Of a stretch of 51,068 nt of DNA, positions 1 to 51,068 are shown one piece after another. Under the pieces are notes generated by a model, which was not told the origin of the DNA, searched no databases, and saw only the letters and a list, made by a program, of their open reading frames with translations. Both the position numbers and the translations under genes were made by a program. The first letter of the stretch is position 1, and the number at the start of each line of letters is the position of its first letter. The stretch comes from Atribacterota bacterium (GTDB lineage: Bacteria > Atribacterota > Atribacteria > Atribacterales > Caldatribacteriaceae), in the NCBI GenBank assembly GCA_039638595.1, contig JBDIWM010000010.1:1-51068 (forward strand), given 5' to 3'.

Positions 1-103
1 GTGGCGAGAAATCTTCTTTCCCTGCCTCAAAAAAATTTGTGATTTCCTCCATGAAAAGGGTGTACTCGTTCTCTATCATGGGTGCGGTCGAAGTGTAACG
101 CAT
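1..103 (-). CDS. Partial ORF at left edge, product unknown
   Basis: An open frame on the minus strand runs off the window at base 1, so only the first 34 codons are visible. Possible starts are ATG at 103 and ATG at 79; neither has a clear Shine-Dalgarno sequence. It lies 10 bases beyond the RidA stop codon on the same strand. The readable text (MIENEYTLFMEEI, then FFEAGKEDFSP) resembles a C-terminal stretch of Gfo/Idh/MocA oxidoreductases rather than an N-terminus. It could therefore be the start of an unrelated gene or the tail of a gene whose 5' part has been lost. No function is assigned. Confidence 0.3.
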   Translation of the reverse strand, partial: MRYTSTAPMIENEYTLFMEEITNFFEAGKEDFSP

Positions 104-113
104 TCAAAGCAGT

Positions 114-578
114 TTAGGCACCCAGCCTGACCAGCAATTCCAGCTCAACCGGTGCCCCAAGCGGGAGCTCGGCCACTCCTATCGCTACCCGAACGTGTTT
201 GCCACGTTCGCCAAAAACACGGACGAGTAAATCTGATGCGCCATTCACCACTTGGGGTTGTGCCGTGAATCCCTCGTTGGAGGCAACATACCCAACCAGT
301 CGAACAACCTGCTTAACATGATCTAGATTTCCCGTCAGTGCTTCAATCACACTCAACGCATTCAAAACACAGAGTTCTGCAGCCTTTTTACCCTCTTCAA
401 GGGAAATTTCTTTACCCAGCTTCCCTTGATATTTAAGTTCTCCATTCCAAAAGGGAAGTTGTCCCGAAGTAAAAACAAGGTCAGCCACCTGCAGAGCTAG
501 CACATACGAACCCACTGGCTTTGGTGGAGTAGGGAGCCTCAACCCTAACTCCTGCAAGATCTGGTATGGGGTACCCAT
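114..578 (-). CDS. RidA/YjgF/UK114-family protein
   Basis: A 154-residue member of the RidA (YjgF/YER057c/UK114) family. Classical RidA hydrolyses reactive enamine/imine intermediates from PLP enzymes; this longer subgroup is less well characterised. The C-terminal signature is visible: Arg130 in HVRVAIGVAELP lines up with the carboxylate-binding arginine of RidA, followed by the conserved LP and VELE. The start at 578 is preceded by AAAGGAGG at good spacing. It lies 23 bases after the sugar permease stop on the same strand, so it is probably the last complete gene of the transporter operon. That may mean it clears a reactive by-product of the sugar's catabolism, which is inference. Confidence 0.85.
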   Translation of the reverse strand: MGTPYQILQELGLRLPTPPKPVGSYVLALQVADLVFTSGQLPFWNGELKYQGKLGKEISLEEGKKAAELCVLNALSVIEALTGNLDHVKQVVRLVGYVASNEGFTAQPQVVNGASDLLVRVFGERGKHVRVAIGVAELPLGAPVELELLVRLGA

Positions 579-601
579 TGACGTTCCTCCTTTATAACCA
601 C

Positions 602-1585
602 CTACCCTTGTCGTCTTATGATATCAAGATAGACGGCTCCAATGACAATGACACCGCTGACCACAATCTGCCACTCCTGAGGGACAGATAAAATCCGTAA
701 TCCGTTAATTAAGGTACTCATGATGAACGCACCCACCACCGTACCAACGGTTGAGCCTTCGCCACCACTCAGCGAAGTTCCTCCGATTACCACAGCGGCG
801 ATAGCGTCGAGCTCGTAACCCTGTCCCAACGCTGGTTGGGCAGAGTTGAGCCGCGAAGCCATCATCACCCCACCCATCCCCACGAAAACACCACACAGAG
901 AGTAAATAATTATCTTCCATTTGTCGACATTTAAACCAGAGAGTCTTGCTGCCTCTTCGTTACTTCCGATGGCAAAATCGTAGCGACCAACCACCGTTTT
1001 GGTGAGAACAATACTGGCAAGAATAATGGAGATGACGAAAATGAGTACAGCGTTGGGAACATCAAATCCTGGAAAAAGCTGACCCACCAATGACCCCATG
1101 GCGATTTTTGAGAAACTCGGGGCGTGGGTAAAGTATATCGGTGCAGCTTTGGAGATGACAAGAGCCAGACCCTTAGCAACCATCATCATACCGAGTGTGG
1201 CAATGAAAGGGGGTAACTTCATTTTGGAAATCACGATACCATTAGCAAAGCCGCAAAGCATTCCTGTTCCCACTCCACCCAGGACTCCAAGGAATACTGG
1301 TAAACGCCAATAGGTAATGAAAACACCACTCATGACCGCCGAGAGTGTCATCACTGTACCTATAGAGAGGTCAATACCCCCAGTGATTATGACAAAGGTA
1401 ACTCCCAGAGCTAACATTCCATTCACACAAGTAGCCAGCATGATGGAAACAATATTGCCGAAAGTAAAAAAGTTGGGCGAGGATAAAGAAAAGAAAATGA
1501 ATAACAATAGTAAACTGCCAAACATTAAAAACTGGCGTAGAATCTCTTTTCGAAAGCGCCTCAAGCTATAGGTCGTCGTTTCCAT
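602..1585 (-). CDS. Ribose-type sugar ABC transporter permease (RbsC/XylH family)
   Basis: A 327-residue polytopic membrane protein of the branched BPD_transp_2 family, forming the inner-membrane channel of a CUT2 (ribose/xylose-type) importer. The hallmark ITGGIDLSIG near residue 68 and the C-terminal GGTSLSGGEGSTVGTVVGA are both present, and about eight to ten hydrophobic helices span the sequence. ATG at 1585 has GGAGGA upstream. It follows the ATPase gene by 19 bases and precedes ridA, giving the order binding protein, ATPase, permease. The substrate cannot be read from sequence: ribose, xylose, galactose or another monosaccharide are all possible. Confidence 0.9.
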   Translation of the reverse strand: METTTYSLRRFRKEILRQFLMFGSLLLLFIFFSLSSPNFFTFGNIVSIMLATCVNGMLALGVTFVIITGGIDLSIGTVMTLSAVMSGVFITYWRLPVFLGVLGGVGTGMLCGFANGIVISKMKLPPFIATLGMMMVAKGLALVISKAAPIYFTHAPSFSKIAMGSLVGQLFPGFDVPNAVLIFVISIILASIVLTKTVVGRYDFAIGSNEEAARLSGLNVDKWKIIIYSLCGVFVGMGGVMMASRLNSAQPALGQGYELDAIAAVVIGGTSLSGGEGSTVGTVVGAFIMSTLINGLRILSVPQEWQIVVSGVIVIGAVYLDIIRRQG

Positions 1586-1604
1586 TCCATTGATCCTCCA
1601 TTAC

Positions 1605-3116
1605 TCACTCGTTCTTATTTCTCATGGTGGCATATTTCATAACCAGCTCTTCAGTGGCCTCCTGGGCGTTGATTTCACCAGTAACCCTTCCTTCACACAT
1701 CACCAGAATTCTATGACTCATACGCAGGACTTCCGGCAGTTCAGAAGAAATCATGATGATGGATTTTCCTTCTTCTGTAAGCTCGTTGAGTAACTTATAT
1801 ATTTCACTCTTTGCTCCAACGTCAATTCCACGGGTGGGTTCGTCAAAAATCAGGATATCGCAATTTTTCATAAGCCATTTAGCAACAATAACTTTCTGCT
1901 GGTTCCCACCAGAAAGATTTTTAACTCTCTGGGTTAGAGTTGGCGTTTTAATACGCAGCTTCCCAACATATTCTTCACATTTTTCTCTCGATTTTTTCCG
2001 ATTGACAAAGCAACGAAAATTTAAGAAATTTTTCATAGAAGGTAAAATTACGTTATCTTCCACGCTCAGCCCGAGCATAAGTCCATATCGCCTGCGGTCT
2101 TCAGAGAGATACGCAATGCCATGGCGAATAGCATCAGAAGGGCTTTTGATATGTACTTTCTGACCTTTCACGTAGATTTCACCTGATTCCACAGGATCAG
2201 CACCAAATATGGCTCTGGCTACCTCGGTTCTGCCTGACCCCACCAGTCCCGCCAGACCCAAGATTTCCCCTTTCCTGAGCCTGAATCCCACACCTTTTAT
2301 TTCTCTACCACGGCTTAAGTTCTTGACTTCCAGGACTACTTCGGTGTTCGAATTGATGTGTCCTTTACTGGACGCTTCATAAATATTCCTACCCACCATC
2401 ATACTGATGATTCGCTCAATAGTCGCTTCTTGAATGTTTAACGTCCCAATATAGTGTCCATCACGCATTACGGTAATTCGATCGGCAATCTCCCTCAATT
2501 CTTCCAATCGATGGGAGATGTAAATAATCCCCATGCCATTTTCTCTAAGTTTTTTGAGAATCTGAAATAACTCTCCAACCTCAGCCTCGCTCAAGGTTGC
2601 TGTGGGTTCATCCATGATCAAGACTTCAGCATTGAACGAGAGAGCTTTAGCAATTTCCACCATTTGCTGTTTCGCTACAGTTAACTCTTGAACTTTTGTT
2701 CGGAGATCGATACGCATGTGGAACATTTCCAGCAACTCCTGAGCTTTGCGATTCATTTCTTCTTCGTCGAGAAAAAGGGAAAATCCTTTCCTCCTTGCTT
2801 CTCGTCCAATAAAGATATTTTGAGCAACAGTCAAATGAGGCATGAGATTGAGTTCCTGATGAACAATGCTGATCCCTAATTCTTGAGCTACCCTGGGACT
2901 GGGAATTTTAACCTCTTTACCTTTATATATGATGCGTCCCGCATCCTTTTGGAATACTCCGGTCAGAATTTTCATGAGCGTGGATTTACCAGCACCATTT
3001 TCACCAACTAGGGCATGGATCTCTCCAGGCATCAGCTCAAACCGGCAATTTTCCAACGCCCGAACCCCAGGGAAACTTTTGTCAATTCCTTCCATTAACA
3101 CAAGTGGTGTGCTCAT
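1605..3116 (-). CDS. Sugar ABC transporter ATP-binding protein, double domain (RbsA/MglA family)
   Basis: A 503-residue double ABC ATPase that powers a CUT2 sugar importer at the cytoplasmic face. The first domain has Walker A GENGAGKST (about residues 38-46), a divergent signature LTVAKQQMVEIAKAL and Walker B VLIMDEPTATLS. The second has a degenerate Walker A (GLVGSGRTE), a clear LSGGNQQK signature and Walker B ILIFDEPTRGIDVGAKSEIY. One good and one degenerate nucleotide site is normal for RbsA. Length is typical. It sits between the binding-protein gene and the permease, and a long hairpin lies just upstream of its start. Confidence 0.93.
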   Translation of the reverse strand: MSTPLVLMEGIDKSFPGVRALENCRFELMPGEIHALVGENGAGKSTLMKILTGVFQKDAGRIIYKGKEVKIPSPRVAQELGISIVHQELNLMPHLTVAQNIFIGREARRKGFSLFLDEEEMNRKAQELLEMFHMRIDLRTKVQELTVAKQQMVEIAKALSFNAEVLIMDEPTATLSEAEVGELFQILKKLRENGMGIIYISHRLEELREIADRITVMRDGHYIGTLNIQEATIERIISMMVGRNIYEASSKGHINSNTEVVLEVKNLSRGREIKGVGFRLRKGEILGLAGLVGSGRTEVARAIFGADPVESGEIYVKGQKVHIKSPSDAIRHGIAYLSEDRRRYGLMLGLSVEDNVILPSMKNFLNFRCFVNRKKSREKCEEYVGKLRIKTPTLTQRVKNLSGGNQQKVIVAKWLMKNCDILIFDEPTRGIDVGAKSEIYKLLNELTEEGKSIIMISSELPEVLRMSHRILVMCEGRVTGEINAQEATEELVMKYATMRNKNE

Positions 3117-3133
3117 GATTTTATCCCTCGCAG

Positions 3134-3170
3134 TTCAAAAGAAGGTCGCAGCGCGACCTTCTTTTGAACC
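3134..3170 (-). terminator. Perfect 17-bp hairpin between binding-protein and ATPase genes
   Basis: Bases 3134-3150 and 3154-3170 are exact inverted repeats (starting GTTCAAAAGAAGG) around a 3-base AGC loop. The stem lies between the binding-protein stop (3179) and the ATPase start (3116). No T-run follows on the minus strand, so it is unlikely to be a full intrinsic terminator. In many binding-protein operons a hairpin here protects the 3' end of the abundant binding-protein mRNA; that role is inferred. Confidence 0.8.
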
Positions 3171-3178
3171 TTTAAACT

Positions 3179-4129
3179 CTACTCATACAGACACTGCTGA
3201 ATCTCTGGAGAATCGATGTTACTCTTATCATACCAGTAGAAACCGCTATCAATGTGTTTGGGCAGTTCTTCTCCTTTAACAGCTTTAATGGCTGCTTCAA
3301 CAGCCATATAACCCATTCCAACTGGGTTTTGGGTAATAGCTCCAGCCATGAGACCCTCTCGAATAGCATCCATTTGCTGTTTTCCAGAGTCATATCCAAT
3401 GACCACGATCTGACCAACTTTATTGAGTTCTCTAACGGCATTGATGACACCAATGGCAGAACCTTCGTTGGCACCAAAGATTCCCTTTAGATTTGGGTGA
3501 GCCTGAATGATGGCTTTCGCTAAATCCGTAGATTTGAGGTGGTCTCCACCACCATACTGGATATCCACAATTTTAATGTTAGGATATTTTTCCTTAATTC
3601 GGTTCACAAAGCCGTCACGTCGATCGATACCGGTCCGACTGGTTTGATCATGGACAACCAGCGCAACTTCTCCTTCGCCACCAATGAACTCGGCCATTTT
3701 ATCCGCTGCATATCCCGCTGCATTAATGTTATCGGTTGCAACTGTGGTTACGGGGATATCGCTCTCCACCCCTGAGTCAAAGCCAACCATAGGAATGCCC
3801 ATTTCCTTCGCCTTTTCTACGTATGGAATCACTGCCTTGGAGTCAAGGGCCGCTAAACAAAGAGCATCGGGTTTTTTCGCCAAAGCCGCCTGAAGCATAT
3901 CAATTTGCTTATCGACCATCGCTTCAGACTCTGGCCCTTCAAAGGTGATGGTAACACCATAGTCTTTCGCTGCCTGTTCGGCACCCTTTTTCACTGCCTG
4001 CCAGAACTGGTGCTGAAAACCTTTAGAAATCATAGGAATGTAGAGAACTTTTTCCTCTGCACCTGCGATACCAAAAGAAAAAACCAGCACCAAAATAACC
4101 AAAAGTAACACGCCTTGTAAATATTTCAT
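3179..4129 (-). CDS. Sugar ABC transporter substrate-binding protein (RbsB-like)
   Basis: A 316-residue periplasmic binding protein of the LacI/RbsB fold (Peripla_BP_4). An N-terminal signal peptide is clear: MKYLQG, then a hydrophobic run ending at GIAGA near residue 24. The mature part starts EEKVLYIPMISKGFQHQFWQAVKKGAEQAA, typical of the first lobe. LCLAALDSKAVIPYVEKAKEMGIPMVGFDSGV is the ligand-pocket hinge region, and FGANEGSAIGVINAV belongs to the second lobe. ATG at 4129 has GGGAGG upstream. It is the first transporter gene, 110 bases after a lacI-type gene that probably controls it. No N-terminal lipobox cysteine is visible. Confidence 0.92.
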   Translation of the reverse strand: MKYLQGVLLLVILVLVFSFGIAGAEEKVLYIPMISKGFQHQFWQAVKKGAEQAAKDYGVTITFEGPESEAMVDKQIDMLQAALAKKPDALCLAALDSKAVIPYVEKAKEMGIPMVGFDSGVESDIPVTTVATDNINAAGYAADKMAEFIGGEGEVALVVHDQTSRTGIDRRDGFVNRIKEKYPNIKIVDIQYGGGDHLKSTDLAKAIIQAHPNLKGIFGANEGSAIGVINAVRELNKVGQIVVIGYDSGKQQMDAIREGLMAGAITQNPVGMGYMAVEAAIKAVKGEELPKHIDSGFYWYDKSNIDSPEIQQCLYE

Positions 4130-4239
4130 GTTTATCGATACCTCCCTTTTGGTATTTTTGGTCTAAAACTGTTCTCGTGATTCTTTTTCTGAATCGTCAA
4201 AACCCACAGAAGCTCGTATACTGCAGAAACCTTTGGTTC

Positions 4240-5265
4240 TCACCCCCTTATGAGTAGTTCTCCCGCTGACTCCCGAATCACCAATTCCGGTTTCAACACC
4301 ACCTCCCTTTTTTCTTGAACCTTTTCTTTTCCTTCTATTCTTCTAATCAAAAGTTCCGCAGCAATGGCTCCCATTGAATAGGCTGATTGAGTCACAACGG
4401 TAAAAAACGGGTATATTCGGGAAAGAAAATCGATGTCCCCGAACGATACAAGCGCTACATCATGAGGAATCCGCAATCCCGCTTCTTTAATCGCCGCGAC
4501 CGCACCAACTGCAATGAAATTATTACCACCGAAAATGGCGGTTGGCCTCTCAAGCATTCGTAGAAGCTCTTTTGTTGTAGTATACCCTCCTTCTTCCGAA
4601 TAATTGGAAAAACGAATCAGCGAATCTTCAATGGGTATCCCCGCCTCTATAAGAGCTTTTTTATACCCTTTTACTCGTTCTTCTGCGGTGGAAATTTCTC
4701 GACCTCCCACCACTATGGCAATGCGCCTGTGACCGAGATTTATCAGGTGTTTTGTCAGAATATAAGCCCCATGCACACTATCCTCTTTAACAATGTCTAA
4801 ATTAAAATCTTCTGAACTTTCTAATTCACGATCTACAAGAACAATTGGGATGCGTTTTATAAGAATCGATTTCAACGAAGCTCCCTTTTTGCTTGCAGGA
4901 GCAAGAATAACTCCGTCAACCCTTTTTCTGGCCAGGATTTCAAGGTACAATGCTTCTTTTTCTTGGTTTTCATCGGTACTACAGAAAATTACACTGAACC
5001 GGTTTTTTGCCGCAATGTTCTCTACTCCCCGGGCTAGAGTGGTAAAAAAGGGATTTGCGATATCAACGATCACAAGACCAATGGTTTTGGTTTTCTGCAA
5101 GGTAAAACTCCGAGCCAGGGAATTCGGAATATAATCGGTTTCCTCAATAGCCTTCAGAACCCTCTTCCTGGTGTCAGGACTGACCCCCTTTTTTTCATTA
5201 AGAACCCTGGACACCGTCATTGCTGAAACCCCTGCTCGTTTTGCCACATCGTATATCGTGGACAT
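4240..5265 (-). CDS. LacI-family transcriptional regulator
   Basis: A 341-residue LacI/GalR repressor. Residues 1-25 form the helix-turn-helix (MSTIYDVAKRAGVSAMTVSR), followed by the hinge helix region (PNSLARSF) and a periplasmic-binding-protein-like effector domain (from KTIGLVIVDIANPFFTTLARGVE). ATG at 5265 has AAGGTGGAG just upstream. It is transcribed in the same direction as the ribose-type transporter that follows and probably senses the imported sugar. A LacI-type palindrome lies at its own transcription start, which suggests autoregulation. The effector cannot be identified from sequence. Confidence 0.93.
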   Translation of the reverse strand: MSTIYDVAKRAGVSAMTVSRVLNEKKGVSPDTRKRVLKAIEETDYIPNSLARSFTLQKTKTIGLVIVDIANPFFTTLARGVENIAAKNRFSVIFCSTDENQEKEALYLEILARKRVDGVILAPASKKGASLKSILIKRIPIVLVDRELESSEDFNLDIVKEDSVHGAYILTKHLINLGHRRIAIVVGGREISTAEERVKGYKKALIEAGIPIEDSLIRFSNYSEEGGYTTTKELLRMLERPTAIFGGNNFIAVGAVAAIKEAGLRIPHDVALVSFGDIDFLSRIYPFFTVVTQSAYSMGAIAAELLIRRIEGKEKVQEKREVVLKPELVIRESAGELLIRG

Positions 5266-5288
5266 ATCTCCACCTTAAAAAATTTTTA

Positions 5289-5308
5289 TGTTATCGGTAA
5301 CAATTATA
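5289..5308 (-). promoter_or_regulatory. lacI promoter -10 with adjoining LacI-type operator
   Basis: On the minus strand a perfect TATAAT (5303-5308) is immediately followed by TGTTACCGATAACA (5289-5302). The latter has exact 5-base arms (TGTTA/TAACA) and a central CG, as in most LacI/GalR operators. A repressor bound here would cover the transcription start. The -35 is poor (about TGTTCC at 17 bases). The lacI start codon lies 24 bases downstream. Confidence 0.7.
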
Positions 5309-5405
5309 CCACAAAATCCCTAGATGGAACAGGATAACGAAGATGTCTACCTGTCTAAGACAAAAAATTCCATACTACGTCCAATGGTTTCCAGACTCAA
5401 GGCTA

Positions 5406-5414
5406 TGATACAAT
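5406..5414 (+). promoter_or_regulatory. Possible extended -10 promoter for malQ
   Basis: The plus strand reads TGATACAAT, a TGn extension plus a TACAAT -10 hexamer, 36 bases before the malQ GTG start. No convincing -35 hexamer is present, which is common for extended -10 promoters. The same nonamer occurs upstream of the GT-C gene near 32955. Confidence 0.4.
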
Positions 5415-5449
5415 AAGAAACCACCTTTACAGGGAGTAGGTATCATAAC

Positions 5450-7393
5450 GTGAAAAAACATGACGAAAAAGAAATCCGACGTTTGGCTCGTCAATATGGA
5501 ATTGCTGAATATTACTGGAATATTCGGGGAGAACTCATTCGGACTCCTTTTGAAACCCTGGCCTTTATCGTGGAGCACCTCCAGGAAGAAGAAGGAATTT
5601 TACCTCCAGTAGTGGTCAGCAAAGGGCGACAACTTTTCCTCTTTAGCCCAATAGAAGAAGGCGAGCTTACCATCCAAAACGAACACCACGAAGAGGTTGC
5701 TTCTTATCGTTTTACCGGGCCACATATTCCATTACGCCTCCCCGACGACGCTCCATGGGGATACTATCGAGTTTTTCTTGCTTTACCAAAGACCTCCTGT
5801 ACAATCTTGTGGATATTTTCACCGTTTCACTGCTATCTTCCCTCTAAAAAACTCTGGGGAATCAATGGAGCTCTCTACTCGTTCTCTACCGAAAGAAACC
5901 AGGGAATTGGTGACACCTGCGATCTGGAAATGCTTGCCCAGCTAATCCAGGAAAAAGGTGGGCGGTTCCTGGGACTTCTTCCCATTTATCTTCTGGACAA
6001 AAGTCAAGAAGCTACGTTCAGCCCTTATTTTCCTTTGGACCGTTTGTCTCTTGAGCCTCTGTACCTTCCCATGGAGAAAATAGCTCAGCAATTCACCGAA
6101 CTAGGCGTTTCCTACGATGAGCATGTTTTTCAGCAAATGAAGAGCATGCCAGAAATCCACTACTGGGAGATATGGCAAGAAAAAGATCGATTTCTCAAAA
6201 GGCTTTTTGATGTGTTTTTTGATAAAAAAACTATTGCCACCCAACTGTGGGGTGATTTCCAGAAATTTCTGGAAATCCGAGGAGAGCGCCTCCTATTTGC
6301 TGCTTTTTTCCAAGCCTTTGCCGAAAAAGAAGGGCCAGATTGGAAAAAATGGCCAGAGGAAATCCGTACTGTTCAAAAAGAAGCTGTGAAAAGGGAAATC
6401 TTAAGAAATGAAAAGACCACACTTTACTATGCATTTCTCCAATGGCTCATGGAACAAAAGCTTGAGGAAATTGGGAAGCGCTTTCCCATCATCGGTTTTG
6501 ACCTACCCATCGGTTCATCTCCTCAGGGAATCGAAAGCTGGATTGATCAACAAAAGATGCTTTTTGAATGCTCCATCGGAGCACCACCTGACGATTTTTC
6601 TCCTCAGGGGCAGAACTGGGGAGTTTCGCCTTTTAATCCATGGAAGGAACGTCGTGATGGGTACCGTCATTTTATCGAGCTTCTCCGCTTCAATTTTCGT
6701 TTGGCAAAGTTTTTGCGTATCGACCATGTTATGGGTTTGCATCGCCTCTTTCTCATTCCTCAGGGAGCAAGCCCAAAAGAAGGAACATATGTACGTTCTT
6801 TTTTTTCGGAAACCTTAGCTATATTAACCCTAGAAAGTTACCGGCACAAGGTTACCATTATCGGAGAAGACCTTGGTACGGTTCCTAATGCTGTTCGCCG
6901 GGCCATGGAAAAAGTAGGCATCTTATCAACCAAGGTTTTCTATTTCGAAAGGGAGGGTGATTGGCCTCGCCAACCTTCTTCGTATCCCTTCTTGAGTTTT
7001 ACCACCATAAATACCCATGACATGCCTCCTTTTTTGGGTTTCCTGAAAGGAAACGATATCGATATTCGAGAAAAACTCGGCATTTTCACTAACAAAGAAA
7101 GGGAAAAGCAGAAACACGCACGAGAAATATTCATCAAAAACCTCTTTCGACTGTGGCAGGAATGGGGATGGAATGAAAAATGTCCTTTGTGGGAACACCT
7201 CGCTCGATTCCTTGCGCTTACTCCCTCTTTACTGGTAGCTATGAGCCTTGATGATATTCTGGAAAGTGCCGTACAACCCAATCTTCCCGGAACGACAACT
7301 GAGTTTCCCAATTGGCGTCATCGCCTCATTATCCCCGAAGACCTTCCGCAGAGGATTGAAAAACTCGCCCAGGTTTTCCATACCTACCATTAG
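5450..7393 (+). CDS. malQ: 4-alpha-glucanotransferase (amylomaltase, GH77)
   Basis: A 647-residue GH77 disproportionating enzyme that moves alpha-1,4-glucan segments between maltodextrins in the cytoplasm. After a roughly 130-residue N-terminal domain come the family motifs: GAPPDDFSPQGQNWG (from about residue 377); FLRIDHVMGLHR with the nucleophile Asp near 425; IIGEDLGTVP with the acid/base Glu near 470; and NTHDMP near 521 for the third carboxylate. All three catalytic acids are present. The start is GTG at 5450, preceded by GGGAG; no nearer in-frame ATG exists. mnmG follows 38 bases later on the same strand. Its job is probably maltodextrin or glycogen metabolism. Confidence 0.92.
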   Translation: MKKHDEKEIRRLARQYGIAEYYWNIRGELIRTPFETLAFIVEHLQEEEGILPPVVVSKGRQLFLFSPIEEGELTIQNEHHEEVASYRFTGPHIPLRLPDDAPWGYYRVFLALPKTSCTILWIFSPFHCYLPSKKLWGINGALYSFSTERNQGIGDTCDLEMLAQLIQEKGGRFLGLLPIYLLDKSQEATFSPYFPLDRLSLEPLYLPMEKIAQQFTELGVSYDEHVFQQMKSMPEIHYWEIWQEKDRFLKRLFDVFFDKKTIATQLWGDFQKFLEIRGERLLFAAFFQAFAEKEGPDWKKWPEEIRTVQKEAVKREILRNEKTTLYYAFLQWLMEQKLEEIGKRFPIIGFDLPIGSSPQGIESWIDQQKMLFECSIGAPPDDFSPQGQNWGVSPFNPWKERRDGYRHFIELLRFNFRLAKFLRIDHVMGLHRLFLIPQGASPKEGTYVRSFFSETLAILTLESYRHKVTIIGEDLGTVPNAVRRAMEKVGILSTKVFYFEREGDWPRQPSSYPFLSFTTINTHDMPPFLGFLKGNDIDIREKLGIFTNKEREKQKHAREIFIKNLFRLWQEWGWNEKCPLWEHLARFLALTPSLLVAMSLDDILESAVQPNLPGTTTEFPNWRHRLIIPEDLPQRIEKLAQVFHTYH

Positions 7394-7431
7394 AATGGTA
7401 TACTTTCTATCCGGAAAAAGGAGGTTTCAAA

Positions 7432-9288
7432 GTGAGGGAACAACACTACGAAGTTATTGTAATCGGTGGTGGTCATGCTGGCTGTGAAGCGGCATATGCC
7501 GCTTCACAGATGGGTCTTTCTACTCTTCTTGTAACTACTTCAATCCACCATATTGCCCTCATGCCATGTAATCCTGCTATTGGTGGTCCAGGAAAAGGCC
7601 ATGTGGTCAGGGAAATCGATGCTTTAGGAGGTCTTATGGGGAGGGTCACTGATCAATGCACCATTCACATTAAAAAAGTAAACACGGGTAAGGGCCCAGC
7701 AGTGCAAACTCTTCGAGCCCAGACACAAAGAGACCGTTATAGCCTTATCATGCGGGAGTTCCTCGAAGCAAGTTCTAATCTTTATTTCTTCCAGGGAGAG
7801 GTCGAAGAAATCTTCGTTAACCACGAAGGGAAAGTGTGCGGTATCCAAGTTCGGCAAGGAACAAAGTTTTTTGCTCAGGCTGTAGTCGTTTGCACCGGGA
7901 CATTCCTCAACGGTGTTGTTCATATTGGAGAGCTGCATTTCCCCGCTGGAAGACAGGGAGAATTTCCCACTCAGGCATTAAACCGGTGTTTAAAAAATCT
8001 GGGCTTAGAACTCGGCCGTCTCAACACTTGCACCCCACCGCGCATTGACCGTCGGACCGTCGATTTTACTCATCTCGAAGAACAGAAAAGTGATACCGAA
8101 CCACTCTGCTTTTCTTTTGATGGTGAACCACACATATACCAGGGGGCTTCGGTCTATATTACCCGTACTACCGCAAAAACCTGCGAAATCATCAAACAGA
8201 ATTTCCATCGTTCACCTCTCCTTTATTCCATCGCTGAAAGCTCACCAGTTCGGGAATGCCCATCGTTAGAAGACAAAGTATATCGATTCCCAGAACGAGA
8301 ACATCATCTCGTTTTTCTAGAGCCTGAAGGGAACACAACCAATGAAATTTATGCTCAAGGCATTTTTACTTCGCTTCCCGAAGAAGTCCAGTGGGAGATT
8401 GTTCGTTCTATTCCGGGATTAGAGAATGCCCACATTATGCGACCTGGATACGGCATCGAGTATGATTATCTTTTGCCCACCCAGCTCAAGGCGTCCTTGG
8501 AGTGTAAATCAATCGCTGGTCTTTTTTTTGCCGGACAAATCAACGGCACTTCTGGTTACGAAGAAGCAGCTGGCCAGGGGATTATCGCCGGCATCAACGC
8601 CGGTCTTTACGTCCAAGGAAAGCCGCCGCTTATTTTACGCCGTGACGAGAGTTACATCGGGGTTATGATCGATGATCTGGTTACCAAAGGAGTGGAAGAG
8701 CCGTACCGACTCCGCACCGGAAAGGTGGAATATCGCCTCGTTATCCGCCACAGCAATGCTCACCTACGTCTTTCTCGATATGGGTACGAAGTAGGAACCC
8801 TCACCTGGGAACGATACAAAAAGGTACAGCACGAACAAAATCTGATTGAGCAAGAAGTAAAACGCTTAGAAAATGTGGTGCTTCCTCCTCAAAGTAAACT
8901 CAACGCACTTCTTGCACAAAAAGGAACCACCCCAATCAGAGAACCGGTTCGAGCGTCCGTACTTCTCATGCGACCTCAAATTACTTACCATGATCTGGCT
9001 CCTTTCGATCCAGGAAGACCTTTTCTCCCACCTCAAGCGATCGAGGAAGTTGAGATCGAAATCAAATACCGTGGATACATTGAGAGACAGATTCGGCAAA
9101 TTGGGGAATTTCGCAAAATGGAAGAAAAGCAAATTCCACCCGACTTCGATTTTTCCAGGATTAAGGGTCTTTCTTCGGAAGCTCGGGAAAAACTCCAGAA
9201 GGTGAAACCCACTACCCTCGGTCAGGCTTCCCGCGTTGCAGGTGTAACCCCTGCCGATATCGTAGTTTTGAGTATTGTCTTAGACTGA
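7432..9288 (+). CDS. mnmG: tRNA uridine-5-carboxymethylaminomethyl modification enzyme MnmG (GidA)
   Basis: A 618-residue FAD enzyme that, with MnmE, installs cmnm5 at the wobble U34 of certain tRNAs. The Rossmann motif IGGGHAGCEAA is at residues 11-21. The family signatures are clear: CNPAIGGPGKGHVVREIDALGG in the N-terminal part and SGYEEAAGQGIIAGINA in the middle. The C-terminal helical domain that contacts MnmE is complete (GLSSEAREKLQKVKPTTLGQASRVAGVTP). The start is GTG at 7432 with AAAAAGGAGG upstream. mnmE is not in the window. Length matches the family. Confidence 0.96.
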   Translation: MREQHYEVIVIGGGHAGCEAAYAASQMGLSTLLVTTSIHHIALMPCNPAIGGPGKGHVVREIDALGGLMGRVTDQCTIHIKKVNTGKGPAVQTLRAQTQRDRYSLIMREFLEASSNLYFFQGEVEEIFVNHEGKVCGIQVRQGTKFFAQAVVVCTGTFLNGVVHIGELHFPAGRQGEFPTQALNRCLKNLGLELGRLNTCTPPRIDRRTVDFTHLEEQKSDTEPLCFSFDGEPHIYQGASVYITRTTAKTCEIIKQNFHRSPLLYSIAESSPVRECPSLEDKVYRFPEREHHLVFLEPEGNTTNEIYAQGIFTSLPEEVQWEIVRSIPGLENAHIMRPGYGIEYDYLLPTQLKASLECKSIAGLFFAGQINGTSGYEEAAGQGIIAGINAGLYVQGKPPLILRRDESYIGVMIDDLVTKGVEEPYRLRTGKVEYRLVIRHSNAHLRLSRYGYEVGTLTWERYKKVQHEQNLIEQEVKRLENVVLPPQSKLNALLAQKGTTPIREPVRASVLLMRPQITYHDLAPFDPGRPFLPPQAIEEVEIEIKYRGYIERQIRQIGEFRKMEEKQIPPDFDFSRIKGLSSEAREKLQKVKPTTLGQASRVAGVTPADIVVLSIVLD

Positions 9289-9593
9289 CGTGAGTCCTCT
9301 ACTAACCACTCAATATACCATGAAAGCCGAGGGAAATTGTTCTTCTGAAAGAATGGTAACCGTAAATGTAGTCAGAGGAGGAATGGAGTGGATCTCATCG
9401 TTTCTGACAATATGAAACTGGGACTCTGGACAGTAGAAGTATCGAATACCACCGGTTCGAAGCTGGGAATTCATACCCAACGAAGGTGACCACCTCGACA
9501 GGAACGTCTCTTTTAGAACAACCATCAAATGCCAAGAAACACTTTTAGTTCCGGTTTCCGATCAAACGAAAAAAATCAAAGCATAATAATGCG
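9289..9593. other. Gap between converging mnmG and glnA, with a doubtful short ORF
   Basis: About 300 bases separate the mnmG stop from the glnA 3' hairpin. The only frame of any length is on the minus strand at 9310-9528 (72 codons, including the text YFYCPESQFHIVRND). It has no convincing ribosome binding site and matches no family I recognise; it may be a gene remnant or chance. No tRNA, promoter pair or T-tracted terminator for mnmG was found here. Confidence 0.4.
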
Positions 9594-9639
9594 AATCTCT
9601 CTACCAGGTGCAAGAAATATTGCACCTGGTAGAGAGATT
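9594..9639 (-). terminator. Perfect 20-bp hairpin overlapping the glnA stop codon
   Basis: Bases 9594-9613 and 9620-9639 are exact inverted repeats around the 6-base loop GAAATA. The right arm runs into the glnA TAA stop (9638-9640). The minus-strand transcript would form a very stable stem at the end of the argC-glnA operon. No T-run follows directly; a T-rich stretch appears only some 10-18 bases later. The hairpin could also end or process mnmG transcripts arriving from the other strand. Confidence 0.85.
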
Positions 9640-10951
9640 AATAGAGTTCGAGATACCTTTCAATTTCCCAGGGGTGTACCCGCTCTTGGAATTCCTGCCA
9701 CTCCCGCTGCTTTGCCTCCAAAAAGTAGTTCAGGATATGAGGAGTGAGAGCCTCTTTCACCACAGAGTCTTTTTCCAGTTCCCGCAGAGCCTCCTCCAGA
9801 GTTTTGGGAAGGTTACGAATTCCCCATTCCTCTCTTTCTTCGCAGCTCATGTGGTAAAGGTTGAGACTATTACATGGTTTTCCTGGGTCCAGTTCTCGTT
9901 CCACACCGTCCATACCCGCTTTTAAAATACAAGCAAAAGCAAGATATGGATTACATGAGGGGTCAGGGTTACGAAGTTCAGCCCGAGTTCCCTTACCTCG
10001 TTGCGGTGGAACCCGAACCAAAGGACTGCGATTCTTTTCAGCCCAGGCAATATACACCGGCGCTTCGTATCCAGGAACTAACCTTTTATAAGAATTGACC
10101 AAAGGATTAGTAATCGCAGTGAGGGCTGGAGCATGTTGCAGGAGTCCAGCAATGAAACCACGTGCTACGCCACTCAGACCATCAGGTCTGTGAGGATCAT
10201 AAAACGCATTTTCGCCATTCCTGAAGAGCGAAAGATGAGTATGCATACCCGAACCTGGCACCCCATAAATTGGTTTGGGCATGAAAGTGGCCACATACCC
10301 TTTTCGGGTTGCCAGAGTTTTTACGACCAGCTTCAAATTAATAATACTGTCGGCAATCCTCAGTGCGTTACCATACTCAAAATCGATCTCATGTTGCGAG
10401 GGAGCAACCTCATGATGAGAAGCTTCGATGTTCAGTCCCAGTTCTTCTAAGGCAATAACCATATCCCGACGCAAGCTCTCTTCAAGATCAAGGGGCAAAA
10501 GGTCGAAATAGCTTCCATGGTCACTGGCATGAATTCTCCCGTTCTCATGTTTGAGAATGAAAAATTCTGCTTCAGTCCCAACCTTAAATTCGAAGCCTTT
10601 GTTTTCCACTTCCTGAATGACTCGTTTCAAATTACTTCTGGGACAACCCTCAAAGAAACTGCCATCCGACTTATAGACATCGCAGATGACACTGGCAACG
10701 CCTTCTTCTTCCCAGGGACAGGTGACAAAAGTGTTGATATCCGGTACAAGTTTCATATCTGATTCCTCAATCCGGACAAAACCCTGGATGGAAGACCCAT
10801 CAAAGTTCACACCCTCTTCGATGGCAACCCGAAGTTTTTTCGCTGGAATCTCCACATTTTTGGGAATTCCCAGAACATCCACAAACTGGAGACGGATAAA
10901 CCGGATTCCCTTTTCTTTCACCTCTTGAAGAATTTTCTCCATCGAATCCAA
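9638..10951 (-). CDS. glnA: Glutamine synthetase type I
   Basis: Makes glutamine from glutamate, ammonia and ATP. About 437 residues, the size of the compact GSI-alpha class. Visible landmarks: VNFDGSSIQGF in the N-terminal beta-grasp domain, GTEAEFFIL (metal ligands), the ATP-site region PKPIYGVPGSGMHTHLSL, NRSPLVRVPPQRG and RAELRNPDPSCNPYLA. NLYHMSCEEREEWGIRNLP near the C-terminus matches the alpha class rather than the adenylylated beta class. The likely start is TTG at 10951, 10 bases after GGAGG; ATG at 10942 is the alternative. It follows argH by about 16 bases and so lies last in the arginine operon. That placement may couple amide nitrogen supply to arginine synthesis (inference). Confidence 0.94.
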   Translation of the reverse strand: MDSMEKILQEVKEKGIRFIRLQFVDVLGIPKNVEIPAKKLRVAIEEGVNFDGSSIQGFVRIEESDMKLVPDINTFVTCPWEEEGVASVICDVYKSDGSFFEGCPRSNLKRVIQEVENKGFEFKVGTEAEFFILKHENGRIHASDHGSYFDLLPLDLEESLRRDMVIALEELGLNIEASHHEVAPSQHEIDFEYGNALRIADSIINLKLVVKTLATRKGYVATFMPKPIYGVPGSGMHTHLSLFRNGENAFYDPHRPDGLSGVARGFIAGLLQHAPALTAITNPLVNSYKRLVPGYEAPVYIAWAEKNRSPLVRVPPQRGKGTRAELRNPDPSCNPYLAFACILKAGMDGVERELDPGKPCNSLNLYHMSCEEREEWGIRNLPKTLEEALRELEKDSVVKEALTPHILNYFLEAKQREWQEFQERVHPWEIERYLELY

Positions 10952-10967
10952 AATTGAACAACCTCCT

Positions 10968-12413
10968 CTATTCACCAACCAACTCTTTGAAGCTTTTCCA
11001 CCATTTGTCTTGCCAGAGTTTAACCTTATCCGTTTCCTGCATCAAGAAGGTTCTACACCTTTCAATTTCTCTTTCCACCTCTTTCTTTGAAGCACCGCCA
11101 AAAGAGATTTTGCGTTCTACCGAAGTCTCTTCATCCAATCGTTGTTGCAGTTCTTCACTAAAAAGGTTACGATACTCTCCCAAATCCTCTTCTCTGAGTT
11201 CGTGAAGTGTTCTTCCCTCTGAAGCGAGCTTTCTGACAATCTCACCAACCAGAGCATGGGCCTTCCGAAAAGGCATACCGTGCTCTACCAGGTATTCGCA
11301 AAAATCAGTTGCGGTGAGGAAGCCCTCCCGGAGGGCTTCTTTCATCCGATCTTCCCGAGGAAAGATATGAATCAACAGTTTTCCTGCAATGGAAAGGACT
11401 GAAGAAACCTCCCGAATAGCTCGAAACAGCGGAGGTTTATCTTGCTGGAGGTCTCGGTTATAGGTTAGAGGAAGCGCTTTCATGGCGACACTCAAACTGA
11501 AAAACGAAGCAATAATTTCGCCGCTTTTCCCTCGAATGAGCTCAGCAACATCCGGATTCTTTTTCTGGGGCATGATGCTTGAACCAGTGGTAAACGCGTC
11601 ATCAATAGTGATAAAACCAAAATGAGGAGTGCTCCAGAGCACGATTTCCTCCCCCAGACGGGAGAGATGTAAAGCGAGAATGGCAAGGTTCCCCAGAAAT
11701 TCCAGGATAAAATCCCTATCAGCCACAATATCCATGCTGTTTTCTTGTACCGTTGGAAAGGCAAGAAGAGAGGCCACATAAAAACGGTCAATGGGAAGAG
11801 AGGTTCCAGCCAGCGCTCCAGCTCCTAAAGGCAAAAGGTCAATTCTTTTTAAACTATCCTCTAACCTCTCTATATCTCTCAGGAACATAAAACAGTACGC
11901 CAGAAGGTGGTGTGCAAAGGGTACTGGTTGAGCTGGCTGAAGGTGTGTATATCCAGGCATGACGAGAAAGCGATATGTTTCAGCCTTTCCGAGGAGCACC
12001 TGAATGAGGGAGAGAATTTGGGTTATGGTTGCAGCAACCACTTCTCGCAGAAAAAGCCGCTCATCAAGCACAATCTGGTCATTCCGGCTCCGAGCGGTAT
12101 GGAGTTTGCCAGCCACTTCTCCAATGTTTTCTCGTAAGGTTATCTCAACCAGGCTATGGACATCTTCAAAGGGAGATGGATCAATCTTCCCTTCCTGAAG
12201 GAGTCTATAAACCTCACGCAGTCCTGCAACAATTTGTTGTGCCTCCAAAGAGGAGAGGAGACCAGCTCTTTCCAGACCCAGGCAATGGGCAATACTCCCC
12301 CAGATGTCGTACCGATACAGGATTAGATCTTCACCGATAGAGGTGGAAAAGGAAGCCACCTCTCGGTCAAGCTCCTTTTCCATTCGACTTCCCCACAGTT
12401 TCATCCTCTTCAC
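10968..12413 (-). CDS. argH: Argininosuccinate lyase
   Basis: Splits argininosuccinate into arginine and fumarate, the last step of arginine synthesis. 481 residues, a little longer than the usual 460. The fumarase/aspartase-superfamily signature TGSSIMPQKKNPD is intact, along with KLHTARSRNDQI and GYTHLQPAQPVPFAHH, which carries the catalytic His. The GTG start at 12413 overlaps the argG stop as GTGA; ATG at 12404 in the same frame is an alternative. It is the sixth gene of the T-box-controlled arginine operon. Confidence 0.95.
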   Translation of the reverse strand: MKRMKLWGSRMEKELDREVASFSTSIGEDLILYRYDIWGSIAHCLGLERAGLLSSLEAQQIVAGLREVYRLLQEGKIDPSPFEDVHSLVEITLRENIGEVAGKLHTARSRNDQIVLDERLFLREVVAATITQILSLIQVLLGKAETYRFLVMPGYTHLQPAQPVPFAHHLLAYCFMFLRDIERLEDSLKRIDLLPLGAGALAGTSLPIDRFYVASLLAFPTVQENSMDIVADRDFILEFLGNLAILALHLSRLGEEIVLWSTPHFGFITIDDAFTTGSSIMPQKKNPDVAELIRGKSGEIIASFFSLSVAMKALPLTYNRDLQQDKPPLFRAIREVSSVLSIAGKLLIHIFPREDRMKEALREGFLTATDFCEYLVEHGMPFRKAHALVGEIVRKLASEGRTLHELREEDLGEYRNLFSEELQQRLDEETSVERKISFGGASKKEVEREIERCRTFLMQETDKVKLWQDKWWKSFKELVGE

Positions 12414-13624
12414 CTGTCTCCTTTTTTTGCCTTCTTATGCACGATGGATTGAGTACGAATAGGGAGCCCCCAGAGCTTGATAAAACCTTCGCTAGCTCTA
12501 TGATCGAAAAGATCTCCCCGATCATAGGTTGCCAGTCCAAAGTCATAGAGTGAATAATCTGATTTCCTTCCTACAATGGTCATATTACCTTTAAAGAGTT
12601 TCACCCGTACCACTCCAGTAACCTGTTCTGCTATTTTCTCCATAAAGGCATCAAGTGCTTCTTTGAGGGGAGAGTACCAAAGACCCTCGTAGACAAGCTG
12701 GGCGTACCTTTCTTCCAGGTATGGCTTGAAATGGGTTACATCTCTGGGCATGACCAAATTCTCCAAATCTTTATAAGCTGCAAGCAGAATCAAAGCTCCA
12801 GGGCATTCATAAACTTCTCTGGATTTAATACCCACCAGCCGGTTTTCCACGTGATCAATCCTACCAAAGCCATGTTCTCCACCGATACGGTTGAGTTCCG
12901 CCACAAGATTAAAAAATGAATAGTACTGTCCCCGAAGAAGGGTTGGAACCCCATTTTCAAAACCAATTTCAAGATATGCCGGTTCATCAGGGGCTTCTTT
13001 GGGATTTCTGGTCCACTCAAAAACCTCTTCCGGTGGCTCAACCCAGGGATCTTCCAAAACTCCACATTCAATACTCCGCCCCCAGATATTCTGGTCAATA
13101 CTGTAAGGACGTTCCAGGGTAGCTGGAACCGGAATGCCATTGGCATTGGCGTACTCAATTTCCTGTTCCCTGGTTAAACCCCAAATCCTTGCCGGAGCAA
13201 TCACCTTAAGATCAGGGTTGAGAGCCACAACCGAGACTTCGATACGAACCTGGTCGTTCCCTTTACCGGTACATCCGTGCGCTACAGCCATGGCACCTTT
13301 TTCTTCCGCCACTTTAACCAGGTATCTGGCAATAAGAGGTCGGGAGAGCGCTGTAGCCAGAGGGTACCTTTTTTCATATATAGCCTGTGCCCAGAGGGCA
13401 GGAAGCACGTACTCCTTCAGAAATTCTTCCTGGACATCAAAAACAAATGCTTCCTTAGCTCCGATACTCAACGCTTTTTTTTGGACTTCCTCCACATCTT
13501 TACCCTGTCCTAAATCGAGCGTCACCGTGTACACATCAGCATCGTATTGCTCCTGGAGCCACCGAATTGCCACTGAAGTATCCAGTCCGCCTGAATACGC
13601 TAAAACAATCCGATTTTTTCCCAT
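12410..13624 (-). CDS. argG: Argininosuccinate synthase
   Basis: Condenses citrulline and aspartate with ATP to form argininosuccinate. 404 residues, the standard size. The PP-loop AYSGGLDTSVAIRWL (about residues 9-23) binds ATP. Further conserved stretches are AHGCTGKGNDQVRIE, ERPYSIDQNIWGRSIECGVLEDPW, and the C-terminal KLFKGNMTIVGRKSDYSLY. ATG at 13624 is preceded by GGAGG. It lies between argD and argH with a 17-base gap upstream and an overlap downstream. The ornithine carbamoyltransferase that makes its substrate is not in the window. Confidence 0.96.
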   Translation of the reverse strand: MGKNRIVLAYSGGLDTSVAIRWLQEQYDADVYTVTLDLGQGKDVEEVQKKALSIGAKEAFVFDVQEEFLKEYVLPALWAQAIYEKRYPLATALSRPLIARYLVKVAEEKGAMAVAHGCTGKGNDQVRIEVSVVALNPDLKVIAPARIWGLTREQEIEYANANGIPVPATLERPYSIDQNIWGRSIECGVLEDPWVEPPEEVFEWTRNPKEAPDEPAYLEIGFENGVPTLLRGQYYSFFNLVAELNRIGGEHGFGRIDHVENRLVGIKSREVYECPGALILLAAYKDLENLVMPRDVTHFKPYLEERYAQLVYEGLWYSPLKEALDAFMEKIAEQVTGVVRVKLFKGNMTIVGRKSDYSLYDFGLATYDRGDLFDHRASEGFIKLWGLPIRTQSIVHKKAKKGDR

Positions 13625-13641
13625 CTCTACGCCTCCATTCC

Positions 13642-14838
13642 CTATTTTTCCATTTCTCGGAGCACTTCCCGCAAAATATGAATTCCCATTTTCAGGTCTT
13701 CCTCGCCAATGACCAGAGGAGGGAGAAATCTCACCGTGTCATCGTTACAGGCATTGACCAAGACTTTTCTCTCAAACATTTTTTGGGCAAGTGCTTTTGC
13801 CTGCCCGGGAATTTCAAGTCCGGTCATAAGACCAACAACCCGTATATCACTCACCCATTTGGGGAACTCCTGCTGGAGGTCCTTCAGGTGTTTGGCAAAA
13901 AACTCACCTTTACTTCGCACCTCCTCAAGGAAACCCTCGTCACTCACCGTATCAACCACCACGCAGGCTGAGCGGGCACAGACGGGGTTTCCTCCAAAAG
14001 TACTGCCATGCTCTCCCCGCTCGGTGAGACCCACAATTTTTTCGTTCACCAGAACTGCCCCAATGGGTAATCCTCCACCCAGCCCCTTAGCCAGCGTCAC
14101 AATATCCGGCCGTACTCCAAAATGTTCAAAGGCAAAGAACTTCCCCGTTCTCCCCATTCCACATTGTACTTCATCAAAAATCAAAATGAAATCCCGTTCA
14201 TCACACAGAACTCTAAGAGCATGCAAAAAAGCACTATCACAAGGATAGATACCTCCTTCACCCTGAACAGGTTCAACGATGATTCCACACACTTCGTCAT
14301 CAAGCACGCTTTTTACACTTTCCAGGTCGTTCAGAAACGCATGGTGTATCCCCTCGGGGAATGGTTCCAGATGGTGGTGAAATTTCTCCTGACCAGTGAG
14401 CCCCAAAGTGAGCAGGGTCCTTCCGTGAAAGGAACGATGAAAGGAAACAAATTTATAGCGGTTTCCATGTTTTTTCCGCCCGTAGAAACGAGCCATTTTG
14501 CACGCCACTTCATTGGCTTCGGCTCCACTGTTGACCAAGAATACCTGGGAGAATCCAGAGTACTTCGCCAACCGCTCGGCCAGTTCCACCTGGGGTACGT
14601 TATAATAAAGATTAGAAGTATGTAGAAGGCGGTCAACCTCTCCCTTAATTGCTTCAACGAGAGGATGATAACCATATCCCAAGATATTCACAGCGATACC
14701 GGCCATTAGGTCAAGGTATTCATTTCCCTCGATATCGAAAAGACGAACTCCCTCACCACGTACAAAAACCGCTGGGAAACGGTTATAGGTGTTAAGAAAA
14801 TATCGCTGTTCCTTTTCGATAATTTCCTGAGAGTTCAT
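13642..14838 (-). CDS. argD: Acetylornithine aminotransferase
   Basis: A PLP enzyme that converts N-acetylglutamate semialdehyde to N-acetylornithine. 398 residues, class-III aminotransferase. Visible: NSGAEANEVACKMAR (PLP phosphate site), IIVEPVQGEGG, LIFDEVQCGMGRTGK, and the PLP lysine in VTLAKGLGGGLPIGA. ATG at 14838 has AAGGAGG upstream. The operon position supports the arginine role; such enzymes often also act on N-succinyl-diaminopimelate precursors, but the lysine genes nearby use DapL, which makes that second role less needed here. Confidence 0.94.
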   Translation of the reverse strand: MNSQEIIEKEQRYFLNTYNRFPAVFVRGEGVRLFDIEGNEYLDLMAGIAVNILGYGYHPLVEAIKGEVDRLLHTSNLYYNVPQVELAERLAKYSGFSQVFLVNSGAEANEVACKMARFYGRKKHGNRYKFVSFHRSFHGRTLLTLGLTGQEKFHHHLEPFPEGIHHAFLNDLESVKSVLDDEVCGIIVEPVQGEGGIYPCDSAFLHALRVLCDERDFILIFDEVQCGMGRTGKFFAFEHFGVRPDIVTLAKGLGGGLPIGAVLVNEKIVGLTERGEHGSTFGGNPVCARSACVVVDTVSDEGFLEEVRSKGEFFAKHLKDLQQEFPKWVSDIRVVGLMTGLEIPGQAKALAQKMFERKVLVNACNDDTVRFLPPLVIGEEDLKMGIHILREVLREMEK

Positions 14839-14853
14839 AAGAACAGAACCTCC

Positions 14854-15636
14854 TTACGGGATAATTCGTGTCCCACGCATCGGTCCTCCAGAAAGAAAAG
14901 AAACGAGGTTCTTTATTTCTTTCCCTTCACCAATAAAAACCTCTTTCACACCACCTTGAAGAACCTCTTTCAACATGGTCAATTTAGGAATCATGCCCCC
15001 CCTAATTCGTCCCTCTGCTAAAAGAGCATCCATCTCTTTCAGGGTAAGTACTTCAACAAGTGAATGCCGGTCATCTGGATCGCTCAGCACTCCGGGAACA
15101 TCCGAAAAGAAAATAAATTTATCCACCGAGAGGGTTTGAGCCAGTTTTGCTGCAACCCAATCTGCATTCACATTGAGGCTTTCCCCCCGGGTATTGACCG
15201 AGACCGGTGAAATCACCGGCAAAAAACCCCCTTCCCAGAGGAGTTCTACTAGTTTAGGGTGAATACTTTTCACTTCTCCTACACATCCGAGATCCACATC
15301 TGCGCAGTATTTTTCAGCTGTGACGAGAAAACCATCTTTTCCACTAATTCCACAAGCGGGGACTCCCTCCCGCAGGAACATACCTACCATCATCTTGTTG
15401 AGAAGTCCACTTAAGACCATTTCGGTGATTTCCATGTCTTCAGGAGTCGTTACCCGTAAACCGTTCACAAACTGGGGCTTTCGACCCAGCTTCTCCATCA
15501 TCAAAGTAATCTGGGGACCACCGCCATGGACAATGACCAGTTTCACTCCTTGCGAGAAAAGCTGTGATATGACTCGAGGAAAGACCTCTTCTCCGGGATG
15601 GAGCACTTTTCCACTCACTTTGATAACCACCCGCAT
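14854..15636 (-). CDS. argB: Acetylglutamate kinase
   Basis: Phosphorylates N-acetylglutamate with ATP. About 260 residues, a compact member of the amino-acid kinase family. The glycine-rich phosphate loop VIVHGGGPQITLMMEKLGRKPQFVNGLRVT is complete, as are LNVNADWVAAKLA and the C-terminal GGMIPKLTMLKEVLQGGV. ATG at 15636 is preferred because GAGGTG lies eight bases upstream; a longer frame to a TTG at 15651 would overlap the argJ stop. The short form lacks the N-terminal helix linked to strong arginine feedback in hexameric enzymes, so control may rest mainly on the T-box (inference). Confidence 0.93.
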   Translation of the reverse strand: MRVVIKVSGKVLHPGEEVFPRVISQLFSQGVKLVIVHGGGPQITLMMEKLGRKPQFVNGLRVTTPEDMEITEMVLSGLLNKMMVGMFLREGVPACGISGKDGFLVTAEKYCADVDLGCVGEVKSIHPKLVELLWEGGFLPVISPVSVNTRGESLNVNADWVAAKLAQTLSVDKFIFFSDVPGVLSDPDDRHSLVEVLTLKEMDALLAEGRIRGGMIPKLTMLKEVLQGGVKEVFIGEGKEIKNLVSFLSGGPMRGTRIIP

Positions 15637-15647
15637 AGTTTTCCACC

Positions 15648-16871
15648 TCAACTATAATGGCTATTTATTTTTACATAGTCAAAAGAGAGATCACAAGTCC
15701 AGACATTGAACATGGCTCCTCCTAAGTGAAGGTCGATCACCACCTGAAGCTCCTTTGATTTCATGGTATCCTGAAGCATCTGGCGGGTAAAAAGATCGGC
15801 CCTCATCCCTTTCTCGACAAACTTGACTCCATTAATGGCAACTTCAATCCGCTCTGGTTGGATTTCTACACCACTGCGCCCAAGTGCAGCCATTATCCTA
15901 CCCCAATTTGGGTCCTCACCGAAGAAAGCCGTTTTAACCAGTGGTGATTCAGCCACAGTAAAAGCGCACTGCTCGGCTTCCCTCTGGTTTCTTGCTCCTT
16001 TTACCACAATTTCAACAAATTTGGTTGCGCCCTCACCATCCCGGGCAAGGTCCTTAGCCAGTTCTTGACAGACAAAAAAGAGTGCTTCCTGAAAAAGCTC
16101 AAAGCCCTCGCTTCCTCTTTGTAAAAGAGGCATCCCACTTTTCCCATTCGCCAAGAGTAAAACTGTATCATTGGTGCTGGTATCACCGTCCACAGTAACA
16201 CGATTGAAGCTCACATCCACCGCTTCCTTAAGAAGGCACTGCAAATCTTCCTTTTCCAGCGCGGCATCGGTAACGAGAAAAGCAAGCATGGTAGCTAATC
16301 TGGGCCGAATCATCCCTGACCCTTTGGCGATACCAGCAAGGCACGCCGTTTTCCCTTTCCAGGAAAAAGCCACAGTCCGTTCCTTGGGGAATGTATCGGT
16401 AGTCATGATCGCTCGGGCAGCTTCCTTTCCAGATTTATGGTGGGGAAGCAATCCCCGTAAGGTGAGAAGTCCTTTTTCTATTTTTCCTATGGGTAAGAAC
16501 TCCCCAATCACCCCGGTCGAAGCCACTGCAACAAGACGCGGGTCGCCAATTCCAAAGTATGAGGCTCCAATCCGAACCACTTCTAAAGCATCCTGTTGTC
16601 CTTTTTCACCCGTACAAGCGTTGGCCACTCCACTATTTACGATAACAAGCTGTATTTTCCCCATTTCTCGAAGGTGAGTGCCGGTCACAAGAACTGGTGC
16701 AGCTTTCACCAGATTCTGTGTAAAAACCCCTGCAGCAACAGCTGGAACTTCGGAAAGGATCACTGCCAAATCATTTTTCTCCTTTTTAATTCCACAACAT
16801 ATCCCCAAAGAACTGAATCCCTGAACGGCATCCAATCCTCCTTCAAGAATCTCGAAACGCCTTTCTTTCAT
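15648..16871 (-). CDS. argJ: Glutamate N-acetyltransferase / ornithine acetyltransferase
   Basis: Recycles the acetyl group from N-acetylornithine to glutamate; the bifunctional forms also use acetyl-CoA. 407 residues. The precursor cuts itself at a conserved Ala-Thr in the ATML motif. Here the motif reads KGSGMIRPRLATMLAF where most relatives have PNMATML; the nucleophilic Thr is kept but the preceding Asn is Arg. VNSGVANACTGEKG and TVDGDTSTNDT are also intact. ATG at 16871 has GGGAGG upstream. Its presence beside argB, argC and argD means the cyclic acetyl pathway is used, with no need for argE. Confidence 0.94.
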   Translation of the reverse strand: MKERRFEILEGGLDAVQGFSSLGICCGIKKEKNDLAVILSEVPAVAAGVFTQNLVKAAPVLVTGTHLREMGKIQLVIVNSGVANACTGEKGQQDALEVVRIGASYFGIGDPRLVAVASTGVIGEFLPIGKIEKGLLTLRGLLPHHKSGKEAARAIMTTDTFPKERTVAFSWKGKTACLAGIAKGSGMIRPRLATMLAFLVTDAALEKEDLQCLLKEAVDVSFNRVTVDGDTSTNDTVLLLANGKSGMPLLQRGSEGFELFQEALFFVCQELAKDLARDGEGATKFVEIVVKGARNQREAEQCAFTVAESPLVKTAFFGEDPNWGRIMAALGRSGVEIQPERIEVAINGVKFVEKGMRADLFTRQMLQDTMKSKELQVVIDLHLGGAMFNVWTCDLSFDYVKINSHYS

Positions 16872-16884
16872 ATTCCGTTCCTCC

Positions 16885-17913
16885 CTATGGATAGAGAACC
16901 GTCACTGGAAGTCCCGTTTTTTCGTTAAGCCCAAACATTACGTTCATATTCTGTACCGCTTGTCCCGAAGCTCCTTTGGTAAGGTTATCAATGGCAGAAA
17001 TAACCACGACTTTTCCTTTACCAAGCTTTTTTAAGCTCATGTCAATAAAGTTTGACCCCAGAACCCATTTCAGCTCTGGAAATTTTCCCCGAGGAAGAAT
17101 CCGTACCCATGGTTCTTCGGCAAAGTATTTTTGCCATGTTATCCACAGGGTTTCTTCCCCGACGTCGTCTATAAGATCAAGGTAAATTGTGCTCAGGATT
17201 CCCCTTTTCAGAGGTAAAAGATGAGGTACAAAGGTCAAGCTCTCTATCTCACCCCACTGACCTAACTTCTCCTCTATTTCCGGTTGATGGCGGTGTTCAC
17301 CAACCTTATAGGCCTTAAAATTTTCATCCACTTCACAGAAATGGACATCCTCTGTAGCCTTTTTTCCGGCCCCAGAAACGCCTGATTTGCTGTCGATCAC
17401 CACCGACCGAAACCGGATACCTTCACGCAGGAAGGGGTACAAAGGAATGATGACCGAAGTCGGATAGCAACCTGGATTGGCTATGAGCATAGCCGTGCGG
17501 ATGGTTGAACGGTAAATTTCTGGAATACCATATACAGCCTCATTCACCAGAGACTTTGCCCGGTGTTCCAGATGGTAGTGTTTTTCATAGATGTCGATAT
17601 TTTGAATCCTGAAATCAGCCCCCAGGTCAATCACTCGGGTTGCTTCGAGAAGAAAAGGTACGTAATCCATGGCTAAACCATGAGGAAGCGCAAGAAACAC
17701 GACGTCAACTTCCCGTGCCCACTCGGCAAGTTCCTGTTTACGAAGAGTGCAATGTATCCTTCTACGCAAAGCGGGACAGTACTCTTCAAGTTCCACTCCA
17801 GCATAACTCTCACTCGTTACCCACTCAAGGCGAACTCCGGGATGATTTTCCAAAATGCGTAAAAGCTCAAGACCTGTATAACCAGTCGCACCAATGATGC
17901 CAGCTCGGATCAT
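16885..17913 (-). CDS. argC: N-acetyl-gamma-glutamyl-phosphate reductase
   Basis: NADPH-dependent reduction of N-acetylglutamyl phosphate to the semialdehyde. 342 residues. The Rossmann motif GIIGATGYTGLELLR is at residues 4-18; the catalytic Cys is in IANPGCYPTS, and GEHRHQPEIEE carries the active-site His. ATG at 17913 is chosen because AAGGAG lies nine bases upstream; ATG at 17919 would be too close to it. An upstream in-frame extension would read through the T-box terminator and is not real. It is the first gene of the operon and starts 29 bases after the terminator T-run. Confidence 0.95.
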   Translation of the reverse strand: MIRAGIIGATGYTGLELLRILENHPGVRLEWVTSESYAGVELEEYCPALRRRIHCTLRKQELAEWAREVDVVFLALPHGLAMDYVPFLLEATRVIDLGADFRIQNIDIYEKHYHLEHRAKSLVNEAVYGIPEIYRSTIRTAMLIANPGCYPTSVIIPLYPFLREGIRFRSVVIDSKSGVSGAGKKATEDVHFCEVDENFKAYKVGEHRHQPEIEEKLGQWGEIESLTFVPHLLPLKRGILSTIYLDLIDDVGEETLWITWQKYFAEEPWVRILPRGKFPELKWVLGSNFIDMSLKKLGKGKVVVISAIDNLTKGASGQAVQNMNVMFGLNEKTGLPVTVLYP

Positions 17914-17941
17914 GAGCATCCACTCCTTCGTTTCACGAAAT

Positions 17942-17969
17942 AAAAAAACCTCGCCGCAAGACGAGGTTT
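17942..17969 (-). terminator. Intrinsic terminator of the T-box leader
   Basis: Minus strand: a 10-bp stem (17960-17969 with 17946-17955; AAACCTCGTC pairs with GGCGAGGTTT, one G-U) with loop TTGC, followed by an unbroken T7 run. It lies between the T-box antiterminator and argC. It does not share bases with the drawn antiterminator. Confidence 0.9.
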
Positions 17970-18202
17970 CTACACAGCCCACAGGGGTGTAAACACAGTT
18001 TACACGGTGCCACCCTGCTTTACTCTTTTGGATAACGGTCCTACCGATACTCCTACTTAGAGGAAAATCCTCTTTTCTTCAGAGCAAGCTCCAGAGCTCT
18101 CGCTTTTTTGGTTTTGCAGAAGGCTCCCACCTGTTTCTTCCTCGCTTGAGCAAAACTCAAAAAAGCTTCTCCCTCATCGCCCTTTCCTCTATTCAACTAT
18201 CC
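17942..18202 (-). promoter_or_regulatory. T-box riboswitch leader of the arginine operon
   Basis: The minus strand carries the hallmark AGGGTGGCACCG (18006-18017 area). The antiterminator can be drawn exactly: helix A1 CAGGG/CCCTG (18013-18017 with 17982-17986), a 7-base bulge TGGCACC (18006-18012), and helix A2 of eight pairs (17998-18005 with 17987-17994) closed by a 3-base loop. Further 5', 18150-18166 and 18102-18117 form a long stem with one bulge, a plausible Stem I. Uncharged tRNA would stabilise the antiterminator and allow transcription of argC onward. The operon content predicts tRNA-Arg as ligand; candidate specifier triplets (CGA, AGA) lie just 3' of the stem but I could not fix the specifier loop. 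Confidence 0.9.
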
Positions 18203-18208
18203 TATTAC

Positions 18209-18237
18209 TTTATATCGCAAAATGGAAAAACTGACAA
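18209..18237 (-). promoter_or_regulatory. Sigma70-type promoter of the arginine operon
   Basis: On the minus strand TTGTCA (18232-18237) and TATAAA (18209-18214) are separated by exactly 17 bases. Transcription would start near 18202, just ahead of the T-box leader and 34-60 bases beyond the dapA stop codon. Confidence 0.8.
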
Positions 18238-18270
18238 GAGCCTGAGGGATATTTTATCGCGACTCGTCAC

Positions 18271-19164
18271 TCAACATCTTGAAACAACAGATAATCCCTC
18301 CAGAACTCTCTTTAATTTTTCCTCCTTTTCCTTTTCCAGTGGACAAAGCGGTGGACGGGGTAATCCTACCCGCCATCCAAGTATGTTCAGAGCTGATTTA
18401 ATGGGGATAGGGTTTGTGGAAAGAAAAATCGCTTTAAATAGTGGATAAAGCTTAAGATGAATTTGTAATGCCTCCTGAATTTGTCCTACAAAAAAGGCAT
18501 GAATCATTTTCTGAATTTCCTTACCAACGAGGTGTGAAGCCACGCTCACCACACCACTTCCTCCGAGAGCCAGAACCACGAGCGTCATATTATCATCACC
18601 ACTGTAAATATGGAAGGCATCAGAAACAAGCGACTTGACCCGGGAGATTTGGTCGGGACTTCCTGAAGCTTCCTTCAAAGCTACAACATTGGAAATCTCC
18701 GAAAGACGCGCTACCGTCTCCGGTTCGATATTCACTCCAGTCCGCGAAGGAATGTTATAGAGCATAATGGGTATGGATACCGCTTCGGCAATGGCTTTAA
18801 AATGGGCATAAAGTCCATCCTGAGGCGGACGGTTATAGTACGGTGCGACTCCAAGGATTCCATGCACACCAAGTTTTTCAGCTTCTTGAGAAAGACGAAT
18901 CGATGACCGGGTATCGTAACCACAGGTACCCGCGATCACCTTTATTCGGTCACCAACTTCTTCAAGGGCTACGTCAAAGAGTCGGAGTTTTTCTTTCTCA
19001 GAGAGCGTTGGTGATTCACCCGTGGTTCCAGCCACCACCACTCCCTCGGAACCATTCTCACAGAGCATCCGCAACAAATCTCGAAAAACCTGGTAATCAA
19101 TCTCGAGATCACGATTAAACGGTGTTACTACCGCTGTCAGAACCGCGCCAAAATTTCCGTACAT
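18271..19164 (-). CDS. dapA: 4-hydroxy-tetrahydrodipicolinate synthase
   Basis: Condenses pyruvate with aspartate semialdehyde, the entry to the diaminopimelate/lysine branch. 297 residues, TIM-barrel class I aldolase. Visible: GTTGESPTLSEKEK near residue 45, MLYNIPSRTG with the catalytic Tyr, and VVALKEASGSPDQ with the Schiff-base Lys. ATG at 19164 has GAGGAGGAG upstream. It is the last gene of the lysA-dapB-dapF-dapL-lysC-dapA run. Its stop is followed directly by the arginine-operon promoter. Confidence 0.95.
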   Translation of the reverse strand: MYGNFGAVLTAVVTPFNRDLEIDYQVFRDLLRMLCENGSEGVVVAGTTGESPTLSEKEKLRLFDVALEEVGDRIKVIAGTCGYDTRSSIRLSQEAEKLGVHGILGVAPYYNRPPQDGLYAHFKAIAEAVSIPIMLYNIPSRTGVNIEPETVARLSEISNVVALKEASGSPDQISRVKSLVSDAFHIYSGDDNMTLVVLALGGSGVVSVASHLVGKEIQKMIHAFFVGQIQEALQIHLKLYPLFKAIFLSTNPIPIKSALNILGWRVGLPRPPLCPLEKEKEEKLKRVLEGLSVVSRC

Positions 19165-19176
19165 GCCTCTCCTCCT

Positions 19177-20400
19177 CTAACAGGCCTGTAATTCAAATTT
19201 CCGATGGAGAACCCGTATCGCTTCCTCCATCACCTCCTCCCTAACAAGACAGGTAATAGTGACATGCGAATCGCTGGTCTGTAAAATTTCGATATTCACT
19301 CCTTTTAAGGCTTCTACCACCTGAGCCATTACCCCTGGGCGATCGGCCATCCCTGATCCCACTAAAGAGATTTTGGCGCAGGGCGACAAAATCCTTGCCG
19401 TAAAACCTTCCTGGGTGAGGATGGTTTCTACTTTTTTGGTCACTCTTTCATCAACCACAAACGCTGCTTCTTCAGGAAAAAGATTGATGAGGTCAATACT
19501 GATTTCCCGCTGGGCCAGAGCTTGAAAGATAGAGAGTTTCTTTTCCAAGTCTGCACCGAAATGAATCCGCACCTGCGACAGACCCTTTTTGTAAGCGATA
19601 CTGTATACAGGTTTTTCCGTTGCCAGCGCTCGTAAACCCTCCTGAGCCAAGGTTCTAATATCACAGATGAGGGTACCCTTCCCTTCGTCGCTCAGGCTCC
19701 GTACTCGGAGTGGGACCCGGTATTCTCGAGCTAAATTCATAGCCTTATGATGGAGCACCTTGGCTCCCTGTTGAATAATTTCAGCTGCTTCGGTATAGGT
19801 TAACCCCTTTAAAATCTGGGCTTCAGGAACGATGCGAGGGTCTGCAGTCATCACTCCTTCTACATCAGTAAAGATATCCACATAGTCAGCCTCCAGAGCA
19901 ACCCCCAAGACCACCGCTGTGGTATCACTTCCACCCCGGCCAAGTGTAGTAATCTCACCATTTTCTGTAACCCCTTGGAACCCCGCTACCACCACCACGT
20001 AACCCTGCTCGAGATATTCTTTAATTTTCTCTCCCTCGACTCGAAGAATCGAAGCATCTCCAAAACAGGAGTCGGTGATGATACCTGCCTGTCCTCCAGT
20101 TAAGGCCACACTTTTCATCCCAAGCCGACGCAGGGTCTGACTCATCACCACCGAAGAAATGATTTCTCCACAGGACATAAGCAAATCAAGGTCGCGGGGA
20201 TCAAATTCAGCATACTCTTCCCTAGCAAGGGCAATTAAAGTATCCGTAGCATACGGTGCACCACTCCGACCCATTGCCGATACCACTACTACCGGCGAAA
20301 ATCCCTCCTCTAAGGTTTCTTTAATCTTTTGCGCTGCCTTTTCCCGTAAATCCCTGGTATGAACCGAGGTACCACCAAATTTTTGAACCACAATACGCAT
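19177..20400 (-). CDS. lysC: Aspartokinase (monofunctional)
   Basis: Phosphorylates aspartate, the first step toward lysine, threonine and methionine. 407 residues: an amino-acid kinase domain starting VQKFGGTSV, with GRGGSDTTAV and DIFTDVEGVMTADPR, then two C-terminal ACT domains (from about residue 265; LVGSGMADRPGVMAQV marks the second). The ACT pair usually binds lysine or threonine for feedback. ATG at 20400 with AGGTGAG is preferred; a longer frame starts at GTG 20409 inside the dapL stop. Placement with dap genes suggests a lysine-responsive isozyme. Confidence 0.94.
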   Translation of the reverse strand: MRIVVQKFGGTSVHTRDLREKAAQKIKETLEEGFSPVVVVSAMGRSGAPYATDTLIALAREEYAEFDPRDLDLLMSCGEIISSVVMSQTLRRLGMKSVALTGGQAGIITDSCFGDASILRVEGEKIKEYLEQGYVVVVAGFQGVTENGEITTLGRGGSDTTAVVLGVALEADYVDIFTDVEGVMTADPRIVPEAQILKGLTYTEAAEIIQQGAKVLHHKAMNLAREYRVPLRVRSLSDEGKGTLICDIRTLAQEGLRALATEKPVYSIAYKKGLSQVRIHFGADLEKKLSIFQALAQREISIDLINLFPEEAAFVVDERVTKKVETILTQEGFTARILSPCAKISLVGSGMADRPGVMAQVVEALKGVNIEILQTSDSHVTITCLVREEVMEEAIRVLHRKFELQAC

Positions 20401-20405
20401 TTTTC

Positions 20406-21569
20406 TCACCTACCCAAAGCGATTCGAATTCGTTCCATTGCTTCCTGAAGTCGCGAAGAAGCCGTGGTAATGGAAATTCGGACAAAGCCCTCACCAAATT
20501 TTCCAAAACCAATTCCCGGCGTTACCACCACCTGAGCCTTTTCCAGAATGAGCTCTGCAAAACCCATAGAGGTGAAACCAGAAGGAACCGGAATCCAAAC
20601 ATAGAATGTTGCCAGAGGAGCCCGAACTTGAAATCCGAGATTCTGGAAAGTTTCCACCACCATGTTTCGCCGTTCAACGTATATAGGAAGGATTGTACCT
20701 AAAATCTCGTCCACTCGCTCAAGTGCCTCCACACCTGCCCATTGAATGGCGTTGAAAATGCCTGAATCGATATTGGTTTTGACCCGTCCCAGCGCCTCAA
20801 CCCACTTGGCATTTCCCACCGCGAAACCAATTCGCCAGCCAGTCATGTTACAGGTCTTAGAAAGCGAATGGAACTCGATCGCCACCTCCTTCGCCCCTTC
20901 AACCTCAAAAATGGAGGGCGCCCGATACCCATCGAAACTGACCTCGGAATACGCTAAGTCATGAGCAATCACAAAACCATAACGATGAGCCAGCTCCACA
21001 ACATTCCGGAAAAACCCAAGAGAGGCAATCTGCGCCGTGGGGTTATTTGGGTAATTGATGAAAACGAGCTTGGTCTTCTCCAAAATGCTTTCGGGAAAAG
21101 AATGAAAATCAGGAAGGAAGTCGTTTGCCGGTAAAAGTGGCAGAGGCAAAGGAATACCCCCGGCGAGCATGCTCCCAATTTTATAGACCGGATAACCCGG
21201 GTCACTGGCCAGAACGATATCCCCGGGGTTCAGGATGCACCAGGGAAAATGAGCGATGCCCTCTTTCGAACCAATCAGGGCCACTACTTCTTTTTCAGGA
21301 TCCAGGGAAACCCCGAAGCGCCTTTTATACCAGGAAGAAACAGCTTCACGAAAAGCCTGCAAACCCCGATATGAAGGATAACGGTGGTTTTCGGAATTTT
21401 GAATTTCCCGGCACATCCTCTCCACAATACTTGCTGGCGTTGGGAGATCCGGATCCCCAATCCCCAGATCGATGATATCCTTTCCTGCAAGCCTCGCTTG
21501 TTCAATTTTTTTTTCGATTTCTGCAAAAAGATATGGCGGAAGATTCTTTATCCGTTCAGCGACGTCCAC
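20406..21569 (-). CDS. dapL: LL-diaminopimelate aminotransferase (class I/II aminotransferase)
   Basis: A 387-residue fold-type I PLP aminotransferase. IIDLGIGDPDLPTP near residue 35, the substrate-side INYPNNPTA, and the PLP lysine in EFHSLSKTCNMTGWRIGFAVG are all intact. The family includes aspartate aminotransferases, but the position between dapF and lysC, and the absence of dapD/dapE or a ddh gene in this full lysine cluster, point to DapL, which converts tetrahydrodipicolinate to LL-diaminopimelate in one step. The GTG start at 21569 lies 22 bases inside dapF, after GAGGTG. Confidence 0.85.
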   Translation of the reverse strand: MDVAERIKNLPPYLFAEIEKKIEQARLAGKDIIDLGIGDPDLPTPASIVERMCREIQNSENHRYPSYRGLQAFREAVSSWYKRRFGVSLDPEKEVVALIGSKEGIAHFPWCILNPGDIVLASDPGYPVYKIGSMLAGGIPLPLPLLPANDFLPDFHSFPESILEKTKLVFINYPNNPTAQIASLGFFRNVVELAHRYGFVIAHDLAYSEVSFDGYRAPSIFEVEGAKEVAIEFHSLSKTCNMTGWRIGFAVGNAKWVEALGRVKTNIDSGIFNAIQWAGVEALERVDEILGTILPIYVERRNMVVETFQNLGFQVRAPLATFYVWIPVPSGFTSMGFAELILEKAQVVVTPGIGFGKFGEGFVRISITTASSRLQEAMERIRIALGR

Positions 21570-22408
21570 GTTTCAATCACCTCTTCTGAAATTTTTCCTT
21601 CAAAAACTTCGCGTGCTGGACCTTCCATATAAACGTGTTCATCGTCTTCCCAAGATATGAAAAGTGCTCCTCCAGGAAGGCGAATCTGAGCGCTTCGTTC
21701 GAGCACCCCGTTTAGCACTCCGGCAACCAGTACCGCACAGGCGCCAGTCCCACAGGCAAGGGTTGCTCCGACCCCTCGTTCCCAAACCTTTACCTCCGCT
21801 TCGGTGGAATTGATCACCTGTACAAACTCCACGTTAGTTCGCTGCGGAAAAAGAGAATGATGCTCAATCTTTTTCCCCCATTCCTCCCAATCAGAAGGCG
21901 TCTCAAAAATCACCGCATGGGGATTTCCCATGGAAACGGCCGTAAAGCGAAAAACTCGATTTTGGAGGGTAAGAGTTGCTCCAATGACACGTTTTCCCTC
22001 CATATTAACCGGGATTTCCGCCGGGGTAAGACGTGGTTTTCCCATATCAACTCTGACGTATTCCACTTTTCCATCGCACACCAGAACTTTGGGAAGAATG
22101 AGGCCTGCTCTCGTTTCCACGGTAAAAGAAGAATTTTTTACCATACCTCGCTCAAAAGCAAACTTGGCTAGACATCGAATGCCGTTCCCACACATCTCGG
22201 CTTCACTACCATCGGCATTAAAAATGCGCATGGAGAGATCCCCCTTTTGGGATGGACCAGCAATAATGACCCCATCAGCACCAATGCCAAAATGGCGGTC
22301 ACAGAGTTTCTGCGATAAAACCGAAACCACAGAAAACCATTGCTCAATTTCACTGTACCTTACAACAATAAAATCGTTTCCCAGCCCTTCCATTTTTACA
22401 AAGTGCAC
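21548..22408 (-). CDS. dapF: Diaminopimelate epimerase
   Basis: Interconverts LL- and meso-diaminopimelate without cofactor. 286 residues. Both catalytic cysteines are visible, in EMCGNGIRCLAKF and in ATLACGTGACAVLVAG. The N-terminal KMEGLGNDFIVV motif is complete. The start is GTG at 22408 with GAGGA upstream. It overlaps dapL and follows dapB by 12 bases. Meso-diaminopimelate serves both lysine synthesis and peptidoglycan cross-linking. Confidence 0.95.
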   Translation of the reverse strand: MHFVKMEGLGNDFIVVRYSEIEQWFSVVSVLSQKLCDRHFGIGADGVIIAGPSQKGDLSMRIFNADGSEAEMCGNGIRCLAKFAFERGMVKNSSFTVETRAGLILPKVLVCDGKVEYVRVDMGKPRLTPAEIPVNMEGKRVIGATLTLQNRVFRFTAVSMGNPHAVIFETPSDWEEWGKKIEHHSLFPQRTNVEFVQVINSTEAEVKVWERGVGATLACGTGACAVLVAGVLNGVLERSAQIRLPGGALFISWEDDEHVYMEGPAREVFEGKISEEVIETWTSLNG

Positions 22409-22420
22409 GGGTCTTCCTCC

Positions 22421-23215
22421 TCAAAACCCCAGTATCGATTCAAGACCATAGTAAAAGCGGGGCTCTCGAAAAACGTGACGTATGGCTATCATTACCCCGG
22501 GCATAAATGACGAACGATCGAAGGAATCGTGTCGGATAGTGAGAATCTGCCCTTCTCCTCCAAAAATGACTTCCTGGTGGGCGACAAATCCTGGAAGACG
22601 CACACTGTGAATACACAAACCGTGATACTGACCACCCCGAGCACCGGACACCAGTTCCTGTCCTTTGTCTTGAAGGAGAATTCCTTCTTTTTCCATCCCT
22701 TCAGCAGTTTTCAACGCGGTACCCGAAGGAGCATCTTTTTTTTGGGGGTGATGGTATTCAATAATTTCGGCATGCTTAAAATATCTGGCAGCCAACCGGG
22801 CGAATTGCATCATGAGCACTGCTCCCAAAGCGAAATTGGGAGCAACCATACACCCAATCTTTTTTTCTTCACAATCCTTTTTTAACTGTTCAAGTTCTGC
22901 GAGGGATAGACCGGTGGTCCCAACGACAAGATGGAGGTTCCACGAGAGGAAACGAGGCAAATTCTGTCGCAGAGCTTCTGCGTGGGTAAAATCACACACC
23001 AACTGAGGTTTTTTCTCCTCTACAATTTTTTCCAGGTCGTTATCGACCATCACCCCTATCTGGCCAACACCAGCCAGCACCCCAACATCCTCTCCGCAAT
23101 CCCTCTGATCGTATGCACCAACAAGCTGTATGTCATTTTCTTTTGATAAGGCCTTCACAACCTCTTTCCCCATTTTCCCTGCCGCCCCGGATACAAGTAC
23201 TCGAATCGCTTCCAT
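22421..23215 (-). CDS. dapB: 4-hydroxy-tetrahydrodipicolinate reductase
   Basis: NAD(P)H-dependent reductase forming tetrahydrodipicolinate. 264 residues. VSGAAGKMGKEVVKAL near the N-terminus is the nucleotide-binding motif, VVGTTGLS follows, and IEYHHPQKKDAPSGTALK holds the catalytic His/Lys signature. ATG at 23215 is chosen: GGAGGGA lies just upstream and the lysA stop ends one base before it. A longer in-frame version would run through the lysA coding region. Confidence 0.95.
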   Translation of the reverse strand: MEAIRVLVSGAAGKMGKEVVKALSKENDIQLVGAYDQRDCGEDVGVLAGVGQIGVMVDNDLEKIVEEKKPQLVCDFTHAEALRQNLPRFLSWNLHLVVGTTGLSLAELEQLKKDCEEKKIGCMVAPNFALGAVLMMQFARLAARYFKHAEIIEYHHPQKKDAPSGTALKTAEGMEKEGILLQDKGQELVSGARGGQYHGLCIHSVRLPGFVAHQEVIFGGEGQILTIRHDSFDRSSFMPGVMIAIRHVFREPRFYYGLESILGF

Positions 23216-23216
23216 C

Positions 23217-24542
23217 TTACTTCCCTCCTTCACCGGTGGGTTCCGGAACAATATCTCTCCGCACCAGGTCACCAAAACTTTCTGGTCGCACCACGAGTTC
23301 TGCTTTTCCATCCTTCAGAAAAACGACTCCTGGCCGGGGAATTAAATTATAATTTGAAGCCATAGAATGGTTATAAGCTCCAGTGCCTTCGACGACCAAG
23401 ATATCACCTGGTCGAGGCCCAGGAAGTTCAATCTCCGGAATGAGAACATCTCCCGACTCACAACACTTTCCCACCACGGCAACTTTTTCTAAAGTAGAAC
23501 CGTGGACCCGATTTCCCATCACTGCCTGATACTTTGCCCCATAGAGGATATGACGAGGGTTATCGGTCATTCCTCCATCCACTGCCACATATTTCCGTAC
23601 TCCAGGTACTTCCTTGACCATCCCTACCCGATAAATAGTGCTTCCAGCCAGGTTCACTATCGATCGTCCTGGTTCTACGATGATTCTTGGTAGAGGATAA
23701 GAAAGCTCAGTACATAAGTCTTTAACCTCGTTGCATAGTGCTTCCACGTAAGAGGAAATCGACGGAAACCGGTCTTTGTCTGCATCAAGATATGGAACTC
23801 CCAACCCACCGCCAAGGTCAAGTTCCAAAAGGATGTAATGATATTTCTTTCGAAAATCATCCATGAACCGGAGCATCACCTGGGTAGCTTTCAAAAACGG
23901 TTCCAAGGTATCGATCTGGGACCCAATGTGGCAATGTACTCCCCGACCCTCGAGATATGGAGACTCAATGGCTCGCTTGATGGTTCTCTCAGCAATCCCC
24001 TCAAGGAGAGGAAGACCAAACTTGCTATCCACTTTTCCGGTGGTAATGTAGGCATGAGTATGTGGGTCAATCCCTGGGGTGAGGCGAAAAAGAACCGGTA
24101 CTCTGATGCCAGCTCCTTTGGCCTCTTCCAAGAGATAGCTCAATTCTTCTTCACTATCGATGACCCATCGACCAACGCCCTCTTTGAGGACTAACTTTCT
24201 TTCCTCTTCAGTTTTATTATTACCATGAAAGATAATCCTCTCAGGAGGAAAACCAACTGTATAGGCCAGGTAATATTCTCCTCCTGAGACCACATCGAGC
24301 CAGAGGTTCTCTTCTTGAACCACCTGGCACATATAAGAGCACAGAAAAGCTTTCCCCGCGTAGGCTACCTGAAAGTCATGGTAATGACGAGAAAAAGCCA
24401 CCTGATACGCTTTCATAGCGGAACGAACCATTTCCTCATCAAAGACGTACAAAGGAGTACCCATTTTGTCTGCCAAGTCGACCACATCTACACCAGCTAT
24501 TTCGAGGTGGTTTTGAGAATTGACCTTTTTGTTTCCCAACAT
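23217..24542 (-). CDS. lysA: Diaminopimelate decarboxylase
   Basis: PLP-dependent decarboxylation of meso-diaminopimelate to lysine. About 441 residues, fold-type III. Visible: VAYAGKAFLC with the PLP lysine, GVHCHIGSQI, ELDLGGGLGVPY, IIVEPGRSIV, and CCESGDVL with the substrate cysteine. ATG at 24542 is preferred to the upstream TTG/ATG at 24602 because AGAGG precedes it and a possible promoter -35 overlaps the longer form. It opens the lysine operon. No lysine riboswitch fits in the short leader. Confidence 0.93.
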   Translation of the reverse strand: MLGNKKVNSQNHLEIAGVDVVDLADKMGTPLYVFDEEMVRSAMKAYQVAFSRHYHDFQVAYAGKAFLCSYMCQVVQEENLWLDVVSGGEYYLAYTVGFPPERIIFHGNNKTEEERKLVLKEGVGRWVIDSEEELSYLLEEAKGAGIRVPVLFRLTPGIDPHTHAYITTGKVDSKFGLPLLEGIAERTIKRAIESPYLEGRGVHCHIGSQIDTLEPFLKATQVMLRFMDDFRKKYHYILLELDLGGGLGVPYLDADKDRFPSISSYVEALCNEVKDLCTELSYPLPRIIVEPGRSIVNLAGSTIYRVGMVKEVPGVRKYVAVDGGMTDNPRHILYGAKYQAVMGNRVHGSTLEKVAVVGKCCESGDVLIPEIELPGPRPGDILVVEGTGAYNHSMASNYNLIPRPGVVFLKDGKAELVVRPESFGDLVRRDIVPEPTGEGGK

Positions 24543-24598
24543 AACCTCTGCCTCTTTCTTTTGATTTTTGGTTTTCTTAACATAAGAAGGCGGCTTTG

Positions 24599-24604
24599 TC
24601 AATA
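24599..24604 (-). promoter_or_regulatory. Possible -35 of the lysA operon promoter
   Basis: A perfect TTGACA lies on the minus strand 57 bases before the lysA ATG. The hexamer at 17 bases' distance (TAAGAA) is a weak -10, so the promoter call is tentative. Confidence 0.35.
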
Positions 24605-24700
24605 AAATGTTGTCTTCCGTAGAGAGGATTTTAATCGCTTATATTCATCTCCAATTAAAAAATAACAGAGGAAACACGTTTATATGGCTTAAAATTATTC

Positions 24701-26131
24701 CTATTTAAATGGATCCCCAATACGGTGCAAGCGAATAAGGTTCCCACTCCCGAGAAAAGGGGAACTGGTCACAAAAACGACCGGATCCCCAGCGCGGACA
24801 AAATCCTCTTGAAGAAGCATTTCCTCTGCCCTCCTTAAACGATAAAAATCATCGGCATTCGTCTCCTGAGGAAGCATCCGAGGAAAGATACCCCAGATCA
24901 GAGCCAGTTGTTGAAGGGTCCTTGGGTTGGGGGTAAAGGCCACAATCGGGATAGCCGGACGAAGTTGAGAGAGAAGAAAAGCCGTAAAACCTGACTGGGT
25001 GAAAACCACCATAGCCCGGGCCTGGATATCACAGGCCGCACGGACAGCACCAGCGACAATGGCTTCAGGGAAAATACCCCTTGGTTCATACACCACCGGT
25101 ATGCGGAACAGAAAATGTTCCTCAGCATTGGCAATAAGCATGTGCATGAATTGGGTAGCCTCTACAGGATATCGACCAGTAGCAGTCTCTGCCGAGAGCA
25201 TTAAAGCATCGGCTCCATCTAAAACCGCATTGGCCACATCTGTTACTTCAGCTCGGGTGGGGCGGGGTGATTCTCGCATCGACTCGAGCATCTGGGTTGC
25301 CACAATGACGATTTTTCCTTTTTTATTGGCTGTATCCATGAGCTTCTTCTGATATACCGGAACCATTTCCAGGGGAGTCTCGACTCCGAGATCTCCTCGA
25401 GCCACCATAATACCCTCAGCAACTTCACAGATCTCTTGAATCGAACAGATCGCCTCGTATTTTTCTATTTTGGCTATCAGCGGCACAGGCGGAAGATTTT
25501 CCCTTTTCATCCACTCTTTGATGCGCACAATATCTTCGGCATCTTTGATAAAAGAAACAGCTACATAATCAACTCCAATTTCAGTCCCCGTACGGAGGTC
25601 AATTTTGTCCTTTTCGGTAAAGGTTCGGACTGAAGTTCGGACCCCAGGAAAACTTACCCCCTTACGGGAACGTAACCATCCCCCTTCGAGAACCTGAGCC
25701 ATAAGCTTTGTTGATGATTTTTCAACAACTTTTAACCGGAGACTGCCGTCATCAAGGAGAATATCGTCTCCATCCTGTAAATCTTCAAGGAGCTTTTCGT
25801 AACGCACATAAACCTGGGAAGCCGTGGTTATACCATTACCCGGAAGGACCTCGACCTTCATCCCTGCACAAAGCTCTACGGCCCCATTTTCAACCTCCCC
25901 AATCCGAATTTTCACTCCCTGAAGATCCTGAAGAAGGGCTACAGCTTTGGAACAAGAACGAGATTCTTCCCGGACCATAACTGCCACCTCACGGTGCCAG
26001 GATGGTTCTCCATGGGAAAAGTTGAGCCGAGCCACATCCATCCCAGCACGGATCATTTCTCGAATAACCGTTCTTCCCTCCGAAGATGGACCAATGGTGC
26101 AGATGATTTTGGTTCGGCGTAGCTTAGGCAA
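24701..26131 (-). CDS. pyk: Pyruvate kinase
   Basis: Transfers phosphate from PEP to ADP, the last step of glycolysis. 476 residues, with no extra C-terminal PEP-utiliser domain. Visible: KIICTIGPSS at the N-terminus, ARLNFSHG, LIAKIEKYEAI (the family active-site signature), VARGDLGVE, and ATQMLESM. The substrate loop reads QDLQGVKIR where most have PKIR. The start is TTG at 26131 with GAAGGA nine bases upstream. It follows the broken oxidoreductase gene on the same strand and ends 158 bases before the lysA ATG. Confidence 0.95.
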   Translation of the reverse strand: MPKLRRTKIICTIGPSSEGRTVIREMIRAGMDVARLNFSHGEPSWHREVAVMVREESRSCSKAVALLQDLQGVKIRIGEVENGAVELCAGMKVEVLPGNGITTASQVYVRYEKLLEDLQDGDDILLDDGSLRLKVVEKSSTKLMAQVLEGGWLRSRKGVSFPGVRTSVRTFTEKDKIDLRTGTEIGVDYVAVSFIKDAEDIVRIKEWMKRENLPPVPLIAKIEKYEAICSIQEICEVAEGIMVARGDLGVETPLEMVPVYQKKLMDTANKKGKIVIVATQMLESMRESPRPTRAEVTDVANAVLDGADALMLSAETATGRYPVEATQFMHMLIANAEEHFLFRIPVVYEPRGIFPEAIVAGAVRAACDIQARAMVVFTQSGFTAFLLSQLRPAIPIVAFTPNPRTLQQLALIWGIFPRMLPQETNADDFYRLRRAEEMLLQEDFVRAGDPVVFVTSSPFLGSGNLIRLHRIGDPFK

Positions 26132-26137
26132 GTGATA

Positions 26138-27138
26138 TCATCCTTCTTTCTTGACCAGATCGGTATATGATCCCAATAACTGTCGAGTTTCGGACTCCAA
26201 TTTCTGCACTGATTTCCGGTACCGTTCCTCCTCGGATCCAGCGACTGAACGCATCAACCTCTCGAGGATAACGGGACAACGAGACTGAAAGTTCAATTGA
26301 ATCTTCCGATATCCTAATTCTTCACGCTTTTGAGCTGCATCATACTCTGTGGAGTCCTCCTCACACAAAAAGAGGTTTCCTCCACCATCCTGGCCAATTG
26401 TATTTTCAACTAAAATTGCACCTCGCGTTTCATAAATTTCAAGGACATCTCGGACTGCTCGTTCTGGAATGTTGAAGTAGTTGTCAATTATCCCTTGTGC
26501 TCCCTTCCCAAATTTGAGAAGGACTGCGGTAATATCCCCAACCTCATGGGCGTGGACGATAGCGTCAAGGAATCCAAAAACCGCTTTCGCCTTTCCCAAA
26601 AACCACTCCAGAAGGCCAACACAGTCTCCTACCATATCCATAAGCACTCCTCCACCGAGCGCCTTGACCTGTCTCCAGGTAGAAGGAATAGGTGGGTAAC
26701 GGCAAGTTAACTGAGCCCTTCCGACTACAAGCTGTCCCAGGATTCCTTCTGCAACCACTCTTTTGATCTCACGATGGTATACATTATAACGCATCATATA
26801 ACCTACGCTGAGCAGAAGCCCCATTTTTTCAGCAAATTTTGCCATTTCTTCTCTCCGGGCACGATTCAAAGCCAGTGGTTTTTCGCAGAGAACGTCCTTG
26901 CCCTCCCGGAGCACAGCCACCACTTGTTCATAGTGAGCGTACACCAGCGATGCCACATACACGGCTTCAATATCCTCCTATAAAAGGCAAGATAAACTTG
27001 TACCGTTTCTTCAAGGACCCTCTGATCCACATCCATAAGGGCCACGATTTCTCTATATTGCGCATACTTTTGAACCTCTCTTATGGTTCGTCAACGAGCA
27101 ATACCCCCAGCTCCAATCACGACGAAACGGACTTTTAT
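26138..27138 (-). pseudogene. Disrupted Gfo/Idh/MocA-family oxidoreductase
   Basis: The intact part (GTG at 26962 down to 26138, 274 codons) begins in the middle of the NAD-binding domain: VLCEKPLAL, GYMMRYN and LGGGVLMDMVGDCVGLLEW are typical of sugar or inositol dehydrogenases. The missing front end is still readable upstream: VRFVVIGAGGIAR, then a TGA at 27091-27093, then REVQKYAQYREIVALMDVD. A frameshift near 26990 is then needed to join DIEAVYVAS. The usual start codon is also absent (GTA ATA AAA). One nonsense change plus a frameshift and a lost start argue for a dead gene. It directly follows a DegT aminotransferase, its probable former partner. Confidence 0.85.
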
Positions 27139-27143
27139 TACTT

Positions 27144-28418
27144 TTACTTTTTATAGTACGCATACACTTTTTCAAAAGCCCGCACCATGAGTTCAACATG
27201 TTCGTCTTCATAAACAGGGTGACAGGGGAAACAAAAGGTTCGTTCCTCCAAAAACGCAGCATTGGAACAGAATACCCTGTCGTAGGCTACCGAGTGCGGA
27301 TTGGTGTACTCGATCGACCGGAAAGGAAATTTGGTTCGTCCAAAACCATTATGTTCGAGAAACGCTTTTTCGCGGTACATCTGCGGCCAGAGAACTGGCA
27401 CCACCGGTACACCCTCAGCCTCGACTGCTTGCCAAAATTCCTTGATGCTACAGGAAATTTTGTTTATGTCAAGGACAATGGGAAAAAGCCAAAAGGAGAT
27501 AAACTTTCCTTCTTGTTTATGTGGTGGGAGACAGAGAACTGCCTCATGCCCTGAGAATGCTTCCAAGAGTTTTTCTCCAATAGCCACCCTTCGGGACCGG
27601 TTCCAGGAATCGAACCGTTCCAGCTCACACAGTCCAATAATCGACTGGATTTCCGTCATCCGGTAGTTGAATCCCACCCGCTCGTGGATATAGAAGAGCT
27701 TTTTTTCCAGCTCAAGAAGTCGTAATCTTTCTTTCACATCATATCCGTGATCTCGAAAAGAACGGGCTCTCCAAGCAATTTCTTCGCTATCGGTGGTGAC
27801 ACACCCACCCTCTCCCCCGGTCGTGAAGTGTTTGGACTGGCAGAAACTAAAACATCCGGCATGGCCAATACTTCCCACTTTTTTTCCTCGGTACTCACTT
27901 CCATGGGCCTGAGCACAATCTTCAATGACATAAAGACCGTGTTTTTGGGCGATATCCATGAGAGCATCCATATCGCAAGGGATCCCATAGAGGTGTACCG
28001 GAAGGATGGCCTTCGTTCGAGGTGTGATTTTCTTCTCCACGTCCTCCGGGTCAAGGGTGTGCGTTTCTCGCCGTACATCAGCAAAGACGGGAATAGCCCC
28101 AGCCTGGAGTACACAAAAAGCCGAAGCAATAAAAGAATAGGATGTCACGATGACCTCATCGCCCGGGCCAATCTCACAGGCAGCCAGTGCAGTGTGTAAA
28201 GCCGAGGTTCCATTGGTGGTGGAAATTCCAAATTGACATCCACAGTATTCAGCCCACTTCCTCTCAAACTCCATACCCTTTGTCCCAGTCCAATAATTCA
28301 CCAGACCCGTTTCCAAAGGCCTCAGCGCTTCTTTTTTGGTTTTTTCTGAAAAGGCTGGCCATACGGGAAACGGGTTTTTATTCAGTGGTGCCCCTCCCAG
28401 AATCGCTAATTTTTCCAT
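27144..28418 (-). CDS. DegT/DnrJ/EryC1/StrS-family aminotransferase
   Basis: A 424-residue PLP enzyme of the sugar-aminotransferase family, which aminates keto-sugars or keto-cyclitols. Visible: TNGTSALHTAL (PLP phosphate), VIVTSYSFIASA, VIEDCAQAHGSEYRGKKVGSIGHAGCFSFCQSKHFTTGGEGG with the PLP lysine, and FNYRMTEIQSIIG. The N-terminus (ILGGAPLNKNPFPVWP) resembles the AHBA synthase/scyllo-inosose aminotransferase branch. ATG at 28418 has GGAGGG upstream. The adjacent oxidoreductase pseudogene suggests an amino-sugar or aminocyclitol pathway that is no longer complete here. Substrate unknown. Confidence 0.88.
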   Translation of the reverse strand: MEKLAILGGAPLNKNPFPVWPAFSEKTKKEALRPLETGLVNYWTGTKGMEFERKWAEYCGCQFGISTTNGTSALHTALAACEIGPGDEVIVTSYSFIASAFCVLQAGAIPVFADVRRETHTLDPEDVEKKITPRTKAILPVHLYGIPCDMDALMDIAQKHGLYVIEDCAQAHGSEYRGKKVGSIGHAGCFSFCQSKHFTTGGEGGCVTTDSEEIAWRARSFRDHGYDVKERLRLLELEKKLFYIHERVGFNYRMTEIQSIIGLCELERFDSWNRSRRVAIGEKLLEAFSGHEAVLCLPPHKQEGKFISFWLFPIVLDINKISCSIKEFWQAVEAEGVPVVPVLWPQMYREKAFLEHNGFGRTKFPFRSIEYTNPHSVAYDRVFCSNAAFLEERTFCFPCHPVYEDEHVELMVRAFEKVYAYYKK

Positions 28419-28453
28419 GTTTTCCCTCCTTTACCCAGATTTTTCCTCAATTT

Positions 28454-28483
28454 AGTATACTCCGCAGCGAAGAAAGAAAACAA
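28454..28483 (-). promoter_or_regulatory. Promoter for the DegT aminotransferase gene
   Basis: Minus strand TTGTTT (28478-28483) and TATACT (28454-28459) are 18 bases apart, 36 bases before the ATG. The rest of the 28419-28694 gap shows only A/T-rich sequence and no clear terminator for the GtrA gene. Confidence 0.5.
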
Positions 28484-28694
28484 GCACAAAGTACTCCAGA
28501 AAAAGGTTCACATAACAATAAGCAAGGAATCGTTGTTACCGTGTTGACCATTTGGTCCAGAAAGACGAATCCATCAAATCTTTTCGATAACTACCTCGAC
28601 GCCCGAACTTTGTATTTTTAATACTGGAACAGGCAAATGAACAATGTGGCCTCAGAACACCCAAAGACGAAAAAAGCGAAAAAACAAAGAAACA

Positions 28695-29093
28695 TCACCT
28701 CTTGTTTTCGGCAAACACCCAGAACTTACTTCCCACAAAGTTCACAAAAAGCGACCCTGAAGTGGCAAGAATTTTGCTTTCCACCACCCCCCAGTTTACC
28801 CGCCCACGGACAAAGTAAAGGAGCGTAAGGGAAACCCCCAAAGAAAGAAGGTTAACCACTCCAAATTTGACCACCTCGTTCAATTGAATTCCTTTTCGAT
28901 TTTGAAAGGTCCAGAACTTATTGATAAGGTAACTATTGACCATGCCACAGGAGTAAGAAACCACCTGAGCAAGAGCATAAAATACTTGCAGGTATCCGTG
29001 AAGGAGGACAAAAATTCCAAAATCGATGAGCGTATTGGCTATTCCTACCAAACCAAATTTGACAAACTGGATGAAATCGTTACGAACGTTCAT
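28695..29093 (-). CDS. GtrA-like membrane protein
   Basis: A 132-residue protein with four predicted membrane helices and the GtrA/DPMS3 family pattern: FVKFGLVGIANTLIDFGIF at the start, SYLINKFWTFQNR between helices 2 and 3, and NFVGSKFWVF at the end. GtrA proteins are thought to help move polyprenyl-phosphate-linked sugars across the membrane. ATG at 29093 lies 14 bases inside the GT2 gene; an earlier in-frame start at 29111 is possible. Pairing with a GtrB-like enzyme is the classic arrangement. Confidence 0.88.
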   Translation of the reverse strand: MNVRNDFIQFVKFGLVGIANTLIDFGIFVLLHGYLQVFYALAQVVSYSCGMVNSYLINKFWTFQNRKGIQLNEVVKFGVVNLLSLGVSLTLLYFVRGRVNWGVVESKILATSGSLFVNFVGSKFWVFAENKR

Positions 29094-30036
29094 CTTTTGT
29101 AGAGGACTCACCGGTTATTTTCTCCACAATGTAGAGAGGGCGACCCTTTGCCTCATCGTAAATACGTCCGATATACTCTCCCATTACCCCCAGGATAACG
29201 AGGATAATTCCGCTGAAAAAAAGGTTAATGACGGCCAGCGAGGCCCAGCCAGGGACAGTGCTTTTCCCCAAGAGTTTACTGATGATGATCACCAGAAGAT
29301 AAACAAAACTCACCAAGGAAAGCAAAAACCCAACATAAGAAGCAATTTTCAATGGTTTATCCGAAAAGGAGGTCATACCATCCCAGGCCAGCTTCAACAT
29401 TTTCCGCAAAGGGTATTTAGTTTCACCGGCGAAGCGCTTTTCTCGCACATAGGGGAGAGCAACCTGGCGGAACCCAATCCAGCTTACAAGGCCTCTTACA
29501 AAACGATTTTTCTCCCGCAGAAGGCGCATGACTTCCACCACTTTCCGATCCAAAAGTCGAAAGTCCCCAGTGTCAAGTGGAATGTCAACGTTTGTCATTT
29601 TCTGCAAGAGGCGGTAGAAAAGCAGGGCTGTGAAGCGTTTGAAAAAGGTTTCCCCTTCTCTTTTGATGCGTTTTCCATAGACAACTTCATACCCTTCTCG
29701 CCATTTGGTCAGCATCTCTGGAATTACCTCCGGGGGGTCCTGAAGGTCAGCATCGATGACGATCACCGCCCTCCCTCTAGCGTAATCCATGCCAGCGGTA
29801 ATCGCTGCCTGATGACCAAAGTTTCGAGAAAAATGGATTACCCGGACTCGCTGATCCTTTCGAGCGAGTTCCTCAAGAATCACGCGACTTCCATCCTGAC
29901 TCCCATCGTTGACAAAGATGAGCTCATAGGATTGCCCTATTTTTTCCATAACGGTCGTGAGCCGACGATAGGTCTCAGAAAGAACGTCCTCCTCATCAAA
30001 AACCGGGATAACAATTGACACCGCGATAGATTCCAT
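29080..30036 (-). CDS. GtrB/DPM1-like family 2 glycosyltransferase
   Basis: A 318-residue polyprenyl-phosphate sugar synthase type enzyme. The catalytic GT2 domain spans roughly residues 6-230: VSIVIPVFDEED, FVNDGSQDGS, and the metal-binding DADLQDPPE. LDTGDFRLLDRKVV and KRFAGETKYPLRKM are typical of GtrB/DPM1. Two C-terminal membrane helices (about 235-260 and 270-295) anchor it. It would transfer a sugar from a nucleotide donor to undecaprenyl phosphate on the cytoplasmic side. It overlaps gtrA and follows the PMT gene by 4 bases. Confidence 0.92.
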   Translation of the reverse strand: MESIAVSIVIPVFDEEDVLSETYRRLTTVMEKIGQSYELIFVNDGSQDGSRVILEELARKDQRVRVIHFSRNFGHQAAITAGMDYARGRAVIVIDADLQDPPEVIPEMLTKWREGYEVVYGKRIKREGETFFKRFTALLFYRLLQKMTNVDIPLDTGDFRLLDRKVVEVMRLLREKNRFVRGLVSWIGFRQVALPYVREKRFAGETKYPLRKMLKLAWDGMTSFSDKPLKIASYVGFLLSLVSFVYLLVIIISKLLGKSTVPGWASLAVINLFFSGIILVILGVMGEYIGRIYDEAKGRPLYIVEKITGESSTKDERS

Positions 30037-30040
30037 CGTT

Positions 30041-31717
30041 TTACCCCCCTACGTAGAATACCCAACTTGGGAGCCATTGCACAAATTGCCCAACATAGTT
30101 TTGGCTCACCACTGCTCCAGAAAGAATCGGATAGAACATGATAAACAACACCACCACAATTAGGCTGTACACCCAAATCAAGCAAGCATATGCTGAAGAA
30201 CGTTCTTCCAGTCTTTGGAAGAAAACACCAATCAGAAGAATGAGAAACGGCACACACCCATAATAATGGTAAATAAAGGTAATGCGAGGCACAAAAACCC
30301 AAGGCATATACTGGGAAAAGAAACCAAGAAGAATAAAAGGTAAAAGAGAGCCCTGTCTGAGTTCCGTAAAAAAGAGAAGAGCGAGGAGTACCAATACTCC
30401 CAGCCACCAGATGGCTGGATTCCCCATGGAAACAATGCTGGAAATCATACCCTTGGAAAGCCCTTCTCCCTGATAAAGCCATATGGGCCGAACGATGATC
30501 GGCCACTGCCACCAGGGACTAGCAAAAGGGTGAGTGGCCTTAAGGTCTTTGTGATAATGGTACATCTGCTTCTGGTATCGCCAGATGTCTGCGATACTGT
30601 GACCGGGAACGAGGGTATACGGAATATAGGAAAGAGCATAAATGGAAACCGGAATAAGCACGAAGGATAACAGGCAAAAAGGCAGGAGCTTGCGCCACAC
30701 CACCTCTTTAAACCAGGCTTTCTCTCGAAAACGCCTGAAGAAATCAAGGAAAAAAAGCACCATCATCCCCAACCCAGCATAGAGTACCGTCCATTTGGTG
30801 GCCGCACCACAGCCGAAAAAGATTCCCGAAAAAAGAAGAGCCTGGTAATCAATTCTGTCCCTTCTTTGGAGATACCGCAGGAGGAAATAGTACGCGCCCA
30901 GAATGAAGAAGACCACATACGTATCGATGGTAGCAATTCGAGCCTGAACAAAGCGCATAAACTCAAAGGTAAAAAGGAAGGTAGCAAAGAGGGCATGTTT
31001 TTCTCCTTGCAAGAGACGTCGCGCCAGAAGATAAAAAAGCGGAATAAGGAGTGTCCCAAAGATAACGCCCATAATCCGGAAACCAAGGGGGTTCATTCCA
31101 AAAAGGGCTATTCCCAGAGCAATGACGAGCTTTCCCAAAGGTGGATGAGTCCACTCGTATGGTTCCAGCCGGTGGAGATGCTCATATGCTGTTCGGGCAT
31201 GGTAAATTTCGTCAAAATACGTTCCAGTGAGATAAGAATGGAAGTACTGTACCATATCTTGTTCATCAAAAAGATTTTCAAATCCCTCTGACACCTCCGG
31301 AAATGCTGATACCGGCAAAACAGCATGGACTGAAAGGGGATTCCTTTGCCCGACTTCGAAAAAACCAATTTCGCCAAGCATGCCCCTTGGTATATCCACA
31401 ATAATCTTAAAGTACCGACCACGCCAGGTACCATCACAGTGTTCCCAGCGGAAAACCCACTCCGGTTTTATGATAGGACCATCACTCCAAGTACTGCCAT
31501 CTTCGGAATATTCCGCCCGATAGGTACCCTGGCGAACGATACCACCAAAGAAGGCAATCCGCCCGACTGTGACCACTTCCCCAAGATCCACGGTGATTGT
31601 TTCTCCCTTTCTTTGTGGTTCCCAGAACGTTTCTGGCACCTTTCGTGAACCGAGATTGTAGAGAGAAATCCCGAAAGAAAAAAAAGTAAGCAATAAAACC
31701 GGTAACCACTTTTTCAT
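30041..31717 (-). CDS. PMT-family (GT39) glycosyltransferase with discoidin-like insert
   Basis: About 558 residues, GT-C fold with many membrane helices. It uses a lipid-linked sugar to glycosylate proteins or glycans outside the cell. After a first helix (residues 3-22) comes a soluble stretch, about 25-125, that looks like an F5/8-type-C/discoidin domain: ITVDLGEVVTVGRIAFFGG, YRAEYSEDGSTWSDG, RYFKIIVD, LGEIGFFEVG. The catalytic loop follows at 167-170 (YFDE), then EWTHPPLGKLVIALGI. ATG at 31717 overlaps the upstream gene stop as ATGA, which favours it over a longer TTG-type start at 31810. Confidence 0.88.
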   Translation of the reverse strand: MKKWLPVLLLTFFSFGISLYNLGSRKVPETFWEPQRKGETITVDLGEVVTVGRIAFFGGIVRQGTYRAEYSEDGSTWSDGPIIKPEWVFRWEHCDGTWRGRYFKIIVDIPRGMLGEIGFFEVGQRNPLSVHAVLPVSAFPEVSEGFENLFDEQDMVQYFHSYLTGTYFDEIYHARTAYEHLHRLEPYEWTHPPLGKLVIALGIALFGMNPLGFRIMGVIFGTLLIPLFYLLARRLLQGEKHALFATFLFTFEFMRFVQARIATIDTYVVFFILGAYYFLLRYLQRRDRIDYQALLFSGIFFGCGAATKWTVLYAGLGMMVLFFLDFFRRFREKAWFKEVVWRKLLPFCLLSFVLIPVSIYALSYIPYTLVPGHSIADIWRYQKQMYHYHKDLKATHPFASPWWQWPIIVRPIWLYQGEGLSKGMISSIVSMGNPAIWWLGVLVLLALLFFTELRQGSLLPFILLGFFSQYMPWVFVPRITFIYHYYGCVPFLILLIGVFFQRLEERSSAYACLIWVYSLIVVVLFIMFYPILSGAVVSQNYVGQFVQWLPSWVFYVGG

Positions 31718-32925
31718 CCCGTAGTTCCCTCGCTTTTCACTTTTCTCAGGAGATACCAGAAAAGGAACCCCCACAATATACCATTTATCGTTGAAATGGA
31801 GAGTAACCAACCATTAAACCGGGCAACGTGATACAACTCATAAAGTAATGCCAGCAGGAGCACAAGACCCACATTGATGAAAAAGGTTGCGCTGAGACCA
31901 ACATAGAGCAACAGAAGTTTCCTTTCGGGCTCAAAAAGGTACCAGAGAAGCAGAAAGAAGAGCACCGGAAAGAGATATCTTTCGTGCATGCGCGGCGCAA
32001 GAAAGAAAACCGAAACAGCCAGAAATGACGCCACACCAAATACTTTTTCTCTTTTTTTTATCCGGAAAAAGAAAAAAGCTGACAAAAGAGTGGTAACAAG
32101 TATTCCCAAGTATCCCCAGTATCGATACGAGAGGAAAAGGAATTTTGTTTTATCGGGCATCCAGTTCCCACCTAAAAGTGCCATAAAGTTAAAGGCATTA
32201 AGAGTAGCATATGGGTAGGAACCGACGGTTCCTTGATAGATTCGAAAGACCGTCATCGGACCAGAAAAAGGAAGAGAAAGAAGAACAAACGACAAAAAAC
32301 CAGTCAAAGCGCTGCGTAAAAAGACCCACAAGTCTTTCTGTTCGAGCAGGGCAAAAATCCAAAGTGGCGCAAAGAATAAGGCCTGAGGCTTCACGAGAAA
32401 AGCGAGTACCCACCCTAAGGTAGACCACTCGATTTTTCCTTCGGCGAGAAGAAAAACGCCCGCTACAAGTGGAACCATGAAGAAAGAATCAATTTGGCCC
32501 CACAGTGCAGAATTAAGGACCACTGCAGGATTAAAGACAAACGCCAGCGCCACGTAAAAACTATCTCGACGACCAACACGGTTTCCCCCCGCTTTGTAGA
32601 GGAAATAAGCCAGTACAATATCGGCAAGGAGTGCCGGAAGTTTCACTAAGATAGGGTATACTCCGGAATTAAGGGGAATACGTAACGCGTTTCGCAGTAC
32701 CCCAATGAGGAAAAGAGGGTACATGTACCCCGGGGGATAATCGGCAAAAATCCCACCAGAATAGAAACCAGAAAAACCGAACCGAGCCAGATGTTCCGAC
32801 CATCCTGAAAAACAGCCCATATCGGTAGGATATCCGTACACGGAAGCCCCCAGAATGAAACGCACTCCGAGGGCAACCCCGAGAAACATGAGAATCGTCC
32901 AGGAATACCGGGATTCTTGCTCCAC
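31714..32925 (-). CDS. GT-C fold membrane glycosyltransferase (GT87/mannosyltransferase-like)
   Basis: A 403-residue polytopic protein with about ten helices. The first extracytoplasmic loop has TDMGCFSGWSEHLARFGFSGFY and ADYPPGYMYPL, the acidic and YPPG motifs of lipid-sugar-dependent GT-C enzymes. ALWGQIDSFFMVPL and APRMHERYLFPVLFF are also family landmarks. The start is GTG at 32925; a purine-rich AAGGAG lies rather far upstream. It opens a four-gene glycosylation cassette ending in gtrA. Sugar and acceptor are unknown. Confidence 0.85.
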   Translation of the reverse strand: MEQESRYSWTILMFLGVALGVRFILGASVYGYPTDMGCFSGWSEHLARFGFSGFYSGGIFADYPPGYMYPLFLIGVLRNALRIPLNSGVYPILVKLPALLADIVLAYFLYKAGGNRVGRRDSFYVALAFVFNPAVVLNSALWGQIDSFFMVPLVAGVFLLAEGKIEWSTLGWVLAFLVKPQALFFAPLWIFALLEQKDLWVFLRSALTGFLSFVLLSLPFSGPMTVFRIYQGTVGSYPYATLNAFNFMALLGGNWMPDKTKFLFLSYRYWGYLGILVTTLLSAFFFFRIKKREKVFGVASFLAVSVFFLAPRMHERYLFPVLFFLLLWYLFEPERKLLLLYVGLSATFFINVGLVLLLALLYELYHVARFNGWLLSISTINGILWGFLFWYLLRKVKSEGTTG

Positions 32926-32954
32926 TTCTTTTCTCTGTCACTCCTTCCCATGGT

Positions 32955-32963
32955 ATTGTATCA
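32955..32963 (-). promoter_or_regulatory. Possible extended -10 promoter for the glycosylation cassette
   Basis: Minus strand TGATACAAT (TGn plus TACAAT; hexamer at 32955-32960) lies 30 bases before the GT-C start. No good -35 is seen. The 178-base divergent gap to paaK holds no other clear element. Confidence 0.45.
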
Positions 32964-33103
32964 CAGTCGTTCACCAAAAAGTGCTTCATGTAATGCACTC
33001 CCAGGATACTTATTCGCCCTTTTTAAGCAATCGTTTTTCGTTGCACAATGGCATCAGAATATGAGAAAATAAAAAAAATATTCCATCGAAGGGGGAAGAA
33101 AAA

Positions 33104-34402
33104 TTGTACTGGGAAAAGGCTATTGAAACCATGTCCCGGGAGGAACTACAAAAACTCCAGGAAGAGCGCCTTCGGCAGACTGTCTCGCGAGCAACGCAAA
33201 CACCTTTTTACCGCAAGCGTTTTGCCCAGCTCAAAATAGACCCTGAAAAAATTAGAACCGCGAAAGATTTGCAGCGTATCCCCTTTACCACCAAGGAAGA
33301 CTTGCGCCAGGGATTCCCTTTTGACTTTCTGGCGGTTCCCTTAGAAGAGGTAGTTCGCCTGCATTCTTCCTCAGGAACGACCGGTACACCTACGGTGATC
33401 TACCACACCACCCAAGACCTCGAACGCTGGGCGAACCAAGTAGCTCGATGCCTCTATATGGTAGGGATGCGAAAAACAGACATCTTTCAAAACATGATGA
33501 GCTATGGTCTTTTCACCGGGGGTCTGGGAATGCATTACGGAGCAGAAAAACTGGGAGCAATGACTATTCCCATCGGGGCTGGTAACAGTAAACGGCAGAT
33601 CTGGTTTCTACAGTTTTTCAAAACTACTGCTGTGCACATTCTCCCAAGCTATGCTCTCCTTTTAGCACAGCTCATCAAAAGCGAAGGGCTTGACCCCAAA
33701 AAGGACCTTAACCTCCGTATTATGCTCATCGGTGCCGAGCCCCATAGCGAAGAAACTCGCCATCGAATCGAAGAATTGTATGGAGCAAAGGCTTATAACT
33801 CGTATGGTCTCTCAGAAATGAATGGTCCGGGAGTAGCTTTCGAATGTCCGTATCAAAACGGCATGCATCTGTGGGAAGATTACTACATCATGGAAGTAGT
33901 CAATCCGGAAACCGGAGAGCCCTGCCGGGAAGGAGAAGTTGGAGAGTTGGTTCTCACCACCATCTATCGCGATGCCACACCCATTTTGCGGTATCGCACC
34001 AGGGACCTCACTGCACTGATTGATGAACCGTGTCCGTGTGGACGGTTACACCGAAGAATTACCCGTATTCAGGGACGAAGTGACGATATGTTCATCTTCC
34101 GGGGTGTAAACATCTTCCCCATCCAGATTGAGAAAGTCCTCATGAACATTCCCGAAGTAGGCAACAATTACCGTATTATCCTGGAACGGGAGGATTACCG
34201 GGATGTCATGCACATTGAAGTGGAAATTAAATCAGAACTATTCTTTGGTGATTTGCAAAAGTTAGAACGGCTCCGGGAACGGATTCAGACTGAACTCCGT
34301 TCTGAAATTCTGGTAACCCCAGAGGTGATTTTGGTTGAACCTGGTTCCCTTCCCACCCAGGAAGGCAAAGCTCAGAGAGTCTTTGACCAGCGGAAAATGT
34401 AA
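33104..34402 (+). CDS. paaK: Phenylacetate-CoA ligase
   Basis: A 432-residue adenylate-forming enzyme that activates phenylacetate (or related aryl acids) with ATP and CoA. The P-loop HSSSGTTGTPT is at residues 87-97; YGLSEMNGPGVAFEC is the A5-type motif, and YRTRDLTALIDEPCPCGRLHRRI and GRSDDMFIFRGVNIFP lead into the C-terminal domain. The start is TTG at 33104 after GAAGGGGGAAG. An ACT-domain gene follows 12 bases later, a common pairing in anaerobes where aryl-CoA formation is tied to aromatic amino-acid fermentation or salvage. Confidence 0.93.
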   Translation: MYWEKAIETMSREELQKLQEERLRQTVSRATQTPFYRKRFAQLKIDPEKIRTAKDLQRIPFTTKEDLRQGFPFDFLAVPLEEVVRLHSSSGTTGTPTVIYHTTQDLERWANQVARCLYMVGMRKTDIFQNMMSYGLFTGGLGMHYGAEKLGAMTIPIGAGNSKRQIWFLQFFKTTAVHILPSYALLLAQLIKSEGLDPKKDLNLRIMLIGAEPHSEETRHRIEELYGAKAYNSYGLSEMNGPGVAFECPYQNGMHLWEDYYIMEVVNPETGEPCREGEVGELVLTTIYRDATPILRYRTRDLTALIDEPCPCGRLHRRITRIQGRSDDMFIFRGVNIFPIQIEKVLMNIPEVGNNYRIILEREDYRDVMHIEVEIKSELFFGDLQKLERLRERIQTELRSEILVTPEVILVEPGSLPTQEGKAQRVFDQRKM

Positions 34403-34414
34403 AAGGAGGAGAGA

Positions 34415-34843
34415 ATGGGACATCAGGTCTCGGTTTTTGCCGAAAATAAACCGGGTCGACTCGAGAAAATCACCCGAGTACTGGCCCAGGAAGAGATCAA
34501 CATTCGGGCCATAACCATTTCCAGCGCCAATGGGTTTGGCGTCATCAAAATCCTGGTCGACAAACCTCAGAAAGCGTACGACGCATTGCGAGCTCAAGGA
34601 ATTCCCACCTATCTTCAGGAAGTAATCGCTGTAGTAATAGAAGACAAACCCGGAAGCCTCCACCAAATCGCTCAGATTCTCACCGAAAACGGGGTCAATA
34701 TCGAAGATGCGTATGGGTTTGTGGTCAAAAGCGGCGAAAAGGCGGTTCTCGTCATTCAGGTGGAAAATCAGCCCCGTGCCCAGAGCGTGCTGGAAAGAAA
34801 TGGTTTCGAACTCTTAAGTGATGAAGCGATTTACCAGTCTTAA
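34415..34843 (+). CDS. Tandem ACT-domain protein
   Basis: A 142-residue protein made of two ACT domains and little else. The first (residues 3-66) begins VSVFAENKPGRLEKITRVLAQEEINIRAITI; the second (70-140) begins VVIEDKPGSLHQIAQILTENGVNIEDAYGF. Both carry the PGxL ligand loop. ACT domains bind amino acids; this one probably senses an aromatic amino acid and acts on, or alongside, PaaK, but that is inferred from neighbourhood. AGGAGGAG precedes the ATG at 34415. Confidence 0.9.
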   Translation: MGHQVSVFAENKPGRLEKITRVLAQEEINIRAITISSANGFGVIKILVDKPQKAYDALRAQGIPTYLQEVIAVVIEDKPGSLHQIAQILTENGVNIEDAYGFVVKSGEKAVLVIQVENQPRAQSVLERNGFELLSDEAIYQS

Positions 34844-34866
34844 TTGATTCCAAGGAGGGAAAGAAA

Positions 34867-35340
34867 ATGAGTACACTCATCTGCTTTTTTTCGCAAACTG
34901 GCAAAACCAGGGCAGTAGCCGAAGGTATCGCCGAAGCATTGCAGGCGACCATCTCTGAAATTACGCTGACCTCGAAAGGAAAGGCAATCCGTCCCTTAGG
35001 GATAAAATGGACTGACCAGGACCTTCCAGAAATTTCATGCCCAGTCAAAGATTTAACCCCGTTTCAAGAAATTTTTCTGGGTGGACCGGTATGGGCTTTC
35101 AACGTCAGCCCGCCCGTAGTGAGTTTCATAAACCAGGCCTCATCCTGGAAAGGGAAAAAGGTGACACTTTTTGTCACTGAATTCGGCATGGCTGGCAGAA
35201 GAGCTCTCCGGACACTCCGCACTCTTCTTGAAAAAAAGGGTGCTCGGGTTGTAGCAGGCAAAATTTTCACTTCTCCTTTTAAGTCACCACAGCGTCTCAA
35301 AGAACAGGGAAAAAAGTGGGTCCGAAGTACCAAGAAATAG
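34867..35340 (+). CDS. Flavodoxin-like protein
   Basis: A 157-residue flavodoxin-fold protein. The FMN phosphate loop FFSQTGKTRAVAEGIAE is at residues 7-23; LGGPVWAFNVSPPVVSFI is the second FMN loop and VTLFVTEFGMAG the third. It carries electrons or acts as a small quinone/flavin reductase. ATG at 34867 follows AAGGAGGGA and lies 23 bases after the ACT gene. Its last four codons, including TAG, form half of a perfect 18-base inverted repeat shared with pckA. Confidence 0.88.
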   Translation: MSTLICFFSQTGKTRAVAEGIAEALQATISEITLTSKGKAIRPLGIKWTDQDLPEISCPVKDLTPFQEIFLGGPVWAFNVSPPVVSFINQASSWKGKKVTLFVTEFGMAGRRALRTLRTLLEKKGARVVAGKIFTSPFKSPQRLKEQGKKWVRSTKK

Positions 35341-35366
35341 CGGGAAACTTCCCGCTATTTCTTGGT
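35329..35366. terminator. Convergent hairpin containing both stop codons of flavodoxin and pckA genes
   Basis: Bases 35329-35346 and 35349-35366 are exact inverted repeats with a two-base centre. Each arm begins with ACCAAGAAATAG on its own coding strand, so both genes end with codons for Thr-Lys-Lys-stop. The stem forms in transcripts from either direction, suggesting a bidirectional terminator or 3'-end stabiliser. No T-run follows on either strand. Confidence 0.85.
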
Positions 35367-36911
35367 CAGCACCTCCCACTGGTGCTCGAACTGATGTGCT
35401 AATTCCAGAGCCTTCTCATGATACTCAGCATGGTTCTTCCAGCTTAAGGCGGGATTCAGGATAGAAGCAGGAATTCCAGGTAATTCTCCGGGAATTAAAA
35501 GGTGGAAAATTGGTTCCCTTTCAAACGGTACATGCTCGATGCTCCCATCGATAATAGAACGCACAATGGTTCTGGTATGGTCGATATCAATTCGTTTTCC
35601 AATGCCGTACGGCCCTCCAATCCAGCCAGTATTGACCAGATACACCCGAGGTGAATATTTTTCAATACGTTTCCCAAGCATTTGGGCATAGACCTGTGGC
35701 CGAAGTGGCACAAACGGTGCTCCAAAACACACCGAGAACGTCGTCTGTGGCTCAATGATACCCCGTTCAGTTCCAGCCAATTTGCTGGTATATCCCAGAA
35801 GAAAATAGGATACCGCCTGCTCCTTATCGAGCTTGGCAACCGGTGGCATCACTCCAAAGGCATCCGCGGTCAGGAAAATGACCACCTGAGGATGTCCAGC
35901 CATCCCCGGAATCAGCGCATTGGGGATGAATTCTACGGGGTAACTCACCCGGGTATTTTCCGTATACCGGGCATCACTGTAATCAGGACGGCGAGTTTCC
36001 GGATCCACGACCACGTTTTCCATGATGGCCCCATAACGGATGGAATCCCAGATCTGGGGTTCTTTTTCCCGGGAGAGATTGATGCACTTGGCATAACATC
36101 CCCCCTCAAAGTTGAAAATCCCATGTTCCGACCATCCATGTTCGTCGTCACCAATCAGACGACGAGTTAAATCTGCAGAAAGTGATGTCTTGCCGGTTCC
36201 GGAAAGTCCAAAGAAAATTGCCACATCCCCTTTTTCGCCCACGTTTGCCGAACAGTGCATGGGGAAAACCCCTTGAAAAGGGAGCAAAAAATTCATAACC
36301 GTAAAAATAGCTTTCTTTATCTCTCCTCCGTAGGACGTTCCCCCAATGATGACCATCTTCCGGCTAAAATTGATGACTACAAATGCTTCAGAACGAATTC
36401 TGTCTTTGGCTGGATTAGCCTTATACGAAGGGGCACAGATGACAGTAAATCCTGGCTGGAAAGTACTCAACTCTTCCCTCGTAGCCCGTAAAAACATATT
36501 CTGTACAAACACATTCTGGTAGGCGTATTCGTTAATAAAACGAACCGGCACCCGGTATCTGGGGTCAACTCCAACAAACCCATCATAAACGTACACATCC
36601 CTTCCCTGAAGATAAGCACAGAGGTTCGCATATAATCGTTCAAATATTTCTTCAGATACTGGTATATTCACCTTACCCCAGTCAATGCGGTCATGCACCT
36701 CGGAATCATCGACAATATACCGATCCTGGGGTGAACGACCGGTGTATTTTCCGGTCAAGACATTCAGAGCCCCGGTAGAGGAAAAAATACCCTCTCCTTT
36801 TCGAATGGCGTGTTCCAATAATTCCGAGATAGAGAGGTTGTAAAAGACCCTACCAGGATAAAAAATACCAGAATTTTCAAGACTATACGAGGGAAACTGC
36901 GTATCAACCAT
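35355..36911 (-). CDS. pckA: Phosphoenolpyruvate carboxykinase (ATP)
   Basis: Interconverts oxaloacetate and PEP with ATP/ADP. 518 residues. The kinase-1 P-loop GLSGTGKTSLS and kinase-2 LIGDDEHGW are intact; GKYTGRSPQDRYIV is the oxaloacetate-binding region and HCSANVG holds a metal-binding His. ATG at 36911 has AAAGGG upstream. It follows the ABC ATPase gene by only 25 bases, so it may be read with the second sugar importer. In anaerobes it can run in the carboxylating direction during sugar fermentation. Confidence 0.96.
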   Translation of the reverse strand: MVDTQFPSYSLENSGIFYPGRVFYNLSISELLEHAIRKGEGIFSSTGALNVLTGKYTGRSPQDRYIVDDSEVHDRIDWGKVNIPVSEEIFERLYANLCAYLQGRDVYVYDGFVGVDPRYRVPVRFINEYAYQNVFVQNMFLRATREELSTFQPGFTVICAPSYKANPAKDRIRSEAFVVINFSRKMVIIGGTSYGGEIKKAIFTVMNFLLPFQGVFPMHCSANVGEKGDVAIFFGLSGTGKTSLSADLTRRLIGDDEHGWSEHGIFNFEGGCYAKCINLSREKEPQIWDSIRYGAIMENVVVDPETRRPDYSDARYTENTRVSYPVEFIPNALIPGMAGHPQVVIFLTADAFGVMPPVAKLDKEQAVSYFLLGYTSKLAGTERGIIEPQTTFSVCFGAPFVPLRPQVYAQMLGKRIEKYSPRVYLVNTGWIGGPYGIGKRIDIDHTRTIVRSIIDGSIEHVPFEREPIFHLLIPGELPGIPASILNPALSWKNHAEYHEKALELAHQFEHQWEVLTKK

Positions 36912-36936
36912 CTATCTAATCCCTTTCTTTTTAAGG

Positions 36937-37677
36937 TCAAATCATCAACTTGGTAATTTCCTCGACCGAGGTTTCCTCCTTAAGGTAATCACCAATTTTT
37001 TCGCCATGGCTCAGTACCACAATTCGGTCAGCTACCGGATACACATGGTAGAGATTATGTGAGATAAAGATACTCGAAATCCCCTGTTTTTTCAACTCCC
37101 GGATAAATTCTAGAACCTTTTCCGACTCCTTCACCGAGAGGTTATTGGTCGGTTCATCCAGAATGACCAATTTTGATTTAAAATACATTGCCCGAGCAAT
37201 CGCGACTCCTTGCCTTTGGCCACCAGAAAGTTCGTCCACCAAGGCATGCGGTGAACGCAATCGCAAGCCCACACCCTCGAGTGCTCTCATGGATTCTACC
37301 TCCATCTTAACAATGTCGAGATATCCCAAAGAAGCGACCTTCACCCGAGAGAGTTCTCGTCCCATAAAGATATTTCTCATAATACTCATTTTAGGAACCA
37401 TTGCTGCTTCCTGATAAATGGTTTCGATACCAAGTGCTCGGGCTTCTCGAGGGGAGGTAAAATGCCGTTCTTCTCCTTCAAAAATAATTTTCCCCATGTC
37501 CGGGGGGTAAAAGCCAGAAAGAATTTTGATTAAGGTTGACTTGCCGGCTCCGTTGTCTCCCACCAAACCCACAATTTCACCATATCGCACCCCAAAGTTT
37601 ACACCCTTTAGAGCACAAACTCCTGCAAACCATTTATGGATGTTCACCATTTCTACCAAATATTCGCTACCTTCCAT
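36937..37677 (-). CDS. Sugar ABC transporter ATP-binding protein, single domain (FrcA-like)
   Basis: A 246-residue single ABC domain of the CUT2 group. Walker A GDNGAGKSTLIKILSG (about 39-54), signature ELSGGQRQGVAIARAM, Walker B LVILDEPTNNLS, and switch SIFISHNL are all present. Unlike the RbsA-type protein near 2 kb it has only one domain, so it should work as a homodimer, as in the fructose Frc system. ATG at 37677 comes one base after the permease stop. Substrate unknown. Confidence 0.92.
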   Translation of the reverse strand: MEGSEYLVEMVNIHKWFAGVCALKGVNFGVRYGEIVGLVGDNGAGKSTLIKILSGFYPPDMGKIIFEGEERHFTSPREARALGIETIYQEAAMVPKMSIMRNIFMGRELSRVKVASLGYLDIVKMEVESMRALEGVGLRLRSPHALVDELSGGQRQGVAIARAMYFKSKLVILDEPTNNLSVKESEKVLEFIRELKKQGISSIFISHNLYHVYPVADRIVVLSHGEKIGDYLKEETSVEEITKLMI

Positions 37678-37678
37678 C

Positions 37679-38653
37679 TTAGCACCTCAGTTTCTTCGCT
37701 CGTTCTCGAACAAAAATATTGAGAATCACCGCCAGAATCGTGGCGATCCCAATGAAAACTCGAAACCAGTAACTCGGAGCCCTGGCCATGATTAAGCCAT
37801 TATCAATCATCCGAATGAGAAACGATCCCACAACTGTTCCAATTAGAGTTCCCACTCCCCCACTCAATGCCGTTCCACCAATCACGGTGGCGGCAATAGC
37901 CTCCATTTCCAGACCGCTTCCCATGGAAGGGAGGGTGGTCTCCAGACGGAATGATTGAATAATGCCTGCGAAACCAGCCAAAAGCGAACAAAGCATAAAG
38001 TTAACCAGTTTTACCCGTTTCACATCGATGCCCATGGCTCTTGCAGCAGTCTGGTTTCCTCCACTGGCAAACATCCAGTTTCCGAAATCAGTCCGTTCCA
38101 GGATAAACCAGAGAATAAGGGTAATAATCCCAAACCAGAAAAGTGAGACTCGGAGAATTCCCATTTTTCCTACCAGTACCCCGGTAAACATCCCCACCGG
38201 AAAAGGTGGAGGCCAGCCACCAGTGAGAAGCAATACTCCCCCTCGCCAGATAAGCATAGCTCCAAGCGTGGTGATGAAAGAAGGAATACCAAAGGTTAAG
38301 GTAACAAAACCATTCAACGCCCCAAGGCTGGCACCAATGATCAGGGCACAAAGGACCGCTAGAACTGGGTTCATACCCCAGTCCATAAAAAGCGCCATCA
38401 TAATGGGGCAAAAGGCAAAAATAGACCCTACCGAAAGGTCAAATTCCCCCGTAATCATGAGCATGGTCACACCCAGTGCAACAATACCGAGCTCTGGGAT
38501 GATTTCAAGCACCACACCGACATTTTCTTTACTCAAAAAAAGCGGCGCAATGGAAAAAAAGACGATAATTACCACAAACAACATAATGAGACTACTGGTT
38601 TCCCGAAGAAGCAACGCTTTCTTCAAGCTCAAAACCAAGGAAGATTTCCTCAT
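37679..38653 (-). CDS. Ribose-type sugar ABC transporter permease (FrcC/RbsC family)
   Basis: A 324-residue polytopic permease of the BPD_transp_2 family. ITGEFDLSVGSIFAFCP near residue 68 and VIGGTALSGGVGTLIGTVVGSF near the C-terminus are the family landmarks. ATG at 38653 has GGAGTG upstream. A hairpin lies between it and the binding-protein gene. It shares the family but is clearly diverged from the permease at 602-1585. Confidence 0.92.
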   Translation of the reverse strand: MRKSSLVLSLKKALLLRETSSLIMLFVVIIVFFSIAPLFLSKENVGVVLEIIPELGIVALGVTMLMITGEFDLSVGSIFAFCPIMMALFMDWGMNPVLAVLCALIIGASLGALNGFVTLTFGIPSFITTLGAMLIWRGGVLLLTGGWPPPFPVGMFTGVLVGKMGILRVSLFWFGIITLILWFILERTDFGNWMFASGGNQTAARAMGIDVKRVKLVNFMLCSLLAGFAGIIQSFRLETTLPSMGSGLEMEAIAATVIGGTALSGGVGTLIGTVVGSFLIRMIDNGLIMARAPSYWFRVFIGIATILAVILNIFVRERAKKLRC

Positions 38654-38675
38654 CTCAACACTCCTTTAAAAAGAA

Positions 38676-38700
38676 AGAGGGAGGAATGATTCCTCCCTCT
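38676..38700 (-). terminator. Hairpin after the second binding-protein gene
   Basis: Bases 38676-38686 and 38690-38700 are exact 11-base inverted repeats (AGAGGGAGGAA) around TGA. On the minus strand TTCTTTTT follows, so it may act as a leaky terminator that lowers permease and ATPase expression relative to the binding protein. Confidence 0.75.
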
Positions 38701-38709
38701 ACTGGCCTT

Positions 38710-39672
38710 TTAACGAACTCGTTTTTGCGAAAGTTCCAAAACGAGATCCACATTGGATGCATCAACCACAGCGTTACCCGTGTTTACATCCCAGGCACTC
38801 AGGCCATATTCCTTCATGAGATACAGCTGGACAACAGGTAAAAATCCCTGAAGATATGGTTGCTGGTCAATCGTCAATTTGATATACCCACTCTTAATTT
38901 CTGCCAGAACTTCTGGTACAAGATCAAATCCTCCTATCGCGAGCTCTCCAGGCTTATATCCTAAATTCTTTGCCGCTTTTGCTGCCGAAGCATGGTTGTA
39001 CTCCACAGCAATGACTCCCTTGGTTTTTGGGTTGGCCTGGAGATATGCCTGGATTCGAGACTGAGCCACATCCATTTTCATGGTCGTATCCAAGCGCTCG
39101 TATGTGTACCCCACTTCGTCCAGATACTGGGTAATCCCTTTAGCCCGTTGCTCTGCCCATACTAAACCCGGTCCACCAACACTGATCAAAAAGTGATATT
39201 TTTCTCCCGTCGGAAGACCCTCAGTTACTTTCTTAGCTAAGAAGTATCCCGCTTGAACAAGATCTTGTCCAACGTAGGACAACCTCGCGTTTCCTTGAGC
39301 TCCTTCTGGGTCATCAGTGTTCGAACAGATTACCGGAATACCCGCCTCGAGAGCCTTTTTAATCACTGCATCAAACATTTCAGGATGTGGGATGGTAGCG
39401 ATAATTCCATCCGGTTTTTGTGCCAGTGCCGCTTCAAACTGAGCAAGTTGCGCGGGAAGATCCCCCTCTTCTTTGGGCCGCACAAACATAAAATCAACGT
39501 TGAGAAGTTTGGCAGCATCCTGTGCTCCTCGATATACTGCCGCCCAGAAAGGATTTTCTTCTCCAGCATGCGAAATAAAAGTAAAACGATACTTTGCCGC
39601 CCAAGCAACTCCACTAAGAGAAATCATTGCCAAAAACACAAAAATTAACGTTAACCCAATAACCCTTTTCAT
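38710..39672 (-). CDS. Sugar ABC transporter substrate-binding protein (CUT2)
   Basis: About 320 residues with a signal peptide (MKRVIGL, hydrophobic core, cut after GVAWA near residue 25) and the RbsB-like fold: FISHAGEENPFWAAVYRGAQDAAKLL, PDGIIATIPHPEMFDAVIKKALEAGIPVICSNTDD, and VEYNHASAAKAAKNLG. ATG at 39672 has GAAGGAGG upstream and gives a proper signal peptide; the longer frame to GTG 39741 starts inside another Shine-Dalgarno-like run. It is the first gene of importer 2, followed by permease, ATPase and pckA. No regulator gene adjoins it. Confidence 0.92.
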   Translation of the reverse strand: MKRVIGLTLIFVFLAMISLSGVAWAAKYRFTFISHAGEENPFWAAVYRGAQDAAKLLNVDFMFVRPKEEGDLPAQLAQFEAALAQKPDGIIATIPHPEMFDAVIKKALEAGIPVICSNTDDPEGAQGNARLSYVGQDLVQAGYFLAKKVTEGLPTGEKYHFLISVGGPGLVWAEQRAKGITQYLDEVGYTYERLDTTMKMDVAQSRIQAYLQANPKTKGVIAVEYNHASAAKAAKNLGYKPGELAIGGFDLVPEVLAEIKSGYIKLTIDQQPYLQGFLPVVQLYLMKEYGLSAWDVNTGNAVVDASNVDLVLELSQKRVR

Positions 39673-39758
39673 GCTGTTCGCCTCCTTCTCATCTTTTGAT
39701 AAATCTCTTTCGAAGGAACACCTTTTGTAGTCCTCTCTCACCTCCTTTCCCAGTACTT

Positions 39759-39767
39759 ATTTTATCA
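39759..39767 (-). promoter_or_regulatory. Possible extended -10 promoter of sugar importer 2
   Basis: Minus strand TGATAAAAT (hexamer TAAAAT at 39759-39764) lies 87 bases before the binding-protein ATG. The -35 region is weak. Confidence 0.4.
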
Positions 39768-39788
39768 AAATGCCATTCGGAATAAATC

Positions 39789-39797
39789 TGGTATAAT
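39789..39797 (+). promoter_or_regulatory. Possible extended -10 promoter for the alpha/beta hydrolase gene
   Basis: Plus strand TGGTATAAT: a TGn extension with a perfect TATAAT (39792-39797), 46 bases before the GTG start. No good -35 is seen. Confidence 0.5.
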
Positions 39798-39843
39798 ATC
39801 GTCATCGTCGCTACAGAAAAATTATAGCAAAAGTCTATACGAG

Positions 39844-40641
39844 GTGACCATAACAAGAAATGGGGATATCCACCTTTCCCTCAACGCTACCGTATATAAA
39901 GAACACAATCACTACACCATCTTTCGCCTGGAACTCGTACCCCGTCTTCCTGCCCTGTTTTTAAAACCTCGAAGGTTTCCGCCTCCTTATCCTACCTTTT
40001 TCTTCCTCCACTCTTATCGGGGTAGCAAAGAAAATCTCCTCCCTCTGGCCCAAGAACTGGCCCGAAATGGTTTTGCAGCTTTGGCCATCGATATGGAATA
40101 CCACGGTAAACGACAACAAAAAGGAAAAGACATCTTGTCCTGTGACTTTGAAGACGACTTTCAGGCATTTAAGAGGACTCTCGAAAACTCGCTCTACGCC
40201 CTCCAATTCCTTGAAACGTATGATGAAATCGATGGAAGTAAGCTCTCTTTTGTAGGAGTAAGCCTCGGTGCCATCTTGGGGGTAACCGTTTGTAGCACAT
40301 ACCAGCGCTTTCAAAAGGCTATCTTTATCGTTGGTGGAGGAAACTTCGAAACCCTGGTCCAAGAAAGCATGCTCGATTCCATTGTTGAAATCCGTTATCA
40401 CCTCTTGAAAGAACGAATCCCCCTGCACGAAGCCCTGCGTAATTTCGCCCCCTTTGAACCGTTTCTTTTCCTTAACGCCACCCCTGACGACATCGTACCG
40501 CAAAAATGCAACTTTGACCTTTACGATGTCGCCTCGTCCCCCAAACAGCTTCGCTGGTTTCCAGCAGGTCATGGTCTCCTCTTTACTCCAGCTTTTCGCG
40601 TCCCCCGTAAGATTGTTGAATTCACTTTGGAAAAATATTGA
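39844..40641 (+). CDS. Alpha/beta hydrolase (dienelactone hydrolase/acyl-peptidase-like)
   Basis: A 265-residue cytoplasmic alpha/beta hydrolase. The oxyanion region is FFLHSYRGSKE, the nucleophile elbow is FVGVSLGAILG (Ser), the acid is in LNATPDDIVP, and the His is in FPAGHGLL near the end. The catalytic triad is therefore complete. The start is GTG at 39844 with only a weak ribosome binding site. Esterase or deacetylase activity is likely but the substrate is unknown. The tRNA-Lys promoter begins inside its stop codon. Confidence 0.8.
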   Translation: MTITRNGDIHLSLNATVYKEHNHYTIFRLELVPRLPALFLKPRRFPPPYPTFFFLHSYRGSKENLLPLAQELARNGFAALAIDMEYHGKRQQKGKDILSCDFEDDFQAFKRTLENSLYALQFLETYDEIDGSKLSFVGVSLGAILGVTVCSTYQRFQKAIFIVGGGNFETLVQESMLDSIVEIRYHLLKERIPLHEALRNFAPFEPFLFLNATPDDIVPQKCNFDLYDVASSPKQLRWFPAGHGLLFTPAFRVPRKIVEFTLEKY

Positions 40642-40666
40642 CAGCACTGTGTTTTTAAGCTATATT
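40638..40666 (+). promoter_or_regulatory. Promoter of tRNA-Lys
   Basis: TTGACA (40638-40643) and TATATT (40661-40666) are exactly 17 bases apart. The -35 hexamer contains the TGA stop of the hydrolase gene (40639-40641). Transcription would start about 10 bases before the tRNA. Confidence 0.85.
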
Positions 40667-40683
40667 TTCAAAGCTGAATAGGT

Positions 40684-40759
40684 GGGCCGTTAGCTCAGCT
40701 GGTAGAGCACCGGACTTTTAATCCGGGTGTCGAAGGTTCGACTCCTTCACGGCTCACCA
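40684..40759 (+). tRNA. tRNA-Lys (anticodon TTT)
   Basis: A 76-base cloverleaf with encoded CCA. The acceptor stem GGGCCGT pairs with ACGGCTC (one G-U), the anticodon stem CCGGA/TCCGG encloses CTTTTAA, and the T-arm contains GGTTCGACTCC. The discriminator base is A. Confidence 0.97.
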
Positions 40760-40832
40760 GATTTTTCAAACTTGGTATGATTGCTCCTCAAGGAGATTCA
40801 TTTTTCTCCTGTAGTTTGTACACAACGGCACA

Positions 40833-40870
40833 AGACCTCTTTTCACCGCAAGGTGGTCTAAGATTTTTTT
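40833..40870 (+). terminator. Probable terminator after tRNA-Lys
   Basis: AGACC (40833-40837) and a later CACC pair with GGTGGTCT around a GCAA loop, with an internal bulge, followed a few bases later by a T7 run (40864-40870). The stem is imperfect. Confidence 0.5.
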
Positions 40871-40919
40871 AACTTTTTCATCCTCCCGAACTAAAATGAC
40901 TTTTAAGGAGGAATGCCAT

Positions 40920-42011
40920 TTGAAAAAATTCGCTTTTTTCCTTGTGTTTCTGTTAGGCTTCTTCTGTGGTTTTCCTGCGTTTCCTCTAACCACGGAAATT
41001 TCTCAGGATGAAGTTATCGATGAAACCGCCCGCTTGACTGGCCTATCTAAGGATATCTTGGAGCTCCTTTATGAGGAGGTTCCCTCCCTTTTTGTGAACC
41101 TAAAACGCACAGCATTTACAGTAAAGATGCTCCACCTTTTCGTTAGCGCCCGGGATGGGGAAGCAATTGTGGAACTCTTGAGCCGTTCTGCCGATGCATC
41201 GCGCTCGGCACTCTTATCTGGCCCATTCAAAACTTTTATAAACGCAGCCAAGGCATACAAAACAAGCCTGGAAGCCATTCGGGACTATGTCTTCATTCCT
41301 GCCCTTGATGAGTCCACTTACCAGAATTATCGTTCATCGCGCCTTATGACTGGAAACAGGTAGACAACAGCTTCCCTTGAAATGGCTACCGCAAGATGGA
41401 ACAGCGGATACTATATGATTCGAGATGCTATGTATCGAGAACTACTTCACCAAAAAGGTTACGACGCACAAACTATCGGGACAAAAACAGAACAATACCT
41501 GCGTTCCCAAATTGATCAATTCTGGACGGATACCCTGGAATTCCGTTTTCAGCAGGAAATTTTAATCCAGAATAAAGATGTCATCGCTACAGCCCTCTGG
41601 CAAGACGCGGCAGAGGATCTTGTGCGCCTCCGCCAGGAAGCCCTATTAAGAATGATAATGCCAGCTCCCACTTCAACCACCTCTCGTTCGACTCCAGCCG
41701 TATCTTCTGTCAAAGATAAAGTAGAAGCGTCAGAAGAAATTCTCAATGCATTTCTATCCCTGTACCCAGATTACCTCAAATGGTTCTACAGGACTACTCC
41801 GTTCTCGCGGGTAGAACTCATTGTCAATGCTGAAGCAACCAAAGAAGGTAAATACCGCTTAGCGTACCGGCTCTGGCAAACAATTCAGGATGGACTACGG
41901 AAAGGTGAAGAATTCGTCGCCGTCTCTTTCGAAGCAATTCGCACCACAGAAGAACTGCAAGTAAGCCTTGAAAGCATGAAGGAAAGCTTGCAGAAACAAG
42001 AAGGCTACTAA
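40920..42011 (+). pseudogene. Secreted protein of unknown function interrupted by one amber codon
   Basis: One frame of 363 codons is broken only by TAG at 41361-41363. The first part starts at TTG 40920, eight bases after AAGGAGG, and opens with a signal peptide (MKKFAFFLVFLLGFFCGFPAFP). The second part could restart at ATG 41382 but has no ribosome binding site. After the signal the protein is hydrophilic and mostly helical, with a low-complexity Ser/Thr/Pro stretch (PAPTSTTSRSTPAVSS) about two thirds along. I recognise no family. The rest of the frame is clean, so the stop is recent, read through, or an assembly error. Confidence 0.7.
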
Positions 42012-42095
42012 CCCGTTTGAGTCTTACAGTCTTATAAGAAGGGAAATAGAAATGGAAATTGGCTCAAAGCCTGATGCAAAAACCTCCCTAACCCC

Positions 42096-42171
42096 TGGTG
42101 CGCCCGGCGGGAGTCGAACCCTCAACCTGCGGTTTAGGAGACCGCTGCTCTATCCTTTGAGCTACGGGCGC
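42096..42171 (-). tRNA. tRNA-Arg (anticodon CCT)
   Basis: A 76-base cloverleaf on the minus strand with encoded CCA. The acceptor stem GCGCCCG/CGGGCGC is perfect, the anticodon stem GCGGT/ACCGC encloses CTCCTAA, and the T-arm has GGTTCGACTCC. The discriminator base is A. It reads AGG codons. Confidence 0.97.
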
Positions 42172-42181
42172 ACCTGTATTC

Positions 42182-42210
42182 ATTTTAAATCAGCCGTTTC
42201 ATTTTATCAA
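42182..42210 (-). promoter_or_regulatory. Promoter of tRNA-Arg
   Basis: Minus strand TTGATA (42205-42210) and TAAAAT (42182-42187) are exactly 17 bases apart. The -10 contains the TAA stop of purC (42185-42187). The tRNA begins 10 bases after the -10. Confidence 0.75.
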
Positions 42211-43207
42211 CAATTTCCTCCAGAGAAGGAACCCCAGGAAACCATTCTCGGTTAGTAAGGTCCATAGCAATGCGCTGATAGAGGAAACTAATGAGATCAA
42301 GGAGTGGAGAAGGTAAAGGTAGAGGTACACTTTTAACCAGGCCCTTCCAGCCGGTAGGACGTTCTGTCTTGGCTTTCTGGATTTCTTCGTACCAGGGAGT
42401 TTTGCGATAAAATGAGCGGGCTATTTCTTTGCTGACCTCGAAGCCCTGGTAGGTAAAGCGACATTCATCGGGGGTACCGAGGACATCCACGAGAACAAGG
42501 TTCCGATTACCATCCATAGCGAATTCAATTTTACCATCTTCATTGGTTAAACCGATGCGCTGAACTTCTCGAGCGATAAAATTACCCACCACACGGAGCA
42601 GGTTCTTAATTTGTGTGACCTCTTCCAGGGAAATGATACCAAATTGAATAACTTCGTTCCAGGTGAGGTATCGGTCCTGTTCCTCGAGTTTGGTGGAAAC
42701 ATCGAGAATCGGAAAGGGGAGGGGTTTTCCAGACTCGGGTATCTCTTTCAGACCATATTCAGCAAGAGTGATCTTCCCTTCCCGCAGGCGCCGAAGAAAA
42801 CTCGATTCCTCCGGAAGCGTGTGACGATAAATGAATTCAAAGGGAAGAAGAAAATTGCCCTGGACATCCTGGTAAAGGCCATAGTCGTAGTGACCTTGAA
42901 TTTGAGAAGGGACAACAACCCGAAACAACTGCACCACCATGATCGAAGATGGTGATTCCAGCTCGGAGAGCCTTTTTATTTTCCCCTCTTCTTCGAGACC
43001 CAGATAATGGGTTCTGATACCCATTTTTTCGAGTTTTTCGAAAAAGTGCGCCCCGATGAGGCACAGCGATTCCCCTTTGTGGGGAATGTGATCAGGCATT
43101 TCCCCCCAGTCAAAGACAGAATAGCGGTCTGAAAAGAGGAATTTACCCTTTCCTGCTGTGTCCTCCAGGGGTGAGGCAAGAACGATAAGGTCTTTTACAC
43201 TGCCCAT
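42185..43207 (-). CDS. purC: Phosphoribosylaminoimidazole-succinocarboxamide synthase
   Basis: SAICAR synthetase: joins CAIR and aspartate with ATP in purine synthesis. 340 residues, the longer type found in archaea and some bacteria rather than the 240-residue E. coli form. GKGKFLFSDRYSVFDWGEMPDHIPHKG near residue 20 is the family signature, and LVLVDVLGTPDECRF is the second conserved block, with Val-Leu where many have Asp-Glu. ATG at 43207 has GGGAGG upstream. It stands alone, away from other purine genes, and is followed by tRNA-Arg. Confidence 0.88.
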   Translation of the reverse strand: MGSVKDLIVLASPLEDTAGKGKFLFSDRYSVFDWGEMPDHIPHKGESLCLIGAHFFEKLEKMGIRTHYLGLEEEGKIKRLSELESPSSIMVVQLFRVVVPSQIQGHYDYGLYQDVQGNFLLPFEFIYRHTLPEESSFLRRLREGKITLAEYGLKEIPESGKPLPFPILDVSTKLEEQDRYLTWNEVIQFGIISLEEVTQIKNLLRVVGNFIAREVQRIGLTNEDGKIEFAMDGNRNLVLVDVLGTPDECRFTYQGFEVSKEIARSFYRKTPWYEEIQKAKTERPTGWKGLVKSVPLPLPSPLLDLISFLYQRIAMDLTNREWFPGVPSLEEIVDKMKRLI

Positions 43208-43244
43208 CTGTCAACCTCCCTTCTCCACTATTGTAGTTGAACAA

Positions 43245-43269
43245 ACAAATTTGTGCACAGGAATTCCTG
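43245..43269. promoter_or_regulatory. Two adjoining palindromes between purC and the decayed ABC operon
   Basis: ACAAATTTGT (43245-43254) and CAGGAATTCCTG (43258-43269) are perfect palindromes three bases apart in the 144-base divergent gap. They could bind a regulator of either side. A weak TTGCTA/TACAAA pair 16 bases apart lies further toward the ABC gene. Confidence 0.35.
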
Positions 43270-43351
43270 CCAGGGTTATAAAAATTTTTCATTTTCACAA
43301 TTTTTGCTACAAAACATGATCAGATTACAAATTTTATAGGGAGGGTTCACA

Positions 43352-44763
43352 ATGAAACGCTGGTTTGTACTGTTTCTGGTGTCTTTTTTCCTTCTTGGCG
43401 CGGTTTCTGGTGCTCAGGCTGTGAAACTGGTTGTGATCGGAGACGCAGGCCACAATTTGAAACCATTCGAGTGGTACGCATAGAGTCTTAAGAAAAAATT
43501 TGACGTAGAATTCGAGGTAATTGGTCTTCCCTTTGGAGAAGTGTATGAGAAAAAAAATGGAACTCATCGGACAGAACGGAGCTTACGACATTATGATTGT
43601 ATTCCCCAAATTCCTGGCTGAATTTGCTGCCAATGGATGGCTCTATCCGCTGGATGAATTTATCACCAAGCTTAATCCCAAGATGAACGATGTCACACCC
43701 GGATACCGGGACTTCTACTGCAAATATGGCGGAAAAATATATGTTCTGCCCTATGACGGAGATATCTTAAATCTCTATTATCGTAAAGACCTTCTGAAGA
43801 ACGAGGAAGAAAAAGCCAAATTTAAAGCCAAATATGGGTATGATTTGAAAGTCCCCGAAACCTGGGATAAATTCCGCAACGTGGCCGAATTCTTCACTCG
43901 TAAGAAGGACCATAAGTTGGCAGGACAAGTTTTGGAAAGAGATTTCTACGGAACAGCCTACTATGGACAAAAAGACCAGATCTTTGCCTGGTGGGGAAAC
44001 ATTTTCTCCAGCTTAGGAGGGGTGTATTTTAACCAAGACACCATGGAGCCAGGCATCAATTCTGAATTTGGAGTCAAAGCCCTGGAAATTATGAAGACCA
44101 TGCACCAGTACTACCTACCGGATGTGTTGGCGTATGGATACGAAGAACTGAAAGATATCTTCCTCCAAGGCGATTGTTTCATGGTGGTACAGTGGCCCTG
44201 TGTGGAGAAGAAAGAGGCCGACCCAGCCCAATCAAAAATTGTGGGTAAAATCAGTGTTTCCTACTTTCCCGGAATGAAAAAGGACGACGGAACCATTTAT
44301 TTCCGACCTCTCATGCCCTGTGGAAGAGTCCTGGCTGTAGCTGTAGAAAGCAAGGACCCCTGGAAAGCTTATCAGGTTATCCAGTACTCTCGGTAGAAAC
44401 AAGTCTTGATGATGTCTCCACTGCTGAGACGGGTCTTGATCCTTATCGCTACTTACACTTTGCGCATCCCGAAGCCTACGAGATGTTTACCAATGTAGAA
44501 GATTCCAAGATTTACCTGGTTGGCGTACAGCAGAATATGGAAAAAGGATACCCTGAGATGGTCCTTCCTAGAACAGTGGAATATGAAGAAACCTTAGGTG
44601 TGGAAATCAGCAGGCTCTTGCTGGTGAAAAAACACCAAAGCAAGCCCTGGATGATGCAGCCAAGGCCTGGACTGAAATCCTCAATCGCTTAGGGAAGGAA
44701 AACCAGCAAAAAATGTATCAAGAGATAGTCAAAGGATGGAGGGCTGCCGGTCTCTGGGAATAA
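43352..44763 (+). pseudogene. Decayed sugar ABC (CUT1) substrate-binding protein gene
   Basis: A family-1 extracellular solute-binding protein in several frames. ATG at 43352 follows AGGGAGG and opens with a signal peptide (MKRWFVLFLVSFFLLGAVSGAQA). TAG at 43481-43483 interrupts FEWYA/SLKKKFDVEFEVIG. An 8-A run at 43550-43557 shifts the frame before MELIGQNGAYDIM. A second shift lies just before 44394 and a third near 44620; the last frame ends LAGEKTPKQALDDAAKAWTEIL to TAA at 44761. One nonsense and three frameshifts mean it cannot make the full protein. Confidence 0.92.
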
Positions 44764-44774
44764 GATGGATCCTG

Positions 44775-44806
44775 AAACCAGGTGGATACTCCCACCTGGT
44801 TTTTTT
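44775..44806 (+). terminator. Intrinsic terminator/attenuator after the decayed binding-protein gene
   Basis: An exact 11-bp stem (44775-44785 with 44792-44802; AAACCAGGTGG) with loop ATACTC and a T7 run to 44806. It sits between the binding-protein and first permease genes. Confidence 0.9.
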
Positions 44807-44820
44807 CGGAGGGGACCAGG

Positions 44821-45696
44821 ATGAAGAAAAGAAGGATACATTTCACTGCCCTTTTCTTTGCGCTTCCGGTGATTGCAATTCTTCTGGCGATTTCCGTTTT
44901 TCCCTTGATTTATTCTTTTTATCTCAGTCTGTGCCAGTGGGATATTGGTAGCGGCACACCTCGTACTTTTATCGTGGTGAGGAATTACTTTCGCCTTTTT
45001 ACTGATGCTCGTTTGTGGAGTGCTCTCAATAATACTGGACTTGAGCTTCTTCTTGAGGTTGGTTCACAATTTCTTCTGGGGCTTATCCTGGCACTCCTCC
45101 TCAACCACACTTTCCGGGTAAGAAACCTGGTGGTGACGCTTTTTCTCCTTCCCATGATGATTTCTCCAGTGGTGGTCGGGTGTATCTGGAAAATCATCTA
45201 TCACTACTAGTACGGTCCGTTAAATTTCCTTTTGGAACGCCTGAACCTGAGCACGATTAACTGGTTAGGTAGTAACCAGGTATCGATTTACTCCATTATT
45301 CTCGCTGATATCTGGGAGTGGACCCCTTTTGTAATGATCACCCTCCTTGCCGGATTGCAGGCCATTCCCGACGAACTCTATGAAGCAGCCAGAGTCGATG
45401 GAGCTACCCGCTGGAATACCTTCTTATGGGTAGTTTTGCCTCTTCTACGTCAGGTCATGACTATTGCCATACTTATCCGAGTTATGGATGCTTTCAAAAT
45501 CTTTGACCTTGTTGCCCTCCTCACCATGGGCGGACCCGGACAGAGTTCTGAAACCATTACCTTTTACAACTACCTTACAGGGTTTAAATACTTCAGCATG
45601 GGTTACGCTTCGTCCATGGCGTATTTTCAGCTAGCCATTATCGTCATCATCGCCAATATTTTCCTCAAATCCTGGAAAGGGAGGGAAACCGGATGA
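44821..45696 (+). pseudogene. Decayed sugar ABC (CUT1) permease, MalF-like
   Basis: One frame throughout, broken by TAG at 45208-45210 between KIIYHY and YGPLNFLLERL. Six membrane helices are recognisable, and the EAA loop that docks the ATPase is still there (DELYEAARVDGATRWNTFLWVVLPLLR). ATG at 44821 has GGAGGGG upstream. With the nonsense codon the product would stop after 129 residues. Its end overlaps the next permease as ATGA. Confidence 0.9.
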
Positions 45697-46502
45697 AAGA
45701 CAATCTTCGTTATGCCATCTTCATAGGAATCTTTGTTATCCTCGGTATAGTCCTCAGCCCTTTTGTCTGGAATGTGATGACTTCTTTCAAAGATAAAGGA
45801 GAATACTTTACCTATCCCCCGTCTTTATCCCTCAGTTCTTTAACCTTGAACACTATCTTCAAGGGATGAGATTAGGGGGAACCAGAGGAATTCGAGACAA
45901 CTTTATTATTGCTGCTTTCACTACTTTTCTTTCTATTACCCTGGGGCTCTCGGGGCTTACTCTTTAGCCCGATTCCATATCGGAGGTGAAAACCTCGCTT
46001 TTTAGATTCTTTCGGTTCGATGATGCCTCCATTGCCTCAATCTTACCCCTTTTCATTTTTTCGTTCTTTGCGGTGGCTCAACACCGACCAGGCTCTCATC
46101 TTCACACACCTTTTAATGAATCTCCCTTGAGCTGTATGGATGATGAAGAGTTTCTTTGAAGAGCTCACTCCCGAACTTGAAAAAACCGCACTGTTGGATG
46201 GCTGTAGGAGATTGGGAGCGTTTATCCAGATTGCCATGCCCCTGGTTACACCGGGACTGGTGGTTACAGCTCTTTTCTGTTTCATGTTTTCGTGGAATGA
46301 GTTCCTCTTTGCCTTGATTCTGGGGTGCTCTAAAGCGGTTCCCATCACCATCAATATTGCCGGACTTATCAGGGGGCGCGAAATTTTATGGGCAGCAATT
46401 TCAGCAGTATCAATCGTAGCGGGCGTTCCCATCATCGTCATTGCCACCATCCTCCAGAGATACCTGGTGCGGGGGTTAACCCTGGGCGCCGTGAAGGGGT
46501 AA
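45693..46502 (+). pseudogene. Decayed sugar ABC (CUT1) permease, MalG-like
   Basis: Starts at ATG 45693 (MKDNLRYAIFIGIF). The frame shifts between 45830 and 45865 (to FIPQFFNLEHYLQG), again near 45950 (to AYSLARFHIGGENLAF), meets TAG at 46003-46005 where Trp is expected, shifts once more near 46020, and meets TGA at 46128-46130, again at an expected Trp. The tail is clean and keeps the EAA loop (ELEKTALLDGCRRLGAFIQIAMPLV) to the TAA at 46500. It is the most damaged gene of this operon. Confidence 0.92.
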
Positions 46503-46505
46503 AAA

Positions 46506-47451
46506 TTAATTCCTCCTCTTACGCACCCCTTTTAACCACTCTACGAACTCTTCCTGAGAGGGAAAAGATTTTTGTGTTCCCCGCCGGGTAGCGGACAGAG
46601 CAGCATAAGCTGAAACACGGTCAATCGCTTCTTCCAAGGGATAATCCTTAGCAAGAAAGAAGGCTAAAGATCCCAAAAAGGCGTCGCCTGCACCAATCGT
46701 ATTTACTGGAGTGACCTCATAGGGAGAAAACCACCACAAACCCTGCTAATTTCCCAAGACCGATCCCCGTTCCTTCAAGGTTCAAAGAACATTTTCAATG
46801 TCCCTCTGAAGCAGAATTCTGATGCCTTTCTTCACCTCGTTGTACCCGGTTGAAGGTAAATCAAGAAGATTCTGAAGCTCAGTTTCATTGGGAAGGAATA
46901 AAAAAATACTCTCCAGAAGCCTGAAATCAAGTTTTTGAGCCGGAGCAGGGTTGAGAATCACCCGGCAGTTGAGCTCCCGTGCCAAGGTAATGGCACGATA
47001 CACTGTTTCCAACTTGATTTCAAGTTGCAAGAGGAAAAACGAAGCTCGAGCAAGGTCTTGCTTTGCTCTTTCCACATCTTCTGGTTCAAGAAAGAAATTG
47101 GCCCCAGGAATAATAAAAATGCTGTTTTCACCTTTGAGATTCACAAAAATGGGAGCAACACCACTTGTTTTTCCTGGCAACACCTTCACATAACGGGTAT
47201 CGATACCCTGCCGGGCAAAATTTTTCCGCACCAGGGGGCCAAACAAATCATCGCCTACTGCGGTAAGAAGAATCACCTCCCCACCCAGGCGGGCTACGGC
47301 CATTGCCTGGTTGGCACCTTTACCACCGAATCCGATTTTCAAATTCTCTTCCCAAGACGGTTTCACCGAACCGGAGAAATCGTTCACCATAATACGTGAC
47401 AAGGTCCATCATGTTGCTTCCTATCATGGCGATACAGGGTCGAGTTTCCAT
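46506..47451 (-). pseudogene. Disrupted ribokinase/PfkB-family sugar kinase
   Basis: The start at ATG 47451 gives METRPCIAMIGSNMMDLVTY, but one extra A in a short A-run (near 47341) shifts the frame before IGFGGKGANQAMAVARLGG, the PfkB signature 1. That frame runs to a TGA near 46782; a further TAG follows, and the C-terminus resumes with VNTIGAGDAFLGSLAFFLA, which holds the catalytic Asp, to 46506. At least two frame changes and a stop make it non-functional. It is the last gene of the minus-strand CUT1 operon. Confidence 0.9.
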
Positions 47452-47481
47452 GGTGCTTCCCCTTTCGAAGGTTACGTCGAA

Positions 47482-48444
47482 CTACGCTTTCTCCATTTTC
47501 TCTTTTCGGCGATTCAACTCTCCCCGAACCCACTGGGCGTACTCAACCACGGCTTCCTCGATCCGATAACGGGGCGAAAAACCGAGCTCTTCTTTGGCAC
47601 GGGAAATATCGAGGGTTTCCCCTCGAGGGAAAAGTTTCCCAGGACCGATACGAACTTCGGTGGGATGGTCACTATATTTACGGGCCAACTCGGCCAGAAT
47701 CACAAAACTGGTAGCCTCTTCACTGGCAATGTTGAAAACCTGGAAGCGGGGATGTTCCTTTTTATACGCAAGCACTGTCCCCCAAGCGGTATCTTTCACG
47801 TAGGTGAAACCTAATTTCTGATCACTTCCCTTGTCTAAGGAAAGACCCTCCAGACCTTCTAATGGCCCAAGCAGGTTACGAAAGAGAAAAGTCGACTCTG
47901 AGGGTAAAAGCCCGGGACCAAAAAAGAAATAGGGACGCACAACCCTAGCATCGAGTCCGTAGTGTTTCCCATACTGGAGGGTGAGAAATTCTGCTCCACC
48001 TTTGCTGGCTCCGTAAAGGTCGGAAGGGAAAACTGGGTGGGTATCTTCCCGAGGATTATCCCTGGTTTCCCCGTATACCGCTCCAGAGCTCACATAGAGT
48101 ACCTTAGGAATGCGATACAAGCGGGCTAATTCCAGAACATTCAGAGTACCCACCAGATTCAAAATCGTTCCCTGGTAAGGATTACCCCAGTACTCTGGAG
48201 TAGCCATGGCTGCCGGAGTATGGATAATTCCTTCCACATCGGGATGGTCCCGGACAACCTGTACAAGATGAGGAAAATTCAACACATCCCCTCGAAAAAA
48301 GATAAGGTTTTCTTTGACCTCCTCTACATAGTCAAGATCCCGTTTTCGAAGGTCAAAAAGAATAACCTTCTCCCCTTCCTTCCCCAGATAAAACCCCACC
48401 CAGGAACCAAGCAGTCCATATCCACCAGTCACAAGAATCGACAC
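47482..48444 (-). CDS. NAD-dependent epimerase/dehydratase (extended SDR)
   Basis: A 320-residue extended short-chain dehydrogenase acting on sugars or sugar acids. The NAD motif is LVTGGYGLLGSWVG (residues 4-17); the active site has SSGAVYG and YGASKGGAE (YxxxK). RPYFFFGPG is the substrate-side motif. The start is GTG at 48444 after GGGGG. It lies 3 bases after the dehydrogenase stop and before a dead ribokinase. Probably an NAD-dependent step in catabolism of the sugar imported by the adjacent transporter. Confidence 0.88.
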   Translation of the reverse strand: MSILVTGGYGLLGSWVGFYLGKEGEKVILFDLRKRDLDYVEEVKENLIFFRGDVLNFPHLVQVVRDHPDVEGIIHTPAAMATPEYWGNPYQGTILNLVGTLNVLELARLYRIPKVLYVSSGAVYGETRDNPREDTHPVFPSDLYGASKGGAEFLTLQYGKHYGLDARVVRPYFFFGPGLLPSESTFLFRNLLGPLEGLEGLSLDKGSDQKLGFTYVKDTAWGTVLAYKKEHPRFQVFNIASEEATSFVILAELARKYSDHPTEVRIGPGKLFPRGETLDISRAKEELGFSPRYRIEEAVVEYAQWVRGELNRRKEKMEKA

Positions 48445-48447
48445 TGT

Positions 48448-49413
48448 TTATCCCCCTTCCATAGAGTTTGCATTCACGGAAAAGAGTGGTTTTTTTCCCT
48501 GCAAAACCCGAATAACATTTTCCGCTGAAATCTCATCCATCCGACACAGAGCTTCGACGCTGTCTGACGCCGTATGAGGCGTGCAGATAACATTAGGCAA
48601 AGAACAAAGCGGATTCCCCCATGGGGGTTCCACAGCATACACATCGAGTGCAGCTCCTTTAATCTTCCCTTCTTTAAGGGTGGTGAAAAGAGCCTCTTCA
48701 TCGACGATTCCACCACGAGCGGTGTTCACAAGACAGGCGTTCTCTTTCATCAGGGCCAGTTCCCGTATTCCCAAGAGACCCCGGGTTTTGTCCGTCAGCG
48801 GCAAATGGATGGTGAGAAAATCGCTCTCTTGAAGAACCACTTCAAGTGATGTATACGTGATACCAAACTGTTGCGCAAATTCCAGGTTCTGCATTTCATC
48901 ATAAGCGAGAACTCGCATACCAAAGCACACTCCAAAACGAGCGACTTTCTTTCCGATACGCCCAGTTCCAAGAATCCCCAGGGTTTTTCCGAAAAGTTCT
49001 ATCCCTATGACACGTCCCCACTGTCGTTTTTGAATCATATTAAAAGCTACAGGAAATGAACGAGCCAAAGCCAAAATTAACCCCCAGGTGAACTCTGCTA
49101 CTGCCTGGTCGTTACTCCCTGGAGCGTTGGCTACCATGACTCCTCTTCTTGTTGCTGCAGGCACATCGATATTATCCACTCCAACCCCGTGCTTGGCCAC
49201 CACCCGAAGATGCAAAGCTCGCTCAAGAACCCGCTCAGTGACCGGGTCAAGACCCACGATGAATCCGGAAAACTCAGGAATAATCTCCATGAGCTGTTCT
49301 TCGGTTAAGGGATGCTGGTACGGTGGAAAAACGGGTTTAAGGCCCGCCTCTTCAAGTATTGTTATCGCCCTCGAATACTGACCAAAAAGGCTAGGGGTGA
49401 TGAGCACTTTCAT
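48448..49413 (-). CDS. D-isomer-specific 2-hydroxyacid dehydrogenase (SerA/PdxB-like)
   Basis: A 321-residue NAD-dependent dehydrogenase. KHGVGVDNIDVPAA and LGILGTGRIGKKVARFG (NAD motif) are clear. The catalytic triad is visible as Arg in NTARGG, Glu in VYAVEPP, and His in CTPHTA. It resembles phosphoglycerate dehydrogenase without the C-terminal ACT domain. The operon setting suggests it oxidises a sugar-derived hydroxy acid rather than making serine. ATG at 49413 overlaps the permease stop as ATGA. Confidence 0.88.
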   Translation of the reverse strand: MKVLITPSLFGQYSRAITILEEAGLKPVFPPYQHPLTEEQLMEIIPEFSGFIVGLDPVTERVLERALHLRVVAKHGVGVDNIDVPAATRRGVMVANAPGSNDQAVAEFTWGLILALARSFPVAFNMIQKRQWGRVIGIELFGKTLGILGTGRIGKKVARFGVCFGMRVLAYDEMQNLEFAQQFGITYTSLEVVLQESDFLTIHLPLTDKTRGLLGIRELALMKENACLVNTARGGIVDEEALFTTLKEGKIKGAALDVYAVEPPWGNPLCSLPNVICTPHTASDSVEALCRMDEISAENVIRVLQGKKPLFSVNANSMEGG

Positions 49414-50279
49414 CCCTTCACCGCTCCCGCCACAAGGCCCATCTGAACGAAACGCTGGATGGCGATATAAAGAAAAGCAGGAATAAGACCAGCTACAAGC
49501 GCTGTGGCTGCAAGTCTTCCCGGGTCAACGATTTCTCCTCCCCAAAGAAAGAAACCAATGTGGATGGGAAGCGTATACTGGTCCTGGGTATTCAAAAGTA
49601 CAGTGGCAAAGATCACATCTCCCCACGAAAGGACAAATGAGAAAATGGCCACCGTCACCAACCCCGGGGCTGCGAGAGGCAAAGTGACGCGTACAAAGGA
49701 TTGAAATCGGGAGCATCCATCCACCTGCGCGGCTTCTTCGAGTTCCTGGGGAATACCCATGAAGTACCCTCGCAACATATAGGTGGCAAAGGGAATGGTG
49801 TAGGCAAGGTGAGCGAGCGTCAAACCCCACAAAGAATCGTACAACCCCAGGCGTCGCATCACGACGGTAATAGGCACCATGAGAATAAAGGGAGGAAAAA
49901 CGTAGGCAAAAAGAATATAAGAGGACACAATACGCTTGCCCCGGTACCCAAAACGGGAAAGGTTAAAAGCGGCAACGCTACTCACCACCATGGTGAGGAA
50001 TACGGCCAGAACGGCCACAAAAAGGGTATTCCGCAGGGGTGTCACAATGGTTGGCGAAATACTCAGCATGGTACCAGTGACTTCCACCATACTGCCTCGC
50101 CTCATGGTAAAAATATCACGAAAGTTCTGAAGCGTGGGATTACGAGGTATTCCAATACCCCAGACTTCGCCCTCCGGAGCAAATGACGTTTTCAATACCC
50201 AATATACGGGGAAAAACACCCAAAAAATTAAAAGAAGAGCTGCAACAATACGCCAAAATTTCTTTCCTCTCTTTCTCAT
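49410..50279 (-). CDS. Sugar ABC transporter permease, CUT1 MalG-like
   Basis: About 289 residues with six membrane helices. The EAA loop is intact: ELEEAAQVDGCSRFQSFVRVTLPLAAPGL. FFPVYWVLKTSFAPEGEVWG near the N-terminus is typical. ATG at 50279 lies eight bases after GGAG; a GTG at 50288 overlapping the upstream stop is an alternative. The ATPase is not in the window; many CUT1 operons rely on a shared MsmK-type ATPase. Confidence 0.9.
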   Translation of the reverse strand: MRKRGKKFWRIVAALLLIFWVFFPVYWVLKTSFAPEGEVWGIGIPRNPTLQNFRDIFTMRRGSMVEVTGTMLSISPTIVTPLRNTLFVAVLAVFLTMVVSSVAAFNLSRFGYRGKRIVSSYILFAYVFPPFILMVPITVVMRRLGLYDSLWGLTLAHLAYTIPFATYMLRGYFMGIPQELEEAAQVDGCSRFQSFVRVTLPLAAPGLVTVAIFSFVLSWGDVIFATVLLNTQDQYTLPIHIGFFLWGGEIVDPGRLAATALVAGLIPAFLYIAIQRFVQMGLVAGAVKG

Positions 50280-50284
50280 CGTTT

Positions 50285-51068
50285 TCACTCCAGCCTCCGT
50301 ACCGTAAGATAGATGAGAACGACAAAAATGGGAAGAATGGCCACCGCATACGCAGAGGCCAGGGGATAATTTAAACCCAGAAGAAAGGCAATTTTATAAA
50401 TGGCAATGGGAATGGTGAGCGTCACATCAGCTGGGCCACCTCCGGTCATCATTTTGGGAGTGACGAAGTCTCCCATAGTCCACATGAGGGATAACCCACA
50501 TACAATCCAGAATACTGGAGCCAAAAGAGGTAATGTGATAGTGATAAATTGATCCAATGCTGATGCCCCATCAATCTCAGCCGATTCATAGAGCTCCAGA
50601 GGGATAGATTGCAGTCCAGCCAGAAATCCCAGATAGAAAAAGGGCCAACCATGCCAGACATTAACGAGAATAATAGAGGGCATAGCATACCGATAACTCA
50701 ACCAGTGAATTGGCTGTAATCGTAGAAGGCGCAGGAGAAAATTCCCAACTCCTCGGTAATCGTACACAAACCAGAAAAGCACACAGACCACAAAAAGCGG
50801 TAGAGCATAGGGAATAATGGCAATCCCACGCAAAATCCCTCTTCCCCAGAACTTCTGATTGAGGAAAAGCGCCACAGCAAGACCGATTATTGCCTTGATG
50901 CCCACGGCCGGAAAAGCATAAAGGATAGTGCGCTGGAGACTGTGATAAAAAAGAGGATCCTGAAAAATACGAGCAAAGTTCTTCACCCCCACGAAAGTCG
51001 GGGGTCTGCCGATAGGCATATGTTGAAAGCTCATCCAGAAAGTAAAAAGAAGAGGAACAAGGAGCACC
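50285..51068 (-). CDS. Sugar ABC transporter permease, CUT1 MalF-like (5' end beyond window)
   Basis: The visible 260 codons cover most of a six-helix permease with EAA loop ELYESAEIDGASALDQFITITLPLL and MTGGGPADVTLTIPI. The frame is still open at the right edge and its first residues (LLVPLLFTFWMSFQ) fall inside the first helix, so the real start lies outside the window. It precedes the MalG-like gene with a short overlap. Confidence 0.88.
   Translation of the reverse strand, partial: VLLVPLLFTFWMSFQHMPIGRPPTFVGVKNFARIFQDPLFYHSLQRTILYAFPAVGIKAIIGLAVALFLNQKFWGRGILRGIAIIPYALPLFVVCVLFWFVYDYRGVGNFLLRLLRLQPIHWLSYRYAMPSIILVNVWHGWPFFYLGFLAGLQSIPLELYESAEIDGASALDQFITITLPLLAPVFWIVCGLSLMWTMGDFVTPKMMTGGGPADVTLTIPIAIYKIAFLLGLNYPLASAYAVAILPIFVVLIYLTVRRLE

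Follow-up and report, generated by a model that had tools for sequence, protein, structure and literature searches.

A palindrome encoding the C-terminal ends of two convergent genes as a likely bidirectional terminator in an Atribacterota bacterium

Results and discussion

Why should a flavodoxin-like protein and a PEP carboxykinase, encoded by genes that face each other, end in the same amino acids? In an Atribacterota bacterium (GenBank assembly GCA_039638595.1, contig JBDIWM010000010.1), the final codons of both genes are ACC AAG AAA TAG (Thr-Lys-Lys-TAG) and lie within the two arms of a single inverted repeat. We analysed a stretch of 51,068 nucleotides of this contig, hereafter the window, together with related genomes. 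The features of the locus are as follows (window coordinates):

34415-34843, plus strand: ACT-domain gene, upstream of the flavodoxin-like gene
34867-35340, plus strand: flavodoxin-like gene (Pfam Flavodoxin_4), 157 aa, ending STKK-TAG
36911-35355, minus strand: pckA, ATP-type PEP carboxykinase (Pfam PEPCK_ATP, E 2e-217), 518 aa, ending LTKK-TAG
35329-35366, no strand assigned: perfect inverted repeat with arms 35329-35346 (ACCAAGAAATAGCGGGAA) and 35349-35366, 18 nt each, 100% complementary, with a 2-nt spacer, AC; proposed bidirectional intrinsic terminator, with both stop codons inside and paired changes in a same-genus relative
35338-35340 and 35355-35357: stop codons of the flavodoxin-like gene and of pckA, respectively, separated by 14 bp
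35338-35357, no strand assigned: core hairpin TAGCGGGAAACTTCCCGCTA, 8-bp stem and 4-nt loop, proposed to be used in both directions
35358-35363, plus strand: U-rich tract TTTCTT of the flavodoxin transcript, antisense of the pckA AAG AAA codons
35332-35337, minus strand: U-rich tract TTTCTT of the pckA transcript, antisense of the flavodoxin AAG AAA codons

The perfect 18-base repeat and the shared Thr-Lys-Lys-TAG ends described in the initial annotation are real, as the complementarity of the arms, the open reading frames and the Pfam assignments show, and both stop codons do lie inside the hairpin. A 101-nt region at this site folds at -42.5 kcal/mol, compared with a mean of -24.75 for shuffled sequences (z -5.2; none of 200 shuffles as good), and a random window of equal size is expected to contain approximately 1e-5 perfect repeats that have 18-nt or longer arms and a 0-12-nt spacer.

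A candidate terminator working in both directions

Very likely, the palindrome acts as a single intrinsic (Rho-independent) terminator for both directions, and its A/T-rich outer arms double as the final sense codons of the two genes. This reading depends on how the stem is delimited. The initial annotation had stated that no U-tract follows the hairpin, which holds for the maximal stem alone and results from having taken the longest stem. When the stem is cut at the core, the next bases are TTTCTTGG on either strand; the TTTCTT sits in the outer arm, where it pairs with the A-rich Lys-Lys codons. In our own re-implementation of TransTermHP scoring (cut-offs -2 for the hairpin and -2.5 for the tail; PMC1852404), the hairpin scores -12.2 on both strands and the tails -4.24 (plus) and -4.29 (minus), so that the cut-offs are passed both ways. 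The authors of TransTermHP pointed out that, in bidirectional terminators, the A tail may pair with the T tail and resemble a lower stem (PMC1852404). The outer arm of the focal palindrome is such a tail-pairing lower stem, and it is coding too. Its U-tract is broken by one C (UUUCUU) and is weaker than the tracts found in relatives, and the TTTCTT is positionally homologous to a T6 run in a genome of the same genus.

In the mechanism that we propose, the core hairpin (TAGCGGGA/TCCCGCTA), stop codon included, would form behind an RNA polymerase leaving the flavodoxin gene while UUUCUU is transcribed from a DNA template consisting of the pckA Lys-Lys codons, and transcription of pckA would involve the mirror-image process. 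The A-tract needed for two-way termination would be read as lysine codons on each strand, which would account for Lys-Lys at both protein ends. We infer that transcription terminates at the palindrome in vivo. Of the two roles first suggested for the structure, transcription end or mRNA protection, it is the former that best explains it; the same hairpin may in addition protect 3' ends. Arm identity may be maintained in part by template switching, with one arm copied onto the other.

The same gene pair in related genomes

In the only same-genus genome found (G001), flavodoxin and pckA are also convergent and their ends meet in the palindrome CAAAAAATAGCGGGGAA-CC-TTCCCCGCTATTTTTTG. The proteins end in SIKK and LAKK, respectively, and the last two codons are identical, AAA AAA TAG. 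Compared with the focal genome (G000), G001 carries a paired substitution, AAG/CTT to AAA/TTT, together with a paired insertion (an extra G-C pair); the arms are complementary over 17 bp, both TAG stops remain inside, and TTTTTT follows the core, with hairpin/tail scores of -14.5/-5.20 and -14.5/-5.01. Third codon positions of flavodoxin and pckA differ by 31-32% between the two genomes. Covariation at this locus thus amounts to one double substitution plus one paired insertion in two species, and these paired changes support the view that selection or homogenisation has preserved the structure. At the outer edge, the Thr codon is lost in G001 (Ile in flavodoxin, Ala in pckA) and its pairing is partly gone. 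Consequently, the earlier idea that the structure fixed the two C-termini survives in part: the palindrome makes them coincide, but Lys-Lys-stop alone is kept.

Outside the genus the arrangement changes. In two genomes from another family of the order (G014 and G016) the pair is convergent, with a different long hairpin in a spacer of approximately 64 nt and with proteins ending in KVNNH/KANNH and LSLE; the G014 hairpin fails the tail score. Other genera and families carry canonical hairpin-plus-T-run terminators downstream of pckA in a wider spacer, positionally equivalent to the focal hairpin, several of them scoring on both strands. In more distant relatives pckA mostly faces another gene and the C-termini differ; identical Thr-Lys-Lys ends without a facing partner were not found in our comparison of C-termini. 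The flavodoxins of G003, G005 and G011, three genomes in which we found no pckA match, face another gene and end in LKE, LRK and LKD, respectively, in the same alignment column, and relatives of pckA carry EVMKK near the C-terminal end. Lysine codons at both ends therefore probably existed before the palindrome.

The flavodoxin gene itself may be a variable component of this region. Its codon score (34867-35340) is weak beside those of its neighbours, and in several relatives a gene on the opposing strand bearing the C-terminal motif of the ACT-domain gene, judged by eye, appears to face pckA directly. Together, these observations suggest that the flavodoxin gene may have been inserted between the ACT-domain gene and pckA, or lost in other relatives.

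A second locus with the same arrangement

A comparable palindrome joins a ferritin gene and a 4HBT thioesterase gene:

L066:786-814 (also L205, L206, L207, L208, L204, L129-L131 and L135): ferritin/thioesterase palindrome between convergent genes, both stop codons held

In the focal genome the two genes meet at TAGAAGACGGGGCC-T-GGCCCCGTCTTCTA, with a TAG stop forming each end of it. In g3, a different genus of this family (G005, G007 and G011), the palindrome includes both coding ends, ferritin finishing in GERKD-TGA and thioesterase in YRKRKD-TGA. The thioesterase-side YRKRKD-TGA end is likewise present in G009, and G003 has shorter arms and a YQKQKD end. In the g3 stem, 98.6% of cells are paired, and a paired change, AAA/TTT to AAG/CTT, synonymous in both genes, separates G005 from G007 and G011. 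Owing to the small number of sequences, shuffle support for covariation at this locus is weak (one double substitution; 44 of 500 shuffles score at least as high).

The ferritin also ends in ERKD in G010, which lacks a following hairpin of this type; the ferritin end was therefore not imposed by the hairpin. The thioesterase, by contrast, ends in YRK in the focal genome and in YRK-RKD in g3. On the simplest reading of these sequences, the ferritin end came first and the g3 thioesterase probably gained its tail by copying it. As an independent second case from another genus of the family, this locus strengthens the interpretation of the first. It also bears on the stronger version of the earlier claim, namely that the structure created both protein ends, which is unsupported given the Lys-containing flavodoxin and pckA ends in relatives and the palindrome-free ERKD ferritin. 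In G014 and G016 (L209 and L210), the loop of a terminator-like hairpin contains the TAA stop of the thioesterase gene (GGAGGGGG-AATAA-CCCCCTCC in G014), a different way for such a structure to incorporate a stop codon.

Origin and function of the palindromes

Several other explanations can be considered for these structures. The one that survives best, although we regard it as rather unlikely, is that an ordinary terminator drifted into the gene ends and that the alike C-termini follow trivially from its symmetry. This addresses the origin of the overlap and is compatible with terminator function. Indeed, a stop codon inside one arm obliges the facing gene in that frame to end alike, and relatives of both proteins tolerate varied, often basic, ends. 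Against a chance placement stand the conservation of the arrangement in a second species via paired changes, its recurrence at a second gene pair, and its absence from samples of E. coli, G014 and G017, which are small (400 kb per genome).

In our survey, both stops fell in one perfect stem in 2 of 32 close convergent pairs (850 kb of the focal genome); the 400-kb samples of E. coli (31 pairs) and G014 (13 pairs) gave none. A scan for ORF symmetry gave a single hit in G003 (374 kb) and no hits in the samples of G002, G014, G017 and E. coli. These counts are small and come from genome samples, and an excess in the focal genome over E. coli and G014 is not established; moreover, genes were called with a simple home-made ORF caller able to miss genes such as flavodoxin. 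A third apparent double-end case (L057:10529-10566) was rejected, as its plus-strand ORF overlaps the real start of a permease gene and the hairpin lies between a substrate-binding protein gene and that permease. A strong hairpin occupies the same position, between an ABC substrate-binding protein gene and the downstream permease gene, at window 38676-38700, and such hairpins possibly set unequal expression inside the operon. In E. coli, inverted repeats directly after stop codons are common and arms of at least 8 bp are scarce upstream of the stop (PMC6060812), which makes an overlap with coding ends unusual, not unheard of.

A second alternative, which we find improbable, is that the hairpin chiefly protects mRNA 3' ends, or acts with Rho to block antisense read-through, without being the actual point of termination. 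The stem is long and very stable, rho is found in the genome and in nearly all relatives searched, and the focal U-tract is interrupted. A further difficulty for termination comes from translation, since a ribosome at the stop codon should impede hairpin folding: in E. coli, a ribosome reduces the efficiency of a terminator 5 bp after the stop from approximately 90% to <10% (PMC4824070). The core stem includes the stop codon, so strong transcription-translation coupling would block termination here. This leaves three possibilities: loose coupling at these genes, partial termination, or a hairpin that mainly serves transcripts that are not translated to the end. Median stop-to-apex distances (24.5 nt in 451 kb of the focal genome, 25 in 400 kb of E. 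coli, by one crude method) give no genome-wide hint of an uncoupling that would lift the ribosome problem; the corresponding stop-to-stem medians are 8.5 and 11 nt. Runaway transcription as a genome-wide trait was dropped for the same reason, stop-to-hairpin distances resembling those of E. coli with no general shift, and loss of rho as the cause of strong hairpins was dismissed with the finding of rho in the genome. What speaks for termination over protection is the U-rich tract on both strands, perfect in the same-genus relative, and the ordinary terminators that most relatives have downstream of pckA. Protection is, besides, compatible with a termination role.

We give an equally low probability to a mainly mutational palindrome, in which template switching copied one gene end and maintains arm identity, selected function being slight or absent. 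The arms are perfect across coding sequence at both loci, and the RKD of the g3 thioesterase matches the ferritin end found without a palindrome in G010. At the second locus, the spacers GTTT (G007) and AAAC (G011) are exact reverse complements between identical arms: in the compared stretch, 4 of 4 spacer bases differ and none of the 76 others, and ferritin third codon positions differ by 24% between these genomes. Template switching has been described as leaving two marks, homogenised arms and inverted spacers (PMC8604942), and the histories of RNA genes show patterns consistent with template switching making and maintaining hairpins (PMC8794818). The inverted spacers, read with these marks, support a template-switch origin at the second locus without proving it. 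The focal spacers (AC in the focal genome, CC in G001) show no inversion, so that template switching there is something we infer; a copying direction from flavodoxin to pckA is no longer favoured, since relatives of pckA carry EVMKK near their end. Nevertheless, a GC-rich core with T-rich flanks is the layout of a terminator, terminators of unrelated sequence are kept between like gene pairs in relatives, and selection for pairing would also yield homogenised arms. Template switching is a likely route of origin or upkeep, not a substitute for function.

Finally, a dispersed repeat at gene ends (REP/BIME-like, an uptake-signal pair or a miniature transposon) is extremely implausible: such elements typically form palindromes at gene ends, but the focal palindrome is single-copy in the 2.1-Mb genome, its core is unique even with up to 3 mismatches, other stop-proximal hairpins are unrelated in sequence, and an Rfam search gave no credible match (sole hit a miRNA family, 20.4 bits versus a gathering score of 77).

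Returning to the bidirectional terminator, we tentatively propose a history for it, possible if somewhat doubtful, in which template switching copied one 3' coding end, reverse-complemented, onto the facing gene and created a two-way terminator and a C-terminal tail at once. This would have taken place at at least two gene pairs in this Atribacteria family, with upkeep by repeated copying of the arms.

Comparison with known systems

Two-way intrinsic terminators are a known class; arms coding for both C-termini are new. The bidirectional terminators predicted by TransTermHP (PMC1852404) and that of Rickettsia prowazekii RP826-RP827 (PMC3027695) likewise combine a GC-rich hairpin with an A-rich left and a T-rich right flank, working on both strands between facing genes. 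In contrast with them, the focal tails and both stops lie inside both coding sequences, so that the arms encode two protein ends. The stem-loop in the 3' coding sequence of E. coli arfA, overlapping mscL (PMC10070815), is likewise a coding-sequence hairpin in a tail-to-tail pair. It lies in the coding end of one gene and the 3' UTR of the other, acting on arfA mRNA and as antisense RNA, and, unlike the focal palindrome, does not symmetrically encode both C-termini. Paired stem changes have also been described in Bacillus cereus intrinsic terminators (PMC5381666), bidirectional ones being considered; that study left out terminators inside a second gene, whereas the focal paired changes alter codons of two genes. 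Finally, template-switch repeats in yeast (PMC8604942), RNA hairpins (PMC8794818) and Nematomorpha mitochondrial genes (PMC6649704) resemble the present case in perfect coding palindromes, possible arm homogenisation and, at the second locus, spacer inversion, but occur within single genes or RNA genes, whereas the focal arms belong to two converging genes and to a proposed terminator.

If this reading is right, a regulatory RNA structure directly writes two protein ends, its A-tract supplying Lys or Arg codons on both strands, and terminator evolution, protein tail evolution and template-switch mutation are linked at one 40-bp site. Transcription-translation coupling could also be tested sharply at such a site, since a close ribosome should block a terminator with the stop codon in its stem.

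Two other perfect palindromes were observed in the window: a 20-bp inverted repeat at 9594-9639, whose stem starts 2 nt before the end of a minus-strand stop codon, and a 28-bp palindrome at 7482-7509, with 14-bp arms and zero spacer, within a called gene of 1944 bp.
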